NCBI GenBank assembly: GCA_025054935.1
Contig: JANWZD010000001.1
Location: forward strand, 575,008-639,007
Direction: 5' to 3'
Origin: Dehalococcoidia bacterium
GTDB taxonomy: Bacteria > Chloroflexota > Dehalococcoidia > SpSt-223
DNA: 64,000 nucleotides
The stretch's first letter is position 1; each line of letters begins with the position of its first letter. Below the pieces are notes generated by a model. That model did not search any database, was not told the DNA's origin, and saw only the letters and a list, made by a program, of their open reading frames with translations. Shown here one piece after another: positions 1 to 64,000 of this stretch. The translations under genes and the position numbers were made by a program.

Positions 1-64
1 TGTGATGACCGGGTTCTTCGTGCTTGCGATCGCCCTCATCATCGCCGCCGCAATCCACGGGTGA
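1..64 (+). CDS. C-terminal end of an upstream membrane protein (partial)
   Basis: The reading frame open from the left edge ends at TGA 62-64. Its last residues (TGFFVLAIALIIAAAIHG) form one hydrophobic segment, so this is the tail of an integral membrane protein. The next gene starts 5 nt later, so it is probably the first visible member of the same operon. DUF350-type small membrane proteins are known neighbours of DUF4178 and spermidine-synthase-like genes, which would fit, but too little is present to name the family. Confidence 0.55.
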   Translation, partial: VMTGFFVLAIALIIAAAIHG

Positions 65-68
65 CGAG

Positions 69-677
69 GTGGAACGTCGCTCCCTCTCCTGTCCCGCCTG
101 CGGCGGACCGGTCAGTGTCGCAAGTCGGTTCACCTCTCTTGTCGTCTGCGCCTATTGCGGCCAGACCCTGGTAGTGCGCGACACGGCGCTCGACCCGACC
201 GGCAAGACCGCGAAGCTCGCAGAGCCGCTCTCGCGTCTGCGCGTCGGCAGCAGCGGAACGATCGCCGGCCGACGGTTCGAGACCCTCGGCCGCGTGCGCT
301 ACCGCTATGAGAGAGGGATTTGGGATGAATGGTTCCTCCGCTTCGATGACGGCCAGCCTGCCTGGCTGAGCGAAGACGAGGGCGAATACGTTCTGTATGG
401 GAAGCGGCGACTGACTGCGCCGGTGCCGAGCTGGGACAAGATCCGGGTCGGAGCGACGGTGGAGATCCCGCCCCACCGCATGTTTGTCACCGAGAAGGGA
501 ACGGGCCATGTGCTCGGCGCAGAAGGCGAACTGGCAATGACCGCCCCGCCGGGCGCGACATTCCAGTACGTCGATGGGAATGCGGGCGGGCGCCTGCTCG
601 TTCTTGTCTTCACTGAGAATGGCATCACGTTCGGCGTCGGCGACCCCTACGCGTTCCACGATATCGCTGTGACATAA
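69..677 (+). CDS. DUF4178-type protein with N-terminal zinc ribbon
   Basis: This 202-aa protein has two CxxC knuckles near residues 9-12 and 28-31 (CPAC, CAYC), a small zinc ribbon. One DUF4178-like domain follows, recognisable from a GRVRYRYERGIWDEWFLRF stretch and the WLSEDEGEY motif. There are no membrane segments. Function is unknown; in other bacteria DUF4178 genes occur beside aminopropyltransferase-like genes, as here. GTG at 69 was chosen because it directly follows the previous stop and removes an Arg/Ser/Pro leader lying inside the upstream gene. The ribosome site is weak, which suggests translational coupling. It shares the WDEW core with the next gene, so the two are probably ancient duplicates. 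Confidence 0.75.
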   Translation: MERRSLSCPACGGPVSVASRFTSLVVCAYCGQTLVVRDTALDPTGKTAKLAEPLSRLRVGSSGTIAGRRFETLGRVRYRYERGIWDEWFLRFDDGQPAWLSEDEGEYVLYGKRRLTAPVPSWDKIRVGATVEIPPHRMFVTEKGTGHVLGAEGELAMTAPPGATFQYVDGNAGGRLLVLVFTENGITFGVGDPYAFHDIAVT

Positions 678-680
678 CCG

Positions 681-1583
681 ATGCCGCTCGAGATCCGGAA
701 ACTCTCCTGCCCTCGCTGCGGAGCGTCGCTCGAGGTCCTGAACGCGCGCCGGACGAAGACCCTCGTCTGCCGGAGCTGCGGCTCGCAGCTCGACCTGACC
801 GACCCCGCGCTGCAGGTCGTCGCAAATCTCACCAATGTCCGAGCAACTCCGCGTACCCCCATCAGCCTCGGCATGTGGGGACAGTTCCGGGGAAAGCAGT
901 GGCAGGTGATCGGCCGGGTCCGTTACCGCGAGGAAGGCGCCTTTTGGGACGAGTGGCTGCTGATGACCGAGGAGGGAGAACTTCTCTGGCTGACAGAGGG
1001 CGAAGAGGGGTTCACCCTGTACGACCCCATCGTTCCCCGCGAGCCGACCGACCCGGAAACAGTCGGCTTGACCCTCACCCTCGATGGGACCCGCTATCCG
1101 GTTCGGGCACGCGGCATCGGCACCATCGACTACCTCGAAGGCGAGCTGACGTGGAAGGCGACCCGCGGCGACCAAGTGCGCTACCTCGACGCGCAGCTCG
1201 GCCAGACCAAGGCCGCTATCGAGTGGACCCCCAGCGAGATCGAATTCTTTCGCGGCGAGAAGTTGCCGGCGAATGCTGTCCGGCAGGCGTTTGGCCTCCC
1301 CCTTCTTCGCCCCGATCAAGTCGTTTTCGGCAGCGGACGTCCCAGTCTCCTCTCCGCTCTCGTGCTGGCCGTCATCGTTTTTATCTGCGTCTGCGGCTGC
1401 CTCGCCTCATCCATCACGATCGATGAGCGCGAAGACGGCAGCGTTGATATTGCGTTCGTGCCGTTCGCCGGAGCCTCTCCGGGCGCCGGCAGCGGTTTCG
1501 GGGGGACAAGCCGAAGCGGAGGAGGAACCCGCAGCGGGAGCGGGGGCAGCTCTCGCAGCGGCGGTGGCGGCGGCGGGAAGTAG
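681..1583 (+). CDS. DUF4178-type protein with zinc ribbon, one TM segment and Gly/Ser tail
   Basis: This 300-aa protein begins with a zinc ribbon (CPRC near residue 11, CRSC near 31). A DUF4178-like domain follows with the same RVRYREEGAFWDEW signature as its neighbour and the motif WLTEGEEGF. A hydrophobic segment near residues 226-246 (LVLAVIVFICVCGCLASS) anchors it in the membrane. The last 35 or so residues are Gly/Ser/Arg-rich and probably disordered. ATG 681 lies 3 nt after the previous stop. The family has no established biochemical role. The membrane anchor suggests it holds something, perhaps its soluble paralogue or the following membrane enzyme, at the membrane; that is inference. 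Confidence 0.75.
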   Translation: MPLEIRKLSCPRCGASLEVLNARRTKTLVCRSCGSQLDLTDPALQVVANLTNVRATPRTPISLGMWGQFRGKQWQVIGRVRYREEGAFWDEWLLMTEEGELLWLTEGEEGFTLYDPIVPREPTDPETVGLTLTLDGTRYPVRARGIGTIDYLEGELTWKATRGDQVRYLDAQLGQTKAAIEWTPSEIEFFRGEKLPANAVRQAFGLPLLRPDQVVFGSGRPSLLSALVLAVIVFICVCGCLASSITIDEREDGSVDIAFVPFAGASPGAGSGFGGTSRSGGGTRSGSGGSSRSGGGGGGK

Positions 1584-1587
1584 CGAG

Positions 1588-3153
1588 ATGCGCGCGCTCC
1601 CAGGGCCGTGGCGACGACGCGCGTGGCTGACCGCCTTTTTCGATATCGACCCGGCAGTCACGCTGCTCGGCGCTGCCGGCATTGTCGCAGCCTGCACCTT
1701 CATCTACGAGCTGCTCCTCAGCACCCAAGCCGCCTATCTGCTCGGCAACAGCGTGTACCACTACTCCGTGACGATTGGCGCCTTCATGGCGGCGCTCGGC
1801 GGGGGAGCGTTCCTCTCGCGGTTCATTCGGGAGCATGTTCTGACCTGGTTTCTCGTCGTGGAAATCGGGGTCGCGCTCGCCGGCGGCTTTGCGGCGCTGA
1901 TCCTGTATGCCGTCTTCGCCTTCGACGGCCGGCTGTACTCCTGGGCGCTGTTCAGCGCAGTTGCCGTGGTTGGCGGACTGTGCGGACTAGAGCTGCCGCT
2001 CCTTACCCGCCTTATTCGCGAGCGCTCAACCCTGCGCGAGGCGATCGCGGGCGCGCTCAGTCTGGACTATCTCGGCGCGCTGGCGGCCGCCATTGCCTTC
2101 CCCCTCGCCCTGCTGCCGCTCCTTGGCCTTGTCCGCACCGGTCTGGTGGCCGGCCTGATCAATCTCGCGGTCGCGCTGACCTGCCTCGCGGTGTTTCGTC
2201 ACGCAGTCGACCTGCGACTGTTCGGACCTCTCGGACTGGCCAGCTCCTGCGCGCTTGCCGGCGGGTTTCTCCTCGCAACGCACGCGACATCGCTGCTCGA
2301 GCAGCGGCTGTTCCGCGACGAGATCATCTACGCCGCCCATTCGCCTTATCAGCGCATCGTGCTCACGAAGTGGAAGGATGACCTTCGGCTCTACTTGGAC
2401 GGCAATCTGCAATTCAGTTCCCTTGATGAATATCGCTACCATGAGGCGCTCGTTCAGCCGGCGCTCTCTCTTGCGCCCTGGCGAAGCGATGTTCTGATCC
2501 TTGGCGGCGGCGACGGGCTTGCGCTGCGCGAGGTGCTGCGCGACCCGGACGTCGAGCGGGTGACGCTGGTCGACCTCGACCCGGCGGTCACGCACCTGGC
2601 GCGAACCTTTGGGCCGCTCGTTGCCCTTAACCAGGGCGCGCTCGCCGACCCTCGGGTCGAGGTGGTGCATGAGGATGCATTCTCCTGGCTCGAAAGGACA
2701 ACGCGGCTTTTTCCGATCATCGTGATCGATCTTCCCGACCCGCGCACTCCCGACCTGGGCAAGCTCTACTCAGTCGAGTTCTATCGCTTGGCCGCGCGCC
2801 ATCTCGCGCGCGGGGGTATGCTCGCTGTTCAGGCGACCTCGCCGTACCATGCGCGAGAAGCGTACTGGTCGATTGGCGCCTCCCTTGAAGCGGCGGGGCT
2901 GCAGGTGCTGCCGTATCATGTCCTCGTCCCGACCTTTGGCGAGTGGGGGTTCTATCTCGCATCCGACCTCGCTATCCCTCATCATTCCTATCGGCCGCGA
3001 ACGGCGGTCCGGTTTTTGACTGCGGAGGCGATGGCGCGGGCAGTGGTGTTCGAGCCGGATATCGCCCCCCTCCCGGTCGCGGCGAGCACCCTCGATCGGC
3101 AGGAGATCCTTGACTATTACGCCCGTGCCTGGCGGGAGTGGCGTGGACGTTAG
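1588..3153 (+). CDS. membrane-embedded spermidine-synthase-like protein
   Basis: The N-terminal 240 or so residues carry about seven hydrophobic helices (for example VAACTFIYELLLS and LSLDYLGALAAAIAFPLALL). The C-terminal 270 residues are an aminopropyltransferase/methyltransferase fold, with the decarboxylated-SAM or SAM motif LILGGGDGLALREVL and the acidic motif VIDLPDPRTPDLGKLYS typical of SpeE-like enzymes. ATG 1588, four nt after the previous stop, is preferred over an upstream in-frame start inside the DUF4178 gene. Proteins of this architecture are usually called polyamine aminopropyltransferase, but the real substrate is unknown. It overlaps the start of the next gene. Family assignment is confident, substrate is not. 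Confidence 0.85.
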   Translation: MRALPGPWRRRAWLTAFFDIDPAVTLLGAAGIVAACTFIYELLLSTQAAYLLGNSVYHYSVTIGAFMAALGGGAFLSRFIREHVLTWFLVVEIGVALAGGFAALILYAVFAFDGRLYSWALFSAVAVVGGLCGLELPLLTRLIRERSTLREAIAGALSLDYLGALAAAIAFPLALLPLLGLVRTGLVAGLINLAVALTCLAVFRHAVDLRLFGPLGLASSCALAGGFLLATHATSLLEQRLFRDEIIYAAHSPYQRIVLTKWKDDLRLYLDGNLQFSSLDEYRYHEALVQPALSLAPWRSDVLILGGGDGLALREVLRDPDVERVTLVDLDPAVTHLARTFGPLVALNQGALADPRVEVVHEDAFSWLERTTRLFPIIVIDLPDPRTPDLGKLYSVEFYRLAARHLARGGMLAVQATSPYHAREAYWSIGASLEAAGLQVLPYHVLVPTFGEWGFYLASDLAIPHHSYRPRTAVRFLTAEAMARAVVFEPDIAPLPVAASTLDRQEILDYYARAWREWRGR

Positions 3154-3685
3154 CCGCGGCGCGATGACGACCGGCAAGCTCGTCGTCATCCGATGCTACC
3201 GCTGCGGCGCGCCGCCGGACAGCCAATGCCCTCAGTGCCGCCGCCCCTTCTGCAAAGATCACGGCAATCGGCTCTGCCTCGACTGCCGGCGCGCCGGCGG
3301 CAACCTCGAACTGCGGATCCCCTTGCGCGGAGTGCCTTCTTCGCTGCTCTATCGCTCAGCGATTGGCGTGCTCGCCCTCCTGATCGCCCTCATCGCTTGG
3401 GACAGCTGGAACTGGGTGGCGCGGGGAGGGCCCAACCAGGCGCGGCTGATCCCAACCCCGACGGCGGCTCCTCCTCCGGCGACACCGACGGCGGCCGCTG
3501 CCGCTCCGCCGACCGCTACTCCGCCCGCGGCCGAACGCATCCATACCGTTGTTGAGGGCGACACCCTCACCTCGATCGCCCGCCAGTACAATGTCAGCAT
3601 CGAGGCGATCGTCCAGTTGAACAACCTTGGGGACCGCGAATTAATTCGGCTCGGACAGACACTCCGCATTCCGCCGTCACGGTGA
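3143..3685 (+). CDS. zinc-finger, single-TM, LysM-domain protein
   Basis: The 180-aa product has three parts. A Cys/His-rich finger (Cys at about 18, 21, 29, 32, 37, 45, 48 and His 40, including FCKDH) comes first. A transmembrane helix lies near 68-89 and is followed by a Pro/Ala/Thr linker. A C-terminal LysM domain near 133-180 (HTVVEGDTLTSIARQYNVS) would bind peptidoglycan-type glycans outside the cell. The finger would therefore be cytoplasmic and the LysM external. GTG 3143 has a close GGGAG and overlaps the previous stop. ATG 3164 is the alternative start and loses no domain. Partners are unknown. Confidence 0.75.
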   Translation: MDVSRGAMTTGKLVVIRCYRCGAPPDSQCPQCRRPFCKDHGNRLCLDCRRAGGNLELRIPLRGVPSSLLYRSAIGVLALLIALIAWDSWNWVARGGPNQARLIPTPTAAPPPATPTAAAAAPPTATPPAAERIHTVVEGDTLTSIARQYNVSIEAIVQLNNLGDRELIRLGQTLRIPPSR

Positions 3686-3688
3686 CCG

Positions 3689-3847
3689 ATGGCCCGTTCG
3701 AAGCGCCGCCGCCCGACCGTCAGCCGCTCGCTCGTGCCGCCCCGCTCCCGTCCCGGCCGACTGCTCCGCTACCTCTACGTCGCGATCCTCCTCGGCATGG
3801 TCGCCTGCCTCATTGCAAGTCTGCTGCCCCAGTTCGCACCCGCCTAA
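3689..3847 (+). CDS. 52-aa basic single-TM protein
   Basis: An ATG three nt after the LysM gene opens a 52-codon frame ending at TAA 3845-3847. The first 28 residues are strongly basic (MARSKRRRPTVSRS, then RSRPGRLLRY). A clean hydrophobic helix follows (LYVAILLGMVACLIASLL) and then a short polar end. This is the layout of an inner-membrane small protein with its N terminus in the cytoplasm (positive-inside rule). It is not recognisable by family. Support comes from the tight spacing with the preceding operon and the sensible topology. It may be missed by gene callers with a 60-aa cutoff. Confidence 0.6.
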   Translation: MARSKRRRPTVSRSLVPPRSRPGRLLRYLYVAILLGMVACLIASLLPQFAPA

Positions 3848-3854
3848 GCAGGCC

Positions 3855-4055
3855 CTAGCTGCCTCCTTCAAGCGCGGCGAGCTTGCGCTTAATCTCTTCG
3901 ATCCGGCGTTTCCATTCCCGCTCGCCTTGGTGGATCTTGCCTGCTATTTCGCGGTTGCCTTGCGCGAGCGCCTGCTGCCGGCGCTCCTGGGTGGCTTTGA
4001 GCAGCGTTTCGTAGTTGGCGAGCCGGATTCGCAATTCCTCCGCCGTCTCGGCCAT
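3855..4055 (-). CDS. 66-aa coiled-coil protein
   Basis: ATG at 4055 is preceded by an excellent ribosome site (GAGGGGGAGGA) in the minus direction. The 66 residues are almost entirely charged helix (for example ELRIRLANYETLLKAT and EREWKRRIEEIKRKLAALE) with heptad-like leucines, so a coiled coil is expected. The frame extends upstream, but the strong ribosome site fixes this start. No catalytic motif is visible and I do not recognise the family. It faces the tandem-repeat gene at 4116 across a 60-bp divergent promoter region. Confidence 0.65.
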   Translation of the reverse strand: MAETAEELRIRLANYETLLKATQERRQQALAQGNREIAGKIHQGEREWKRRIEEIKRKLAALEGGS

Positions 4056-4076
4056 CGTGTCCTCCCCCTCGAGATG

Positions 4077-4093
4077 CTCGATCGAGTATGGTA
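4077..4093. promoter_or_regulatory. palindrome and -10-like boxes between divergent genes
   Basis: CTCGATCGAG (4077-4086) is a perfect 10-bp palindrome. It lies directly beside TACCAT on the minus strand (reverse of 4088-4093) and TATGGT on the plus strand. It sits in the 60-bp gap between the divergent starts at 4055 and 4116, as an operator serving both directions would. Only the symmetry and position support this. Confidence 0.35.
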
Positions 4094-4115
4094 CGGGAAG
4101 TGATCGGAGGGGAGG

Positions 4116-4685
4116 ATGGAGCAGGTCAGCGCCGCGCCATCGCGCAGCGGAAAATGGATCCGAAAAGAGCCCGTCGAGATTTGGGCCTTCACCGCCACCG
4201 AGGCCTACCGCGGCACTGCCCACCGCCTCGAAGGCCAGCGGCTGAGCGACGTTGTCAACGATATTCTCTCCTCTGCCCTCAAAGGGCCGCGCTCCCGCTT
4301 CCTTCCCCTGACCAGCGTCACGATCCACCCGCTTGCCGGCGGCGATACCGTCGCCTCTCCGTTCGTCGCGCTGAATAAGGCGCATCTTCTTCTTCTCGGA
4401 GAGCGCAGCGGCGGCGTTTCATCAGTCGAGACGGCGATCAGCCGCGCGAACCTCCGCCGCGTCGCGATCCGGGCGCTGCTCACCGGCCAGATCGGGCTCA
4501 CCGGCGCGATCGTCTGCCTCGCCGGGAAGCGGACGCTCGATGTCCTCAACGACGAGCGCGAGTTTCTGCCGGTTGTGGGCGCAACGGTCCGCTGGCCAGC
4601 AGGCGCAGCCGGTCAGTTCGATTTTGTCGCCGTCAATAAGGCGCATCTCCAGCGGGTTGAGGAGATCGCCGTCGCCAGCAGCTGA
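4116..4685 (+). CDS. protein with two copies of a small DUF6812-like domain
   Basis: The 189 residues contain the same unit twice. Copy one, about residues 17-95, has GQRLSDVVND and FVALNKAHLLLL. Copy two, about residues 112-185, has GKRTLDVLNDEREFLPV and FVAVNKAHLQRVEE. Each unit is a beta-rich domain ending in a VNK-type motif, resembling the small domain I know as DUF6812; that name is from memory. Function is unknown. The start follows a strong purine-rich ribosome site (GGAGGGGAGG). The protein is soluble, with no signal peptide. Confidence 0.65.
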   Translation: MEQVSAAPSRSGKWIRKEPVEIWAFTATEAYRGTAHRLEGQRLSDVVNDILSSALKGPRSRFLPLTSVTIHPLAGGDTVASPFVALNKAHLLLLGERSGGVSSVETAISRANLRRVAIRALLTGQIGLTGAIVCLAGKRTLDVLNDEREFLPVVGATVRWPAGAAGQFDFVAVNKAHLQRVEEIAVASS

Positions 4686-4695
4686 GCGGGCACGC

Positions 4696-5391
4696 TCATC
4701 GACCTCCCGCCGCTGCCCCGCGCTCCCCGAGAAGGGTCAGCCGGGCCTGCTCGCGGATGAATGCCCCAAGCCGGGCGAAGTCCTCTCGCTGCTGGTCGAA
4801 GGAGCGCCGAAGCTGCGCACGCGGGCCGGGATGATAGAGCGGGATAAGCCAACGTCCGAACCAAGGGACCGGCTGCCCCACCGTCTGCAGCGTCGCCGAG
4901 TGCGGCTGGATCGCGGCGAGGGCGCGCAGGGCAACCCCGCCGAGCGCAGCAACCACGAGCGGGTCGACGGCGTCGAGCGCGCGCCGGAGGTGGTCGCGGC
5001 AATTCGCGAGCTCCCAGCGCATGGGCGGCCGGTTCTTCTCCCCCTGACGCGGGTTACAGAGAACGGCGTTCGTGACAAACACCTCCTCGTCGCTCAAGCC
5101 GGCAGCGAGGAGAAGCTGGCGAAACGCGCGTCCTGTCCGGTCACCGAAGAGCGGCACGCCAGTTCGTTCCGCGCCGAGCCGGCCGGGCGCTTCTGCAACG
5201 AAGAGGACGGCTGCGCCGGCGGAGCCGTTCGCGGCGGAGAAGACGCGGCGGCGTTCTGCCATTGTCCAGCAGCGGCGACACTCCTGCACCGCGGCGATGA
5301 GCTGCGCGAGCGCCGCCGCGTCTCCGCGCGGCGCGGCGCCCCAGGACTTCAGAGGCAGGACTCTTAGGCCGAAACGATCATCTGAGTTCAC
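4696..5391 (-). CDS. uracil-DNA glycosylase, Fe-S type
   Basis: This enzyme excises uracil from DNA. The GTG start at 5391 has a GAGGAG ribosome site and gives 231 aa. Motif A is AEAPGRLGAERTG followed by LFGDRTG. Motif B is LYHPGPRAQ near the C terminus. Four cysteines (a CRRC pair, one in VLCNP, one in ANCRDHL about 18 residues later) match the 4Fe-4S ligands of the family 4 enzymes. The GAxRTGxxFxGDRxG stretch is more like family 5, so the subfamily is ambiguous. It is convergent with the DUF6812-like gene. The extra N-terminal frame extension lacks conserved residues and was excluded. Confidence 0.85.
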   Translation of the reverse strand: MNSDDRFGLRVLPLKSWGAAPRGDAAALAQLIAAVQECRRCWTMAERRRVFSAANGSAGAAVLFVAEAPGRLGAERTGVPLFGDRTGRAFRQLLLAAGLSDEEVFVTNAVLCNPRQGEKNRPPMRWELANCRDHLRRALDAVDPLVVAALGGVALRALAAIQPHSATLQTVGQPVPWFGRWLIPLYHPGPRAQLRRSFDQQREDFARLGAFIREQARLTLLGERGAAAGGR

Positions 5392-5515
5392 TCGTCTCCT
5401 CAGGTGGTGACCATCCTCGATTGCGCCGGAAGGACCGCCCTCCTCGGCCTCGCGGAAGCTGTTTTCTGCCGGAGGCGAGAATGCGGCACCCTTCCCCTCG
5501 CGAGGGACTGCTGCG

Positions 5516-6982
5516 ATGCCGTTGACGAATGACCAAGCGCTTGCCCACCTGCTGCGTCGGACGGGCTTTGGCCCGTCGCGCGCCGAGTTTCTTCGCGCTC
5601 GGGCCGATGGCTTCTCCGCCACCCTCCAGCGGCTGCTCTATGACGATACGGTGTCAAGCGCCCTCGACCCAACCGGAGGGCTGGGCACAGCGTTCGACCC
5701 GACACGGCTCGATCACCTCCGCCAAGCGTGGCTCTACCGCATGGCCTTCAGCCCGCAGCAGCTGCGCGAGAAGATGACCTTCTTCTGGCACAGCCATTTC
5801 GCCACCTCGATCGAAGTCGTCGATGACCTGGGGTTCATGACCCGGCAGATCGAGTTCCTGCGGGCGAACGCTTTAGGCAGCTTCCGCACCCTCCTTCATG
5901 GGATCGCCAAAGACCCGGCGATGATGATCTTTCTCGACACGCGGCTCAACTCCAAGAACGCGCCGAACGAGAACTTCGCCCGGGAAGTGATGGAGCTGTA
6001 CACCCTTGGGGAGGGCAACGGCTACACCGAGGAGGACGTCAAGCAGGCGGCGAAAACCTTCACGGGATGGCGGTTCCGGACGAGCGACGACCCCGCAGGC
6101 CGGTGGAAGAAAGGGGACTTCTATCTCGACACGCGACAGCAAGACACCACGCCGAAGACGATCTTCGGCAAGCCATTCCCGTACAGCGCTGACCAAGGGG
6201 AGCGGTTCCTCGACCTGCTCCTTCAGCATCCGAACACCGGCGACTTTCTCGCGCGCAAGCTGTTTCGCTTTTTCATCTCGGACAGTATTGATGAGCCAAC
6301 AGTCGCAGCGGTCGCGGCAGCCTACTACGCGAGCGGCTACTCGGTTCGGGCGATGCTCGAAACGCTGTTCACAAGCCCCGTCTTTCTCTCAGACGGAGCG
6401 TACCGCTGCCAAGTGAAGACGCCGCTTGAATTCCTGCTCGGTCTCGTGAAACAGCTGAACCTCGTCGACAAGAAGGGCCAGCCTTGGCTTCCCTATCCGT
6501 TCGTCGTGCAGCAGCTGCGCGCTCTCGGCGTGGACCTCTACGACCCCCCTTCAGTGAAGGGATGGCCCGAGGGCGTGGAGTGGCTGGGCACAACGCCGCT
6601 CCTGCTCCGCGCGAACCAAGTGAACACGGTGCTCACTGCCCAAACGAACCAAGGGCCGACCTATTTCGACGCCGTCGCGTTCTGCAATGCCACCGGGCAG
6701 TCAACGGCCGAGGGGCTGGTCACTGAACTGGCCAATCGGCTGGTGGACGGCGACATTTCGCCTTCGTTCCGCGACGCACTCGTTTCTTATCTCGGGCAGC
6801 GCACAGCTGCTGCGGCTGCGGCGCAGCGCGTCTTTGTGCCGGTTGCAGTAACCGGAAGTGCCCTCGCCGTCCAACCGCCGGAGAGCGAGCCGCCGCCCGT
6901 CAATGTCTGGAATGGGCAAGGCGTGAAGGTGCGAGGGATGCTCTACCTCCTGCTCGCCTCACCCAATTACCAGTTGAACTAG
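5516..6982 (+). CDS. DUF1800 family protein
   Basis: The 488-aa protein starts with the family signature AHLLRRTGFGPSRAEF and contains MTFFWHSHFATS, FAREVMELYTLG and the FTGW motif typical of DUF1800. Such proteins are usually encoded beside a DUF1501 protein, as here, and are thought to be exported or surface proteins, but their activity is not established. GAGGGA precedes ATG 5516. The DUF1501 gene starts 9 nt downstream, so the two are co-transcribed. Confidence 0.9.
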   Translation: MPLTNDQALAHLLRRTGFGPSRAEFLRARADGFSATLQRLLYDDTVSSALDPTGGLGTAFDPTRLDHLRQAWLYRMAFSPQQLREKMTFFWHSHFATSIEVVDDLGFMTRQIEFLRANALGSFRTLLHGIAKDPAMMIFLDTRLNSKNAPNENFAREVMELYTLGEGNGYTEEDVKQAAKTFTGWRFRTSDDPAGRWKKGDFYLDTRQQDTTPKTIFGKPFPYSADQGERFLDLLLQHPNTGDFLARKLFRFFISDSIDEPTVAAVAAAYYASGYSVRAMLETLFTSPVFLSDGAYRCQVKTPLEFLLGLVKQLNLVDKKGQPWLPYPFVVQQLRALGVDLYDPPSVKGWPEGVEWLGTTPLLLRANQVNTVLTAQTNQGPTYFDAVAFCNATGQSTAEGLVTELANRLVDGDISPSFRDALVSYLGQRTAAAAAAQRVFVPVAVTGSALAVQPPESEPPPVNVWNGQGVKVRGMLYLLLASPNYQLN

Positions 6983-6991
6983 GGGGATGGG

Positions 6992-8290
6992 ATGCTGCCG
7001 TTTAGCCGGCGCGATGTTCTCAAGGGCGGGGCGTCGCTCGTCTCGATCGGCTTGACCGCACCTGCTTTTCTTACCCGCACCGCCGAGTTCGTGGAAGCGG
7101 CTACGAGCCCCCTCGCCGCGCGACGGATCCTCGTCGTGATGCAGTGGTCGGGCGGCAACGACGGCCTGAACACCATCGTCCCTATCGGCTACCCCGCCTA
7201 CTATGCTGCCCGACCCCGGCTCGCTATTCCCGCGGCCGCAACGCTGCCGCTCACGGCCACGCTCGGCTGGCATCCTAGTCTGGCCAAGGTCAAGGCGCGC
7301 TACGAACAGCGCCAAGTGGCGATCATCCAGAATGTGGGCTATCCCAACCCGAACCGCTCCCACTTTCGCTCGATGGATATCTGGCATACCGCCGAGCCTG
7401 ACCGACCAGCAAGCCAAGGATGGCTCGGCAGCTACCTCGCCAACTGCTGCAGCGGCACCGGCGTTCCTGCCTCCGAGCCGGAAGTGAAGGCGTGGAGCGT
7501 TGGCTCAACGCTGCCGCTGGCGCTCTGGGTGCGCCATGTCATCGTCCCGACGATCTCGTCGGTCGCGAGTTTCAGCTTCCAAACGGACGGCGCCGCGCCG
7601 CCGGCCGAACGGACCCTGCGCACAACAACGCTGAAGAGCATCCTCGAAAGCGCGACCACGACCAGCCCCCGCGCCTATGAGGCGCTGACACGCACCATCT
7701 TCAAAGACGCGATGACGACCGCCGAAAAGCTGCAGGCGATCGCCGGTAGCTATACCCCGAAGGAGACATTTCCGAGCCGCGGGTTCGGCCCGCCGCTCCG
7801 AACGGTGTGCCAACTGATCCGCGCCGATCTTGGCGCGCGCATTTTCTATGTCCAGAGCGGCGGATTTGACACGCACGCCAATCAGGTGGCGGCGAGCGGC
7901 GGCGTGCCGGTGCCGACGGCCGGCGCTCACGCCGACCTTCTCGCCAACTTTGCCGACTCGGTCGAAGCGTTCCTGCGCGAGCTCGAGCACCTTGGCCGGC
8001 TGCAGGATGTCGTCATCCTGACCTTCTCCGAGTTCGGACGGCGGCTTCACGACAACGACAGCCTCGGCACTGACCACGGCGCGGCGGCGCCGCTCTTCGT
8101 CATCGGCGCGCCGGTGAAGGGCGGGCTCTATGGGACCGATCCCGACTTCACCGCGCTCGACCAAAGCCGCGACATTCGCTTCCAGATCGATTTCCGCTCG
8201 GTCTACGCCACCATCATCCGAGACTGGCTTGGGGGCGACCCCGTTGCCGTGCTCGGCGGCACGTTCGCTCCCGTGCCGTTCCTCGCATGA
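6992..8290 (+). CDS. DUF1501 family protein, Tat-exported
   Basis: The N terminus MLPFSRRDVLKGGASLVSIG is a twin-arginine signal followed by a hydrophobic stretch, so the folded protein should be exported by the Tat system. A TatC gene lies at 21964. The body carries DUF1501 hallmarks: VMQWSGGNDGLNT, the SFRSMDIWHTAE-type motif and FSEFGRR near the C terminus, which resembles the sulfatase/alkaline phosphatase fold. The activity is unknown. It forms an operon with DUF1800, and the next gene overlaps it by 4 nt (ATGA). Confidence 0.9.
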   Translation: MLPFSRRDVLKGGASLVSIGLTAPAFLTRTAEFVEAATSPLAARRILVVMQWSGGNDGLNTIVPIGYPAYYAARPRLAIPAAATLPLTATLGWHPSLAKVKARYEQRQVAIIQNVGYPNPNRSHFRSMDIWHTAEPDRPASQGWLGSYLANCCSGTGVPASEPEVKAWSVGSTLPLALWVRHVIVPTISSVASFSFQTDGAAPPAERTLRTTTLKSILESATTTSPRAYEALTRTIFKDAMTTAEKLQAIAGSYTPKETFPSRGFGPPLRTVCQLIRADLGARIFYVQSGGFDTHANQVAASGGVPVPTAGAHADLLANFADSVEAFLRELEHLGRLQDVVILTFSEFGRRLHDNDSLGTDHGAAAPLFVIGAPVKGGLYGTDPDFTALDQSRDIRFQIDFRSVYATIIRDWLGGDPVAVLGGTFAPVPFLA

Positions 8291-8685
8291 GCCGCCAGTT
8301 CAGCCTCCTCCTGCTCTGCGCGGCACTGGCGGGCCTGCTGGCCGTGCCCCCACCTCCAGCCGCGAGCGAGCCCGCTGTGCGCACTGTTGAGATTGTCGTC
8401 ACGGGACGCGACCGCTGGGCATACCGGCCGTCCTCGCTCGTCATTCAGGCGGGAGAGACCGTGGAGTGGGTCAACCGCGACCCCGACGATGTGCATAACG
8501 TTTCGATCCCGGCGCTCGGCTACGACGGCCGGTTTCTCGCCAGAGGAGAAAGCGATCAAATCACGTTCACGCTGCCCGGGCGGTACGACTACTACTGCAT
8601 TCCGCATCCCGCGATGCGAGGGCAGGTTATCGTTCTGGGCGCGGTCTACCTGCCCTTCGTGACGGCACACCGCTCCGCCCCCTAA
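8287..8685 (+). CDS. exported cupredoxin (blue copper protein)
   Basis: The 132-aa product has a signal peptide (LLLLCAALAGLLAVP) and a plastocyanin-like domain. The type-1 copper ligands are visible: His in DVHNVSIP, then Cys, His and Met in YYCIPHPAMRG. It probably carries electrons, or copper, outside the membrane. Its ATG overlaps the DUF1501 stop (ATGA), so it belongs to the same transcript. The pairing with two exported proteins of unknown function suggests a redox role for the cluster, which is inference. Confidence 0.88.
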   Translation: MSRQFSLLLLCAALAGLLAVPPPPAASEPAVRTVEIVVTGRDRWAYRPSSLVIQAGETVEWVNRDPDDVHNVSIPALGYDGRFLARGESDQITFTLPGRYDYYCIPHPAMRGQVIVLGAVYLPFVTAHRSAP

Positions 8686-8698
8686 CCGCGCCGAGGCG

Positions 8699-8720
8699 CG
8701 CCGCCGGAAAGCGGCGTTTT
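8699..8720 (+). terminator. intrinsic terminator after the cupredoxin operon
   Basis: CGCCGC (8699-8704) pairs with GCGGCG (8711-8716) around a 6-nt loop, followed by TTTT (8717-8720). It lies 13 nt after the cupredoxin stop. The T-run merges with the -10 box of murJ. Confidence 0.7.
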
Positions 8721-8725
8721 ACAAT
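8720..8725 (+). promoter_or_regulatory. murJ -10 box (TACAAT), leaderless arrangement
   Basis: TACAAT ends 7 nt before the murJ ATG with the sequence CCCGGCG between. Transcription would begin at or within 1-2 nt of the start codon. No ribosome site fits in the gap. The same layout recurs at 41040 and 44617. Confidence 0.6.
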
Positions 8726-8732
8726 CCCGGCG

Positions 8733-10286
8733 ATGACAGAGCCGTCCCCCTCGCGGGTTGGCCGGCTGGCGCGAGCGGCGCTCACCGTGTCGGTTGGCGG
8801 AGCAGTCAGCCGGCTGCTGGGGTTGGGGCGCGAGCAGACGATCGCCGCCCTGTTCGGCCGCAGCGCTGCCACCGATGCCTTCACTGCAGCAAGCCGCATC
8901 CCAACGACGACCTACGACCTACTCGTCGGCGGGATGATCTCTGCCGCCTTCGTTCCTGTTCTCTCGAGCGAAGCGGAGCGCGATGAACGAGCGTTCCAGC
9001 GCCTTGCGGGACTACTGCTCTCCTTCTTCGGCGCGCTCTTGGCTGCGGCTGTCGCGCTGGTCCTTCTCTTCTCAGCGCCGATTGTCGCCGTCCTGACCCC
9101 GTTTTTTGATGCAGAGACCCAAGCGACGACGCTGCACCTGCTGCGGCTGATGACGCCGAGCCTCTTTTTTCTCGGAATGTCGGGGGTGGCGATCGGTATC
9201 TTGCAGGCGCGCCGGCAGTTCGGCGCGCCGGCCTTTGGGGCCGCAGTCTTTAACCTCGGGTTCATCGTTGCCGCTTGGGCCTTGCGCGACCACGGGGTCG
9301 AGGCGCTGGCGCTCGCCCTTCTCGCTGGCTCGGTCGCCCAGCTTGTCCTTCAAGCCGCTGCCCTCCGCTCGGTCCGGCTGCAGCTTTCCTTCGACTGGCG
9401 GACCCCGCAGCTCCGCCGGATCGGCGCGCTCTATCTCCCCGTGCTGCTCGGGCTGATCGTGACGAACACGGGGGTGTACATCGACACTATTCTGGCGTCG
9501 AGCCTTCCGCCGGGCGACCTGACCGCGATGCGCTATGCCACCACCTTAACGCAGCTGACGTTAGGGGTGGTCGCCGTCTCGATCGGGACCGCCTATCTTC
9601 CCGAACTGTCGCGCATGCCGGCCGCCTCGCCCCAGTACCGCGCCGCCTTGGGAGAAGCGCTGCGCGCTGTCCTGCTGCTCGCTGTGCCGCTGGTCATTGC
9701 GCTTGCCGTCCTCCGCGAGCCGGTGATCCGACTGCTGTTCGAGCGCGGCGCCTTTACCAGCAGCGACACGGCGCGCACCGCACTCGCCTACCTCGCGTAT
9801 GCGCCGGGGACCCCCGCGGCCGCATTGGATCAAATCCTGATCTTCGCCTTCTACGCCCGCCAGGACACCATTCGCCCCGTTCTCGTTGGGGTTGCCTCGG
9901 TGGGGATCTATCTTGCCGTCGCGCTGGCGCTCGTCCAGCCATTCGGCATGGTGGGGCTGACCCTCGCCAACTCGGCGCAGTGGATTGGGCATCTTCTCAT
10001 GATGGCGCTCCTGACGGCGCTGATGCTGCGCGCCCTCCCCCTCCGCGCGAGCATCGTGGCGCTTGGGCGGATCGGGCTGGCGGGGAGCGCCGCCGGGCTG
10101 ACGTGGTGGCTCGCGGGGTGGGTGCTGCCGGCGGATGCCCTGCTGCTCGTCCCCGCCGTGGTCGTGGCGGGAGCGGCGGGAGGAGCCGTCTATCTCGGGA
10201 CACTGCTGCTGCTCGGCGCGCCGGAGGCCTCCTTCCTGATCGCGCGCCTGCGTTCCTTCCTTGATCGAGCATTCAGGCGGAAGTAG
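8733..10286 (+). CDS. murJ: lipid II flippase MurJ
   Basis: MurJ flips the peptidoglycan precursor lipid II across the inner membrane. The 517-aa protein has about 14 hydrophobic helices of the MOP superfamily and the N-terminal MurJ signature (SRLLGLGREQTIAALFG, then AFTAASRIPTTTYDLLVGGM). GAAISAAFVPVLS-like and LRDHGVEALALALL regions also fit. Length is normal. Its presence says the organism makes peptidoglycan. The ATG at 8733 has no ribosome site and sits 7 nt after TACAAT. Confidence 0.93.
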   Translation: MTEPSPSRVGRLARAALTVSVGGAVSRLLGLGREQTIAALFGRSAATDAFTAASRIPTTTYDLLVGGMISAAFVPVLSSEAERDERAFQRLAGLLLSFFGALLAAAVALVLLFSAPIVAVLTPFFDAETQATTLHLLRLMTPSLFFLGMSGVAIGILQARRQFGAPAFGAAVFNLGFIVAAWALRDHGVEALALALLAGSVAQLVLQAAALRSVRLQLSFDWRTPQLRRIGALYLPVLLGLIVTNTGVYIDTILASSLPPGDLTAMRYATTLTQLTLGVVAVSIGTAYLPELSRMPAASPQYRAALGEALRAVLLLAVPLVIALAVLREPVIRLLFERGAFTSSDTARTALAYLAYAPGTPAAALDQILIFAFYARQDTIRPVLVGVASVGIYLAVALALVQPFGMVGLTLANSAQWIGHLLMMALLTALMLRALPLRASIVALGRIGLAGSAAGLTWWLAGWVLPADALLLVPAVVVAGAAGGAVYLGTLLLLGAPEASFLIARLRSFLDRAFRRK

Positions 10287-10375
10287 ACTTCTCTTGCCGC
10301 CGGCGCGCTGGCGGCGCGAGATCACTGCGTGAACGAAGTCGCCGACCCCCGCTCGACGAATTGGAGGACTGTCCT

Positions 10376-11476
10376 GTGAATTTACGCATCCCTGGGCCAA
10401 CGCCGTGTCCCGAAGAAGTGCTGATGGCGATGACCAAGCAGATGGTCGACCACCGGGGTCCCGAGTTCAAGGACATCCTTCTGCGGGTTACGGAGCGCTT
10501 GAAGACCTTCTTTCAAACGAAGAACGATGTGGTGACGCTGACGGCTGCCGGCACCGGCGGGCTCGAAGCTGCCATCGTCAATTTCCTCTCTCCTGGCGAG
10601 ACGGTGCTGGCGGTGTCGATCGGGGTGTTCGGCGACCGTTTCGCCAAGATTGCGGAGACTTACGGCGCGACAGTCAAGCGGCTGCGGTTCGAAGATGGGG
10701 AAGCCGCGGACCCCGACCAGATCGCGGCGGCCTTGGCTGCTGACCCGTCGATCCGGGCGGTGACGGTGACGCACAACGAGACCTCGACCGGCGTCACGAA
10801 CGACCTCGCCGCCATCGCGAAGGTGGTGAAAGCGGCCGACAAGCTGATCCTCGTCGACGCCGTCTCGAGCTTGACCGCCATCGACTTGCCAGTCGACGCG
10901 CTCGGCCTCGATGTTGTGGTCTCTGGCTCGCAGAAAGGCTGGATGGTGCCGCCGGGGCTCACCTTTCTCTCGGTCAGCGAGCGCGGCTGGGAAGCCAACG
11001 CCAACGCCAAGATGCCGCGCTTTTATCTCGACGTTCGCGAGGCGAAGAAATCGCTCGACAAGGGCCAGACCCCGTGGACGCCGGCAATTTCGGTGTTTTA
11101 TGCCCTCGATGTCGCACTCGATCTCATGCTCGCCGAAGGGCTGCCCGCGATCTTCGAGCGGCACCGCCGGGTCGCCGAACGAACTCGGGCGGGGGTGAAA
11201 GAACTCGGGCTGCGGCTGCTGGCGAAGGATGAACGCTACGCCTCCAACAGCGTCACCGCCGTCTGGGCGCCCGACGGCGTTGAGGTGAAAGCGCTGCGAG
11301 CGGCGCTGCGCGAGCGAGGCGTGGTCGTCGCTGGAGGGCAGGGCGCGCTCGACGGCAAGATTTTCCGGATCGGGCATCTTGGCTACGTGCGTGATGCCGA
11401 TATCGAGGAGACGCTGCACGCCCTGCGCGAGGTGCTGCCGAAAGTAGGCTACTCCGCCGCGGCAGCAACCGCCTAG
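10376..11476 (+). CDS. class V aminotransferase, probably phosphoserine/serine-glyoxylate type
   Basis: A PLP-dependent enzyme of the alanine-glyoxylate/serine-pyruvate aminotransferase family. The N terminus has the PGPTPCPEEV substrate loop, and the PLP lysine is Lys187 in VSGSQKGWMVPPG. GTG 10376 was chosen over TTG 10361 because GGAGGA lies 7 nt upstream of it. It is followed by serA. In several bacteria and archaea an enzyme of this family replaces SerC as phosphoserine aminotransferase, so a serine-biosynthesis role is likely here, but photorespiratory-type glyoxylate transamination cannot be excluded. Confidence 0.85.
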   Translation: MNLRIPGPTPCPEEVLMAMTKQMVDHRGPEFKDILLRVTERLKTFFQTKNDVVTLTAAGTGGLEAAIVNFLSPGETVLAVSIGVFGDRFAKIAETYGATVKRLRFEDGEAADPDQIAAALAADPSIRAVTVTHNETSTGVTNDLAAIAKVVKAADKLILVDAVSSLTAIDLPVDALGLDVVVSGSQKGWMVPPGLTFLSVSERGWEANANAKMPRFYLDVREAKKSLDKGQTPWTPAISVFYALDVALDLMLAEGLPAIFERHRRVAERTRAGVKELGLRLLAKDERYASNSVTAVWAPDGVEVKALRAALRERGVVVAGGQGALDGKIFRIGHLGYVRDADIEETLHALREVLPKVGYSAAAATA

Positions 11477-11567
11477 GTCGAACCGCGCATTCGCCGGGAG
11501 GCGGTGCCTCCGCTACGGGGGAAGGCGCGCGACGGCGAGGAGCAAGCCATATCTGCGGGAGAAACGC

Positions 11568-13142
11568 GTGCGCATTCTGGTTGCCGACCCGATTGCCGAA
11601 GAAGGCATCGCTATCCTCCGGAGCGTCGCTGAGGTCGACGTCATCACAAAGCAGACGCCCGAGGAGCTGATCCGCCGCATTGCGGCGTACGACGCCCTCG
11701 TTGTGCGCAGCGAGACGAAAGTGACCGCCCCTGTCATCGACGCCGGCGTTCGGCTGCGCGCGATCGGCCGCGCCGGTGTCGGCGTCGACAATATCGATGT
11801 GGAGGCGGCAACGCGCAAAGGGATCACCGTCGTCAACGCGCCGACCGGCAATACGATCGCGGCGACCGAGCATACGATCGCGCTGCTCCTCGCTCTTGCC
11901 CGCAATGTGCCCCAAGCGCACATGGCGCTGAAAGCCGGCCGCTGGGAGCGCGCCAAGTTTACGGGGGTCGAGGTGCGGAATAAGGTGCTCGGCATCATCG
12001 GTCTCGGCAAGATCGGCTCCGAGGTCGCCCGGCGCGCTCTCGGCCTCCAGATGCGGGTTGTCGGCTACGACCCGTTCGTGAGTGAAGATCACGCCCGCAA
12101 CATCGGGGTCGAGTTCGCTGATTTCGACACCGTGCTGCGGGTCGCCGACTTTCTCACGGTCCATATCCCCCTCTCAAACGAGACCCGCTCGCTGATCGGC
12201 GAGGCGCAGCTCGCCAAGATGAAGCCGACAGCGCGCGTGATCAACGTGGCGCGGGGCGGCATCATCGATGAAGACGCGCTCTTCCGTGCGGTGGAAGACG
12301 GCCGCATTGCGGGCGCCGCTGTCGACGTCTTCTCCCACGAGCCGACGACGGACAACATCCTCTTCAAGAGCGACAAGATCATCGTCACGCCCCACCTTGG
12401 CGCTTCAACGGAAGAGGCCCAAGTGCAAGTGGCGGTCGATGTCGCCGAGCAGATCGTCGACGTCCTGCATGGCCGGCCAGCACGCTACGCCGTCAACCTG
12501 CCGCACGTTCCTGCGGAGACCTTGAAAGCGCTGCAGCCGTACCTTCCTCTTGCCGAAGCGCTCGGGGCGATGGCCGCGCAGCTGGCGCGCGGCCAAGTGA
12601 GCAGCGTTATGGTGACGTATGAGGGCGAGATCGCCCAGCACGACACTGCCCTCCTGAAAGCAGCCGTGATCAAGGGGCTGTTCCGCGCCTCGAGCGAGGA
12701 CCAGATCAATCTGGTCAATGCCGCCTTTGTGGCGCGGGAGCGCGGACTGCGGCTCACCGAGCAGAAGACGACCGACTCTGAGAACTACACCAGTCTCATT
12801 CGTATCGCTATCGACCGCCAAGGGGAGAAGACGGTTGTGGCGGGCACCGTCTTGCGCGGCGAGCCGCGCGTTGTCCAGATCAACGACCATGACCAGATGG
12901 ATATCGCTCCGGCGGGAACGATGCTCCTCTGCCACAACACCGATCGCCCGGGGGTGATCGGTCGAGTTGGCACCTTGCTCGGCCAGCGCGACATCAATAT
13001 CGCGTTCATGAGCGTCGCCCGTGACCATCCGCGCGGCCGCGCCCTGATGATCGTTGGGGTCGATGAGCCGATCTCCGACGAGGTGCTGAACGAGGTGCGC
13101 GCCCTCGATGGGATCGACGACGCGGTCGTCGTGAGCTTGTGA
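11568..13142 (+). CDS. serA: D-3-phosphoglycerate dehydrogenase
   Basis: It oxidises 3-phosphoglycerate to 3-phosphohydroxypyruvate, the first step of serine synthesis. The 524-aa protein is the long form. It has a substrate/NAD dehydrogenase core with GRAGVGVDNIDV, the Rossmann motif IIGLGKIGSEVARR and the active-site NVARGGIIDEDAL. An intervening domain and a C-terminal ACT domain (from about residue 450, NTDRPGVIGRVGTLLG) probably sense serine. GTG 11568 follows GGGAGA. The 91-nt gap after the aminotransferase holds no clear terminator, so co-transcription is likely. Confidence 0.93.
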   Translation: MRILVADPIAEEGIAILRSVAEVDVITKQTPEELIRRIAAYDALVVRSETKVTAPVIDAGVRLRAIGRAGVGVDNIDVEAATRKGITVVNAPTGNTIAATEHTIALLLALARNVPQAHMALKAGRWERAKFTGVEVRNKVLGIIGLGKIGSEVARRALGLQMRVVGYDPFVSEDHARNIGVEFADFDTVLRVADFLTVHIPLSNETRSLIGEAQLAKMKPTARVINVARGGIIDEDALFRAVEDGRIAGAAVDVFSHEPTTDNILFKSDKIIVTPHLGASTEEAQVQVAVDVAEQIVDVLHGRPARYAVNLPHVPAETLKALQPYLPLAEALGAMAAQLARGQVSSVMVTYEGEIAQHDTALLKAAVIKGLFRASSEDQINLVNAAFVARERGLRLTEQKTTDSENYTSLIRIAIDRQGEKTVVAGTVLRGEPRVVQINDHDQMDIAPAGTMLLCHNTDRPGVIGRVGTLLGQRDINIAFMSVARDHPRGRALMIVGVDEPISDEVLNEVRALDGIDDAVVVSL

Positions 13143-14146
13143 TCGACGAAACCCGTTCGCCGGACGACCAGCCGGCGCCCCTCAGCCCAACCGAGCAGGC
13201 GGCGCCGCTCCTTTCCGCCGCCGAACCCGCCCCGCTCAGCGAGCCAGAGCAAACGGTGCCCCTCGCCGCCTCGTGGCCGGCGCCGAGCAGTTCCTCTTCG
13301 CTGCTCTCGACGCCCTCCGCTGAGCCGTCGCCGTCCGAGTGGACTATCTTCGACCCCGCCCAGCCGTCCGAGACCCTGCCGCTTTCGGGCGACATCATCG
13401 CGCCGCCCTACCAGCTCTCCGACCGCTATGTTGTCGATGAAGATGGGGAGCTGCTTGAAATCGCCCGCGAAGGACCGCTCAGCCGCTGGTGGAACGGGCT
13501 CAGCCGCAACGACCGGCGGTTTTACTTCGGCTCATTCCTCGTCTTCGTCGTCAGCACGTTTCTCTACTGTCTTGGCGTGAGCGCCGTCGTGCTGACGCCG
13601 GCGCTGCAGCCGCCGGCGCTGGCGATCGCGCCAACAAGCACCCCAACCGCGACTGCGACCCCTTTCATCGTGGGGCTGACGCCCAGCCCGGCTGAGCCGG
13701 TCGGGCCGACCCCCACTTTCGGCGTGCCGATCATTCTCCTGCCGACCGCCACGCCGCGGGTCCTTCCCGAGGACCCCGACCCCACCCCCACGCCGCTGCT
13801 TCCCACCGCCACGCCGACCCCCCGCGCCACGCTGCCCGGCCTTCCGCCTCTTCCTTTCTCCACTCCGCTCTCAACACCAGCCTTGCCGCCGGGCGTTCCG
13901 ACCAGCGCGATCCCTCCCTTCCCGCCAGCAGGAGGAGGAACCACGCCCACCGTTCCTCCAGCGAACGCGACTTTCACGCCTGTTCCTACGACGCCGCGCC
14001 TGCCCGCGACGCCCCCGAACGGCAATGCGATCCCAACCTCGACGCCGATCCCGCAGCCAACTCGGACAGTCGCCCCGCCGACCGCGACCGTCACCCCGCT
14101 CATCCCCATTCTCCCCGTTCCGGCGTCTCCGACGCCGCGCCCCTAG
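13139..14146 (+). CDS. Pro/Thr-rich single-TM protein
   Basis: The 335-aa product starts at a GTG that overlaps the serA stop (GTGA). Residues 1-115 are acidic and Pro/Ser-rich. One transmembrane helix lies near 127-150 (GSFLVFVVSTFLYCLGVS). The remaining 190 residues are a long Pro/Thr/Ala tail with repeated TPTPT-like units, presumably an extended, possibly glycosylated, extracellular region. No catalytic motif is visible and I do not recognise a family. Low-complexity sequence makes homology searches unreliable. Confidence 0.65.
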   Translation: MIDETRSPDDQPAPLSPTEQAAPLLSAAEPAPLSEPEQTVPLAASWPAPSSSSSLLSTPSAEPSPSEWTIFDPAQPSETLPLSGDIIAPPYQLSDRYVVDEDGELLEIAREGPLSRWWNGLSRNDRRFYFGSFLVFVVSTFLYCLGVSAVVLTPALQPPALAIAPTSTPTATATPFIVGLTPSPAEPVGPTPTFGVPIILLPTATPRVLPEDPDPTPTPLLPTATPTPRATLPGLPPLPFSTPLSTPALPPGVPTSAIPPFPPAGGGTTPTVPPANATFTPVPTTPRLPATPPNGNAIPTSTPIPQPTRTVAPPTATVTPLIPILPVPASPTPRP

Positions 14147-14154
14147 GAGGTCCC

Positions 14155-14871
14155 ATGGAGCGTCCTCGGATCACCGTTCGCGATGTCGCCGCTTCTCTCG
14201 AAATCGACGCGCTGATCACCGGCGCGAACCGCGCGCTCGGCGTCCTCGGCTACACCGAGCACGGACAGCGCCACGCCTCCACGGTAGCGGCGAGCGCGCA
14301 GAACCTCCTCCTTCGCCTCGGCTATCCCGAACGGACCGCGGAGCTGGCCGCGATCGCGGGCTATCTCCACGACCTCGGGAATGTCGTCAATCGGCGAGAC
14401 CACGGCCATTCCACGGGACTGCTTGTCTACGACATCCTGCGCCGGCTTGGGATGCCGGTCGACGAAATCGTGGAAGTGGTAACGGCAGTTGGTCACCATG
14501 AAGACGACGGCGCGCCCGTGAGCGAGATCTCTGCAGCCGTCATCATCGCGGATAAAGCCGATGTGCATCGCTCCCGGGTCCGCAATCCCGATCCCCGCAC
14601 GTTTGATATCCACGACCGGGTCAACTACGCGGTTACGCGCAACGCGATCGACGTGGACCCTGTCCGGCGCGTGATCAAGCTCGACTTGACCGTCGATACA
14701 ACGATGGTGTCGATCATGGATTTCTTCGAAATCTTCCTCGATCGAATGGTGCTGAGCCGGTCGGCAGCCCAGTTTCTGCAATGCACCCTGCAGCTGATGA
14801 TCAATGGGGTCGTGCTCGACTCTCGTCATCAAGATCGCGTTGAGGAATACTTCATCCCGCAATTCGAGTAG
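14155..14871 (+). CDS. HD-domain phosphohydrolase
   Basis: The 238-aa protein has a metal-dependent HD domain: HAST near residue 41, the HD pair in YLHDLGNVVNRRDHGHSTG, and AVGHHEDDGAP with further metal-binding His residues, then IIADKADVH. These ligands are all present, so it should be active on a phosphomonoester, phosphodiester or nucleotide. The substrate is unknown. A strong ribosome site (AGGAGG) lies 5 nt upstream of the ATG. It sits 8 nt after the Pro/Thr-rich gene, in the same orientation. Confidence 0.85.
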   Translation: MERPRITVRDVAASLEIDALITGANRALGVLGYTEHGQRHASTVAASAQNLLLRLGYPERTAELAAIAGYLHDLGNVVNRRDHGHSTGLLVYDILRRLGMPVDEIVEVVTAVGHHEDDGAPVSEISAAVIIADKADVHRSRVRNPDPRTFDIHDRVNYAVTRNAIDVDPVRRVIKLDLTVDTTMVSIMDFFEIFLDRMVLSRSAAQFLQCTLQLMINGVVLDSRHQDRVEEYFIPQFE

Positions 14872-14874
14872 AGC

Positions 14875-14907
14875 CGGCAGAAGAAGCCATTCGGTATACT
14901 TCTGCCG
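14875..14907 (+). promoter_or_regulatory. 9-bp inverted repeat overlapping a TATACT -10 box
   Basis: CGGCAGAAG (14875-14883) is perfectly complementary to CTTCTGCCG (14899-14907). The 3' arm starts inside TATACT (14895-14900). It could be the terminator of the HD gene, though no U-run follows. It could equally be an operator over the promoter of the 40-aa gene 80 nt downstream. Confidence 0.5.
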
Positions 14908-14986
14908 CAAGGACCAGCGTCACGAGCGCCCGTGCGGCGGGCTTCGCCTTCCGCAGGAAGAACACGGGCAGCGCGAAAGAGGAACC

Positions 14987-15109
14987 ATGACCGGATTGCC
15001 GAAGGACCGCGGCCGCAACCTCCTTGCCGCCAAGATCAAGCGTCGCCGCCGGCTGGCGATGCGCCCCCACAAGACCCGCCGCCTGGCGCGGCGTCTCGGC
15101 AAGAAATAG
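14987..15109 (+). CDS. 40-aa highly basic protein, AURKAIP1/bS22-like
   Basis: ATG 14987 follows AAAGAGGA and opens a 40-codon frame. The C-terminal half is a run of Lys/Arg/His (IKRRRRLAMRPHKTRRLARR, then LGKK). The spacing of RRRR, M, HK and RR resembles the short AURKAIP1/COX24-type domain found in mitochondrial mS38 and in the mycobacterial ribosomal protein bS22. That resemblance is judged by eye. A ribosome-associated or nucleic-acid-binding role would follow from the charge. The next gene starts immediately after its stop. Confidence 0.6.
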   Translation: MTGLPKDRGRNLLAAKIKRRRRLAMRPHKTRRLARRLGKK

Positions 15110-15925
15110 GTGCGGCGCGGCTATCTCGCGACCTCAAGCGGACTGATCCACTACCGCACAGCCGGCAGCGGAGAAGAGCGTCTTCTCCTGCTCCACCAGA
15201 CGCCGCTGTCGAGCGCGGTCTACGACCACCTCCTTCCGCTGTTCGCGGAGCGCTACTGCGTCGTCGCGATCGACACGCCGGGCTACGGCGAATCCGACCC
15301 GCCGCCGCCTGGCGGCTGGGGGATCCCCGACTATGCGCGCGCCGTGATCGAGGCGCTCGACGCCCTCGGATGGCAGCGGGCCCACCTCGTCGGCCGCCTG
15401 ACAGGCTGTTCGGTTGCCGTGGAGGTGGCCGCTGCTGCGCCGGAACGGATCCAGCGGCTGGTGCTCTCTGGCCTGCCGGACTATGACGAGGAGACCCGGC
15501 AGGCGAAGCTCGCCGCCCTGAAGTGGACCCCCATGAGACCTGACGGCAGCCAAACGACCGAGCTCTGGCGGTTCCTGCGCGCAACAAATCCGGCGCTTCC
15601 GACTGCGGTCATCCACCGAATGCACCTCGGGATTCTGCGCCCTGGGCCGCGCAACGAAGAGGCACATCGCGCCGTTTTTCGCTACGACCCCAAAACGCGC
15701 ATCCCTGCGATCGAAGCGCCGACCCTCCTGCTCTATGGCGAGCGGGATTACTTTCTCGATCGGATTGAGACCCTTCGCCCGCTCTTTAGGCGAGCGCAGC
15801 TCCAATTCATTCCCGGCGGACAGCAGCTTATCTTCGAGAACCCCGTGGGGTTTGCCGGGGCGGTGCTGGACTTTCTCGCCCGGCCGCTCGCCCCCTCACA
15901 GCCCGAGCCCCACACCGACCAGTGA
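15110..15925 (+). CDS. alpha/beta-hydrolase-fold protein lacking catalytic Ser and His
   Basis: The 271-aa protein is clearly of the alpha/beta hydrolase fold: LLLLHQTPLSSAVYDHLLPL, IDTPGYGESDPP and LLLYGERDYFLD. At the nucleophile elbow, where GxSxG is expected, it reads VGRLTGC. At the catalytic-His position it reads GGQQLIFENP. The Ser is therefore replaced by Leu and the His by Gln, while the Asp-containing motif remains. It is probably not a hydrolase and may bind a ligand or act as a lyase-like or structural protein. GTG 15110 abuts the previous stop, suggesting coupling. The last 30 nt overlap the convergent iron-protein gene. Confidence 0.8.
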   Translation: MRRGYLATSSGLIHYRTAGSGEERLLLLHQTPLSSAVYDHLLPLFAERYCVVAIDTPGYGESDPPPPGGWGIPDYARAVIEALDALGWQRAHLVGRLTGCSVAVEVAAAAPERIQRLVLSGLPDYDEETRQAKLAALKWTPMRPDGSQTTELWRFLRATNPALPTAVIHRMHLGILRPGPRNEEAHRAVFRYDPKTRIPAIEAPTLLLYGERDYFLDRIETLRPLFRRAQLQFIPGGQQLIFENPVGFAGAVLDFLARPLAPSQPEPHTDQ

Positions 15926-17017
15926 GCCGATCCCGAATGTGATCGCCGCCGCCACAGCGCCAAACAGTACTTGGCGCAGCCCCGAATACCAAATACTGCG
16001 CCCCGTAAACAGCGTGATCCCAGCGCCGATGACAAACAGGCCGACAGCGCTCGCTATAGCGCTCAGCGCGACCGCGGTGAGGCCATTCGCGAAGAGGAAC
16101 CCAAAGAGCGGGATCACCGCGCCGATGGCGAACAACAAGAACGAAGCGCCGGCCGCCACCCACGCCGATCCTCCCAGCTCTTCTGGGTCGATGCCCAGCT
16201 CCTCTCGCGAAAGGGTCTCCAGCGCCGTTTCCGGTGCGGCAACGATCGACTGCGCAAGCCGCTCCGCCTGCTCGCGCGGGATGCCTTTTGCCTGGTAGAT
16301 CAACGCCAGTTCAGCAGCTTCTTCCTCAGGAGAAACCTCCAGTTCTTCCCGCTCGATGGCGATCTGGCGGGAATACAGTTCGCGCGCGCTCTGGACGGAG
16401 AGCCATTCGCCGAGTGCCATCGACAGCGCCCCGGCAAGAAGGCCGGCAAAGCCGGCGACCAAGACCGAGGATGACTCGAGCGTCGCGCCGGCAACCCCCA
16501 TAACGAGACTGAAGTTCGAGACCAGCCCATCGTTCGCGCCGAGAACCGCAGCGCGGAGGGCGTTCCCGCCGGCGGAGCGGTGCCGCCCTTCCAGCAGCGC
16601 CACCGCCGGACCGCCGAGCCCGCCCGGCGCTGTCAGCGTCCGAAACACGTGGAAATGCGTTCGTTCCTGCGCCGGCATACCGGCAGCGCGCGCCTCAGGC
16701 TGATGAAGATAGCTCCTGCCGGCATCCTGCTCCGATGTGAGCAACATCGGCACCACGGCGCCCGCGCCGAAGCGCTTCGCCAACCAAGCGATCAGCCGCG
16801 CGCGCCAGCGCATCCCCGGCGGCGGAAGCGGTTCACCAAGCTCGCGCAGGCGCGCTTCCCAGACGGCGGCGTGGCGGTCTTCCATCTCCGCCAGTTGCCG
16901 ATAAACCGAGGCAAGATTAGGGTCTTTCTCCGCCTCAGCAAGCTGACGATAGAGCGCTGCTGCCTCGCGCTCTTCAAGATAGTTGGTGCGATAGCGTTCG
17001 GCAGCCGAATTGGGCAT
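15896..17017 (-). CDS. ferritin-like/VIT (CCC1) fusion membrane protein
   Basis: The N-terminal 150 or so residues form a ferritin-like helical bundle with di-iron-type ligands (NYLEEREAAALYRQL, EMEDRHAAVWEARL, then AQERTHFHVF). The C-terminal half is a VIT/CCC1 iron-manganese transporter domain (AAVLGANDGLVSNFSLVMGV, LAGALSMALGEWLSVQSA) with four to five membrane helices. The architecture resembles MbfA-type iron exporters, so export or sequestration of Fe(II) or Mn(II) at the membrane is likely. GGGAGAAA precedes ATG 17017. Its 3' end overlaps the alpha/beta protein by 30 nt. Confidence 0.88.
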   Translation of the reverse strand: MPNSAAERYRTNYLEEREAAALYRQLAEAEKDPNLASVYRQLAEMEDRHAAVWEARLRELGEPLPPPGMRWRARLIAWLAKRFGAGAVVPMLLTSEQDAGRSYLHQPEARAAGMPAQERTHFHVFRTLTAPGGLGGPAVALLEGRHRSAGGNALRAAVLGANDGLVSNFSLVMGVAGATLESSSVLVAGFAGLLAGALSMALGEWLSVQSARELYSRQIAIEREELEVSPEEEAAELALIYQAKGIPREQAERLAQSIVAAPETALETLSREELGIDPEELGGSAWVAAGASFLLFAIGAVIPLFGFLFANGLTAVALSAIASAVGLFVIGAGITLFTGRSIWYSGLRQVLFGAVAAAITFGIGSLVGVGLGL

Positions 17018-17255
17018 GCTGTTTCTCCCACAGTGAAAATGGAGAAGGGATCAAGGATAACCGCCTTCCCTGCGTTGGCACCACTGGCGCTCGGGAAAAA
17101 CAGTGCCGCCGGATCGCTGCGCGCCAAGAACAGGCCAGTTGGCCTATCGGCGCCAGTCGCATCGGCACCAGCAGGAACCGCTCGCTTTCGGTACGGTTCT
17201 GCACAAAGAGATCGATTGCCGACACGCTGCCACTCAAGAGGGCGAGAGGAGGCAG

Positions 17256-17603
17256 ATGACGACTATAGCCGTGCTTCCTCCGGCGAACGAATTAGGTGAC
17301 CGTGTCGATTGGTGGCTGAGCCGTGAGCACCAAGTGACCCGCTGCCTTGACAGCCGCGCGCCGCTGACGATCTATATCGTCAATCAGGATCCCGCTCACG
17401 ACCATGCTCTGATCGCCTCAATTCGACGAGCATCGCCGCAGGGATGGCTGATCGTGACGGGCGACGCGGACCAAGCGCCGCGGTGGGTGGCCCGCCTCGC
17501 CTCGCGCGATCGGCACGTCGTTGCGGTTTTCCCCGCCGCGCCCGCTGTTCTCCAAGTGACCGTGCGCTCGATCCTCAACCGCGAACCGACACCCTCGGCA
17601 TAA
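17256..17603 (+). CDS. 115-aa protein of unknown function before the two-component genes
   Basis: ATG 17256 has a strong AGAGGAGG site. The 115 residues are a mixed alpha/beta domain (TIYIVNQDPAHDHALIASIR, HVVAVFPAAPAVLQVTVRSI) that vaguely resembles a receiver or Rossmann-like fold but has no receiver aspartate pocket I can identify. There are no membrane segments. It lies just upstream of a histidine kinase gene with 57 nt between, so a link to that sensory system is possible. I do not recognise the family. An upstream in-frame extension without a ribosome site was rejected. Confidence 0.65.
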   Translation: MTTIAVLPPANELGDRVDWWLSREHQVTRCLDSRAPLTIYIVNQDPAHDHALIASIRRASPQGWLIVTGDADQAPRWVARLASRDRHVVAVFPAAPAVLQVTVRSILNREPTPSA

Positions 17604-17660
17604 GCGCCTGCTGCCGCGTACAATCGAGCGAACACCTGCTTCGCCGGAGGGGATGGCGGC

Positions 17661-18995
17661 GTGGACGCGCGGTTCCGTCAGTTGACTACTGTCGTCCTCC
17701 CGATCGCCTTTGTCGCGGGCCTCATCGCCGCTGACCGATTCGTGATCGCGCCGTGGATTCCCGGCTGGCTCTCCCTCCTGCTCACGCTTGCCATTGCTGG
17801 GGTCGGGGTCGTTACGTTCAACGGCATCATCATGAAGCGGCTCGACGCTTCGCAGCAGCGGATTATCACCCAGAACCGGCAGCTGGCCGCCCTTGACGAA
17901 GCGAGCATCGTGATCGCGTCGGAGCTTTCACTGGAGCGCGTGCTCCAGCGGATTGTCGACATCGTCCGCGAACTGTCGGGCGCGCGCTACGCTGCTCTCG
18001 GCATTCTTGGCCCCGACGGTTTTCTGACAGACTTGATCACCTCCGGCTTGACGCCAGCCGAGCGCGCCGCGATCGGGTCGCTTCCCCGGAACCATGGCAT
18101 CCTTGGAACGATGCTGCGCGAGGGGCAGCCGGTCCGGGTCCCCAACCTTGCCGCAGAGCCGCGACGAACAGGGTTTCCGCCGAATCATCCGCCGATGTCG
18201 AAGCTGATGGGCGTGCCGATCGTCAGCGGGAGCACGGTTATCGGCAACCTCTATCTCGCCGATAAGGTCGACGGCAGCGAGTTTACCGACGACGACGAGC
18301 GCCTCATCGTCCTGCTCGCCGCTCACGCCGCGGTCGCGATCGAAAACGCTCGCCTTCACCAGCAGGTACAGCGCCTCGCCGCCTCCGAAGAGCGGAACCG
18401 CATCGCTCGCGAACTGCACGACGGGACGATCCAGTCGATCTATGGCGTCAATCTCGTCCTCGAGGATGCACAGGACCTGCTCAGAAGCGACCCGGCGGCT
18501 GCTTCCGCTCGGCTTGACGAAGCGATCGAGGCGCTGAATGCGATAATCCTCGAGATTCGCGGCTACATTCACAATCTCCGCTCGATGCTGGAGCCAAGCA
18601 GCCTCACTGAGATGATCGCGGACCTTGTCGCCAGCCATCGGCGCACAACGGGGGTCGACATTCAGTTCTCGGCAGAAGGGCAGCTTCCGCTCGACTCCGA
18701 TGCTCCTTGGCATGTGCTGCAACTGGTGCGCGAAGCGCTCTCCAACATCGCCCGCCATGCCGACGCGAAGCGGGTGGCGATCCGCCTCGCGCGCCGAGAC
18801 GATGCGATGACCATCGTGATCGAGGACGATGGCCGCGGTTTCGACCCTGCCGCGCCGAACCGGGTGGGGAATGGCCTGCGCAATATGCGCGAGCGCGCCG
18901 CCGCCGTCGGGGGAGCCCTGCAGATCGAGAGCGCCCCGGGAGCGGGGACCCGACTCGTGGTGACCATACCGATTGCCCAAGGAGTGCGAGCGTGA
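17661..18995 (+). CDS. GAF-domain sensor histidine kinase (NarL-type partner)
   Basis: The 444-aa kinase has two N-terminal hydrophobic helices (residues about 8-50), a coiled linker and a GAF domain (about 75-230). A HisKA_3 dimerisation box has the phospho-acceptor His in IARELHDGTIQSI, and a HATPase domain has IEDDGRGFDPA and VGNGLRNMRERA. This architecture resembles DevS/NarX-type sensors. The ligand of the GAF domain cannot be read from sequence. GTG 17661 follows GGAGGGG; a TACAAT box lies at 17619-17624. Its stop overlaps the response regulator start. Confidence 0.9.
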   Translation: MDARFRQLTTVVLPIAFVAGLIAADRFVIAPWIPGWLSLLLTLAIAGVGVVTFNGIIMKRLDASQQRIITQNRQLAALDEASIVIASELSLERVLQRIVDIVRELSGARYAALGILGPDGFLTDLITSGLTPAERAAIGSLPRNHGILGTMLREGQPVRVPNLAAEPRRTGFPPNHPPMSKLMGVPIVSGSTVIGNLYLADKVDGSEFTDDDERLIVLLAAHAAVAIENARLHQQVQRLAASEERNRIARELHDGTIQSIYGVNLVLEDAQDLLRSDPAAASARLDEAIEALNAIILEIRGYIHNLRSMLEPSSLTEMIADLVASHRRTTGVDIQFSAEGQLPLDSDAPWHVLQLVREALSNIARHADAKRVAIRLARRDDAMTIVIEDDGRGFDPAAPNRVGNGLRNMRERAAAVGGALQIESAPGAGTRLVVTIPIAQGVRA

Positions 18996-19663
18996 CCGAG
19001 AACACGGCGCCGATCCGGATCATGATCGTTGACGACCATGAAGTTGTCCGCCAAGGCCTGAAGACGCTCCTCGAACGGCGGGAGCGTCTCGCCGTCGTCG
19101 CCGAGGCGGGCAGCGTTCAGGAGGCAGTGCGCGAGGCGCTCCGGACAGAACCGGATGTCATTGTGATGGATGTTCGTCTTCCCGATGGGACGGGCGTCGA
19201 AGCCTGCCGCGAGATCCGCGCCGAGCGGCCGGGGACGAAGGTGCTCATGCTCACCTCCTACGCCGATGAGGAGGCCGTCTTCGCCTCGCTCATGGCGGGA
19301 GCGTCCGGGTACCTGCTGAAGCAGACCCGCGCTCGCGAACTGGTAAGCGCGATCGAGACAGTAGCAACGGGCGGCTCGCTCCTCGACCCCGGCGTCGCCG
19401 AGCGCGCGCTGCAGCGGATCCGGGCCGTCGCCGCCGGCGAGCGCACTCCGGAGGAGCGTCAGCTCGAGACGCTGACGGAACAGGAGCGCCGCATTCTTCC
19501 GCTCATCGCGCAGGGCAAGACCAATAAAGAGATCGCCAACGAGCTTATCCTCTCCGACAAAACCGTGAAAAACTACGTCTCGTCGATCTTGAGCAAGCTT
19601 GGCCTGACGCGGCGTTCCCAAGCCGCCGCCTTCGCCGCGAAGCAGCTGTCGCAGCAGCGCTAG
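18992..19663 (+). CDS. LuxR/NarL-family response regulator
   Basis: The 223-aa regulator begins with a receiver domain (IMIVDDHEVVRQGL with the acidic pocket, phospho-Asp in VIVMDVRLPDGTG, Thr in LMLTSYAD, Lys in GYLLKQ). It ends in a LuxR-type helix-turn-helix (LTEQERRILPLIAQGKTNKE, then SDKTVKNYVSSILSKLGL). It should be the partner of the overlapping kinase and bind DNA when phosphorylated. GTG 18992 overlaps the kinase stop (GTGA). Target genes are not evident in the window. Confidence 0.93.
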   Translation: MTENTAPIRIMIVDDHEVVRQGLKTLLERRERLAVVAEAGSVQEAVREALRTEPDVIVMDVRLPDGTGVEACREIRAERPGTKVLMLTSYADEEAVFASLMAGASGYLLKQTRARELVSAIETVATGGSLLDPGVAERALQRIRAVAAGERTPEERQLETLTEQERRILPLIAQGKTNKEIANELILSDKTVKNYVSSILSKLGLTRRSQAAAFAAKQLSQQR

Positions 19664-19986
19664 CAGGCGAGGACGCTGCCGGCCGCGGAGCGCGCTCGCG
19701 CCGGACCACCCCTCTCGCGCTTGGCCTGCTACGCTGCACTGCTGCAACCTCACCGCGTCGAGGAGCCCCCCGGCGCGGCGAGAGGTGCGACCGTCTCTCT
19801 ACTTGTGAGCGACGGCCGCTCTTGCTGCCCGCATCCGCTGCCGACGAGCGCAGCGCACGCTAGGGCATCGGGTCGGCTGGCGGCCGAGCGCTGCAGCATC
19901 GGCCGGCGTCGGCTGCGGCATCAGCGGTGCGGGCTCCCGCTTGCTCGGCCTGAGAGCGCCGGCTGCGGGAAGAACGGAGAGAGAAC
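19664..19986. other. intergenic stretch, no gene recognised
   Basis: These 323 bases separate the response regulator stop from the 3' end of the tRNA-Sec. Open frames here are short or lack ribosome sites. I see no convincing hairpin with a T-run on either strand. Confidence 0.4.
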
Positions 19987-20081
19987 CGAGAGCGCGAGGG
20001 AGTCGAACCCTCCCCCGACGACGCGGGCCGCCGGGCAACGGTTTTGAAGACCGCGAGGACCACCGGGCCCCATCCGCTCCC
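19987..20081 (-). tRNA. selC: tRNA-Sec (UCA anticodon)
   Basis: Read on the minus strand, this 95-nt RNA has the anticodon loop CTTCAAA with anticodon TCA (complement of 20045-20047) on a GCGGT/ACCGT stem. The T arm is GAGGG-TTCGACT-CCCTC. A long variable arm has a 7-bp stem (CCCGGCG/CGTCGGG), the hallmark of selenocysteine tRNA. The 8-nt acceptor strands GGGAGCGG and GCGCTCTC pair with one G-U and a G-G mismatch at the eighth position, which is unusual for the 8+5 bacterial form. CCA is not encoded. It serves SelB-dependent UGA decoding. No selA, selB or selD lies in the window. Confidence 0.9.
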
Positions 20082-20087
20082 GCGACG

Positions 20088-20096
20088 ATCCTAGCA
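20088..20096 (-). promoter_or_regulatory. extended -10 promoter of selC
   Basis: On the minus strand TGC-TAGGAT (20096-20088) is an extended -10 box. The predicted start, seven nt after its last T, is exactly position 20081, the mature tRNA 5' end. A weak TTGGCT lies 15 nt upstream as a -35. Confidence 0.5.
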
Positions 20097-20122
20097 GATG
20101 ACAGGCACAGCCAACGGGGCGC

Positions 20123-21865
20123 TCACTCCCCTCGCGGGGCGCTCTCGCTCCGAGGAAGAGACGATGCCGCCTCGCCCATGGTCCGGAACTTCTTGTAGCG
20201 ACGCGCCAGCAGTTTGTCGATCGGCTGGCGCTGCAGTTCGACCAACTCGTGGACGAGGGCGCTCTTGAGGAGATGAGCAGCCGCTTCCGGGTCGTGATGG
20301 GCGCCCCCAACCGGCTCGGAGACGAGCGCATCAACGACGCCGAACGCGCGGCAGTCACGCGCCGTAATCCGGAGCGCGCTCGCCAGCTCTTCGGCACGGG
20401 AAGGATCGTGATAGAGGATGGCTGCGGCGCCTTCCGGAGCGATCACCGAATAGATCGCATTCTCCTGCATCAGGACGCGGTCGGCCACTCCGAGGGCGAG
20501 CGCTCCCCCGCTGCCACCCTCGCCGATGATTGCGGAGACGATGGGGGTGGGCAGTTCGACCATCGTGGCGAGACAGAGAGCGAGCGCCCCGGCCAGCCCG
20601 CGCTCTTCGGATTCGAGGCCGGGGTAGGCGCCGGGCGTATCGATCAGGGTGACCAGCGGCAGCCGGAGCTTGGCGGCAAGCAGCATCAGCCGACGCGCCT
20701 TCCGGTAGCCCTCGGGGCGAGCGCGGCCCTCATTGCGGTCGACTGGATCGCCCGGATGGCCCCGTTCGTGTCCGACGATGACCACCGGCTGACCTGCCAG
20801 TTCCGCAAGCCCGCCGACGATCGCAGGATCGTCGCCGAAAACCCGGTCGCCGTGCAGTTCGACGAACCCCGTCGTCATCAGCCGGATGTAGTCGAGCGTG
20901 GTCGGTCGGCGATTATGCCGTGCGAGCTGCACCGTCTCCCAGGCCGTCTCGCCGGCTCTCGGCGCGACTGTCGAGAGCGCCGCCTCTTCTGTCGCCGTGA
21001 GGCGATAGGGGGAGTCAACAAGGTTGAGGAGCTGCGCTACCAGCCCGCGAAGCTTGGCGCGGTCGACGATCTGGTCAAGCTGGCCATGACGGAGGAGAAA
21101 CTCCGGCCGCTGCGCGCCCGGCGGCAAGCGCTGCCCGATGGTGCTTTCGATGACGCGAGGCCCGGCAAAACCGATCAGCGCTCCCGGTTCGGCAAGCGTA
21201 ATGTCGCCGAGGCTGGCGAAGGAGGCGTAAATCCCGCCCATCGTCGGGTCGGTCAGGACGCTAATGAACGGCAAGCCGGCGCTGTGGTGGCGTTTGGCCG
21301 CCGCGACCGTCTTGGCCATCTGCATCAGCGAGAGAATGCCTTCCTGCATCCGCGCGCCGCCGCTCGTGACGATGAGAACGATCGGCAGCTTCTCGCGGGT
21401 CGCCTGCTCGAAGGCGCGGGCGATTTTTTCGCCCGTCGCGGCGCCCATCGAGCCGCCGAGAAAATCGAAGTCGAGCGCGCCGAGGACCACCGCGTGGCCG
21501 GCAATCCGGCAGACGCCGGTGAGAACGGCTTCTGCTAAGCCGGTCCGGCGCTGCGCGTCAACCAGCCGCTCTCGATACGGCAGCTTATCGGAGAAGGCGA
21601 GCGGATCGCCGCTGCGCAGTCCGCGGTTGATCTCGCGGAAGGTGTTCGGGTCGGCCAGCAGATCAACGCGTTCGCGGGCGGAGAGGGCGAAGTGGTGCCG
21701 GCACGATGCGCAGACGCGCAGCCGCCGATATTCGATATCGCTTGTCAAGTTCGCCCCACAGGAAGGACAGGTGTCGAGCGTTGCTGCGCTCGGCTCGCCC
21801 GCCGGCGGCTCGTCCTCCCGTCGCGCTGGACCGAACCGCGTCAAGAACTCTGGCCATCGCAACAT
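20123..21865 (-). CDS. accDA: fused acetyl-CoA carboxylase carboxyltransferase AccD-AccA
   Basis: One 580-aa chain carries both carboxyltransferase subunits, which transfer CO2 from carboxybiotin to acetyl-CoA to make malonyl-CoA. The beta half has a zinc ribbon (CPSCGANL, CASCRHH) and the ALDFDFLGGSMGAATGEKIA and VTSGGARMQEG motifs. The alpha half, from about residue 310, has FVELHGDRVFGDD, TLIDTPGAYPG and AIIGEGGSGGALALG. There is no stop between. ATG 21865 was chosen because upstream residues are not conserved. The biotin carboxylase gene lies at 23934; no biotin carrier gene is seen nearby. Confidence 0.92.
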   Translation of the reverse strand: MLRWPEFLTRFGPARREDEPPAGEPSAATLDTCPSCGANLTSDIEYRRLRVCASCRHHFALSARERVDLLADPNTFREINRGLRSGDPLAFSDKLPYRERLVDAQRRTGLAEAVLTGVCRIAGHAVVLGALDFDFLGGSMGAATGEKIARAFEQATREKLPIVLIVTSGGARMQEGILSLMQMAKTVAAAKRHHSAGLPFISVLTDPTMGGIYASFASLGDITLAEPGALIGFAGPRVIESTIGQRLPPGAQRPEFLLRHGQLDQIVDRAKLRGLVAQLLNLVDSPYRLTATEEAALSTVAPRAGETAWETVQLARHNRRPTTLDYIRLMTTGFVELHGDRVFGDDPAIVGGLAELAGQPVVIVGHERGHPGDPVDRNEGRARPEGYRKARRLMLLAAKLRLPLVTLIDTPGAYPGLESEERGLAGALALCLATMVELPTPIVSAIIGEGGSGGALALGVADRVLMQENAIYSVIAPEGAAAILYHDPSRAEELASALRITARDCRAFGVVDALVSEPVGGAHHDPEAAAHLLKSALVHELVELQRQPIDKLLARRYKKFRTMGEAASSLPRSESAPRGE

Positions 21866-21963
21866 CGGCGTCGTCCCCCTTGGACCGCCCTTTTTGAGGA
21901 TAGCATGGGACCAAGTAGCCCACGACCCCTTCGCGAGGCAGTTCGCCAAGCGCAAACCGAGCG

Positions 21964-22737
21964 TTAACGTCTGCCGAATATGCGGACGAGCTGAGCGCCG
22001 ACTTCGAACAGCACCATCAGCGGCAGCGCCACGAGGGTCTGGTTTACGGGGTCGAACGTTGGGGTGATGAGCGCGGCAACCACCCAGGCGCCGACGATGG
22101 CGTACTTGCGAAGGCGGCTGATCTGGGAATAGCGGATGATGCCGAGACGCCCGAGGATCAGCATGAAGATCGGGGTCTCGAAGGAAAAGCCGATCCAGAG
22201 CAGCAGGCGGACCACGAGGTCGATGTAGCTCGACACTTTAATGTAGGGCTGCCCGATCTGATAGTCGACGCCGAAGGTCAAGAGAAACTGGATCGCGGGA
22301 GGAAGGAGAACGAAATAGCCGAAGATGACGCCCGCAAGGAAGCTGAGGGTCGCGAAGGGGAGGAAGGTGTAGAGAAGCCGCTTCTCATGCGGGAGCAGCC
22401 CCGGCGCGACGAACATCACTGTCTGGTAGACATGCATCGGGAAGGAGAGGACCAAGCCGCTCAGCAAGGCGACCTTGATGTACACGGCGAAGGCCTCGGT
22501 CGGCTCGGTGGTGATCAGGACAACCGCCGGCTGGCCGTTCGCTGTCTGCGCGGCGAGCAAGTCGCCGAGGGGCCGGCGCAGCACGTCGAGGATCTGGCTG
22601 ACGAGGAGAGCGGCGACTGCGGTCGCTGCGACTAGGGAGCCGAGAGACCAGAGAATGCGCGTGCGGAGCTCCGCGAGGTGCTCCACAATGGTCATGCGGC
22701 GCTCGGGGTTGTCGTCGACGCGGTGCAGTATCGCCAT
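21964..22737 (-). CDS. tatC: Sec-independent translocase subunit TatC
   Basis: TatC is the signal-peptide receptor of the twin-arginine export pathway. The 257-aa protein has six membrane helices and the TatC signatures: the N-terminal MTIVEHLAELRTRI with its conserved Glu, FAPGLLPHEKRLL-like FVAPGLLPHEKR, and SFETPIFMLILGRLGI. A second ATG inside (MTIVEHL) is possible but the longer start is normal. A likely substrate is the DUF1501 protein at 6992. TatA is not visible in the window. It lies downstream of the acpP terminator and 98 nt before accDA in the same direction. Confidence 0.93.
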   Translation of the reverse strand: MAILHRVDDNPERRMTIVEHLAELRTRILWSLGSLVAATAVAALLVSQILDVLRRPLGDLLAAQTANGQPAVVLITTEPTEAFAVYIKVALLSGLVLSFPMHVYQTVMFVAPGLLPHEKRLLYTFLPFATLSFLAGVIFGYFVLLPPAIQFLLTFGVDYQIGQPYIKVSSYIDLVVRLLLWIGFSFETPIFMLILGRLGIIRYSQISRLRKYAIVGAWVVAALITPTFDPVNQTLVALPLMVLFEVGAQLVRIFGRR

Positions 22738-22779
22738 CGGGCTGGGCGCTCCTCGCCAATTCTACCCGGTGGAGGAGAC

Positions 22780-22811
22780 AAAAAAAGCCCGCCCCCTCCC
22801 GGCGAGCGGGC
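22780..22811 (-). terminator. intrinsic terminator of the accC-acpP operon
   Basis: On the minus strand GCCCGC (22811-22806) pairs with GCGGGC (22792-22787), followed by a run of seven T (22786-22780). It lies 22 nt after the acpP stop and before the tatC start. Confidence 0.88.
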
Positions 22812-22833
22812 AGGCGCTCCTTATCCTTAGCGC

Positions 22834-23103
22834 TTATTCGTCTTCGTCGTCCTCGATACCGAGGTCTTTGAGATAGTCGACCGCGTCCTGAACCGTCCGG
22901 ATCTTCTCCGCATCCTCGTCGGAGATCTCGATCTCGACGCCGTCCTTCTTGAACTCCTCTTCAATGCTCATGATCAGCTCGACGAGATCCAGCGAGTCGG
23001 CATTGAGATCTTCGATGAACGAGGCGTTGGGAGTCACCTTCTCCTCATCGACGCCAAGCTGTTCAACGGTGATCCTTCGGATGCGCTCGAAAACGGTAGC
23101 CAT
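22834..23103 (-). CDS. acpP: acyl carrier protein
   Basis: The 89-aa acidic protein carries the phosphopantetheine attachment serine in [19 protein letters not shown]. It has the usual first helix ([18 protein letters not shown]) and the fourth-helix region [13 protein letters not shown], with an Asp/Glu-rich tail. It shuttles acyl chains in fatty-acid synthesis. It is the last gene of the accC-asp23-nusB-acpP transcript and is followed by a strong terminator. Confidence 0.95.
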
Positions 23104-23123
23104 CTCTGTTCTCCAGGCGTTCC

Positions 23124-23603
23124 CTAGTCGCGAGATGCTTGGGCGGCGATGGTCCCCAACACGCCATTGACGAACCGCGGAGAACTCTCGCCGCCATACA
23201 GCTTCGCAAGCTCGACAGCTTCGTTGATCGCCGCTCGGATCGGCACGCCATTATCAAAGAGGATTTCGTAAATTGCAAGACGCAAGATCGCTTTGTCCAC
23301 CTTTGCCATCTGCTCGAGGGGCCAAGCGCTCGCGGCCGCGGCGAGGGCGCGGTCGATGGCCGGGAGATGCTGCGCCACGCCGCGCACGAGACGGAACGCA
23401 TAGGCCGTATCGACCGGCACTCCCTCCCGCGGCGGCGCGGCAGCGGCGCGGTCATCCGCGGGAAGGGCAGCGACGCTCTCCAGCCGCCGCCGCAATGCAG
23501 CCTCCGGATCGTGGCCGGCGGTGTCATACTCGTAGAGCGCCTCGAAGGCAGCGACGCGGGCTCGCCGGCGCATCGCCGTGAGCGCGCGCCGGTCAGACGA
23601 CAT
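23124..23603 (-). CDS. nusB: transcription antitermination factor NusB
   Basis: NusB binds boxA RNA with NusE and promotes rRNA antitermination. The 159-aa protein has the family pattern: an N-terminal [16 protein letters not shown] helix, the central [20 protein letters not shown] and the C-terminal [19 protein letters not shown]. An insertion of Ala/Pro-rich residues near 45-60 separates the helices. The start overlaps the preceding Asp23-like gene by 11 nt. It is followed 20 nt later by acpP. Confidence 0.93.
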
Positions 23604-23937
23604 CTTGAATGCGCACGTTCACGACCGGCGCCCGCAGCCCGATCATTGTCTCGATCGCCGAGGCGACCTCGCGCTGAACCCGGCGTCCCACCTCGACAAG
23701 GTTCGCGCTCGCATCCACGGTCAAATCGATATCTACGTAGGCGGTCTCGTTCTCAACCTCGGCCCGGACGCCGTCGTGATACCCAGCAGGAAACGGCTTG
23801 CCCCGCGGCGGCGAGCGCCGCTTGCCGACCGCCACGACGCCCGGCACTTGCATCGCCGTCAGCGCGGCGACAGACCGGATAACCGCAGGGCTGACCCGGA
23901 CGGTTCCTTCGACCGGATAGCGAGCCGGCGGGGTCAT
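23593..23937 (-). CDS. Asp23/Gls24 family protein
   Basis: This 114-aa protein has the Asp23/Gls24 pattern: VSPAVIRSVAALTAMQVPGV, then VENETAYVDIDLTVDASANL and VQREVASAIETMIGL. Members are envelope-stress or membrane-associated proteins in monoderm bacteria and commonly sit directly upstream of nusB, as here. The exact role is unknown. ATG 23937 overlaps the accC stop by 4 nt, and its own end overlaps nusB, so the block is translationally coupled. Confidence 0.88.
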   Translation of the reverse strand: MTPPARYPVEGTVRVSPAVIRSVAALTAMQVPGVVAVGKRRSPPRGKPFPAGYHDGVRAEVENETAYVDIDLTVDASANLVEVGRRVQREVASAIETMIGLRAPVVNVRIQDVV

Positions 23938-25277
23938 CGCGCCTCCGCGAGGATCGACTGCACCACCTCAGTATGCAGATGGCGGTTGCGGAAGGCCGGG
24001 CTGGCGAGCACTCGGCGTAAGAACGGCACCGTTGTGACCACCCCTTCGATCACCGTTTCGGCAAGCGCCCGGTCCAAGCGGGCAATCGCCTCGTCGCGCG
24101 TCCGCCCGCGAGCGATGATCTTCGCGAGCAGCGAATCATAGTATGGCGGAATAGTGTACCCCGCCATCAGATGGCTATCGACCCGGATCCCCGGGCCGCC
24201 CGGCGGGCGATAGGCGGTGACCGTCCCGACGACGGGGCGGAAATCGCGCTCCGGGTCTTCGGCGGTGACCCGGCACTCGATGACATGCCCATCGGCTTCG
24301 CTCGCGAGCGGCGCGATCCGCTCGCCCGCCGCAATCCGCAGCTGTTCCCGCACGAGGTCGACGCCGGTCAGCTCCTCAGTGACCGGATGCTCCACCTGAA
24401 GCCGCGTGTTCATCTCGATGAAGTAGTACCGTCCTTCCCGGTCGACGAGAAATTCTACTGTCCCTGCATTGACATAGCCGATTGCCGCTGCGCCGCGCAC
24501 CGCGTCGTCAGCCATTGCGCGCAGCGTTTCCGGAGGAAGCGCCGGCGCCGGCGCTTCTTCAATGATTTTCTGATACCGCCGCTGGGTCGAGCAGTCGCGC
24601 GTGCCAAGCGCGATCGTCGTCCCGAAACGATCGGCCAGTACCTGCACTTCGACATGGCGGGGGCTCTCGAGATATTTCTCAAGATAAAGGTCCGCCCGCC
24701 CAAACGCTGTCTCCGCTTCGGCCTCAGCGAGCGGGTAGCAGTGGATCAGCTCCGCTTCATCGCGGGCAACGCGCATGCCGCGTCCGCCGCCGCCGAGCGC
24801 CGCCTTCAGAATGACCGGATATCCAATCGCAGCAGCACGGTCCCGCGCCTCGGCCACATTGCGCAGCGGGCGGTCTGTTCCCGGCACCGTCGGTACGCCG
24901 ACTGCCGCCATCCGCGCCCGCGCCCGCGCTTTATCGCCCATCTCGCGGATCGCTTCTGCCGGCGGCCCAACGAAAACTAGGCCACAATGCTCGCAAATCT
25001 CAGGAAGGTAGGGATTCTCCGAAAGAAAACCGTAGCCGGGGTGGACCGCGTCGCAGTTGGTCAGCAGTGCCGCCGTGATGATGTTCGGGATGTTCAGGTA
25101 GCTCTTCGCGCTCGGCCCCGGACCGATGCAAATCGACTCGTCGGCCAACTGAACTGCGAGGCTGTCGCGATCGGCCTCAGAATAGCCGACTACCGAGCGG
25201 ATCCCGAGGTCGCGGCAGGCGCGGATGATGCGAACGGCAATCTCTCCGCGGTTCGCAATGAACAGTTTGCGAAACAC
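23934..25277 (-). CDS. accC: biotin carboxylase subunit of acetyl-CoA carboxylase
   Basis: It carboxylates biotin on the carrier protein using ATP and bicarbonate. The 447-aa length is normal. N-terminal motif FRKLFIANRGEIAVRIIRAC, the ATP-grasp glycine loop KAALGGGGRGMRVARDE, and the catalytic region NAGTVEFLVDREG followed by FIEMNTRLQVEHPVTE are present. GTG 25277 was chosen because the conserved N terminus starts there; the longer frame adds only Arg/Pro-rich residues. The 206 nt upstream, up to pnp, hold no accB and no gene I can support. Confidence 0.93.
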   Translation of the reverse strand: MFRKLFIANRGEIAVRIIRACRDLGIRSVVGYSEADRDSLAVQLADESICIGPGPSAKSYLNIPNIITAALLTNCDAVHPGYGFLSENPYLPEICEHCGLVFVGPPAEAIREMGDKARARARMAAVGVPTVPGTDRPLRNVAEARDRAAAIGYPVILKAALGGGGRGMRVARDEAELIHCYPLAEAEAETAFGRADLYLEKYLESPRHVEVQVLADRFGTTIALGTRDCSTQRRYQKIIEEAPAPALPPETLRAMADDAVRGAAAIGYVNAGTVEFLVDREGRYYFIEMNTRLQVEHPVTEELTGVDLVREQLRIAAGERIAPLASEADGHVIECRVTAEDPERDFRPVVGTVTAYRPPGGPGIRVDSHLMAGYTIPPYYDSLLAKIIARGRTRDEAIARLDRALAETVIEGVVTTVPFLRRVLASPAFRNRHLHTEVVQSILAEAR

Positions 25278-25483
25278 GTTACGCCCTTTCCCGCGCGGCG
25301 GTGTTCCGGGTCGCGTTTGACGATGCCTCCCGTCGACGGCCCGCAGCCCTCGGTCGACGCGCTGCCTCCGCGCGGGCTTCCTGGCGCGGGAGGCTCCCGG
25401 CACCTTCCCCCACCAGTGCGCAAGCGAACTGCCGGCTTGCAGGGGCGGCCGTCATTCGCCGAGACGACGCGGCAGAAGCGCGA

Positions 25484-27691
<2,208 letters not shown>

Positions 27692-27785
27692 CTTCCACTT
27701 CCCCGCCCGACGCAGCATCGCGCCAGACGTCTCGAACCTTGTGAAGGAAGGGAGGGCAGGCGAGAACGGCCCAGGTCACCGCAGC

Positions 27786-27807
27786 CAAGCCGCCTGCGGG
27801 CGGCTTG
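27786..27807 (-). other. strong hairpin between rpsO and pnp
   Basis: CAAGCCGCC (27786-27794) is fully complementary to GGCGGCTTG (27799-27807) with a 4-nt loop. It lies in the 161-nt rpsO-pnp leader. No T-run follows it in the minus direction, so it looks like a processing or attenuation structure rather than a terminator. Confidence 0.6.
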
Positions 27808-27852
27808 AACGGGGAGAGGGGCGCAGCCGCACGAGAGACGACGTCACCTTGG

Positions 27853-28119
27853 TTATTTGCGCAGCCCAAGCCGCGCGATCAGGGCGCGGTAGCGGTTGAC
27901 GTCTTCCCGCGCGAGATACGCCAGCAGCCGGCGGCGCTGGCCGACCATCATCAGCAAGCCGCGCCGGGAATGGTGATCGTGCTTGTGCTCGCGCAGGTGG
28001 TTGGTTAGGGCATTAATCCGTTCGGTCAGGAGCGCAACTTGGACCTCAGGCGAGCCGGTATCGGTAGGATGCGTTCGGAACTGCTCGATAATCTGCTGCG
28101 TTCGCTCTTTACTTAGCAC
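27853..28119 (-). CDS. rpsO: 30S ribosomal protein S15
   Basis: S15 binds 16S rRNA in the platform of the small subunit. The 88-aa product shows the family signature [20 protein letters not shown], then [20 protein letters not shown] and [16 protein letters not shown]. Length is exactly typical. The start is GTG 28119 with AAAGGGGAA about 11 nt upstream; a much longer frame upstream is a GC-rich artefact. It is followed by pnp. Confidence 0.96.
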
Positions 28120-28222
28120 GCCCGCGTTCCCCTTTCTCTCACTCTGCGCCGCGCGTCGGGCGTCCTCGCGGCGCCCCGATTGGGCACTGGTTCGTACGTT
28201 CTCGTTCTTCCTTCCAGCACGA

Positions 28223-28231
28223 AGTATAGCA
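28223..28231 (-). promoter_or_regulatory. extended -10 promoter of rpsO-pnp
   Basis: On the minus strand TGC-TATACT (28231-28223) is an extended -10 box about 100 nt upstream of the rpsO start. No good -35 hexamer is seen at 17 nt, as usual for extended -10 promoters. Confidence 0.6.
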
Positions 28232-28270
28232 GGTTCCTTCACCCCTTCTTCGCGGTTCGCGGCCGCGCAG

Positions 28271-28299
28271 TTGTCAAGCGCGCGCCGGCATGCTACCAT
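28271..28299 (+). promoter_or_regulatory. promoter of the tetR-men operon
   Basis: TTGTCA (28271-28276) and TACCAT (28294-28299) are separated by exactly 17 nt. TGC directly precedes the -10, making it also an extended -10. The predicted start is near 28306, the first base of the operator. Confidence 0.75.
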
Positions 28300-28305
28300 A
28301 GCTCC

Positions 28306-28325
28306 AACCGACTTGTCAGTCGGTT
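28306..28325 (+). promoter_or_regulatory. TetR-type operator
   Basis: AACCGAC and GTCGGTT form a perfect 7-bp inverted repeat around TTGTCA. It lies at the predicted start site of the promoter above and 16 nt before the tetR ATG. Size and symmetry are typical of autoregulatory TetR-family operators. Confidence 0.8.
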
Positions 28326-28341
28326 TAGAAAAGAGTGAAAC

Positions 28342-28953
28342 ATGAATCAGGTGCGAGCGCGCGACCGGCGCGATGGAATTCTCGATGCAGCGCTGCGGGT
28401 GTTCGCCCGGGCAGGGTATCACCTCGCCAGTGTCGATGAGATCGCCCGCGAAGCGCGCACCTCCAAGGGCGGGATCTACTTCCATTTCCCGAGCAAGGAG
28501 CGGCTCTTTCTCCTCCTGCTCGACCGCGCCGCTGCCCAGCTTCGCGCCCGCGTTGAGACGGCGATCGCGGCAGCCCCGGACCCCGTCGCCAAAATCGAGG
28601 CCGCGCTGGGGGCTGTTCTCGACGCTTTTGCCTCTCATCGCGACCTCGCCCGCCTCTTCCTCGTCGAGGGGGTCGCCGCCGGACAGCCCATTCGGCAGCG
28701 GCTGCGAGCGCTCCATGACGAATTCACCTCGCTGATCCGCGACCAGCTCGACGACGCTGTCGCCGCCGGCGCAATCGCCCCGATCGATACCGCCCTTGTT
28801 GCCCAAGCGTGGTTCGGCGCCCTGAACGAGGTCGTGACCGCCTGGTCGCACGCCGAGCCCCCCGCTTCGCTGCGCGAGGCGTATTGGACATTGCGCCGCC
28901 TTTTCCTGCGCGGGGTCGGGCTCGATCCTGAGCGCTCATCGGAGCAGCCATGA
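28342..28953 (+). CDS. TetR family transcriptional regulator
   Basis: The 203-aa protein has the N-terminal TetR helix-turn-helix ([20 protein letters not shown], then [20 protein letters not shown]) and an all-helical ligand-binding C-terminal domain. It should repress its own promoter through the perfect palindrome at 28306-28325. Its stop overlaps the menF start (ATGA), so it is the first gene of the menaquinone operon and the whole operon should be under its control. The inducer is unknown; an acyl-CoA, a quinone or a pathway intermediate are guesses. Confidence 0.92.
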
Positions 28954-30269
28954 CGATTGCCGCCCGCGAAGCTGCCGCCTCTCTCCGCCCGCCCCGCCTT
29001 CGGGTGACGGTTTCGCGGCTCGCCGGCGCTGACCCCCTCGCGCTGTTTGCCGAGCGCGGTCAGGAAGACGCTTTCTTCTGGGCGCATCCGGCGACCGGCC
29101 GCGCCTTCGCCGGCGTCGGCGCGGCGGCTGTTTTCCGCGCTGCGGGACCGGATCGCCTCGAGCGCGCGGACGCGTGGTGGCGAGCGCTGGTGGAGGCGAG
29201 CGAGGTCGACGCCCCCGCCGATGCCCCAGCAGCGCCTCTCTGCGTCGGCGGGGTCGCCTTCGACCCTCATCGCCCCCTTGCCCCGCACTGGGATCCCTTC
29301 GGCAGCGCTTGGTTCTTTATCCCGGCCGTCGCTGTCGTCGTCGAGTTCGGCTCCGCATGGCGGGTCGACTGCGGGTCCGTCGCCTCTCCCCTCCGCGCTC
29401 TCGACGGCGAGGCAGCCGACCTCCGCCTCGCGCCGGCAGCACCCGCAGCTTTCTGCCTTTCCGACGGCGCCCTTTCTTTTCGGCGCGCTGTCGAGCAGGT
29501 CGTCGCTGAGATTGCGCGCGGCGCGTTCGAGAAGCTGGTGCTCGCCCGCGAAGTGATCTACCGCAACGCGGCGCCGTTTCCTGTTCTCTCCGCGCTCGAC
29601 CGCCTGCGCGCCGCCTACCCCGGATGCGCCACATTCGCTGTTGCCCGCGGGGAGCGCGTCTTCCTCGGCGCAACGCCCGAGCGACTGGTCCGCTTGACTG
29701 GCAGCACGCTCCAGACGATGTGTCTCGCCGGCTCTGCGCCGCGCGGCGCCACCGCCGAGACCGATGCGCGTCTCGCGCTCTCCCTGCTTGGGGACCCGAA
29801 GGAGCGACGAGAGCACCACTTCGTCGTCGCCGCGATGCGCGAGGCGCTTACCCCGCTTTGCAGCAGATTGGACATCCCCGCGCAGCCGACCGTCGTCAGT
29901 CTACCGAACCTTCACCACCTGAAGACCTCGGTCACCGGTCAGCTCCGGGGCGAGGAGACAATCTTCGCCGTGGTTGACCGTCTTCATCCTACTCCTGCCG
30001 TCGGCGCGGCTCCCCCGTCGGCTGCCTTCCCGGCGATCCGCCGGCACGAACCGTTTGACCGCGGCTGGTTCGCCGCCCCGCTCGGTTGGCTCACGCCGAC
30101 GGACGGGGAGTTCGTCGTCGCCCTCCGGTCGGCGCTGGTCACCGGAGAGGAAGCGAGACTGTACGCCGGCTGCGGGATCGTCGCCGGCTCTGATCCCGAG
30201 CGGGAACTGCAGGAGACAGAGTTGAAGCTGCAGCCGATGCGCGAAGCATTGCAGGTGAGCGGGCCATGA
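28950..30269 (+). CDS. menF: isochorismate synthase
   Basis: It converts chorismate to isochorismate, the first committed step of menaquinone synthesis. The 439-aa protein belongs to the chorismate-binding family: EIARGAFEKLVLAREV with the catalytic Lys, then LGATPERLVRLTG, GSAPRGATAETD and the C-terminal VALRSALVTGEEARLYAGCG and EELKLQPM-like ETELKLQPMREAL. Its ATG overlaps tetR and its stop overlaps menD, so translation is coupled. It could be annotated salicylate synthase or EntC by homology, but the operon fixes the role. Confidence 0.93.
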   Translation: MTIAAREAAASLRPPRLRVTVSRLAGADPLALFAERGQEDAFFWAHPATGRAFAGVGAAAVFRAAGPDRLERADAWWRALVEASEVDAPADAPAAPLCVGGVAFDPHRPLAPHWDPFGSAWFFIPAVAVVVEFGSAWRVDCGSVASPLRALDGEAADLRLAPAAPAAFCLSDGALSFRRAVEQVVAEIARGAFEKLVLAREVIYRNAAPFPVLSALDRLRAAYPGCATFAVARGERVFLGATPERLVRLTGSTLQTMCLAGSAPRGATAETDARLALSLLGDPKERREHHFVVAAMREALTPLCSRLDIPAQPTVVSLPNLHHLKTSVTGQLRGEETIFAVVDRLHPTPAVGAAPPSAAFPAIRRHEPFDRGWFAAPLGWLTPTDGEFVVALRSALVTGEEARLYAGCGIVAGSDPERELQETELKLQPMREALQVSGP

Positions 30270-31996
30270 GCCATGCCGAGACGCTGCGGAGCTTCATCGG
30301 CGCCTTCGTCGACGCCCTCGCCGCTGCGGGCGTCCGCGAGGCAGTGATCTGCCCGGGCTCGCGCTCAACGCCGCTCGCGCTGCTGCTCCGGCGCCATCCC
30401 CGCATCCGGACGTGGGTCCTTCTCGATGAGCGCTCCGCCGCCTTCTTCGCGCTTGGGCTTGCGAAAGCGGAGCGCAATCCCGTCGCCGTCGTCGCGACCT
30501 CAGGAACAGCGACCGCCAATTTCTTCCCTGCCGTCATCGAAGCGTATTACGGCCGGGCGCCGCTCCTTGTGCTCACCGCCGACCGGCCTCCCGAGCTGCG
30601 CGAAGTGGGCGCCCTCCAAACGATCGACCAAGTGCGGCTGTATGGCGGGCAGGTCAAGTGGTTTCAGGAGCTGCTTCTTCCCGAGCCCGGCCCACGAGCG
30701 GCGCGGCAGGCGCGGATGGTCGCCGCCCGCGCCGTCGCGCTCGCCAAGGGAGATCGCCCCGGCCCGGTTCATATCAACGTGCCCGTCCGCGAGCCGCTTC
30801 TCCCTGCGCCCGGCCTGCCGCCCGCTGCGCCGGCGCCGACGATCATCGAAGGTGACCGCGTCCTCCCTCCCGGCGCCATCGCCGACCTCGCAGCCTCGCT
30901 GGCGAGAGCGCGGCGCGGGGTCATCGTCTGCGGGCCACAAGACGACCCGGCCTTTCCCGCCGCCGCAGCGCGCCTCGGGGCCGCGTTGAGATGGCCCGTG
31001 CTCGCCGATGTGCTCTCGCAGCTGCGCGGCAGCGAGTGCGGAGCAGATACGGTGCTCGCCGCCTACGACCTGTTCCTGCGCGAGCCGGCAGTTACGCAGG
31101 CGCTTGCCGCCGACTGCATCGTTCGCTTCGGCGCGACACCGGTGTCAAAGGCGCTGCAGAGCTATCTCGAGCAGTCGACGGCACGCCAAGTTGTCATTGA
31201 CCCGGGAGGATGGCCCGACCCTGCCGTGACGGCGACCGACATTATCTGGGCGAGCCCCACCGCGCTGTGCGCTGCCCTTGCCGAGCAAGTCGGCGCCAGT
31301 GCGGCAGACCCCGGCTGGCTGGTGCGCTGGCAGGCGCTCGAGACTGAGGCGCGGCGCGCCTTCGAAGAAGCACTCGCGGCGGAGCGAGCGCTGTCGGAGC
31401 CGGCCGTGTTCGCCGCCCTCGCGCATGCGCTGCCAGCAGGCGCAACGCTTGTGCTCGGCAACAGCATGCCGATCCGCGACGCCGAGACTGTTCTCCCGGT
31501 CCTCGGGCGGCGCGTCCGCATGCTCGCCAATCGCGGCGCGAGCGGGATCGACGGGGTGGTCTCGACCGCGCTTGGGGTCGCCGCCCTTCGCCAGCCCGTC
31601 GTTCTCGTCCTTGGGGACCTCTCCTTCTACCACGATCTCAACGGCCTGCTCGCCGCCAAGCGCTATCGCCTGAGCGCGACGATCATCGTGATCAACAATG
31701 ACGGGGGCGGCATCTTCTCCTTCTTGCCGCAGGCCGAGCAGGCAGACCATTTCGAAGAGCTGTTCGGCACCCCGCATGGGCTCGATTTCACGCCGGCGGC
31801 CGACCTGTACGGGCTGACCTACCGCCGCGTGGAAGGAGCCGACCATCTGCGCGGCCTCGTAGCCGCCTCGCTCGAAGCGCCGGGGGTCACTGTTCTCGAG
31901 GTCCGCACTCGTCGTGACGAGAACGTCGCCGTCCACCGGCGCTTGATGGCGGCGGTCTCGGCAGCGCTTCGCGGCGTGGAGCTGCGTTCGCCATGA
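30266..31996 (+). CDS. menD: SEPHCHC synthase
   Basis: MenD is a thiamine-diphosphate enzyme joining isochorismate and 2-oxoglutarate. The 576-aa length is normal. N-terminal VREAVICPGSRSTPLALLLR and the conserved DERSAAFFALGLAKA, the central LVLTADRPPELREVGA, and the ThDP-binding region LVLGDLSFYHDLNGLLAAK with IVINNDGGGIFSFLPQ are all visible. It overlaps menF and menH by 4 nt each. It needs the cofactor whose salvage is encoded at 56043-58728. Confidence 0.95.
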   Translation: MSHAETLRSFIGAFVDALAAAGVREAVICPGSRSTPLALLLRRHPRIRTWVLLDERSAAFFALGLAKAERNPVAVVATSGTATANFFPAVIEAYYGRAPLLVLTADRPPELREVGALQTIDQVRLYGGQVKWFQELLLPEPGPRAARQARMVAARAVALAKGDRPGPVHINVPVREPLLPAPGLPPAAPAPTIIEGDRVLPPGAIADLAASLARARRGVIVCGPQDDPAFPAAAARLGAALRWPVLADVLSQLRGSECGADTVLAAYDLFLREPAVTQALAADCIVRFGATPVSKALQSYLEQSTARQVVIDPGGWPDPAVTATDIIWASPTALCAALAEQVGASAADPGWLVRWQALETEARRAFEEALAAERALSEPAVFAALAHALPAGATLVLGNSMPIRDAETVLPVLGRRVRMLANRGASGIDGVVSTALGVAALRQPVVLVLGDLSFYHDLNGLLAAKRYRLSATIIVINNDGGGIFSFLPQAEQADHFEELFGTPHGLDFTPAADLYGLTYRRVEGADHLRGLVAASLEAPGVTVLEVRTRRDENVAVHRRLMAAVSAALRGVELRSP

Positions 31997-32826
31997 CGAG
32001 CGTCGCTGTCCGGGGAGTTCGCTACCACGTTGCGCGCTGGGGCGCTGGCCCTCCGCTCGTGCTGCTCCACGGCTTCACGGGCAGCGTCGAGACGTGGCGG
32101 CCATTCCGGAAGGCGTGGCGAGGCCGGCAGCTGATCGCGATCGACCTCATCGGCCACGGCCGAACCACACTGCCGCGTGACCCGGAGCGCGCGACGATGG
32201 CTTCGAGCGTCCGCGATCTCGCCGCTCTCCTCGACGCGCTCGGGATTGCGCGCGCGGCGGTCCTCGGCTACTCGATGGGCGGACGTCTCGCGCTCCGCTT
32301 TGCGCTCGCGTTTCCTCACCGGGTCAGCGCCCTTATCCTCGAAAGCGCCTCCCCGGGGATCGCCTCTGCTCAGGAACGGCAGGAGCGGCTTGCCGCCGAT
32401 GAGCAGCGAGCCCGTCTGCTGGAGCGCGACGGCATCGCCGCCTTCGTCGAGCAGTGGGAAGCGCTGCCGCTGTGGGCCAGCCAAGCACGGCTGCCGCCGG
32501 CAGTGCGGGCACGGCTCCGCCAGCAGCGGCTGGCCTGCTCGGCAGAGGGGCTCGCCCTCAGCCTGCGCGGGATGGGCGCCGGCGCTGAGGAGCCGGTTCT
32601 GGACTGCCTCGTCACCTTCGCCATGCCCGTTCTCCTCATTGCCGGCGCCGAGGACCCGAAATACGTCGCGCTCGCTCAGGCGATGGCAGACCGGCTGCCG
32701 AAGAGCGACATCGCGATCCTGCCCGGGGCCGGGCATGCCACCCATCTCGAGCAGCCGGCTCAGTTCGCTGCTGTCGTCGACCGCTTCCTCCGCTCGGCCT
32801 TTCCGCTCGAGCCGCCTGTCCGCTGA
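31993..32826 (+). CDS. menH: SHCHC synthase (alpha/beta hydrolase)
   Basis: MenH removes pyruvate from SEPHCHC. The 277-aa alpha/beta hydrolase has LVLLHGFTGSVETWRPF, the nucleophile elbow VLGYSMGGRLAL, and the C-terminal His in PGAGHATHLEQPAQFA, so the catalytic triad is complete. The HGFTGS oxyanion motif is typical of MenH. Its ATG overlaps menD. Position inside the men operon makes the assignment firm although similar hydrolases are numerous. Confidence 0.9.
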   Translation: MTSVAVRGVRYHVARWGAGPPLVLLHGFTGSVETWRPFRKAWRGRQLIAIDLIGHGRTTLPRDPERATMASSVRDLAALLDALGIARAAVLGYSMGGRLALRFALAFPHRVSALILESASPGIASAQERQERLAADEQRARLLERDGIAAFVEQWEALPLWASQARLPPAVRARLRQQRLACSAEGLALSLRGMGAGAEEPVLDCLVTFAMPVLLIAGAEDPKYVALAQAMADRLPKSDIAILPGAGHATHLEQPAQFAAVVDRFLRSAFPLEPPVR

Positions 32827-32847
32827 AGCTCCTGAAGGAGGTGCGAA

Positions 32848-33666
32848 ATGCCAGTTGCGTGGCAAAAGCAAGGAGAGTATGAAGACATCATCTACGAGAC
32901 CGCCGAGGGGATGGCAAAGATCACGATCAACCGTCCCCACGTTCGCAACGCCTTTCGTCCCAAGACCATCGTCGAGCTGCAGGATGCGTTCCGCCGTGCC
33001 CATGCCGACAACAGCGTCGGCGTCGTCATCCTGACCGGCGCAGGAACAGAAGCCTTCTGCTCCGGGGGCGACCAAAAAGTGCGCGGCCACGGCGGCTATG
33101 TGGACGAGGAAGGCGTGCCCCGGCTGAACGTGCTGGAGCTGCAGCGCCAGATCCGGCTGCTGCCGAAGCCGGTTATCGCCATGGTCGCCGGCTACGCGAT
33201 CGGCGGGGGCCATGTGCTGCATGTCATTTGCGACCTGACGATCGCCGCCGACAACGCGCGCTTTGGGCAGACCGGCCCGAAAGTCGGCAGCTTCGACGGC
33301 GGCTATGGGGCGCTGATGCTGGCGCGGATCGTCGGCCACAAAAAGGCGCGGGAGATCTGGTATCTCTGCCGGCAATACACCGCGCAAGAAGCGCTCGAGA
33401 TGGGATTGGTCAACGCTGTGGTGCCGCTCGAGCGGCTTGAGGAAGAGACGGTGAAGTGGGCGAAGGAGATCCTCGAAAAGAGCCCGACGGCCATTCGGCT
33501 GCTCAAGGCCTCGTTCAACGCCGACACCGACGGGCTGGCCGGCATCCAGCAGCTTGCGGGCGACGCAACTCTCCTCTACTACCTCACCGATGAGGCAAAA
33601 GAAGGGCGCAACGCCTTTATCGAGAAGCGGAAGCCCGACTTCTCGAAATTCCCGCGCTTTCCGTGA
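32848..33666 (+). CDS. menB: 1,4-dihydroxy-2-naphthoyl-CoA synthase
   Basis: MenB closes the second ring of naphthoyl-CoA from o-succinylbenzoyl-CoA. The 272-aa crotonase-fold protein shows [40 protein letters not shown] and [20 protein letters not shown], followed by [15 protein letters not shown], all typical of MenB. It has its own strong site (GAAGGAGGTG) 22 nt after menH, the only gap in the operon, so it may be translated at a higher level. Confidence 0.95.
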
Positions 33667-34760
33667 TCATCGACCGCCTGCGCGCGACGCACGTCCGGGT
33701 GCCGCTCCGTCGGCCCTTCGTCACGGCGCGCGAGGTTCTTCGGGCGCGCGATATCTGGATCGTCCGCCTCGACAGCCGCGAGGGCCTGACCGGAACGGGG
33801 GAAGCCGCTCCTCTCCTCGGCCACGGGCTCGCGGCGGGACCTCCTGTCGCGAGGCTGCTCGATGCCGTCCGCCAGGCACTCCCCGCCGCTCTCGACTGCC
33901 TTCCCCTTCCACGGGGAACAACCGCGACTGAAGCAGCGGTGCGCTTCGCCCTCGAGACCGCGCAGCTCGATCTGCAGGGACAGCTGACCGGGCGATCGCT
34001 CGCCGAGCTGCTTGGGAAGAAGCGACAGGCTTTTCCGGTCAACGCGGTCCTCGGCGCAGCCGCAGACGACGAGGTAGTCGCCGAAGCAACAGCAGCGGTC
34101 GCGGCCGGGTTCGGAACGATCAAAGTGAAGGTGGGCGGCCGCCCGCTCGCCGATGACCTCCGCCGGCTCGAGCGCATCCGAGCGGCGGTGGGGCCGACCG
34201 TCCGACTGCGCATCGATGCCAACGGCGCGTGGGATGCGTCGGCCGCCCTCGCTGCGCTCCGCGCCTTTCGCCCACTCGGGCTTGAACTTGTGGAGCAGCC
34301 GGTTGCCCCGGGGCAGCCTGCGCTCCTCCGTCGGCTGCGTGAGCAGAGCGAGGTCCCGATTGCGGCAGATGAGGACGTTGCGTCGCTCGAAGCGGCGGGG
34401 CAGCTCCTCGCCGCCGATGCCGTCGACCTGCTCGTGCTGAAGCCGATGATCCTCGGCGGCCTCCGCGCTGCGCTCGACCTCGCCGTTCGAGCCTTCGACC
34501 GCGGGGTGCGCTGTTTTGTCACCACCACCATTGAGAGCGGCATCGCGACAGCTGCAGCAGCGCAGCTGGCAGCTGCGCTGCCGGGCGCAGTGCCGGCGTG
34601 CGGCCTTGCGACTGGGCCGCTCCTTGCAAGCGATCTTCTGGCCCAACCGCTGCCGCTGTGCCGCGGGACGATGTACCTGCCGGGCGGCCACGGGCTCGGC
34701 GCGCCGCTAGATGAGCGCGAGCTTGCCCGCTTTGCCGTCCGAGAGAGCCTGGAAGAATGA
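33663..34760 (+). CDS. menC: o-succinylbenzoate synthase
   Basis: MenC dehydrates SHCHC to o-succinylbenzoate. The 365-aa enolase-superfamily enzyme has [20 protein letters not shown] with catalytic Lys, the metal ligand region [26 protein letters not shown] and [11 protein letters not shown] with the second Lys. The fold can also do N-acylamino-acid racemisation or dipeptide epimerisation, but the operon position supports MenC. GTG 33663 overlaps the menB stop, and the stop overlaps menE. Confidence 0.92.
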
Positions 34761-36265
34761 GCGAGCAGATCCCCGAATGGCTGAGCCAGCGCGCCCGGCT
34801 GACCCCCGACCGGCTCGCCGTGCAATGCGAAGCAGTTGCGTGGAGCTATCGCGACCTCGACGCGCGAGCCAGTCTTGTCGCCGCCCATCTTGCGGAGTGC
34901 GGGGTGCGGGCGGGAGAGCGGGTTGCTCTCCTCGCCGACAGCAGCCCGGAGTATGCGGCCGCCGTCCATGGCGTGCCGCGCGCCGGGGCGGTTCTCGTTC
35001 CGCTCAATACTCGGCTGACCGTGGACGAACTCGCCTGGCAGATAAGCGACTGCGCGGCCTCGATCGTGATTGCGGACGCGGCGCACTACCAGCGCGGCGC
35101 GGCGGCGGCGGCCGCGGCCGGGAGAGCGGCGCCCCTCGACCTCGTCGCCCTGTGCGCTCCCGACCGGCCCTCGCCTCAGCCTGAGGTACGATGGGTCCGG
35201 AGTGAGACTGTCCACACCATCATCTACACCTCGGGGACAACCGGACGGCCAAAAGGGGCGCTGCTCACCTACGGGAATCACCTGTGGAGCGCGGTCGGCG
35301 CAGCGCTCCGCCTTGGGCTCTCTGCCCAAGACCGGTGGATCGCCTGCCTTCCTCTCTTCCACGTCGGAGGATTGTCGATCCTAATCCGAGCGGCGCTCGT
35401 CGGCAGCGCGGTTGATCTCCATCGCAGCTTCGTCCCGGCGGCGGTGAACCGCGCGATTGACGGGGGAGCGACGATCGTCTCGCTTGTGGCGGTGATGCTG
35501 CAGCGTCTTCTTGACGACCGCGCCGGCCGCCCCTACCCGCCAACGCTGCGCTGTGTTCTGGTCGGCGGCGGACCGCTTCCCCACAACCTGCTGCGACGCG
35601 CCGTCGCGGCGGGCATGCCGGTCGTCCAAACGTATGGGCTGACTGAGGCCGCTTCGCAGGTGACCACGCTCGCGCCGGAGGAAGCCGTCACGCGGCTCGG
35701 CGCTGCGGGAATGCCGCTCTTCCCCACCGAAATCCGCATCCTCGCCCCGGACGGGTCGCCTCTGCCCGCCGGCGTGCCGGGCGAGATCGCCATCCGGGGG
35801 CTCACCGTCAGCCCGGGCTACGTCGGGCATTCCGCCGTGCGCCCCGACGGCTGGTTTCGGACCGGCGACATCGGCCAGCTCGATGCCGATGGCTACCTCA
35901 CCGTGCTCGACCGCCGGGACGACCTCATTATCAGCGGAGGCGAAAACATCTCGCCGGCGGAGGTCGAAGCGGTCCTCCGGGAGCACCCTGCCGTGATCGA
36001 TGCGGGTGTGGTCGGCGCGCCAGACCCGATATGGGGACAGCGCGCGGTCGCGTTTGTGGTTCTCGCCGGCGACTCCCAGCCCGACCTCGAGGCGTTCTGC
36101 CGCTCCCGCCTCGCTGGCTACAAGACGCCGCGTCAGTTCATTGCCGTCGCGGACTTGCCGCGCAACGCTGCAGGCAAGCTGCTGCGAAGTGAGCTGCGCC
36201 GCTGGCTGACCCCCTACCTCGAAGAAGGCGCAACCGCCACGAGCGACTCGGAGGAGGAGCGCTAG
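34757..36265 (+). CDS. menE: o-succinylbenzoate-CoA ligase
   Basis: MenE activates o-succinylbenzoate with ATP and CoA. The 502-aa AMP-forming ligase has the P-loop motif IIYTSGTTGRPKGALLTYGN, the VQTYGLTEAASQVTTL motif, the hinge FRTGDIGQLDADGYLTVLDR and the C-terminal Lys in NAAGKLLRSELRR. It is the last gene of the operon. MenA and the final methyltransferase are not in this window. No clear terminator follows; the next gene starts 163 nt downstream. Confidence 0.93.
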   Translation: MSEQIPEWLSQRARLTPDRLAVQCEAVAWSYRDLDARASLVAAHLAECGVRAGERVALLADSSPEYAAAVHGVPRAGAVLVPLNTRLTVDELAWQISDCAASIVIADAAHYQRGAAAAAAAGRAAPLDLVALCAPDRPSPQPEVRWVRSETVHTIIYTSGTTGRPKGALLTYGNHLWSAVGAALRLGLSAQDRWIACLPLFHVGGLSILIRAALVGSAVDLHRSFVPAAVNRAIDGGATIVSLVAVMLQRLLDDRAGRPYPPTLRCVLVGGGPLPHNLLRRAVAAGMPVVQTYGLTEAASQVTTLAPEEAVTRLGAAGMPLFPTEIRILAPDGSPLPAGVPGEIAIRGLTVSPGYVGHSAVRPDGWFRTGDIGQLDADGYLTVLDRRDDLIISGGENISPAEVEAVLREHPAVIDAGVVGAPDPIWGQRAVAFVVLAGDSQPDLEAFCRSRLAGYKTPRQFIAVADLPRNAAGKLLRSELRRWLTPYLEEGATATSDSEEER

Positions 36266-36387
36266 CCGCCTGTCAGGACGGCTCACCCTCTCCTCACGCT
36301 TCCCCCCGCCGCGGGCAGTCCTACGCCGTGCCGTGGCACCTCCGGAAGCGCTGCCGTATCGTTTGCGAAAGAGCGGTGTTCTAGAGA

Positions 36388-36402
36388 TGACAGAACCTGT
36401 CA
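36388..36402 (+). promoter_or_regulatory. operator-like inverted repeat upstream of the radical SAM gene
   Basis: TGACAG-AAC-CTGTCA is a perfect 6-bp inverted repeat 26 nt before the ATG at 36428. It may be an operator or a leader hairpin. No clear -35/-10 pair was identified around it. Confidence 0.4.
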
Positions 36403-36427
36403 CTCTGCTCATCAACTGAGAGGGGAT

Positions 36428-37996
36428 ATGGCGACGACGCTCCTTCCCATGTTCACCCCGAGGAAGGCGCCGGTTGTTCCGAACCTGAACCTGCAGAACA
36501 AGCCGACGCGGCGCGTTATGTTCGTTCAGCCGCGTTCGACCGGAGGAAATTTCGAATACGTGGCGATCTTTCGCCAAGGTATGCTCTTTCTCTCTGGTGC
36601 CTTGCGCGATTATGACGGCGCCTATCACTACGAGCGGTCGATTTGGATGGAAGACCGCAGCGGCCCGATCGACCCCGGGAAAGACCTCGAAGGGGTTGAT
36701 ATTCTCTGTCTCACCTGCCTGATCAATGAGGCGCCGCGCGCGTACGAGATCGGGCGGCTGGCCAAGCTCTACCACCCGACGATCAAGATCATCGGCGGCG
36801 GGCCGCAAATGGGGCCGCTTCCTGCCGAGGCGATCGAGCACGGCAAGGTCGACGTCGTCGTCCAGCGCGAAGGCGAAGATGTCATTGGGCCGATCTGCGA
36901 CCTGCTGCTCACCTATGAGGGAGCCGATCTCGTCCGCGAACTGAAGAAAATCGGCGGCATCGCCTTTCTCGACGAGGGCAAAGTCGTCGAGACGCGGCCG
37001 CACCGCCCCGCGATCCCGGCGGATTTCGTCAAGCTGCCGGACTACGACTCGATCCTCGACCTGACCCCGAAGAACCCGATGGCCGCCGGCGTCCTCGAGA
37101 CGGTGCGGGGCTGCACTGAGAACTGTTCGTTCTGCGAGGTTATCCAGCAGTTCAAGGGCTATCGGATGGTCAGCCGCGAGGTCGAGCTCGCCCGCATCGC
37201 GCAGCTGCAGGACCTCGCCGACCGCGGGCTTATCTTCCGGTCGCCGCTGGACGGCCGCTTTGCGGTCTTCGTCTCCGACGACCTCCATGCGCCGCCGCTG
37301 CGGGCGACGAAGTTCTACCAGGAGCGCTTGGCGCGGATCCGCACCTGGAAAGATCACACGAAAGGCATGTTCCTGATCAGCCAAAACCGTGCCGAGCTCG
37401 GCCAGAGCCCCGAGATGATGGAAGCGTATCTCGAGGCGGGGATGGAGATGCTCTATCTGGGGGTCGAGTCCTCGAACGCCGAGGCGCTCAAGCTGATCCG
37501 GAAACGGCAGGAGCCCGGCCAAGTGCATCGCGACCTGACGGAACTGAACCGCCGCGGCTTCATTGTGGTGGCGATGACCATCATCGGGCTGCCGGGCGAC
37601 ACCGAAGAGTCGATCATGGAGATGGCCGATTGGGTGCGCAGCGTCAGCCGCTACCAAACGGCCAACCTGCTGACGCCCTTGCCGGCGACGATCAACTGGC
37701 CGAACCCCGAGAAGGGCTGGCCGGGGCTGATCCCCCTCGATGAGGACGGCAGCATCTTGCCCCCGGGCAAGCTTCGGCCCTATGCCCTCTATACCGGCCG
37801 GCAGTTTGTCCACTACGATGAGCGCTGGTCGATGCAAGAGTCGCGGGAGCTGTACCGCAAATACACCGAGCGGCTGCGCCCGGTTGACTCGCTCTACGCC
37901 CGTATCTACCGGATGATCAAATACAAAGCTGAACGGGGCGAATTGAAGCAAGGCGCGCCAACCCGCGTCGGCACCGAACTGCCGGCGCGCATTTAG
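36428..37996 (+). CDS. B12-binding domain radical SAM protein
   Basis: The 522-aa protein has an N-terminal cobalamin-binding-type Rossmann domain (KIIGGGPQMGPLPAEAI, VDVVVQREGEDVIGPI) and a radical SAM core with CxxxCxxC in VRGCTENCSFCEV. YLGVESSNAEALKLIRK and IVVAMTIIGLPGDTEESI are typical of the B12/radical SAM class that includes hopanoid and bacteriochlorophyll enzymes. It has no His in the DxHxxG position I can point to. Substrate is unknown; the following genes do not define a pathway. A purine-rich site (GAGAGGGGA) precedes the ATG. Confidence 0.85.
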   Translation: MATTLLPMFTPRKAPVVPNLNLQNKPTRRVMFVQPRSTGGNFEYVAIFRQGMLFLSGALRDYDGAYHYERSIWMEDRSGPIDPGKDLEGVDILCLTCLINEAPRAYEIGRLAKLYHPTIKIIGGGPQMGPLPAEAIEHGKVDVVVQREGEDVIGPICDLLLTYEGADLVRELKKIGGIAFLDEGKVVETRPHRPAIPADFVKLPDYDSILDLTPKNPMAAGVLETVRGCTENCSFCEVIQQFKGYRMVSREVELARIAQLQDLADRGLIFRSPLDGRFAVFVSDDLHAPPLRATKFYQERLARIRTWKDHTKGMFLISQNRAELGQSPEMMEAYLEAGMEMLYLGVESSNAEALKLIRKRQEPGQVHRDLTELNRRGFIVVAMTIIGLPGDTEESIMEMADWVRSVSRYQTANLLTPLPATINWPNPEKGWPGLIPLDEDGSILPPGKLRPYALYTGRQFVHYDERWSMQESRELYRKYTERLRPVDSLYARIYRMIKYKAERGELKQGAPTRVGTELPARI

Positions 37997-38041
37997 CCGA
38001 ACAGCAGCGGCTCGGCAAGTTCGTCGCCGCTCTCTCCTCGC

Positions 38042-38071
38042 TTGACCGACCTGACTGCGGATGACAATACT
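38042..38071 (+). promoter_or_regulatory. promoter of the ATPase-like/GNAT gene
   Basis: TTGACC (38042-38047) and AATACT (38066-38071) are separated by 18 nt, upstream of the start at 38107. The gap after the radical SAM gene is 110 nt. Confidence 0.55.
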
Positions 38072-38106
38072 CCGCCGAGCAGGCACACTTCGCCGGAGGG
38101 AGGCCG

Positions 38107-39606
38107 ATGGCTGCTGCCGAGCGGACCGAGCTGACGATCCCGGGTCAGCCGTCCTCGCTTCCTCTCGCCCGCGCCTATGTCGAGCACCTCTTCCGCGGCG
38201 CGGGATGCTCGGCCGCCGACGCGCAGCAGGCGGGCGAGGTAGGGGCCGCAGCGCTGACGCTCGTGCTCGACCGGCTTGACCCTGCTGCGCCCGGCTCAAT
38301 CAAACTGAGCAGCGAAGTGACGGCGACGACAATCCGGCTGACGATCTCCGACTTGGGGTTGCCGTTCGATCCGGAGCAGAACGTTACCCTCACCCCGCCC
38401 CGCTTTCGTCCTCTCGAAGAGAACCCCGAGCGTCGCCACGCCTCCCGGCTGATCCGGCAGTTTTTCGACGAGGCACGCTGGGTCAACCTCGGTCCGCGAG
38501 GGATGGAGCTCCGACTGAGCAAGCGACTGCCGACCGCCGACATCACCCAACGGCTGCCGGCGGCGGCGCTTACCCCGTGGAGTGAGGACGTCGTCGCCGC
38601 GCCGCCCCAAGAGTATGCGATCCGGCGCATGCGGCCGGACGAGGCGATCGGGGTCGCCCAGTGCATCTTCCGCACCTACGGCTACACCTATCCGAATGAA
38701 GACCTCTATTACCCCGACCGGATTGTCGAGCAGAATGAGCGGGGCGAACTCGTCTCCGTCGTTGCCGTGACGATGAGCGGCGAACTCGTGGGGCATTACG
38801 CCCTCGAACGGCCGGGTCTTGGTCCCCTCGCCGAGAGCGGCCAAGCTGTGGTCGTGCCCGCGCATCGAGGACGGAACCTCATGGAGCGGATGCGCGCCTT
38901 CCTCGTCGAGGAGGCGAAGCGGCTCGGGCTGGCCGGCATCTACAGCCAGCCCGTCACCAACCATCCGTTCAGCCAGCGCGTCAACGAGCGGTTCGGAGCG
39001 AAGGTGTGCGGCATCTCGCTCGGTCTCGCTCCCGCTTCCATGCAGTTCAAAGCGATCGATGAGACGCTGGAACAGCGCGTCTCCACGATGCTGTACTTCA
39101 CGCCGCTCCGGCCGCTCAGCGGAGAAGAGCGGTACGCCCCGCCTCGCCACGCGGCGATGCTGCAGCGGATCTATGCCCAATTCGGCGTCGCGCCCCGCTT
39201 CGCTCGCGGCGCGGCGCTCTTTGGTTTCGGGCAAGTCGATGTCAGCTTCGACCGAGGGCTGCGGCGCGGCCGCATCAGCGTTCACGCGATCGGAGCTGAC
39301 ACGCCGGCCGAGATTCGGCAGGCCCAGCGGGTTCTCGTCGAGACCGGCAGCGCCGAGGTTATCTACCTCGAACTGCCGCTCTCCCACCCGAGCACGCCGG
39401 CGCTCTGCGACTACGCCGAGCGCGCGGGGTTCTTTTTCAGCGGTCTCGGCCCCTATTTCGCTAAGGACGGCGACGTCCTGCGGCTGCAGTATCTCGCCGT
39501 GCCGCTCGACCCCGCCCGCCTCGAGATCGTCAGCGACTTCGGCAAGGAACTGCGCGATTACATCGTCGAGGACTGGACGCGCGTCCGCGCGCTTGCATCT
39601 TCGTAG
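38107..39606 (+). CDS. HATPase (RsbW/SpoIIAB)-like domain fused to GNAT acetyltransferase
   Basis: Residues 1-140 look like an anti-sigma-factor-type ATPase: AGEVGAAALTLVLDRLD in place of the N-box, then LTISDLGLPFDPE and the glycine/basic loop before LGPRGMELRLSKRL. Residues about 160-300 are a GNAT domain (YAIRRMRPDEAIGVAQCIFR, AVVVPAHRGRNLMERMRAFL with the acetyl-CoA pyrophosphate loop). A further 190 residues have a second, weaker domain. Such fusions are uncommon; the ATPase-like half may gate the acetyltransferase. Target unknown. Strong site GGAGGGAGG before ATG 38107. Confidence 0.7.
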   Translation: MAAAERTELTIPGQPSSLPLARAYVEHLFRGAGCSAADAQQAGEVGAAALTLVLDRLDPAAPGSIKLSSEVTATTIRLTISDLGLPFDPEQNVTLTPPRFRPLEENPERRHASRLIRQFFDEARWVNLGPRGMELRLSKRLPTADITQRLPAAALTPWSEDVVAAPPQEYAIRRMRPDEAIGVAQCIFRTYGYTYPNEDLYYPDRIVEQNERGELVSVVAVTMSGELVGHYALERPGLGPLAESGQAVVVPAHRGRNLMERMRAFLVEEAKRLGLAGIYSQPVTNHPFSQRVNERFGAKVCGISLGLAPASMQFKAIDETLEQRVSTMLYFTPLRPLSGEERYAPPRHAAMLQRIYAQFGVAPRFARGAALFGFGQVDVSFDRGLRRGRISVHAIGADTPAEIRQAQRVLVETGSAEVIYLELPLSHPSTPALCDYAERAGFFFSGLGPYFAKDGDVLRLQYLAVPLDPARLEIVSDFGKELRDYIVEDWTRVRALASS

Positions 39607-41033
39607 GCGCGGGGCACCGCTGCCACACCAGAGGCACGGCCAAGGCGCCGGGCGACCATTGCGATCCCGACATTCATCCAGAAGAGCGCGATCGTCTGCG
39701 GGAAATGCAGGTTGAAGAAATAGTGGTCAAAGACCCCAGCGACGAGGGCACCGGTGAGCGCCCCGATCGCGCCGAGCAGCACCGCTTCATCCTCCGGGGC
39801 AACGAGCTGACGCCAAGCGCGCAGTGACGTGACATAAAATGTCACAATGACGATTAGGAAGCTGCTCAGGCCCACCAGTCCCATCTGCTCCGCAATCAGG
39901 AGGTAGACCGAACTGGCGGCGATGTACAGTTCGAGGTCGGGCGCGGCGCCGAAGCCGACGCCGAACCAGGGGTAGGCCTGAATGAGGCGAAGCGCGTCCC
40001 GGTATTCCCCAAGCCGCATCTGGGCGGCGCGATCCTCGAACTCGATCCCCGACTGGAACCGATCGACCACGAGGTCGCCCCACGGCGTGACTGCGATCGT
40101 TGCGGCGACGAGAAGCGCAACCAGCCAAATCCGGCGGTAGCGGAGCGTCGCGAGGAGCGCGCCCGCCGCCATTGCGCCTGCCCATGAACTCCGGCTGAAG
40201 GTGAGCACCAAGCAGAGGAGCATCGCCGCAAACGCGGGGAACAGCCAGACGCGCGGCAGGACCGGCTTCGGGCTGAACAGTTGGGTTGCGGTATAGGGTG
40301 CGGTCAGGAGGAGCGTTCCTGCCAGCACATTCGGGTCGACGCTCGTGCCGACCGCCCGCAGCAGCTGCGACTCCGCGATTGTGCGGGTGACGATCGACCC
40401 CGAGGGGTAGTAGCCGATCGCGCGCAAGCTGAGGAGGATCCGAGTCGCGAGGTCCTGATCAAGGAAGTACAGGACTATGCCGATAAGCGATGCTCCCGTC
40501 GCGCCGACGATGAACGTCTGCGCAAGCCGCCGCAGCGCCGGCCGGTCGTCGACCATGTTGACGACGGTGAAAAAGAAGAGAATGCCGTTGATCGTCTTCA
40601 GAAAGAAGCGCGTCAGCTCCGCCGTTGTCGACTGAATCCCGAAGATAAACGATGCGATCGCCAAGCCGATGAAGACGAGGATCGGCCCGTCGAGCGGGGT
40701 CGTCTGAACCGTCTCTTGGCGGCGGAGCAGCAGGCGAAGGATCCAGAGCAGCAGCAAACTGGCAAGAATGGCATCAACGAAGGTCAGCCGAACGCCGCCG
40801 ATCGGGATCGGAATAACCGCGAAGGGAAGAAGCGTCACGGTGAGAATGAAGGCGACGAAGCCGACCAGCGGCTGAACGAGAATGCCGATCCCGGCGGCGA
40901 TGCCGAGAACGAGGGCGAAGCCGGCAACAGGATGGACGCGCACGCCAAGCGCGGCGCCGCCGACGACGGCCAGCAACCCCGCCGCAATGAGAAGAGCGCG
41001 GGCTGCGGCCGGAGAGAGCGCCGAGACAGTCAC
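39558..41033 (-). CDS. O-antigen ligase-like (Wzy_C) membrane protein
   Basis: The 491-aa protein has about a dozen hydrophobic helices and the large loop region typical of the O-antigen ligase/polymerase family, with CLVLTFSRSSWAGAMAAGAL and YPWFGVGFGAAPDLELYIAA followed by a membrane His-containing stretch (VFDHYFFNLHFPQTI). It would join or polymerise surface glycans. GTG 41033 lies 6 nt after TACAAT, so the longer TTG start further up is unlikely. Its 3' end overlaps the convergent GNAT fusion by 49 nt. Confidence 0.82.
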   Translation of the reverse strand: MTVSALSPAAARALLIAAGLLAVVGGAALGVRVHPVAGFALVLGIAAGIGILVQPLVGFVAFILTVTLLPFAVIPIPIGGVRLTFVDAILASLLLLWILRLLLRRQETVQTTPLDGPILVFIGLAIASFIFGIQSTTAELTRFFLKTINGILFFFTVVNMVDDRPALRRLAQTFIVGATGASLIGIVLYFLDQDLATRILLSLRAIGYYPSGSIVTRTIAESQLLRAVGTSVDPNVLAGTLLLTAPYTATQLFSPKPVLPRVWLFPAFAAMLLCLVLTFSRSSWAGAMAAGALLATLRYRRIWLVALLVAATIAVTPWGDLVVDRFQSGIEFEDRAAQMRLGEYRDALRLIQAYPWFGVGFGAAPDLELYIAASSVYLLIAEQMGLVGLSSFLIVIVTFYVTSLRAWRQLVAPEDEAVLLGAIGALTGALVAGVFDHYFFNLHFPQTIALFWMNVGIAMVARRLGRASGVAAVPRAYEDASARTRVQSSTM

Positions 41034-41039
41034 GGCCGG

Positions 41040-41045
41040 ATTGTA
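41040..41045 (-). promoter_or_regulatory. -10 box (TACAAT) directly before the GTG start, leaderless arrangement
   Basis: On the minus strand TACAAT (41045-41040) is followed by CCGGCC and then GTG 41033. The 6-nt spacing leaves no room for a ribosome site and predicts a start at the GTG itself. Confidence 0.55.
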
Positions 41046-41114
41046 GCCGCTCCCGACGCCGGGGAAGACGGCGCCGGGACCTTCCAGCAATAGGGCGACA
41101 GCCCCCTCCGGTGG

Positions 41115-41120
41115 TAGAAT
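41115..41120 (+). promoter_or_regulatory. -10 box (TAGAAT) of the C-terminal protease gene
   Basis: TAGAAT lies 40 nt before ATG 41160. The predicted start near 41127 leaves a leader with the GGGGAG ribosome site. It also excludes the in-frame upstream ATG at 41124. Confidence 0.5.
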
Positions 41121-41159
41121 GAAATGCGCCGTTCACGCCGGCGCGGGGAGACAGAGCCA

Positions 41160-42371
41160 ATGCGGCGCTTCGCTCGACTTTCGGTCATCACCTTCTTGGT
41201 GGCGATGCTAGTCATCGTCTCGTTCGGCGCCGGGGTCGGCGTCGGCCGCTACTCGCCGACCGTCGTCCACGGCATTCCGCCGGCGATCGCTGCGGGTCCG
41301 GCACCGACCGCAGACGGCTTCGGCATTCTGAACGAGGTGCTGCGCATCCTCCGCACCGACTTTGTCGACCGCGACAAGCTTGATCTCTCCAAACTGGCAG
41401 AAGGGGCGATCCGCGGGATGATCGAAGCGGCGGGCGACCCGAGCCAGAGCTACCTCACTCCGGAGCAGTACCAAGAAGCGCGCCGCAACAATCAGGGGAT
41501 CGCCTTCGACGGGATCGGGGCGACGGTCAATATGGATGAGAACAATCGCCTCATCATCATCTCGCCGATCGCCGGCTCACCGGCCGCCCTCGCCGGGCTG
41601 CGCCCGGGCGACTGGATCATGGCGGCTAACGGCGAAGATACGACTAAGATGACCGTCAGCGAGGCAGTGCAGAAGATCCGCGGCCCGCGCGGCACCAAAG
41701 TGCGCCTCACTATCAAGCGCGAAGGCGAAAACCCCTTCGACGTCGAGATCGTCCGCGGCCCGATCCCGGAGATCACCGTCCACTATCGGCTGCTGCCCGA
41801 AGGCTTCGCTTACATTCAGATTACCCAGGTGACGCAGCGGACCGGCGAAGAGCTGAGCAACGCCATCCCTGAGATCAAGAAGCACCATCCCAAGGGGATC
41901 ATCCTCGACCTGCGCTCCAACCCGGGAGGCTCGCTCACGGCGACAATCGAAGTTGCCAGCCAATTCCTTAAGGAAGGCATTATTCTCGAGGACGTCAATG
42001 GCGACGGTAAGCGCCAAACGTACCGCGTCAAGCCCGGCGGCCAGCTGACAGAGCTACCGCTGGTAGTCCTCGTGAACAGGGGGTCGGCCTCGGCGGCAGA
42101 AGTGATCTCTGGCGCCTTCCAGGACGCCAAGCGCGCCACCATCATTGGCGAGCGCACGTTCGGCAAAGGCACCGTCAACACCTGGAAGGAGCTCTCGAAC
42201 GGCGGTGCGGTCTACGTCTCGATTTCGCACTGGTATACGCCGAGCGGCCGCCAGATTGAGCGTCAGGGCATTGTGCCGGATATCATTGTGCCGATGTCGG
42301 AAGAGGATTGGCGGAGCGGCAACGATCTCCAGCTTCGCCGCGCAATTGAGTTCCTGCAGACCGGCCGGTAG
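41160..42371 (+). CDS. ctpA: S41 family C-terminal processing peptidase
   Basis: This 403-aa serine protease has an N-terminal membrane anchor/signal (LSVITFLVAMLVIVSFGAGV), a PDZ domain (about 100-185, with LAGLRPGDWIMAANGEDTTK), and the S41 catalytic domain. The nucleophile is the Ser in NRGSASAAEVISGAFQDAK and the general base the Lys in GERTFGKGTVNTW. LRSNPGGSL is also present. It cleaves C-terminal tails of exported proteins. ATG 41160 is chosen by its GGGGAG site. Confidence 0.92.
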   Translation: MRRFARLSVITFLVAMLVIVSFGAGVGVGRYSPTVVHGIPPAIAAGPAPTADGFGILNEVLRILRTDFVDRDKLDLSKLAEGAIRGMIEAAGDPSQSYLTPEQYQEARRNNQGIAFDGIGATVNMDENNRLIIISPIAGSPAALAGLRPGDWIMAANGEDTTKMTVSEAVQKIRGPRGTKVRLTIKREGENPFDVEIVRGPIPEITVHYRLLPEGFAYIQITQVTQRTGEELSNAIPEIKKHHPKGIILDLRSNPGGSLTATIEVASQFLKEGIILEDVNGDGKRQTYRVKPGGQLTELPLVVLVNRGSASAAEVISGAFQDAKRATIIGERTFGKGTVNTWKELSNGGAVYVSISHWYTPSGRQIERQGIVPDIIVPMSEEDWRSGNDLQLRRAIEFLQTGR

Positions 42372-42409
42372 TCCGTCCCTAGCCGGCCTCGGCGTGGCTG
42401 CATCTCAGC

Positions 42410-42700
42410 ATGGCGAAGCTCCTCGCTGCCTTGACCCTCTTCGTTTTCGTTCTGCCGGCCATCATTGTCTCGCTCTGGTGGGCGGCGCTCTGCACCCGCC
42501 TTCTTCATCGCGTTCCAGCAGGCGACCAGTGGGAGACGCAGCTGAGTAGCCGCCGCGCTCTGCGCCTGCTTGTCGTGACGCTCCTTCTCGCTGGATGGAT
42601 CGTGATCTTCTGGAGCTGGATCCAGTTCGCGAACAGCCAGCTTGACCCGCTGGGACTGCGTCCGATCGCCGACTGGGTCGCGACAACACTCCGCTCCTGA
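42410..42700 (+). CDS. 96-aa two-TM protein of unknown function
   Basis: Two hydrophobic helices, near residues 4-28 (LLAALTLFVFVLPAIIVSLW) and 52-70 (LRLLVVTLLLAGWIVIFWSW), are joined by a basic loop. No motif or family is recognised. The stop codon overlaps the ATG of the following transporter (TGATG), so the two are co-translated. It may be a small accessory membrane protein; that is speculation. Confidence 0.65.
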   Translation: MAKLLAALTLFVFVLPAIIVSLWWAALCTRLLHRVPAGDQWETQLSSRRALRLLVVTLLLAGWIVIFWSWIQFANSQLDPLGLRPIADWVATTLRS

Positions 42701-43548
42701 TGACCGGCAAAGGAGCGTACTTCCTGATCGCGGCGCTCGCATGTGGGTGGGGGACCGTCGCGATCATCGTTCGGCTGGTGAACGCGCCGAGCGTCGTCGC
42801 AGTGTTCTACCGCGTCCTCTTCGCCGGGGTTGCGCTCGGCGTGGGACTGGGCGCCACCGGAGGCGCCGCACAGTGGTGGCAGCTGGTCCGGCGCCCTGCC
42901 GCTGTGGGGATGGGCCTCGCGCTCGCCCTCCACTGGCTCTGCTTCTTCCAAGCGCTGCGCGAGACGTCGGTCGCGAGCGCAGTCCTTGCGACGACCAGTT
43001 CTCCTATTTTCCTCGCCGTCCTTGGGCCGCTGCTGCTCAATGAGCGGCCGGCGGGCGGCGCGCTCATCGCCACTGGGCTTGGGATCGGCGGCGTCGCGGT
43101 CCTCACCGGGTTGGGCGACCCGAGCGAGGTGCGCGTGCAGGGGGTCGCGCTTGGCTTGCTGGCGGCGCTCCTCGGCGCGCTGATCCCGATTGCCGGGAAG
43201 CACCTCGGGCAGACGAGCCGGCCGGCAACGATCGTGAGCGTCCAGACGGCTGTCGCCAGCCTCGCCCTCCTCCCCGTTGCGCTCGCCAGCGGGGTCGCTC
43301 TCCCCCTCCGTGACCTCACCCTCCTCGCCACGCTCGGCATCGCCCACACCGCGCTCGCCTTCACGCTGTACTATCGAGCCTTACAGCGCGTGCCTGTCCA
43401 AACTGCGGGGGTGCTTGGCCTGCTCGAGCCGCTCAGCGCCGCCGTGCTCGCATGGGCGCTGCTCGGCGAGCCGGTCCGCACCTCCACGGTCGTCGGCGGC
43501 GCGCTGATCGTGCTTGGCGCGCTTCTGGTGCGCCCCCAAGGTGAGTGA
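42700..43548 (+). CDS. EamA/DMT family transporter
   Basis: The 282-aa protein has ten hydrophobic helices arranged as two EamA repeats. The first ends near VLGPLLLNERPAGGALIATGL and the second near VLAWALLGEPVRTSTVVGGA, both typical of drug/metabolite exporters. Substrate cannot be predicted. The start overlaps the two-TM gene and the stop overlaps the following dehydrogenase, forming a coupled group. Confidence 0.88.
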   Translation: MTGKGAYFLIAALACGWGTVAIIVRLVNAPSVVAVFYRVLFAGVALGVGLGATGGAAQWWQLVRRPAAVGMGLALALHWLCFFQALRETSVASAVLATTSSPIFLAVLGPLLLNERPAGGALIATGLGIGGVAVLTGLGDPSEVRVQGVALGLLAALLGALIPIAGKHLGQTSRPATIVSVQTAVASLALLPVALASGVALPLRDLTLLATLGIAHTALAFTLYYRALQRVPVQTAGVLGLLEPLSAAVLAWALLGEPVRTSTVVGGALIVLGALLVRPQGE

Positions 43549-44516
43549 TGCGCGTATTCGTAACTCGAGCGCTCCCCGGCAACGCCCTCACGCGGCTGGA
43601 GTCCATCGCCGACATACGGGTGTGGCCCGAAGACCGTCCGATCCCGCCCGACCTGCTGCACGCCGAAGTCGCGGCGGCCGACGGGCTGCTCTGCACCGTT
43701 GCCGACCGGATCGGCGAGAACGTCCTCGCCCACGCGCCGCGGCTCCGCGTTATCTCGAACTACGGTGTCGGCGTCGACAACATCGATATCGCAGCTGCAA
43801 CCGCGCGCCGCATCCCCGTCTGCAACACGCCGGATGTCTTGACCGACGCGACCGCCGATATCGCCATCGGCCTGATGATCGCCGCCTGCCGCCGATGGTG
43901 GGAGGCGGAGCGGCTTCTCCGCGAAAACCGGTGGGGCTCGTGGAGCCCGACGCTCCTGCTCGGCCAGCCGTTCTCGCGGCGCATCCTCGGGATTGTCGGG
44001 CTCGGCAAGATCGGCCAAGCCGTCGCCCGGCGCGCGCGCGGTTTCGGCATGGAGATCCTCTACGCTGGCCGGCGCCGGCCGGAGACCGAGAAGGCGCTGG
44101 GGCTCGCCTGGTGCAGTTCGCTTGATGAACTGCTCCGCGATAGCGATATCGTCAGCCTGCACGTTCCCCTCACCCCGGCCACCCGCCACCTGATCGGCGC
44201 AAGAGAGCTGGCGCTGATGAAGCCGACCGCCGTGCTCGTCAACACCAGCCGCGGCGCGGTCGTCGATCAAGCTGCCTTGGCAGAGGCGTTGCGCGAGCAG
44301 CGGATCTTCGCGGCCGGTCTCGACGTCTACGAAGAGGAGCCGCTTCCTCCCACCGACCCGCTGCGGGAACTGGACAACTGCATCCTCCTCCCGCATATCG
44401 GGAGCGCTGAGATCACCGCCCGTCTCGCCATGGCCGACCTCGCGGTCGACAACCTGCAGGCCGTGCTCGAGGGACGGCGGCCGCGCGCCTGCGTCAACCC
44501 CGAGGTGCTGAGCTGA
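43548..44516 (+). CDS. D-2-hydroxyacid dehydrogenase (glyoxylate/hydroxypyruvate reductase-like)
   Basis: The 322-aa enzyme reduces 2-oxoacids with NAD(P)H. It has VISNYGVGVDNIDIAAA, the Rossmann motif LGIVGLGKIGQAVARRARGF, VNTSRGAVVDQAAL with the catalytic Arg region, and the Glu/His pair in DVYEEEPLPP and LLPHIGSA. It lacks ACT domains, unlike SerA at 11568, and resembles glycerate dehydrogenase/glyoxylate reductase most. ATG 43548 overlaps the previous stop; GTG 43545 is the alternative. Confidence 0.9.
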   Translation: MRVFVTRALPGNALTRLESIADIRVWPEDRPIPPDLLHAEVAAADGLLCTVADRIGENVLAHAPRLRVISNYGVGVDNIDIAAATARRIPVCNTPDVLTDATADIAIGLMIAACRRWWEAERLLRENRWGSWSPTLLLGQPFSRRILGIVGLGKIGQAVARRARGFGMEILYAGRRRPETEKALGLAWCSSLDELLRDSDIVSLHVPLTPATRHLIGARELALMKPTAVLVNTSRGAVVDQAALAEALREQRIFAAGLDVYEEEPLPPTDPLRELDNCILLPHIGSAEITARLAMADLAVDNLQAVLEGRRPRACVNPEVLS

Positions 44517-44616
44517 TTTGCGAGCGGGACATGCACTGTCGCGCTGCGGGGCGTCAGCGGGCCTCCTCCGCGTGCGCAGTGCGCGCGCCTGCCGCGTCGG
44601 GCGCGGGAGAACGCTC

Positions 44617-44622
44617 TACAAT
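44617..44622 (+). promoter_or_regulatory. -10 box (TACAAT) of the MFS gene, leaderless arrangement
   Basis: TACAAT is followed by CCGGCTG and ATG 44630, a 7-nt gap without a ribosome site. It closely repeats the murJ and O-antigen-ligase arrangements. Confidence 0.6.
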
Positions 44623-44629
44623 CCGGCTG

Positions 44630-45877
44630 ATGGCATCGCTCAGCAGCGCGACAGCACGTGGCACGCCTTCCGCGCCGCCTTCTCGGCGCTTCACGCCCTG
44701 GCACTCGAAAGATTACCGCCTTCTGCTCTTCGGCACCCTCGCCGCCGTTCTCGGCAACTGGATCCAGCAGATCGGGCAGGGCTGGTATGTGCTGCAGCTG
44801 ACCGGTTCGGCGTTCGACCTGTCGCTTGTGCAGGCCGCTTCTGCCTTCCCGATGCTGCTGTTCGGACTTCTCGGCGGAGTGATCGCCGACCGCGTCGACC
44901 GGACGCGCCTCGTCACAGTCACCCGCGCCAGCATTGCGGGGCTGTCGATCCTGCTCGGCCTGCTCGTCTGGGCCGGGCTCGCTCCGCTCTGGGTCGTCGT
45001 GCTGATCGCCGGGGTCACCGGGATCATTTGGGCGTTCGATATGCCGGCGCGTCAAGCGATGGTCCCCCAGCTGGTAGCGCCGCAGGCCCGAACCGCGGCG
45101 ATCGCGTGGCTGGCCACAGTGATGAACGCCGGCCGGATTGTCGGGCCGGCGATTGGCGGCGTGCTGCTCGGCTTCGTCGGCGCAGCGGGGTGCATCATCG
45201 TGAGCGGCATGGGCTTCCTCGTGATGGCAGGCCTCTCGACGCGCATTCGGCCGCTTCCGGCAGCGCCGGCCGCCCAGCGCGACCTCGCCCGTGAACTGGC
45301 GACGGGGCTGCGCTATCTCGTCGGCAACCGGACTATCCTCGCCCTCGTTCTGTTATCGGCGGCGATCGTCGTCTTCTGGCAAGCGCACGTCGTTCTTCTT
45401 CCCGTCTTTGCGCGCGACGTGCTGCTCGCTGGCGCCTCGGGCTACGGGCTGCTCTCCGCCGCAAGCGGGGTCGGCGCCCTTCTCGGGGCGCTCCTCGTGG
45501 CAGCGTGGCTGCCCCCGCGCCATCATGGGTGGACACTCGCCGGCCTAGCGATCGCCAGCGGCGTGCTGCTTCCCCTCTGGGCATCGGCGACCGGATTTGT
45601 GCTCTCGTTGGCTCTGCTGCTCGTTGCGACGGCGTTCGGGGTCGCCGCGCAGACGCTCGCCGCCAGTCTCGTGCAGCGCGAAGTGCCCGACCAGCTGCAG
45701 GGCCGCGTGATGAGCGTCACCCTGCTCACGTGGGGAGCGTCGCCGCTCGGCCTGCTGCTTGTCGGCGCGCTCGCCGACCTGAGCAGCGCGCCCGTTGCTG
45801 TCGCCGTGACAAGTGCCGTCACCCTCCTTATCAGCGTCCTCGTCATTGTTGGAGCGCCGGGAGTGCGCCGGCTGTGA
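44630..45877 (+). CDS. MFS transporter (enterobactin exporter-like)
   Basis: The 415-aa protein has twelve hydrophobic helices. It shows the MFS_3-type pattern: FGTLAAVLGNWIQQIGQGWY, LLGGVIADRVDRTRLVTVTR and GIIWAFDMPARQAMVPQLV. The family exports siderophores, drugs or other small molecules. Start ATG 44630 was chosen because it lies 7 nt after TACAAT and because sequence upstream is not hydrophobic; the earlier ATG 44531 would add 33 low-complexity residues. Its stop overlaps the next gene (GTGA). Confidence 0.87.
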   Translation: MASLSSATARGTPSAPPSRRFTPWHSKDYRLLLFGTLAAVLGNWIQQIGQGWYVLQLTGSAFDLSLVQAASAFPMLLFGLLGGVIADRVDRTRLVTVTRASIAGLSILLGLLVWAGLAPLWVVVLIAGVTGIIWAFDMPARQAMVPQLVAPQARTAAIAWLATVMNAGRIVGPAIGGVLLGFVGAAGCIIVSGMGFLVMAGLSTRIRPLPAAPAAQRDLARELATGLRYLVGNRTILALVLLSAAIVVFWQAHVVLLPVFARDVLLAGASGYGLLSAASGVGALLGALLVAAWLPPRHHGWTLAGLAIASGVLLPLWASATGFVLSLALLLVATAFGVAAQTLAASLVQREVPDQLQGRVMSVTLLTWGASPLGLLLVGALADLSSAPVAVAVTSAVTLLISVLVIVGAPGVRRL

Positions 45878-47010
45878 AGGCAGATGTGGCGGTGGTCGGC
45901 GCCGGCCCCGCCGGCAGCGCGACGGCGCTGCGGCTTGCCCGCGCCGGCTGGGATGTCCTGCTGCTTGAGCGAGAACAGCTGCCGCGCTACAAGGTGTGCG
46001 GCGGCGGGGTGACGCGCAAGGCGCTTGCTGAACTGCCGTTCGTCCCGGCAGACGTGTTGGAACGTGCGCCGACCCGCGCCTTAGTCTCGGTGCAGGGACA
46101 GCGGCCCGCGGAGATCCGCCTCCGTGACGTGGCCGCATGGACGGTGATGCGCGACCGATTCGACGCGCGCCTTGCTGACGCAGCGCGGCAGGCGGGAGCG
46201 CGCGTCGAGCACGGGTGGGGGGCGCTCGGCGTCCGCAATGGGATGCTCCTCACTGAGCGCGGCGCGATCGAAGCGCGGGTGATCGTCGGCGCTGATGGCG
46301 CGCCAAGCCGGGTCGCTGCGTCCGTCGGCCTCCAGCCAGCCGCGCGTCTGATGCCGGCGATTGAGGCCGAGGTCGAGGTGCCGCCTCCCGCTCTCGAAGC
46401 CTGGCGGGATACAGTGTGGTTTGACTTCGATGCGGCGCCGATGGGCTACGGCTGGCTCTTCCCGAAGGCAGCCCACCTCTCGATCGGGCTCTGCAGTCTG
46501 CACGAAAAGGTTCCCGGTCTGCGCGAACGCGCCCAGCGCTATGTTGGTGCCGTGCTCGGCGAGACCCCCTTTCAGATCCGCTCGCTGCGCGGGCACGTGC
46601 TGCCCGTCGGGGGCCCACGCGGGCCCCTTCACGCGGGAAATGTCCTCCTCGTCGGCGACGCTGCGGGGGTGGTCGACCCCTTTCTCGGCGAGGGCATCGC
46701 GTACGCCCTGCAGAGCGCTCGGCTGGCAGCCGAGACCATCGACCGGTATCTGCGCGGAGAACTGGCTGACCTCGCCCCCTATACTGCCGCGGTCATGGCG
46801 GCCTACGGGCGCGAGTTCCGCTTGGCAGACCGGCTCGGGCGGCTGGTCTTCCGTCATCCGCGCGCCATCGATCGCCTCGCGTTCCGCAACCGCTATGTCG
46901 CTGCCCTCTTTGTCGGCGTGCTGACGGGAGAGCGGAGCTACCGCCGCTTCGTCCGCGATGTCTGGCGCGCCCCGCACCGGCTCCTGCTCGGCTATCTGGG
47001 AGAGAGATGA
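45874..47010 (+). CDS. geranylgeranyl reductase family FAD enzyme
   Basis: The 378-aa flavoprotein has the FAD-binding N terminus VVGAGPAGSATALRLARAG, the motif PRYKVCGGGVT typical of geranylgeranyl reductases, and VLLVGDAAGVVDPFLGEGIA near the C terminus. Such enzymes saturate isoprenoid chains of lipids, chlorophyll or menaquinone. With a menaquinone operon nearby in the genome, reduction of the quinone side chain is possible, but this is inference. GTG 45874 overlaps the MFS stop. Confidence 0.88.
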   Translation: MKADVAVVGAGPAGSATALRLARAGWDVLLLEREQLPRYKVCGGGVTRKALAELPFVPADVLERAPTRALVSVQGQRPAEIRLRDVAAWTVMRDRFDARLADAARQAGARVEHGWGALGVRNGMLLTERGAIEARVIVGADGAPSRVAASVGLQPAARLMPAIEAEVEVPPPALEAWRDTVWFDFDAAPMGYGWLFPKAAHLSIGLCSLHEKVPGLRERAQRYVGAVLGETPFQIRSLRGHVLPVGGPRGPLHAGNVLLVGDAAGVVDPFLGEGIAYALQSARLAAETIDRYLRGELADLAPYTAAVMAAYGREFRLADRLGRLVFRHPRAIDRLAFRNRYVAALFVGVLTGERSYRRFVRDVWRAPHRLLLGYLGER

Positions 47011-47025
47011 GCAGGCGGAGGAACC

Positions 47026-47886
47026 ATGTGGGTTGATGTTGTCTTCGTGCGGACGGCGGACGGGCTCGACTTGCCCGCCGGCTTTCTTCCGCCACGCGGC
47101 CCGGCCGCCGGCACGGCTGCCGACGCGATCATTGTGAACGGCGGGACAGGTTCAACGTTCTACAGCCGCCCCATCTTCGGCGTCGCGCCGCATCTCGCGG
47201 ACGCCGGGTTTGCGGTGCTGTCGCTCAGCACGCGAGGCCACAGCATCGTCTGGAAGCAGCTCGGCCGGGCAGGCTACTTCGGCTCTGCGTTCGAGATCCT
47301 CGCCGACTGTTCCCTCGACTTCACCGCCGCGATCGCTTTTCTCGCCGACCGCGGCTATTCCCGGATCGCCATTCTCGGCCACAGCAACGGCGGGGTAAAA
47401 GCGATCTACTACGCTGCCCACGCTCCCGACCCCCGCCTGGCGGCGGTCATCTCCTGTTCTGGACCGCGTTTCTCGGCGCGATGGTACGAGCAGAGCGAAC
47501 ATGCGGAAGAGTATCGACGGAACCTCGCGCGTGCCCGCGCTCTCGCAGAAGCGGGTGATCCCTTCCACCTGTTCGAGTTGACGTTCCCGACGGAACCGCT
47601 GCTCCGCTCCGGCCCCGCCTACCTCGATAAGTACGGCGGGGAGACCTATAACTTCGAACTGTGGGCAGACCGCATTCGAGTTCCTCTCCTCCGCATTACG
47701 GGGGAGCACGAGACCAACGTCAACCAGCGCGGGGTAGCAGAAGACCTGATGCGGCTCGCTGTCAACAGTCCGCACCGGAAGGCGGTGGTCCTTCCTGGGG
47801 CGGGGCACCGCTACACCCCCGCCGAAGAACAGCTCGTCGCTGAACTGACCGCGGCATGGCTCCGATCGCTCCCAAGCGCCGGCTGA
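47026..47886 (+). CDS. alpha/beta hydrolase
   Basis: The 286-aa protein has the fold of serine hydrolases with the nucleophile in ILGHSNGGVKAIYYA and the catalytic His in LPGAGHRYTPAEE. The N terminus NGGTGSTFYSRPIFG carries the oxyanion region. It resembles DUF1749/UPF-type hydrolases of unknown substrate. A good ribosome site (GCGGAGGA) lies 7 nt before ATG 47026. It follows the reductase gene by 15 nt and may share its transcript. Confidence 0.85.
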   Translation: MWVDVVFVRTADGLDLPAGFLPPRGPAAGTAADAIIVNGGTGSTFYSRPIFGVAPHLADAGFAVLSLSTRGHSIVWKQLGRAGYFGSAFEILADCSLDFTAAIAFLADRGYSRIAILGHSNGGVKAIYYAAHAPDPRLAAVISCSGPRFSARWYEQSEHAEEYRRNLARARALAEAGDPFHLFELTFPTEPLLRSGPAYLDKYGGETYNFELWADRIRVPLLRITGEHETNVNQRGVAEDLMRLAVNSPHRKAVVLPGAGHRYTPAEEQLVAELTAAWLRSLPSAG

Positions 47887-47989
47887 GCGCCGCTGCACCG
47901 GCCGCGGCGGAAGCGGCAGCATCGGCAACAGCAATGCCCTGCAGCTCCTGCGGAGATGGGGCGGCAGTGGCGATCGGAAGGAGGCAGCC

Positions 47990-48853
47990 ATGAATCGAGC
48001 GGCGCAACTCCGCGCCCGGCTCGCCCAGCCCGAGATCCTGATCGTGCCGGGCGTCGTCGACGCGCTGACGGCGCGGCTCGCGCAGGAAGCCGGCTTCCCC
48101 GCGGTCTACCTGACGGGCGCCGGCCTGGCGAACGCGCAGTTCGGGCTCCCCGACCTCGGGTTCCTCGGCCTCGCGGAAGTCGCCGCTCAGACTGCCCGTC
48201 TCGCCGACGCTGTCGAGGTGCCGCTCATCGTCGACGCCGACACCGGCTACGGCAACGCGCTGAATGTGCGGCGGACAGTGCGCGAACTAGAACGCGCCGG
48301 CGCGGCGGCGATCCAGCTTGAGGATCAAGTCAGTCCGAAACGGTGCGGCCACTTTGCCGGCAAAGCGGTCATCTCCCGCGAGGAGATGGTGCAGAAGATC
48401 CGCGCCGCGGTCGAAGCGCGCCGCGACCCCGAGACGGTCATCATCGCTCGGACCGATGCGCTCGCCAGCGAGGGGATTGAAGGCGCAATCGCGCGCGCGC
48501 GCGCCTACCGCGCCGCCGGCGCCGACATTCTCTTCGTTGAGGCGCCGCGCGACCGCGACCAGCTTGCGCGGCTCCCGCGGGAGATTGACGCGCCGCTCCT
48601 CGTCAATCAGGTCGAAGGCGGGCAGACCCCCCTTCTGCCGGCGAAAGAGCTGCACCGGCTTGGCTTTCGCATCGCCCTCTATGCCAACACGGCGCTCCGC
48701 GTCGCGCTGTTCGCCGTCCGCGAGGCGTTCGCCGTCCTTGCCGCTGACGGCAGCAGCGAGCGGCTCGTTGGGCAGATGCTCGACTGGGAGGAACGGCAAC
48801 GGCTCGCGGGCCTGGAAGGCTGGCTGGCGCTGGAGCAGCGCTACGCCTCATAA
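47990..48853 (+). CDS. isocitrate lyase/PEP mutase family protein
   Basis: The 287-aa enzyme has the beta-barrel signature VPLIVDADTGYGNALNVRRT, then GAAAIQLEDQVSPKRCGHFA with the catalytic Cys, and VIIARTDALASEGIEGAIAR. This set is shared by methylisocitrate lyase, oxaloacetate decarboxylase and carboxyphosphonoenolpyruvate mutase. The exact reaction is not fixed by sequence; no propionate cluster surrounds it. GGAAGGAGG precedes the ATG. The stop overlaps the convergent kinase gene by 13 nt. Confidence 0.85.
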   Translation: MNRAAQLRARLAQPEILIVPGVVDALTARLAQEAGFPAVYLTGAGLANAQFGLPDLGFLGLAEVAAQTARLADAVEVPLIVDADTGYGNALNVRRTVRELERAGAAAIQLEDQVSPKRCGHFAGKAVISREEMVQKIRAAVEARRDPETVIIARTDALASEGIEGAIARARAYRAAGADILFVEAPRDRDQLARLPREIDAPLLVNQVEGGQTPLLPAKELHRLGFRIALYANTALRVALFAVREAFAVLAADGSSERLVGQMLDWEERQRLAGLEGWLALEQRYAS

Positions 48854-49773
48854 GCCGGCGGCACAGCCGCAAGCAGGCGCTCGATCGCCGCTCGGGTCGG
48901 CATTGCGGGCTCCGCTCCCAGCGTCGTTACAGCGAGCGCCCCCGCCGCATTGGCGAAGCGGACAGCGCGCTCGACAGGGTCGCCCGCCGCAAGCCGCGCC
49001 GCAAACGCGCCCACAAACGCATCGCCGGCGCCGGTTGCATCGACCGCGTCGACGCGGATGGCGTTCAGACGGAGCTCACGCCCGCCGGTGAGCAGAAATG
49101 CGCCGCGCTCGCCGAGCGTCACAATCACCGTTGCAGGGCCCCGCTGCTGCAGCCGCCGCGCCGCCTCCCGCAGGCAGTCTTCGTTCTCGAGGGACAGCCC
49201 GGCAAACGCCTCGGCCTCCTGCTCATTGACCACGAGGATATCGGCGAGGGCAAACAGAGCGGGGTCGACTGGACCGGCCGGCGCCGCGTTCCAGAGGAAC
49301 GTCGCGCCCGCCTCCCGCGCCAGTTCCCCTGCCCGCCGGATGGACTCGATGCTCGTCTCCCGCTGCGCGACCACGACGCGGGAGGCAGCGATGAGAGCGC
49401 GCGCAGCGTCGACGAGACGGCGGGGGAGGATAAGGTTGGCACGCGGGGCAACGATGAGCGTATTGTGCCCCTCGCGGTCGACAATCGGCACCGAGATGCC
49501 CGTGCCGCTGCCTCCGCGCTGGACGCAGCGCCGATCGATCCCCTCGCGGTCGAGCGCCGCCTCAAAGAGGGGCGCGAACAGATCGTCCCCAAGCTGGCCG
49601 ACGAGGGCGACCGTTGCGCCGGCGCGGCGCGCCGCAACCGCCTGATTAAACCCCTTGCCGCCGAGAAAGACCCCCGCCTCCTCAGCAGTGAGCGTTTCGC
49701 CGCCGACGGGCTGCCGGGCCACCCGAAAGACGACATCGATGACCAGGGAGCCGACAACCACCACCTCTGGCAT
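48841..49773 (-). CDS. PfkB family carbohydrate kinase (ribokinase-like)
   Basis: The 310-aa sugar kinase has the substrate-binding N terminus VVGSLVIDVVFRV, VFLGGKGFNQAVAARRAGA and the ATP/catalytic motif VDAVDATGAGDAFVGAFAAR with the base Asp. GGKGxNQA is the ribokinase-subgroup signature, so ribose or a similar pentose is the likely substrate. The start is ATG 49773. Confidence 0.9.
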   Translation of the reverse strand: MPEVVVVGSLVIDVVFRVARQPVGGETLTAEEAGVFLGGKGFNQAVAARRAGATVALVGQLGDDLFAPLFEAALDREGIDRRCVQRGGSGTGISVPIVDREGHNTLIVAPRANLILPRRLVDAARALIAASRVVVAQRETSIESIRRAGELAREAGATFLWNAAPAGPVDPALFALADILVVNEQEAEAFAGLSLENEDCLREAARRLQQRGPATVIVTLGERGAFLLTGGRELRLNAIRVDAVDATGAGDAFVGAFAARLAAGDPVERAVRFANAAGALAVTTLGAEPAMPTRAAIERLLAAVPPAYEA

Positions 49774-50045
49774 GAGGAGGATGATACGCGGCAGCCTCGG
49801 CCCTGCGCAGCCCGGTCGCCTCTCGCCCGGGTCCCTGCTCTTCTCGGCGACGAACCCTCACCCCCATCCCAAGGCCACGCCCCAGCGGACGCGAGACCTC
49901 CGCGCGGACACGCCTGCCTCCCGCTCACTCCGCGCGGCACGACGAGAAGGATTGCACGTATTCGGTATGAGCGATAAACTGGCAGCAGCCGTCGTCCGAG
50001 GAGGACGAGGAAGCGCGCAACTCACGGCGCCAGAAAGGGGGAACA

Positions 50046-50279
50046 ATGGGTCGGATCATCATCGCCAATCGCCGCGGCCATCAGGTGATCGAGTGGAGCA
50101 CGACCGATACCGAAGAAGCACGCGAGCAGATCGCCATTGCCGAGCGGATTCTTCGGGAAGCGCGCGAGGCGGGATGCGCTGTCTCAAAGAAAGTCGATGG
50201 CCAGCACGTGATCGACCACGGCCCGTTCGACCCGAAGGTCGAGGAATATCAGATCCTGGCCCCGATCGCTGGTGGCTAA
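50046..50279 (+). CDS. 77-aa protein of unknown function
   Basis: ATG 50046 follows AAGGGGGAA. The product is a small soluble alpha/beta domain with a charged helix in the middle (EEAREQIAIAERILREAREA) between two beta-rich ends. It has no cysteine pattern and no known motif. It overlaps the next gene by 8 nt, so the pair is almost certainly co-translated. No family is recognised. Confidence 0.65.
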   Translation: MGRIIIANRRGHQVIEWSTTDTEEAREQIAIAERILREAREAGCAVSKKVDGQHVIDHGPFDPKVEEYQILAPIAGG

Positions 50280-50763
50280 TCTTCGCGCCTGGCTCCGCCG
50301 CCTGTTTCGCCGCCCGGCGGAACAGCGGCTCGACGCCGAGGGAACCCCTCTCGAGCTTCCGTGGGCCTACCATTGGGAGTGGGTTCCGAAGCGGAGCGCT
50401 GGGCGCGACTTCACGCGCGAAGATTACGAGCAAGCGCGCCGGCGCGCCCGTGAGGTTGCCCGCGCAACGCTCGGCGAGGAGACGTGGCAGCGGCTAGAGC
50501 GGGAGGGACACCTCGATGTGCCTTCCCGGCTCTTCCCCGGCGTGATTTACCGGCTGCGCGTTGGGCGGCGGATCGAAGTGATCACTCCGCCAGGGATGCG
50601 GCCGCCGTGGCCGTTTCCCTATCTCTGCATCAATCCTACCTATCCCTTGCCTGAAGAAGAGTTCTTCGCCCAGCTGTATCTCTACGTCCGCGACCAAGAG
50701 GAGGAGGTCGTTCGTGTTGCTGCTCCCCAACCGTGGGACCAGCGGCTCGGCCGCACCTTCTAA
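50272..50763 (+). CDS. 163-aa protein of unknown function, partner of the preceding gene
   Basis: GTG 50272 overlaps the end of the 77-aa gene. The first residues are basic (ANLRAWLRRLFRRP) and could be a membrane-facing amphipathic helix. The body has a WEWVP motif, a charged helix (DYEQARRRAREVARATLGEE) and a Pro/aromatic-rich C-terminal half (GMRPPWPFPYLCIN). No catalytic motif is seen and I do not recognise the family. Confidence 0.65.
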   Translation: MANLRAWLRRLFRRPAEQRLDAEGTPLELPWAYHWEWVPKRSAGRDFTREDYEQARRRAREVARATLGEETWQRLEREGHLDVPSRLFPGVIYRLRVGRRIEVITPPGMRPPWPFPYLCINPTYPLPEEEFFAQLYLYVRDQEEEVVRVAAPQPWDQRLGRTF

Positions 50764-50779
50764 AGTGTTCTCCCCGGCG

Positions 50780-50785
50780 TACAAT
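50780..50785 (+). promoter_or_regulatory. -10 box (TACAAT) of map
   Basis: TACAAT lies 20 nt before ATG 50806. In contrast to murJ, this leader contains a GAGGAG ribosome site (50792-50797), so it is a conventional short-leader start. Confidence 0.5.
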
Positions 50786-50805
50786 CATGCTGAGGAGCGT
50801 CGGTT

Positions 50806-51555
50806 ATGGTCGTGACAGCGGAGGAAGAACTCGAAGGGCTGAAACGTGTTGGGCGGGTGTGCGCGCTCACGCTGCGCGAGATGGCAGCGCACCTGCGGCC
50901 GGGGATCACGACGGGCGAACTCGACCGGATTGGAGAGCGGGTGCTCCGCGCCCACGGCGCGCAGTCGGCGCCGATCCTCGCCTACAAGTTTCCGGGATGG
51001 ACCTGCATCAGCGTCAACGATGAGGCGGCGCACGGCATTCCCGGCGCTCGCGTCATCCAGCCGGGCGACCTTGTCAACATCGACGTCTCGGCAGAACTGA
51101 ACGGCTATTGGGCCGATATGGGGGCGACGTTCATCGTGCCGCCGATCGACTCAAAGCGAGCGCGGCTCGTCGAGGCGGCGCGGCGGGCGCAGCAGGCCGC
51201 AGCGGCGGTCGTTCGGGCCGGCCGGCTGATGAATGTCGTCGGCAAAGCGGTCGAAGCGGAGGCAAAGCGCGCCGGCTTCAAGGTCATTCGTGACCTCGGC
51301 TCTCACGGGGTCGGCCGGCACATCCACGAGGAGCCGCACTTCATCCCCGCCTTCTTTGACCCGAACGAGCAGCGGCGCTTCGAGGAGGGCATGGTCCTGA
51401 CAATCGAGCCCTTCCTGACGACGCGCGCGATCCATACAAAAACTGCGGCCGACGGCTGGACGATCCGGACCATCGACGGGTCGCTCTCCGCCCAATTCGA
51501 GCACACCTATGTCGTGACGAAAGGGGCCCCGATCCCGATCACTGTCCTAGACTGA
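50806..51555 (+). CDS. map: type I methionine aminopeptidase
   Basis: It removes the N-terminal methionine of new proteins. The 249-aa enzyme has the family signature ISVNDEAAHGIPGARVIQPG, the metal-binding Asp pair in NIDVSAELNGYWADMGATF, the His in DLGSHGVGRHIHEEP and the Glu residues in GMVLTIEPFL and QFEHTYVVT. Length is normal for type I. It lies near fmt (53883), which formylates the initiator tRNA; both act on N-terminal methionine. Confidence 0.95.
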   Translation: MVVTAEEELEGLKRVGRVCALTLREMAAHLRPGITTGELDRIGERVLRAHGAQSAPILAYKFPGWTCISVNDEAAHGIPGARVIQPGDLVNIDVSAELNGYWADMGATFIVPPIDSKRARLVEAARRAQQAAAAVVRAGRLMNVVGKAVEAEAKRAGFKVIRDLGSHGVGRHIHEEPHFIPAFFDPNEQRRFEEGMVLTIEPFLTTRAIHTKTAADGWTIRTIDGSLSAQFEHTYVVTKGAPIPITVLD

Positions 51556-51587
51556 GCGCCCCACCCTTCGAGCAGGGAGTCGCGAGA

Positions 51588-52436
51588 GTGAGTGACCGAG
51601 CCTTTTATGCCGGCGCCCCCCCCTACCAGATGTACGTGACCCAGCGCATCCCAGCGAGCCCGTCCCGCCCCGTCTCGGTGCTGTTCATTCACGGTGCCGG
51701 ACACACGGGTGTCTGCTGGGAGTTCCTTCCCGACGGAAGCGAGGGCTGGCGCGCCTCGTTCGTTCAGCGCGGCTTCCCTGTCTACACGGTCGACCTGCCG
51801 GGGCATGGGCGGTCGCCTCTGCCGCCCGATTTCCCGACCCTCGGTCTCGGCCGCGCTGTCGCCGCGCTCGCCGAAGTGGTCCAGCAAGCAGGGCCGATCA
51901 TCCTTATCGGCCACAGCATGGGCGGCCATATCACCGACCGGGTCGTCGCTTCTCTCTCCGCCGAGCATCGGCGCAACGTCCGCGCGGTCGTGCTGGTGGC
52001 GCCGGTTTCGCCGCCCGACCTCGCAAGCGGAGGTCCCGTGCGCGAGGAAACCGAGCCCGTCCGCCTCGAGCGGGAGATGGCGTTCGCTCTCTTCGGCAAG
52101 AGCGAGCGGTTCCCGGCGGCGCACTTCGAGAATTACTACCGCTCCCTCGTTCCCGAGAGCCCGGCGAGCTACAACGAGTTTCAGCTGGCGCGGGGGGTGG
52201 CACCCGTGGGCGAAGGATTGTACCGCGACATCCCCAGCCTGATCGTTGGCGGTGAGCAGGATTTCATTCCCGAAGCGAGCTGGCAGCGCCGAGCGGACTA
52301 TCTCGGGATGGAACTGGTGATGCTTGGCCGCGACTGGGGCATGCCCGGGCACGGCCACATGGTGATGCTGGAAGAAGGGGCAGACGCGATCGCCGCCCGC
52401 ATCATCGCTTGGCTGGAAGCGAAGGGCGTCGCCTAG
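51588..52436 (+). CDS. alpha/beta hydrolase
   Basis: The 282-aa protein has VLFIHGAGHTGVCWEFLPDG, the nucleophile elbow ILIGHSMGGHITDRVV and a C-terminal HGHMVMLEEG region with the catalytic His, so it should be active. PGHGRSPLPPDFPTL is typical of esterase-like members. Substrate unknown. GTG 51588 follows a GAGAG stretch. It is 32 nt after map in the same direction and is convergent with the MFS gene. Confidence 0.83.
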   Translation: MSDRAFYAGAPPYQMYVTQRIPASPSRPVSVLFIHGAGHTGVCWEFLPDGSEGWRASFVQRGFPVYTVDLPGHGRSPLPPDFPTLGLGRAVAALAEVVQQAGPIILIGHSMGGHITDRVVASLSAEHRRNVRAVVLVAPVSPPDLASGGPVREETEPVRLEREMAFALFGKSERFPAAHFENYYRSLVPESPASYNEFQLARGVAPVGEGLYRDIPSLIVGGEQDFIPEASWQRRADYLGMELVMLGRDWGMPGHGHMVMLEEGADAIAARIIAWLEAKGVA

Positions 52437-52583
52437 GGCTCCGCCACTCCCGCTGCCCCTCTTTTGCTGCATCGCCCGCCCGCGCCGCGCAAGGAGAGCG
52501 CGCCCCGGGCGAGAGGCGAAGCGGGAGAGACTGCCTCGCGCTCGCGTGCTGACCAGCAAACGACCGTGACGGCGGCGCGCGTG

Positions 52584-53780
52584 TTAGTGCGCGCGCACTC
52601 CCTGGGCCGCCGAGGGGGCAGGCGCTGCCCGCGTCGGGAGCGCGACCGCGAGCGCCGCGCCAAAAACGGCGGCGCACGCGATAAAGAGCGCAGACGGCCC
52701 GAACGCCGCCAGCACTTGGGCGCCCAGCAGGGGACCGACGACGCGCGCCCCCGCGCCCGCCGCCTGAGCGACACCGAGGATCGCGCCCTGCTCGGTCGGG
52801 GAGGCAGCGCGGGAGAGAAGAGCCGTCGTCGCCGGCGCCGCGATCGCCTCGGCAATGGTGATTACCGCCATGGCAAGCACGATGCCCAGTCCTGCGAGGC
52901 CGAGCGTCAGCGGCGGCATCGCCAACGCGCCGACCACAAGCAGAGCGACGCCGAGCCAGACCAGCACGTGCTCGCGGAAGCGGCGGGAAAGCCGACTGAC
53001 AATCAGCAGCTGGCTGAGGGCAGAAATGGCACCCATCGTTGCGAACAGCAAGCCGGTCTCCGCCGGACCAAAGCCGACCGTCTCCTTTGCGTAGAGGGGG
53101 AGGAGGGGGTGAGAGATCGAGGTGCCGAGCATCGTCAGGGCCGCGATTGCGATCGGCGCTGCCACCGCTCGGCGGCGCAGCGCTAGCCGAAGCGAGGGGC
53201 GGGCGCGCGCTGCGGGCGCTGTGCGGCGAGACTCCGGCAGGAAGAACAGCGCCGCCCCGACATTCAGCAGAGAGAGCGCGGCAGCAGCGTAGGCCGGAGC
53301 GCTCAGGTTGAGCTGCCCGAGAAGCCCGCCGATCGCCGGCCCGACCACAAAGCCGAGCCCAAACGCCGCGCCGAGCAGCCCGAGCGCCCGGGTGCGCTGT
53401 TCTGGCGCCGTCACATCAGCTGCGTACGCTTGAGCGGCTGCGAGATTGGCCGCAAAGACCCCGCCGATCAGCCGCGCGATGACAAGGAGGGGAAAGGAGT
53501 CGGCGAGCCCTACCAAGGCGAAGCTCACCGTTGCGCCGGCAAGGCTGATGATCAAAATTGGCCGGCGGCCCCAGCGGTCGGACCACCGCCCCCAGAGGGG
53601 AGCGCAGAGCAGCTGCATCAGCGGATAGACCGCGAGGAGCACGCCGACCGCGACGCCGTCGACGCCGAAGGCAACGGCGTAGAGAGGAAGCAGGGGAGCG
53701 ATGAGCGCTGTCCCTGCGATCGAGAGAAAGACGACCCCGAATAAGACGAGCAGGGACCCGGCGGGCGGCGCAGGGGTCAC
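52584..53780 (-). CDS. MFS transporter (tetracycline/multidrug type)
   Basis: The 398-aa protein has twelve hydrophobic helices in two halves. The first cytoplasmic loop carries PLWGRWSDRWGRRPILI, the classic MFS motif GxxxDxxGRR, and the domain IIRLIGGVFAANLAAAQAYA-like stretch follows. It should be a drug or metabolite/H+ antiporter, with no specific substrate apparent. It is divergent from fmt by 102 nt. No regulator is next to it. Confidence 0.87.
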   Translation of the reverse strand: MTPAPPAGSLLVLFGVVFLSIAGTALIAPLLPLYAVAFGVDGVAVGVLLAVYPLMQLLCAPLWGRWSDRWGRRPILIISLAGATVSFALVGLADSFPLLVIARLIGGVFAANLAAAQAYAADVTAPEQRTRALGLLGAAFGLGFVVGPAIGGLLGQLNLSAPAYAAAALSLLNVGAALFFLPESRRTAPAARARPSLRLALRRRAVAAPIAIAALTMLGTSISHPLLPLYAKETVGFGPAETGLLFATMGAISALSQLLIVSRLSRRFREHVLVWLGVALLVVGALAMPPLTLGLAGLGIVLAMAVITIAEAIAAPATTALLSRAASPTEQGAILGVAQAAGAGARVVGPLLGAQVLAAFGPSALFIACAAVFGAALAVALPTRAAPAPSAAQGVRAH

Positions 53781-53882
53781 GCTGCCCAGCCTAGCCAGCG
53801 AGAAGCGACAATCTCCCGCTCACGGGAACGCCCGCCGCAGGCCGGCATTCCGGAACGGGAAGCGCAGTTCGGAGCAGCAGCG

Positions 53883-54848
53883 ATGCGAGTAGTGTTTATG
53901 GGAACGCCCGACTTTGCGGTGCCGAGCCTTCGGGCGCTGGCGGCATCCGGCAACGAACTTGTCGCGGTGTATACCCAGCCCGACCGGCCGGCGGGACGCG
54001 GCCATCGGCTGACCCCCTCGCCAGTGAAACGCGCCGCCCTAGAGCTGGGAGTGCCGGTCCACCAGCCAGTCAGCCTGCGACCGGCCGAGGAGGTTGCGCG
54101 CCTTGCCGCTCTCAAGCCTGACCTCATTGTCGTTGCCGCGTTTGGGCAGATCCTTCGTCCCAATGTTATCAGCATCCCGCAATACGGCATTCTGAATGTT
54201 CATGCCTCGCTCTTGCCGCGCTGGCGAGGCGCCGCGCCGATCCCGGCGGCCATTCTCGCCGGCGACCAAGTAACCGGCATCACAATCATGCTGATTGATC
54301 CCGGCCTCGACACCGGCCCCATTCTGGCTCAAGAAGCGATCCCGATTGCCGAGGACGACACCACCGGAACGCTGACCGCCAAACTCGCGGCCCTGGGCGC
54401 CGACCTCCTCCTCCGCACGATCCCAGCGTGGGTCGCCGGGCAGATCCAGCCGACGCCTCAGGATGACACCCTAGCGACCTTCGCCCCCCGGGTCCAGCCG
54501 ACCGACGCGATCATCGACTGGAGAAAACCCGCCTCGCAGATCGCCCGCGAGGTGCGCGCCTACCAGCCGTGGCCCGGCGCGTGGACCACGCTCGGTGGCC
54601 GGCGGCTGACGATTCTCGCCGCGGCGCCCATCGAAGGCGAGGGGGCGCCACCCGGTCTGATCCTGCCCGAAGGCCGCTCCGGCCTCGCTGTCGCTACGGG
54701 AGAGGGACGGCTGCGCCTGCATCGCGTTCAGCTCGAGGGCGGCAAGCCGCTCGATATCGCGAGTTTCCGCGCCGGACACCGCGATCTGATTGGAAAAATC
54801 CTTCAGCCGCCGGCAAGACGTGACGAAGAGCCTTCTCAGGAGAGCTAG
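53883..54848 (+). CDS. fmt: methionyl-tRNA formyltransferase
   Basis: Fmt formylates Met-tRNA(fMet). The 321-aa protein has the N-terminal VVFMGTPDFAVPSLRAL and YTQPDRPAGRG, the catalytic NVHASLLPRWRGAAPIPAAI region with Asn, His and Asp (DPGLDTGPIL) typical of formyltransferases, and a C-terminal OB-like domain. Length is normal. ATG 53883 is preceded by GAGCAGC. def, often adjacent, is not seen. Confidence 0.95.
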   Translation: MRVVFMGTPDFAVPSLRALAASGNELVAVYTQPDRPAGRGHRLTPSPVKRAALELGVPVHQPVSLRPAEEVARLAALKPDLIVVAAFGQILRPNVISIPQYGILNVHASLLPRWRGAAPIPAAILAGDQVTGITIMLIDPGLDTGPILAQEAIPIAEDDTTGTLTAKLAALGADLLLRTIPAWVAGQIQPTPQDDTLATFAPRVQPTDAIIDWRKPASQIAREVRAYQPWPGAWTTLGGRRLTILAAAPIEGEGAPPGLILPEGRSGLAVATGEGRLRLHRVQLEGGKPLDIASFRAGHRDLIGKILQPPARRDEEPSQES

Positions 54849-54918
54849 CCACTCCTCTCACCCCTCTTTGGCTATTGGAAGCAGCGCAACCAAGCGCACA
54901 ATTGCTCGTTTTCTGTTG

Positions 54919-54924
54919 TAGAAT
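54919..54924 (+). promoter_or_regulatory. -10 box (TAGAAT)
   Basis: TAGAAT lies 24 nt before ATG 54949, leaving room for the GAGGAAAA ribosome site. The 70-nt gap after fmt contains no obvious terminator. Confidence 0.45.
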
Positions 54925-54948
54925 GAGGGCGCGGGGCGAGGAAAAGCG

Positions 54949-55395
54949 ATGAGCGGCCAAGCAGTCCAAAACGGCGCGCCAGTGCGGCGGACGCGACGAC
55001 TACCGGTTGTTGTCTCGGCGCTCATCGCGGCGCTGACGGTATTCCTCGCCAGCCTGCCGGGCTCGCTGCTGTCTGCCCCCCAAAACAATGTCGCCCCCGC
55101 AGTTGAGAACGCCGCCGCAACGGAGCTTGGCCGCGCGCGGCAGGTGGCGCAGTTCGCGAGCAACTACCGGCCGGAGATCGACCCGATTATCCAAACCAGC
55201 GACGGCCGCTACGTCAAAGCGAGCAACTACCACGGCGTGCTCATTCACGGCGTCCGCTACTACTACCACCTCCCCGGCCATCCCAGCTACGACCCCATCG
55301 GCCGCGGGGAAGTGACGTGGAATGACGTCGTCATCAAAGAGCGCATCCAAGCGGCCGATGAATTCCTGATCATCGTCTACACCATCCCGCAGTAA
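54949..55395 (+). CDS. 148-aa exported or membrane-anchored protein of unknown function
   Basis: Basic N-terminal residues (RRTRR) precede one hydrophobic helix (LPVVVSALIAALTVFLASLP), so the protein is exported or anchored. The remaining 105 residues are polar, with aromatic-rich strands (YVKASNYHGVLIHGVRYYYH, then LPGHPSYDP). No catalytic motif is visible and the family is not recognised. GAGGAAAAGCG precedes the ATG. Confidence 0.7.
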   Translation: MSGQAVQNGAPVRRTRRLPVVVSALIAALTVFLASLPGSLLSAPQNNVAPAVENAAATELGRARQVAQFASNYRPEIDPIIQTSDGRYVKASNYHGVLIHGVRYYYHLPGHPSYDPIGRGEVTWNDVVIKERIQAADEFLIIVYTIPQ

Positions 55396-55805
55396 GCGCC
55401 CTCTCTCCCGGCCAGCGCTGAGATGGTCCCGGCGCGCGCATAATGCGCGGCCGAGCAAGAAAGGACCGGCAGGCGCCGGGATCGATGCGCTTCTCTCGCC
55501 GACCGCCTCGCCGTCCTGCGGCAAGAGCGGGCGGCGTGGGCCCAGCGGCCAGAGCGCGCGCTGGGTTCGCGCTCGCGCTGTCGGCGCTGCCCCAGTCGGA
55601 TGTGCCGGTCGCTTCCTGATCGCCTGTTCCCGACGGAAGAAGCGCGCCCCCCGCTCAATCTCGACGACGCGCGCTTTCCCGCCGGCACGGCTTGCGGAGC
55701 AGTTGGCCAGCCACCCGTGCGGCGCCGTGCTCAGCACGCAGGGCAGGGAAGCGCTGTTCGCGGCTTCGCCCTTCGCGGCGAATGTCCCGCCGCTTGCGTC
55801 AACCT
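55396..55805. other. intergenic region, no supported gene
   Basis: About 410 bases between the exported protein and the riboswitch promoter. A 58-codon frame from ATG 55443 lacks a ribosome site and is Arg/Ala-rich, so I do not call it. No T-run hairpin was found. Confidence 0.4.
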
Positions 55806-55813
55806 GCTACACT
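55806..55813 (+). promoter_or_regulatory. extended -10 promoter of the thiamine riboswitch operon
   Basis: TGCTACACT is an extended -10 box with no good -35. The predicted start near 55820 lies 19 nt before the aptamer. Confidence 0.55.
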
Positions 55814-55838
55814 CGCGCCAACAAGCGCATATCGGTCC

Positions 55839-55984
55839 AACCCGCGGGGGAGCGAGTAGCTGAGAGGCGGTTTCAAGACCACCAACCCCTTGAACCTGAC
55901 CCCGGTAGAGCGGGCACACCCCGACCAGCCGGGTTCCGCCGCAGCGCGGCGGTACTCGTTAGGACGAGCGTAGGGAAGCGGGTT
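55839..55984 (+). ncRNA. TPP riboswitch aptamer (THI box) with an enlarged P4/P5 arm
   Basis: P1 is a perfect 7-bp helix: AACCCGC (55839-55845) with GCGGGTT (55978-55984). The P2 strand GGGG lies at 55846-55849 and pairs with CCCC 55886-55889. The conserved CTGAGA (55860-55865), CTTGAACCTGA (55889-55899) and CGTAGGGAAG (55969-55978) are present. P3 is unusually short (AGC/GCT). Between CCTGA and CGTAGGG there are 69 nt instead of about 18. They fold as three hairpins: CCCG-GTAGAG-CGGG, CCGCCGC-AGC-GCGGCGG and CTCG-TTAGGA-CGAG. The last or the first could be the true P5. Confidence 0.88.
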
Positions 55985-55989
55985 TTCGA

Positions 55990-56008
55990 CGCCGGCGCGC
56001 CGGCGTTT
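55990..56008 (+). terminator. palindromic hairpin with short T-run, possible riboswitch terminator
   Basis: CGCCGGCGCGCCGGCG (55990-56005) folds on itself and is followed by TTT. It begins 5 nt after the P1 helix of the aptamer, as an expression platform terminator would. No clear antiterminator competing with P1 is visible. Confidence 0.5.
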
Positions 56009-56015
56009 CCCCCTC

Positions 56016-56040
56016 GGGGCCAACCGGAAAGGACGGCCTC
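56016..56040 (+). promoter_or_regulatory. hairpin holding the transporter ribosome site
   Basis: GGGGCC (56016-56021) can pair with GGCCTC (56035-56040), with one G-U pair. The AAAGGA ribosome site (56028-56033) lies in the loop. It could modulate translation of the gene at 56043. Confidence 0.4.
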
Positions 56041-56042
56041 GG

Positions 56043-57395
56043 ATGACTCTTCTTGCCGCCGACGCCACGCCTGAACGGAGCGTGGCGCCGGTCCCTCCTT
56101 CGCGCCGCGTTCTCGGGCTTTGGGAAACGTTTGTCCTCTGGGCCGACCTTGGCGTCAGCTTTCTCGTCATGGTTGTCGGCATGTTTCTCGTGCCCGGCCT
56201 CGGCCTTGCGGAGGCGATCGCGGCGATCGTCATCGGCGCCGTGATCGGCAATGCCCTGCTCGGCTTAGCCGCGGCGATCGGTGCAGAGACGGGTGCTCCC
56301 ACCATGGTGCTGCTGCGCGCTGTGCTCGGGATCCGCGGCTCCTACCTGCCGACCGCACTCAACATCCTCCAGCTGATCGGCTGGGCGAGCCTCGAAGTGA
56401 TCGTCATGGCCCAAGCCGCCGAGACGGTGGCGACCCGGTTTCTGGGCATGCCGGCCGCCTATCCCCTCTGGGTAGCCATCTTCACGGCGATCACGCTGGC
56501 AATGGCGCTCTCCGGACCCATCGCCGTCATCAAGAAGTACCTTGCCCGCATTGCCATCTGGGCGGTGCTGGCAAGCGTGCTCTGGATCACTGGCGCCCTG
56601 ATCACGAGCTTCGACCTCGGCGCAGCGCTGCGCGCGCCGGGAACGGGAACGCTCAGCTTCTGGCTTGCGGTCGACCTCGTTGTCGCAATGCCGATCTCCT
56701 GGTTTCCTCTCGTCGCCGACTACAGCCGCTTCACGCGGAGCCACGCCGCGGCGTTCTGGGGAACGTCGCTCGGCTATTTCGTTCCGCACGTCTGGTTCTA
56801 CCTCCTCGGCGCCATGCTCGTTGTCTCGGCCGGTGTCGTCAGCGACCCCGCCGCGCCGATTGCGCCGCTGCTCGCCGGAATCGCTGGGCTGACGGCAGGA
56901 TGGCTCGCGCTCCTCGCGCTCCTCGTCGGCGAGACCGACGAAGCGTTCGCCAACCTGTATTCGACCGCGGTCTCGGTCCAGAACCTCTTCCCGCGGGCGA
57001 ACCAGCGTGTGCTCCTTCTTATCGGCGGCGGGATCGTCCTCCTCGTCGCGCTCGTGGTTCCTCTTGTCCAATACGAAAGCTTTCTGCTCCTGATTGGCGC
57101 CGCATTTATCCCCCTGCTTGGAGTGCTGCTCGCGGACTACTTCGTTCTGCGCGGCAGGCATTACCAAAGCGATGCGCTCTTCGCGGAGCGGGGGCCCTAC
57201 TGGTATCAGGGCGGGCTGAACTGGGCCGCGATCATCGTCTGGGGTGTCGGCGCCGCAAGCTACCTGCTGATCGCCGGTCTGCCCGCTGCTGGCGTCAGCG
57301 GGCTCGCGCCGTGGCTCGGCGCCTCGCTGCCGAGCTTTCTGCTCGCCTTCGGGCTCTATACCATCGTCGGCCGCCTGGTGCCGGCCAAGGAGTGA
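56043..57395 (+). CDS. NCS1-type transporter, probable hydroxymethylpyrimidine/thiamine uptake (CytX-like)
   Basis: The 450-aa protein has twelve hydrophobic helices of the purine/cytosine permease family. GLWETFVLWADLGVSFLVMV and MPISWFPLVADYSRFTRSHA with the conserved Ser/Arg are typical. Control by a TPP riboswitch and the two tenA genes after it point to uptake of a thiamine precursor such as hydroxymethylpyrimidine, as for CytX. Direct substrate evidence is lacking. The stop lies 5 nt before the next gene. Confidence 0.88.
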   Translation: MTLLAADATPERSVAPVPPSRRVLGLWETFVLWADLGVSFLVMVVGMFLVPGLGLAEAIAAIVIGAVIGNALLGLAAAIGAETGAPTMVLLRAVLGIRGSYLPTALNILQLIGWASLEVIVMAQAAETVATRFLGMPAAYPLWVAIFTAITLAMALSGPIAVIKKYLARIAIWAVLASVLWITGALITSFDLGAALRAPGTGTLSFWLAVDLVVAMPISWFPLVADYSRFTRSHAAAFWGTSLGYFVPHVWFYLLGAMLVVSAGVVSDPAAPIAPLLAGIAGLTAGWLALLALLVGETDEAFANLYSTAVSVQNLFPRANQRVLLLIGGGIVLLVALVVPLVQYESFLLLIGAAFIPLLGVLLADYFVLRGRHYQSDALFAERGPYWYQGGLNWAAIIVWGVGAASYLLIAGLPAAGVSGLAPWLGASLPSFLLAFGLYTIVGRLVPAKE

Positions 57396-57400
57396 ACCGC

Positions 57401-58063
57401 ATGAATGCCGCCGAGCTGATCCAGTCCATCCGGTCTGATCTCGCCGCAGTGGAGCGCCGCCTGACTGCTCATCCGTTCCTCGAGCGCGTCGAGCAGGGTG
57501 CTCTCCCTCAGGAGCAGCTGCGCCCGCTCGCGGGCGAGCAGTTTCACATCATTTCTGCCGACCTGCGCAGCGTTGCTCACCTGGTCAGCCGCTTTGGGGG
57601 CGGGAGCGCGCGCGACTTCTTTCTCGACGTGCTCGCCGGCGAGCGGACAGCGCTTGCCAAGCTGCTGACGTTCGCCGAGGCGCTCGGGATGAGCGCCCAC
57701 GACCTTGCGCGCTACGAGCCGCTCCCCGCCGCCCACGCGTACACCGCCTACATGGCCTACTTGGCGCTCTACGCCTCAGACGCTGAGGTCGCCGCCGCCT
57801 ATCTCGTCAATTTCCCCGCTTGGGGCAACTGCTGCGGCCGGATAGCGCGGGCGCTGCGCGCTCACTACGGCCTCAGCGAGGAGGAGACCGGCTTCTTCGA
57901 CTTCTTCGCGACGCCGAACCCCGGCTTTGAACCGGCAGCACTCGCCATCATCCAAGCAAAGCTCGATGCCGGCTGGCCCGTCTTCCTCATCCGCCGAGCG
58001 GCGCGGCTGCTGCAAGGCTATGAGCTGATGTTCTGGGACGCGATGGAGGAGGCGACGCGATGA
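57401..58063 (+). CDS. TenA family protein lacking the usual cysteine
   Basis: The 220-aa all-helical protein is TenA/PQQC-fold: FLERVEQGALPQEQLRPLAG, GEQFHIISADLRSV and a C-terminal YELMFWDAMEE. At the position where TenA has the catalytic Cys (LPCxWxYxEIG) it has NFPAWGNCCGRI, with Ala in place of Cys and Cys pair three residues on. It therefore resembles the TenA_E subgroup or a further variant. It may hydrolyse an amino-pyrimidine thiamine fragment or act as an accessory. ATG 57401 has AAGGAG nearby; its stop overlaps the next gene. Confidence 0.8.
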   Translation: MNAAELIQSIRSDLAAVERRLTAHPFLERVEQGALPQEQLRPLAGEQFHIISADLRSVAHLVSRFGGGSARDFFLDVLAGERTALAKLLTFAEALGMSAHDLARYEPLPAAHAYTAYMAYLALYASDAEVAAAYLVNFPAWGNCCGRIARALRAHYGLSEEETGFFDFFATPNPGFEPAALAIIQAKLDAGWPVFLIRRAARLLQGYELMFWDAMEEATR

Positions 58064-58728
58064 TGCGCTTCAGCGACCAACTGCGCGCGCTCGCTGCGCC
58101 GATTTGGGAAGCTCAGCACGCCCACCCCTTCGTCCGCGGCATCGGCGACGGTTCGCTCCCGAAAGAGCGGTTCGTGGAGTGGGTCAAGCAGGACTACGTC
58201 TTTCTCATCGAGTATTGCCGCCTCTTCGCCTTCGCCGCGGGACGCGCGCCCGACTTCGAGACCCTCGTCGCCTTTGCCGACCTCCTCGCCGCCACCGCAA
58301 AAGGAGAGATGGAGCTGCATCGCCGCCTCGCCGGCGAGCTCGGCATCGCGGCCTCCGACCTCGAGGCGGTCGTACCTTCCCCTACGACGCGGGCATACAC
58401 CGATTTTCTGATCCGCACAGCGACGACGGGCGACTTCGCAGAGCTTGCGGCCGCGCTTCTCCCCTGCATGTGGGGCTTCTCCGAGATCGGACAGCGCCTC
58501 GCCGCAAGCGGCCGGCCCGCCGACCGCCACTACGCGGCATGGATCGACAGCTACGCCGACCCTGAGTTCGCTAAGCTCGCCGAATGGTGCCGAACGCTCG
58601 TCGACCGGCTCGCCGAGGGAGCAGCGGCCGCCACCCGCGAACGGATGGCCAGCGCCTTCCTCACGTCCAGCCGCTATGAACTGCTGTTTTGGAACGCAGC
58701 GTGGTCGGCAGAACAGTGGCCCGCCTAA
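58060..58728 (+). CDS. tenA: thiaminase II / aminopyrimidine aminohydrolase (TenA_C)
   Basis: The 222-aa TenA protein releases hydroxymethylpyrimidine from degraded thiamine. It has AQHAHPFVRGIGDGSLPKERF, QDYVFLIEYCRLFAFAAGRA and the catalytic Cys motif AALLPCMWGFSEIG, then YELLFWNAAW. All expected residues are present, so it is the likely active TenA of the pair. Its ATG overlaps the first tenA stop (ATGA). Confidence 0.92.
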   Translation: MMRFSDQLRALAAPIWEAQHAHPFVRGIGDGSLPKERFVEWVKQDYVFLIEYCRLFAFAAGRAPDFETLVAFADLLAATAKGEMELHRRLAGELGIAASDLEAVVPSPTTRAYTDFLIRTATTGDFAELAAALLPCMWGFSEIGQRLAASGRPADRHYAAWIDSYADPEFAKLAEWCRTLVDRLAEGAAAATRERMASAFLTSSRYELLFWNAAWSAEQWPA

Positions 58729-58782
58729 CTCCGCGGCGCCGCCGTCGCCGGCTAGGCCGCTCTCGGCAGCGCTCCGCTCGCC

Positions 58783-60120
58783 TCACGGGCGAAGAAGGGG
58801 CGCGAGGTCGGCAACATTGCTGACCTGTTCGAGCGTCCACACGTGGTCGAGCAGCTGGGCGGCGCGCCCGCCGAGAACAGGAGCAGCGAGAGCGAGAAAT
58901 TTCGCGCTGAGAGCCTCGTCGCTCAGCGGGTTGTCGGCTGTGCCGGAGGCGCGCGGAATAGCGCGCTCGCGCGTCGTCCCGTCCTGCAGGTGGAGAACGA
59001 CGCGACATTCATCCTTGCGAAGCGAGTGGTCCGGCGTGAGCACCACGCGCCGACGGAGCGCGACGACCGCCGGGTCGCGGACCCGCTCGTCGGTGAACTG
59101 CTGTTTGCCCGCGGCGCCGTCGATCAGGCCGACCGCAGCGCAGTGATAGGCGCTGAACTTCCCTTCGAGGCCGCTCTGAGGCTCGCGCTGCCCCGTCACT
59201 TGGAGGACGAAGGGATTAACGAACGCCTCAACGCGGGCAACTGTCTCCGGCCGCACGCCCTCCGCCCGGAAGGCCACCATGGCATCGATAATCGGATGGG
59301 TGACGACGCCGCTGGCATAGGGTTTATAGCCGTTCTCCAGCAGCAGCCAGCGCTCGCCGAGCTGATCGGTCAGGCGATGCACCGCCCGGTCGCTCGCTGC
59401 GACATTGAGATAGCCTTGCGGATGCGTGAGCGGCTCTGACGCGCTGTCGAAGCCGGCCTCGGCGAGGAGAGCCGCACGCACGCCGGCCTCCGCTGCCTTG
59501 CCGCAGTGATAGGCCTTCGACATCGACCCGAGCATCGCGGTCACCCCTCCGCTGTGGGTGAGCGCGATGCCGACCGCGTGGACGAGCTGATCGGGGCGCA
59601 GTCCGATCATCGTGCCGACCGCCACCGCGCTTCCGACCGGCCCGACAGTAGCGGTGACATGCCAGCCGGCGAGATAGTGCTGACGCCCGAGCGCCATCGC
59701 GAGGCGGGCTTCGGCGTCGAAGCCGAGGACAAAGGCGCGCAGCAGCGCTCTTCCCGAGAGCTGCCGCGCCTCGGCAACGGCAAACGCCGCCGGCAAAACC
59801 GGCACGGTGCCGTGCAGGACGGTCTCTTCCGGGAGAAACGTATCGTCGAAGTCGAGGACGTGCTCCTGATGGCCGTTGACAAGCGCCGCAAGCTCAGCCG
59901 GAAGACGCTCCGGTCGTCCCCACACCTGGGCCTCGGGCCGCTCGCCGACCCGGCGCGCATACTGGAGGAGAATATCAGCGGAGGGGTGGTCGGCGCCGCC
60001 GAGGCCGACCCCAAGGCCATCGAGGATCGCGCGTTTCGCCTCGTGCACCGCCTCGGCCGGAATGGCCGCATAGCTCGTCTCGGCGTAGAAGCGCGCAAGG
60101 GCGGCGGTGACACCATCCAT
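58783..60120 (-). CDS. MmgE/PrpD family protein
   Basis: The 445-aa protein resembles 2-methylcitrate dehydratase and MmgE-type proteins: ILDGLGVGLGGADHPSADIL, the DFDDTFLPEETVLHGTVPVL motif and KPYASGVVTHPIIDAMVAF. In other bacteria the family includes PrpD and hydratases of other dicarboxylates; no prp genes surround it. ATG 60120 (GGAG upstream) was chosen and an Arg-rich upstream extension left out. It is convergent with tenA. Confidence 0.85.
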   Translation of the reverse strand: MDGVTAALARFYAETSYAAIPAEAVHEAKRAILDGLGVGLGGADHPSADILLQYARRVGERPEAQVWGRPERLPAELAALVNGHQEHVLDFDDTFLPEETVLHGTVPVLPAAFAVAEARQLSGRALLRAFVLGFDAEARLAMALGRQHYLAGWHVTATVGPVGSAVAVGTMIGLRPDQLVHAVGIALTHSGGVTAMLGSMSKAYHCGKAAEAGVRAALLAEAGFDSASEPLTHPQGYLNVAASDRAVHRLTDQLGERWLLLENGYKPYASGVVTHPIIDAMVAFRAEGVRPETVARVEAFVNPFVLQVTGQREPQSGLEGKFSAYHCAAVGLIDGAAGKQQFTDERVRDPAVVALRRRVVLTPDHSLRKDECRVVLHLQDGTTRERAIPRASGTADNPLSDEALSAKFLALAAPVLGGRAAQLLDHVWTLEQVSNVADLAPLLRP

Positions 60121-60556
60121 TTTGGCTGCTCCAGAGCAGAAGGATCGAGACGCCGGTCGCAAGCGGAGGCGATGCTCAGCGGTCCGAGCAGACAAGCCAC
60201 GGCAGCGCCGAGCTCAGGGGCGACGTCCCGCGCTGCTGCCTCGAAGGTCATCGCCCCTGCTGCCCGCGCCGTCATTCTCCGGGGCGCCGCGCGGAGTGCC
60301 GAGAGGCCTCGGCAGCAAGAAGCGCGGCGCCCACAGCGCCAGGATCGAGCCAGCAGGCTGCTGGCCAGCCGTGACGGCCGGACGCGGCGGGGGATCACCT
60401 CAATCTGGAGCAATGCGGCGGCAGCGAGGACCGCGCAAAGCGCGAGAACGCGTCGAACTGTCTGCTCCTTCTGGCCGTGACCGCTCCCCATTGCGCGATC
60501 ATACGCAGTCATCTCGGTGCGAGCAACCGGGCGGAACGGGGACGGGTGCTGTCTGC
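60121..60556. other. 436-nt region without a supported gene
   Basis: A minus-strand frame from ATG 60491 starts with a hydrophobic stretch (RRVLALCAVLAAAALLQIEV) but runs on without a stop deep into the MmgE gene and has no conserved motif. It may be a real short gene with an unnoticed end or a decayed one. I do not call it. Confidence 0.35.
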
Positions 60557-61534
60557 TCACCCCGCCAGCAGACGAAAGACCACCACTGCGGGACCATTGC
60601 GGGTCCGCCGAGCGAGCACCCCTGCTGCCAGAGCGGGGGCCAGAGCGGAGGCCGCCGCCGCGACGGGGGAGAGGCCGGTCGGGCGGGCGACGGCCGCGAT
60701 CGCCGCGCTGCACGCTGCGGTCAGCAGCAGCGGAACCGCAGCGCCTATTCGCCGTTCGAGGCAGGGCAGCAGCCACAGCCGCAGGAACACCTCTTCCGCT
60801 ACGAGGCGGGTCGCCGCCAGCCCAACGAGGGGGACGAGGAGCCGCCCGAGCGCAGCGGTCTGCCCCCCAATCACGAGCGAGAGGATCACCCCCGCAGCCG
60901 CGGCGGCAACGAGCACCAGCGCGACGCTGCGCAGCGCCCCGAGGAGCGAGGCGATCTCCTCGAGCGGCGGAAGACGGCGCGGCAGCAGCAGCGGTCGCAC
61001 GGCGAGCAGCACGCCGATCACGAGGGACGCGACGGTTGCGGCGACGAGAGCGGTCACCGGTCCTGAGAAGAGCGCAAACGCGCCTGCTCCCGCCGCAAGC
61101 TGGACCAGCAGGAGCAGCAGGAGCCCCCCGCTCCCTCCTTCCCGCCGCAGCACCGCTGCTCCAAACAGGGAAAAGTAGCTGGCAGCCGCAATGGCAACCA
61201 TACCCCACGGTTGGCCATTCGACTGCGCGGCGATGAACGTCGTGGCGGCAGCGGCAAGGACCAGCCCGCCGATAACCGGCCAGAGCGGCCGCGCCGGCGC
61301 CGGCAGCGGCGTGGCCGGCACTGCCCAGTGGAACAGCCCTACCCAGACGACGAGCGACGCCGCCGGAAGCCCAAATTGCTGAATGATGGCAACTCCATCA
61401 CGGCTCCCTGCCGCTTCGACCGCCGCAAGCATCCCTACTGCGCCCAGCGCCCCGACCGTTGCCGCCAGCGCAGGGTCGAACGGCAGCGAGAACGGTAGCG
61501 CCGCGCGGCGAAAGGCACGATGAACGATGAGCAT
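60557..61534 (-). CDS. CPBP-like intramembrane protein
   Basis: The 325-aa product has about eight hydrophobic helices. The second half contains RLVAEEVFLRLWLLPCLERR, the EExxxR motif of CPBP (Abi/CAAX) intramembrane proteases. The later His motifs usually present in that family are not seen (the end reads ALAPALAAGVLARRTRN), so activity is doubtful. Role unknown. It lies upstream of the MmgE gene on the same strand with a large gap. Confidence 0.65.
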   Translation of the reverse strand: MLIVHRAFRRAALPFSLPFDPALAATVGALGAVGMLAAVEAAGSRDGVAIIQQFGLPAASLVVWVGLFHWAVPATPLPAPARPLWPVIGGLVLAAAATTFIAAQSNGQPWGMVAIAAASYFSLFGAAVLRREGGSGGLLLLLLVQLAAGAGAFALFSGPVTALVAATVASLVIGVLLAVRPLLLPRRLPPLEEIASLLGALRSVALVLVAAAAAGVILSLVIGGQTAALGRLLVPLVGLAATRLVAEEVFLRLWLLPCLERRIGAAVPLLLTAACSAAIAAVARPTGLSPVAAAASALAPALAAGVLARRTRNGPAVVVFRLLAG

Positions 61535-61746
61535 CTCACCTCGCTGAAAGACGCGACCCCCTCGTCTGCAGCTAAGCAGGCGAGGGCAGGCTCACTTTAT
61601 CGAGCAGCCAAGCTGGCTACCAGCAGATAGCGAGAGGCTGCAGCGAAACGCTGGTGGCGGGGCGCAGCGGGGGTGATGCTCCGTATTCGGACGGCATTCA
61701 GCGGCGAAGGCAGCATTTGAGGACGCGCGCCGCGAGAGGACGCGAG

Positions 61747-62724
61747 CTAGCGCTCGAGAGCGGCATAGGCGGCGCCGAGCAGCCCCACCTTCGGATTGGT
61801 GATGATGCTGACGGGAATGCGCTCGAGCAGCGCCGCAAGGCGCCCTTTGCTGCGGAAGCCGGGCAGCACCCGCTCTGCGGTGAGCACCGACAGAAGGCGA
61901 AGGGAAAGCCCGCCGGCGAAGTAGAGACCGCCTGTTGCGAGCACTTTGAGCGCCAAGTTGCCGGCTTCTGCTGCCAGGATATCGACAAAGAGGTTCAACG
62001 TGTCGAGACAGATCTGCGGTGGGTCTTCTTGGAGCGCGGCGTTGAGAATGATCGGGGTCGGGTCGGCGGCGGCAGCGAGACGAGCGTGGAGCCACGGCGG
62101 CTCCGGCGCGCCGCGGGCGCGGAGAAAGGCATAGAGGTTCGGGATGCCGCGTCCCGAGCAGACATCCTCGTACGACACGTGCGCGCCATCCCGCCCGAGC
62201 CACGCAAGCAGGGCCGCTTGGAGATCGTTGGTCGGCGCGAAATCGCAATGCCCGCCTTCCGAGGGATGCGCGATATAGCGTTCGCCGTTCCAGATGAGAA
62301 ACGCCTCGCCGAGCCCGGTTCCGGGCGCGATGACGGCGACCGTGCCGCCTTTCTCGGGCTGGCCCGCGGCAAGCGGCTCACTGTCGTCAGCAGTCAGGTG
62401 GGGAAGCGCCGTCGCGATCGCTTCGAGATCGTTGATCAATCGAACCTGCCGCAGCCGCAGCGCCGCTGCAAGCGCCTCCTCCCGCAGCACCCACCCCAAG
62501 TTCGTGATGGTTGCCGTTCCGGCGACGACCGGCCCCGCGACCCCGAAGCACGCGGCCCGCAGCCTAGCCGGATGCGCGGCGAGAAACTGCTGCACCATCG
62601 CTTCGAGGCTCGGAAACTGGCTGGTGGAGAAGCTCGCCGCGGCGACGGGCTCGCGCGGCCCTTTCGCGGGATCGATAAGGGCAAGGTCGGTCTTCGTCCC
62701 TCCAAGGTCGCCGGCTAAGAGCAT
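61747..62724 (-). CDS. glk: glucokinase
   Basis: It phosphorylates glucose with ATP. The 325-aa protein matches the Glk family: phosphate loop LLAGDLGGTKTDLALID, ITNLGWVLREEAL and INDLEAIATALPHLTADD, then VIAPGTGLGEAFLIW and the sugar-binding SEGGHCDFAPTNDLQ. Length is normal. ATG 62724 is preceded by GAGGGGGG. It lies 15 nt after fabG. Confidence 0.92.
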   Translation of the reverse strand: MLLAGDLGGTKTDLALIDPAKGPREPVAAASFSTSQFPSLEAMVQQFLAAHPARLRAACFGVAGPVVAGTATITNLGWVLREEALAAALRLRQVRLINDLEAIATALPHLTADDSEPLAAGQPEKGGTVAVIAPGTGLGEAFLIWNGERYIAHPSEGGHCDFAPTNDLQAALLAWLGRDGAHVSYEDVCSGRGIPNLYAFLRARGAPEPPWLHARLAAAADPTPIILNAALQEDPPQICLDTLNLFVDILAAEAGNLALKVLATGGLYFAGGLSLRLLSVLTAERVLPGFRSKGRLAALLERIPVSIITNPKVGLLGAAYAALER

Positions 62725-62739
62725 CGCCCCCCTCGCACG

Positions 62740-63489
62740 CTACATTGCCAGCCCGCCGTCCACCGGGATCGTGACGCCGGTAAGATACCCCGCGGCGTCG
62801 CTTGCGAGGAAGAGGGCGACGGCCGCGACCTCGTGCGCGGCGCCGAATCTGCCGAGCGGGATCTGCTGGAGGACAGCAGTCCGCTGCTGCTCGCTGAGTG
62901 TCTCGGTCATGCCGACATCGATGAAGCCGGGAGCGATTGCGTTAACAGTAATGCCGCGTGAGCCCACTTCGCGCGCAAGCGCTTTTGTCAGCCCAATGAT
63001 GCCCGCCTTGGCGGCAGCATAGTTCGCTTGGCCGGCATTGCCCCTCAAACCGACAACGCTCGTCATGTTGATGATCCGGCCGCTGCGGCGGCGGATCATC
63101 GTCCGCAAGGCGGCTTTCGAGCAGAAGAAGGCGCCTTTCAGGTTCGTATCTACAACGGCGTCCCACTCCTCTTCCGACAGCCGGAGCGCCAGCGTGTCGC
63201 GGGTGATCCCGGCGTTGTTGACGAGGATATCGATCGTGCCGAAGGCGTCGACCGTCTGCTGAACCGCCCGCTCCGCTTCGGCGGGCTGAGCGACATCGCC
63301 TTGAACGAGGATGGCCGACCCGCCAGCCGCTCGAATGCGGTCCGCGGTTTCAGCTGCCTGCTCAGCATTGACCGCGTAGCCGACTGCAACCGAGGCGCCG
63401 GCTTCGGCAAACGCGATCGCAATCGCGCGGCCGAGCCCGCGCGACGCTCCCGTCACAAGCGCCGCTTTGCCCGCCAGCGACAACTTCAT
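62740..63489 (-). CDS. fabG: 3-oxoacyl-[acyl-carrier-protein] reductase
   Basis: This NADPH-dependent short-chain reductase performs the first reduction of fatty-acid elongation. The 249-aa protein has the cofactor motif ALVTGASRGLGRAIAIAFAE, NNAGITRDTLALRLSEEEWD and the catalytic Ser-Tyr-Lys (NMTSVVG, NYAAAKAGIIGLTKALAREV). It overlaps the upstream fabD gene by 4 nt, a typical fab cluster arrangement. Confidence 0.95.
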   Translation of the reverse strand: MKLSLAGKAALVTGASRGLGRAIAIAFAEAGASVAVGYAVNAEQAAETADRIRAAGGSAILVQGDVAQPAEAERAVQQTVDAFGTIDILVNNAGITRDTLALRLSEEEWDAVVDTNLKGAFFCSKAALRTMIRRRSGRIINMTSVVGLRGNAGQANYAAAKAGIIGLTKALAREVGSRGITVNAIAPGFIDVGMTETLSEQQRTAVLQQIPLGRFGAAHEVAAVALFLASDAAGYLTGVTIPVDGGLAM

Positions 63490-64000
63490 GACGCCCCCTT
63501 GCCAAGGACAGTTTCCACCGGGTTTTCGGCGATGAGATGCGGGGCGGTGCGTTTCGCGAGGCCGCAGAGGACCGTGCCCGTTCCGATCTCATACAGCTGT
63601 GTCACGCCATTCTCCGCCAGCACCTCGATAGTACGCTGCCAGCGAACGGGGCGGGTCAGCTGGTCGACTAATTCGCGGCGGAGGTCGGCGGCGGCGCGCA
63701 GCGGCGCCGCATCGACATTGGCGATCAGCGGCGGGTCGGCATCGGCGATCGGGGTTGTTGCGATTGCGGCGGCTAATCCCTCCGCCGCCGGACGCATGAC
63801 CGACGAATGGAACGCAGCCGATACATTCAAGGGGATGACGCGCCGCGCGCCGCGGTCGCGGGCGAGCGCGCTTGCCCGCTCAACCGCTGCTCTCGGTCCG
63901 CTGATGCCGATCTGACCGGGAGCATTGACATTGGCGATCTCCGCGCCGGTCTCAGCGCAAATCGCGGCGACAGTCGCCTCATCCAGCCCGAGCACCGCCG
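63486..64000 (-). CDS. fabD: malonyl-CoA:ACP transacylase, C-terminal part (partial at the edge)
   Basis: The frame enters from the right edge with AVLGLDEATVAAICAETGAE and continues through VIPLNVSAAFHSSVMRPAAE, which holds the catalytic His, to a normal C terminus (IGTGTVLCGLAKR). The Ser-containing GHSxGE half lies outside the window. FabD loads malonyl groups onto ACP. The stop overlaps fabG by 4 nt. Confidence 0.93.
   Translation of the reverse strand, partial: AVLGLDEATVAAICAETGAEIANVNAPGQIGISGPRAAVERASALARDRGARRVIPLNVSAAFHSSVMRPAAEGLAAAIATTPIADADPPLIANVDAAPLRAAADLRRELVDQLTRPVRWQRTIEVLAENGVTQLYEIGTGTVLCGLAKRTAPHLIAENPVETVLGKGAS

Follow-up and report, generated by a model that had tools for sequence, protein, structure and literature searches.

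The tRNA-Sec gene described here (selC) almost certainly belongs to a complete bacterial selenocysteine system, judging from the gene content of the genome in which it lies. With much the same assurance, the gene can be regarded as an ordinary and presumably functional tRNA-Sec gene of the known family, despite a G-G opposition at the eighth layer of its acceptor stem. This latter feature is shared with many other bacterial tRNA-Sec.

The gene was found in a window of 64,000 nt, which is the whole stretch of DNA that was analysed. ARAGORN places a tRNA-SeC(tca) at exactly 19987-20081 on the reverse strand and reports no second tRNA across the window. The Rfam family RF01852 matches 19988-20081 on the same strand with 68.0 bits, above its gathering score of 47, and the match covers the model completely (1-91); the E value of 9.3e-12 refers to a search of the window against all Rfam families. 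Across the 3.57-Mb genome, in which the window corresponds to C1:575008-639007, the selC locus is the only one over the cut-off of RF01852. Both results confirm the proposal of an earlier, sequence-only reading of this DNA that a complete tRNA-Sec with a UCA anticodon is present, and the covariance model is the check which that reading had suggested.

The gene is 95 nt long, and the CCA end is not encoded. More specifically, the acceptor stem drawn in the ARAGORN cloverleaf is formed by the 5' strand GGGAGCGG (tRNA positions 1-8, 20074-20081 on the reverse strand, as are all parts of the gene) and the 3' strand GCGCUCUC (19988-19995, from the cloverleaf and the survey described below), followed by the discriminator G73 at 19987 (from the sequence and the cloverleaf). 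The D arm (20056-20071) has a 6-bp stem and a 4-nt loop according to both RF01852 and ARAGORN. The anticodon UCA (20045-20047, given by ARAGORN at position 35) stands in the anticodon loop CUUCAAA, and the T arm (19996-20012) has the 5-bp stem GAGGG/CCCUC and the loop UUCGACU in the cloverleaf. The variable arm (20014-20035) is long; ARAGORN draws it with as many as 9 pairs, two of them G.U, where the earlier reading had counted 7 bp. The acceptor and T stems give the 8/5 fold with 8 + 5 = 13 layers, of which the eighth is the G.G opposition. At the 3' end the gene is followed by GGUU instead of CCA; the tRNA-Sec of one genome of the same genus (G002) does encode CCA. Plain RNA folding of selC alone returned a minimum free energy structure that is not a cloverleaf, and the lack of a cloverleaf preference in such folding is usual for tRNAs.

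Two oppositions in the acceptor stem had drawn attention to this gene, and both are seen in the cloverleaf. The first is G8.G66 (tRNA position 8 against 87, window positions 20074 and 19995), and the second is G2.U71, with the U at 19989. A G-G in the acceptor together with a G.U at the second pair could be taken as marks of lost function, as if the tRNA had decayed or been misread. A survey of acceptor pairs covered 206 tRNA-Sec whose acceptor has eight layers, two duplicate genomes having been left out. Pairs 1-7 are non-standard in only 2 of 1442 cells, whereas at pair 8 a non-standard opposition occurs in 121 of the 206 tRNA-Sec, in a sample that favours high-scoring matches and whose sequences are related, so that a Fisher value is not a fair probability. 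Within the class, pair 8 is non-standard in 74 of 110 tRNA-Sec, and G.G, which accounts for 68 of these, is the commonest state, occurring in 28 of the 50 sampled families. The other classes of the phylum show a non-standard pair 8 in 29 of 66 tRNA-Sec (16 of them G.G). In other phyla, as represented by a set of 50 named genomes from which this comparison was drawn, the count is 18 of 30, mostly G.A and A.G with no G.G. The result for pair 8 was the same whether this pair was weighted 0, 1 or 2 when choosing the 5' end.

Because pair 8 is so often non-standard while pairs 1-7 are almost invariably standard, the mismatch at 8:66 is a site-specific feature and not decay. Arguing further against decay are the score of selC against RF01852, the near identity of the remainder of the tRNA in relatives, and the selenocysteine genes and five genes with in-frame TGA described below; loss of function is thus a very improbable explanation. 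The description of the acceptor stem as atypical therefore survives only in part. It does not apply to G8.G66, given the 68 tRNA-Sec of the class that share it, but it does apply to G2.U71, which among the surveyed tRNA-Sec is confined to this genus and is fixed in its three genomes.

The selenocysteine machinery was sought by profile searches of the genome contigs, and all three genes whose search had been recommended are present. A selA gene is found on contig C2 (559 bits) and a selB gene on C10 (its 329 bits exceed the cut-off, its C-terminal part is matched as well, and it is the top NCBIfam hit), and selD lies at C15:53052-53978 (397 bits) and contains one in-frame TGA. Since the assembly consists of 93 contigs and its contamination is 3.9%, any of the unlinked sel genes might conceivably have come from another organism; against this concern stands the presence of tRNA-Sec in all three genomes of the genus, and likewise in all three genomes sampled from the order. 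The earlier term "orphan" is accurate for the window, which holds no sel gene. Biologically, however, selC is not an orphan, because the sel genes are present and merely unlinked to it.

Family searches of the genome for selenoprotein candidates yielded, in addition to selD, four genes interrupted by TGA: an AhpD-like gene with the TGA inside its CMD match (C5:139098-139325), two AhpC/TSA genes with the TGA inside the AhpC-TSA match (C7:21314-21682 and C19:21105-21479), and a DsbA-like gene with the TGA inside the DsbA match (C14:32981-33547). In SelD the context is MDPHEIVRLTSLSHGAG-U-ACKLG (SHGAG-U-ACK), at the known Cys/Sec site of this protein. In the four other redox genes, where the domain matches run across the TGA, the contexts are HGCAS-U, FTSG-U-T, RGWW-U-PKC and DFV-U-PWC. 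The TGA thus stands at a redox-active Cys/Sec site in five of five genes. Since all five lie at catalytic positions in otherwise open domains, sequencing error is not expected to be their cause. These five genes are likely to encode selenoproteins and annotation will truncate them, which agrees with the earlier warning about TGA-terminated genes under standard gene calling. Unless UGA recoding is considered, selD, dsbA, the two peroxiredoxin-like genes and the ahpD-like gene would be truncated or missed.

The sequence-only reading had also called for reading frames that continue past a TGA with a SECIS hairpin, and here the outcome is divided. The in-frame TGA genes were found and hairpins fold after the UGA codons, but the SelD hairpin (AGCUCGG-CGCGA-CCGAGCU) has a z-score of -0.99 against shuffled sequences in a GC-rich context, and those of the other TGA genes are local folds that are not significant in GC-rich sequence. 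Within the window itself, a scan for in-frame TGA codons conserved in the corresponding syntenic region of G002, a genome of this genus, gave 469 TGA with open flanks. Judged by eye, none of them looks like part of a selenoprotein gene; the hits resemble true stop codons or frames other than the coding one. FdhA was considered as a selenocysteine enzyme and rejected, the 949-aa FdhA-like gene on C6 being without a TGA. As a separate observation, also by eye, the FdhA-like protein at C6:96044-98092 has an apparent Ser (in ARLSDAAGL) at the position where Sec or Cys is expected, and for this reason the 949-aa FdhA-like protein may not be a formate dehydrogenase.

Taken together, selA, selB, selD and the five TGA genes at catalytic sites make UGA recoding in this organism, as had been proposed, well supported. 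In such a system SerRS would charge the tRNA-Sec with serine, SelA would convert it to Sec-tRNA-Sec using selenophosphate from SelD, and SelB would deliver the product to those in-frame UGA codons that have a bacterial SECIS hairpin after them. Among the targets would be SelD itself and the DsbA-like, the two AhpC/TSA and the AhpD-like proteins; the unpaired G8.G66 preserves the length of the 8 + 5 helix. The gene with its covariance-model fold, the three sel genes, the TGA codons at five catalytic sites and the distribution of the mismatch are observed, whereas we infer expression of selC, charging, delivery by SelB, the SECIS elements and any part that the mismatch plays. A tRNA with an opal anticodon may alternatively insert another amino acid, as a selC-like tRNA-Cys or other UGA suppressor. 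Such tRNAs exist: in the selC* tRNA-Cys (PMC7609411) an opal anticodon goes together with an 8/4 fold in which A51a is bulged. The T stem of selC has 5 bp and no bulge, and its 8/5 fold, G73, 6-bp D stem and long variable arm, together with the presence of SelA, SelB and SelD in the genome, make a suppressor even less probable than a decayed tRNA. Insertion of selenocysteine is accordingly the function to be preferred for selC.

The neighbours of selC are those reported earlier, a response regulator and accDA, although the gene cannot be said to stand alone. Its start lies 41 bp downstream of a fused accD-accA gene for acetyl-CoA carboxylase carboxyltransferase (20123-21949, reverse strand, from domain matches) in the same orientation, and a tRNA-Sec also follows accDA in two relatives (L044, which is the G002 locus, and L045, probably that of G001). 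On the other side, a NarL/LuxR-type response regulator (18800-19663, forward strand, with domain matches from near 19013) is convergent with selC, and beyond accD-accA, further upstream, lie a gene for an acyl carrier protein and tatC. The accD and accA portions are joined in a single open frame that codes for about 608 aa, and several related loci match the accD-accA query across both halves. A scan around selC for promoters and terminators found no consensus promoter and no terminator. A weak candidate for a -10 element, TAGGAT at 20088-20093 on the reverse strand, is identical in the same-genus genome G002 (locus L044), which is the only relative compared that shares it. Transcription of selC may proceed either from its own promoter or by read-through from accDA.

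In wider samples, tRNA-Sec is present in 209 of 294 genomes from the class and in 305 of 400 from the phylum. The selenocysteine trait was known in this phylum before, a list of 2006 having credited Chloroflexi with three selenoproteins (PMC1794560).

What the mismatch at 8:66 means is a separate question from whether selC functions. By E. coli numbering, the eighth acceptor layer corresponds to C7-G66 of the E. coli tRNA-Sec. In E. coli, C7-G66, G49.U65 and C50-G64 serve as SelB identity elements and in the rejection of EF-Tu, according to a review (PMC9976931) that cites Rudinger 1996. One of these three pairs is therefore a layer that is unpaired in more than half of the sampled bacterial tRNA-Sec, and the E. 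coli box is for this reason not universal. The open papers searched gave no account of a widespread mismatch at 8:66; 12-bp variants and bulges are described in them, and structure papers may cover it. The mismatch is a common, tolerated and perhaps selected state in bacterial tRNA-Sec.

There is about an even chance that this state reflects neutral drift at an unimportant acceptor/T junction, with no role towards SelB or EF-Tu, which would be compatible with a functional selC. Many states occur at pair 8 (GG, GA, AG, UC, GC, CG and AU), and the same-genus genome G001 has G-C, as drift would allow. Under pure drift, however, one would expect more variety than is observed, for purine-purine oppositions dominate the mismatches, and G.G is kept across more than half of the sampled families of the class. 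A more tentative suggestion, also drawn from the survey, is that the purine-purine opposition may be a conserved functional element that marks tRNA-Sec for SelB and against EF-Tu across much of bacteria, in place of the pair that E. coli has in this very layer. The comparison at pair 8 is the only part of this analysis of possible specialist interest, and the role of the position is open to direct test.

In comparison with known systems, selC shares with the bacterial tRNA-Sec of RF01852 the UCA anticodon, the 8/5 fold with its 13-layer helix, the 6-bp D stem, the long variable arm, G73 and the accompanying selA, selB and selD. It differs from the tRNA-Sec of E. coli in having G.G in place of C-G at 8:66. 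Chloroflexota often have G.G there, and other phyla often have a different mismatch, whereas G2.U71 is peculiar to this genus. The box for SelB identity and EF-Tu rejection in E. coli occupies the same three helix layers at the acceptor/T junction, but none of its three pairs is kept in selC, where the layers are G.G, G-C and A-U. Among the surveyed tRNA-Sec of Chloroflexota, G.U prevails in the second layer and U-A in the third, while the first varies and most often is G.G. Within the class, three tRNA-Sec (L158, L176 and L186, in genomes G268, G145 and G237) have a 7-nt acceptor and a 7/5 fold, and nine have U.U at pair 2 of the T stem, which in some cases accompanies G.G at 8:66. Bacterial tRNA-Sec with the 7/5 fold (12 bp) are known, including those of Dehalogenimonas (PMC5330540). 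In these, which show that the helix is known to vary within this class, one pair is missing, while selC keeps eight nucleotides on both strands of its acceptor.
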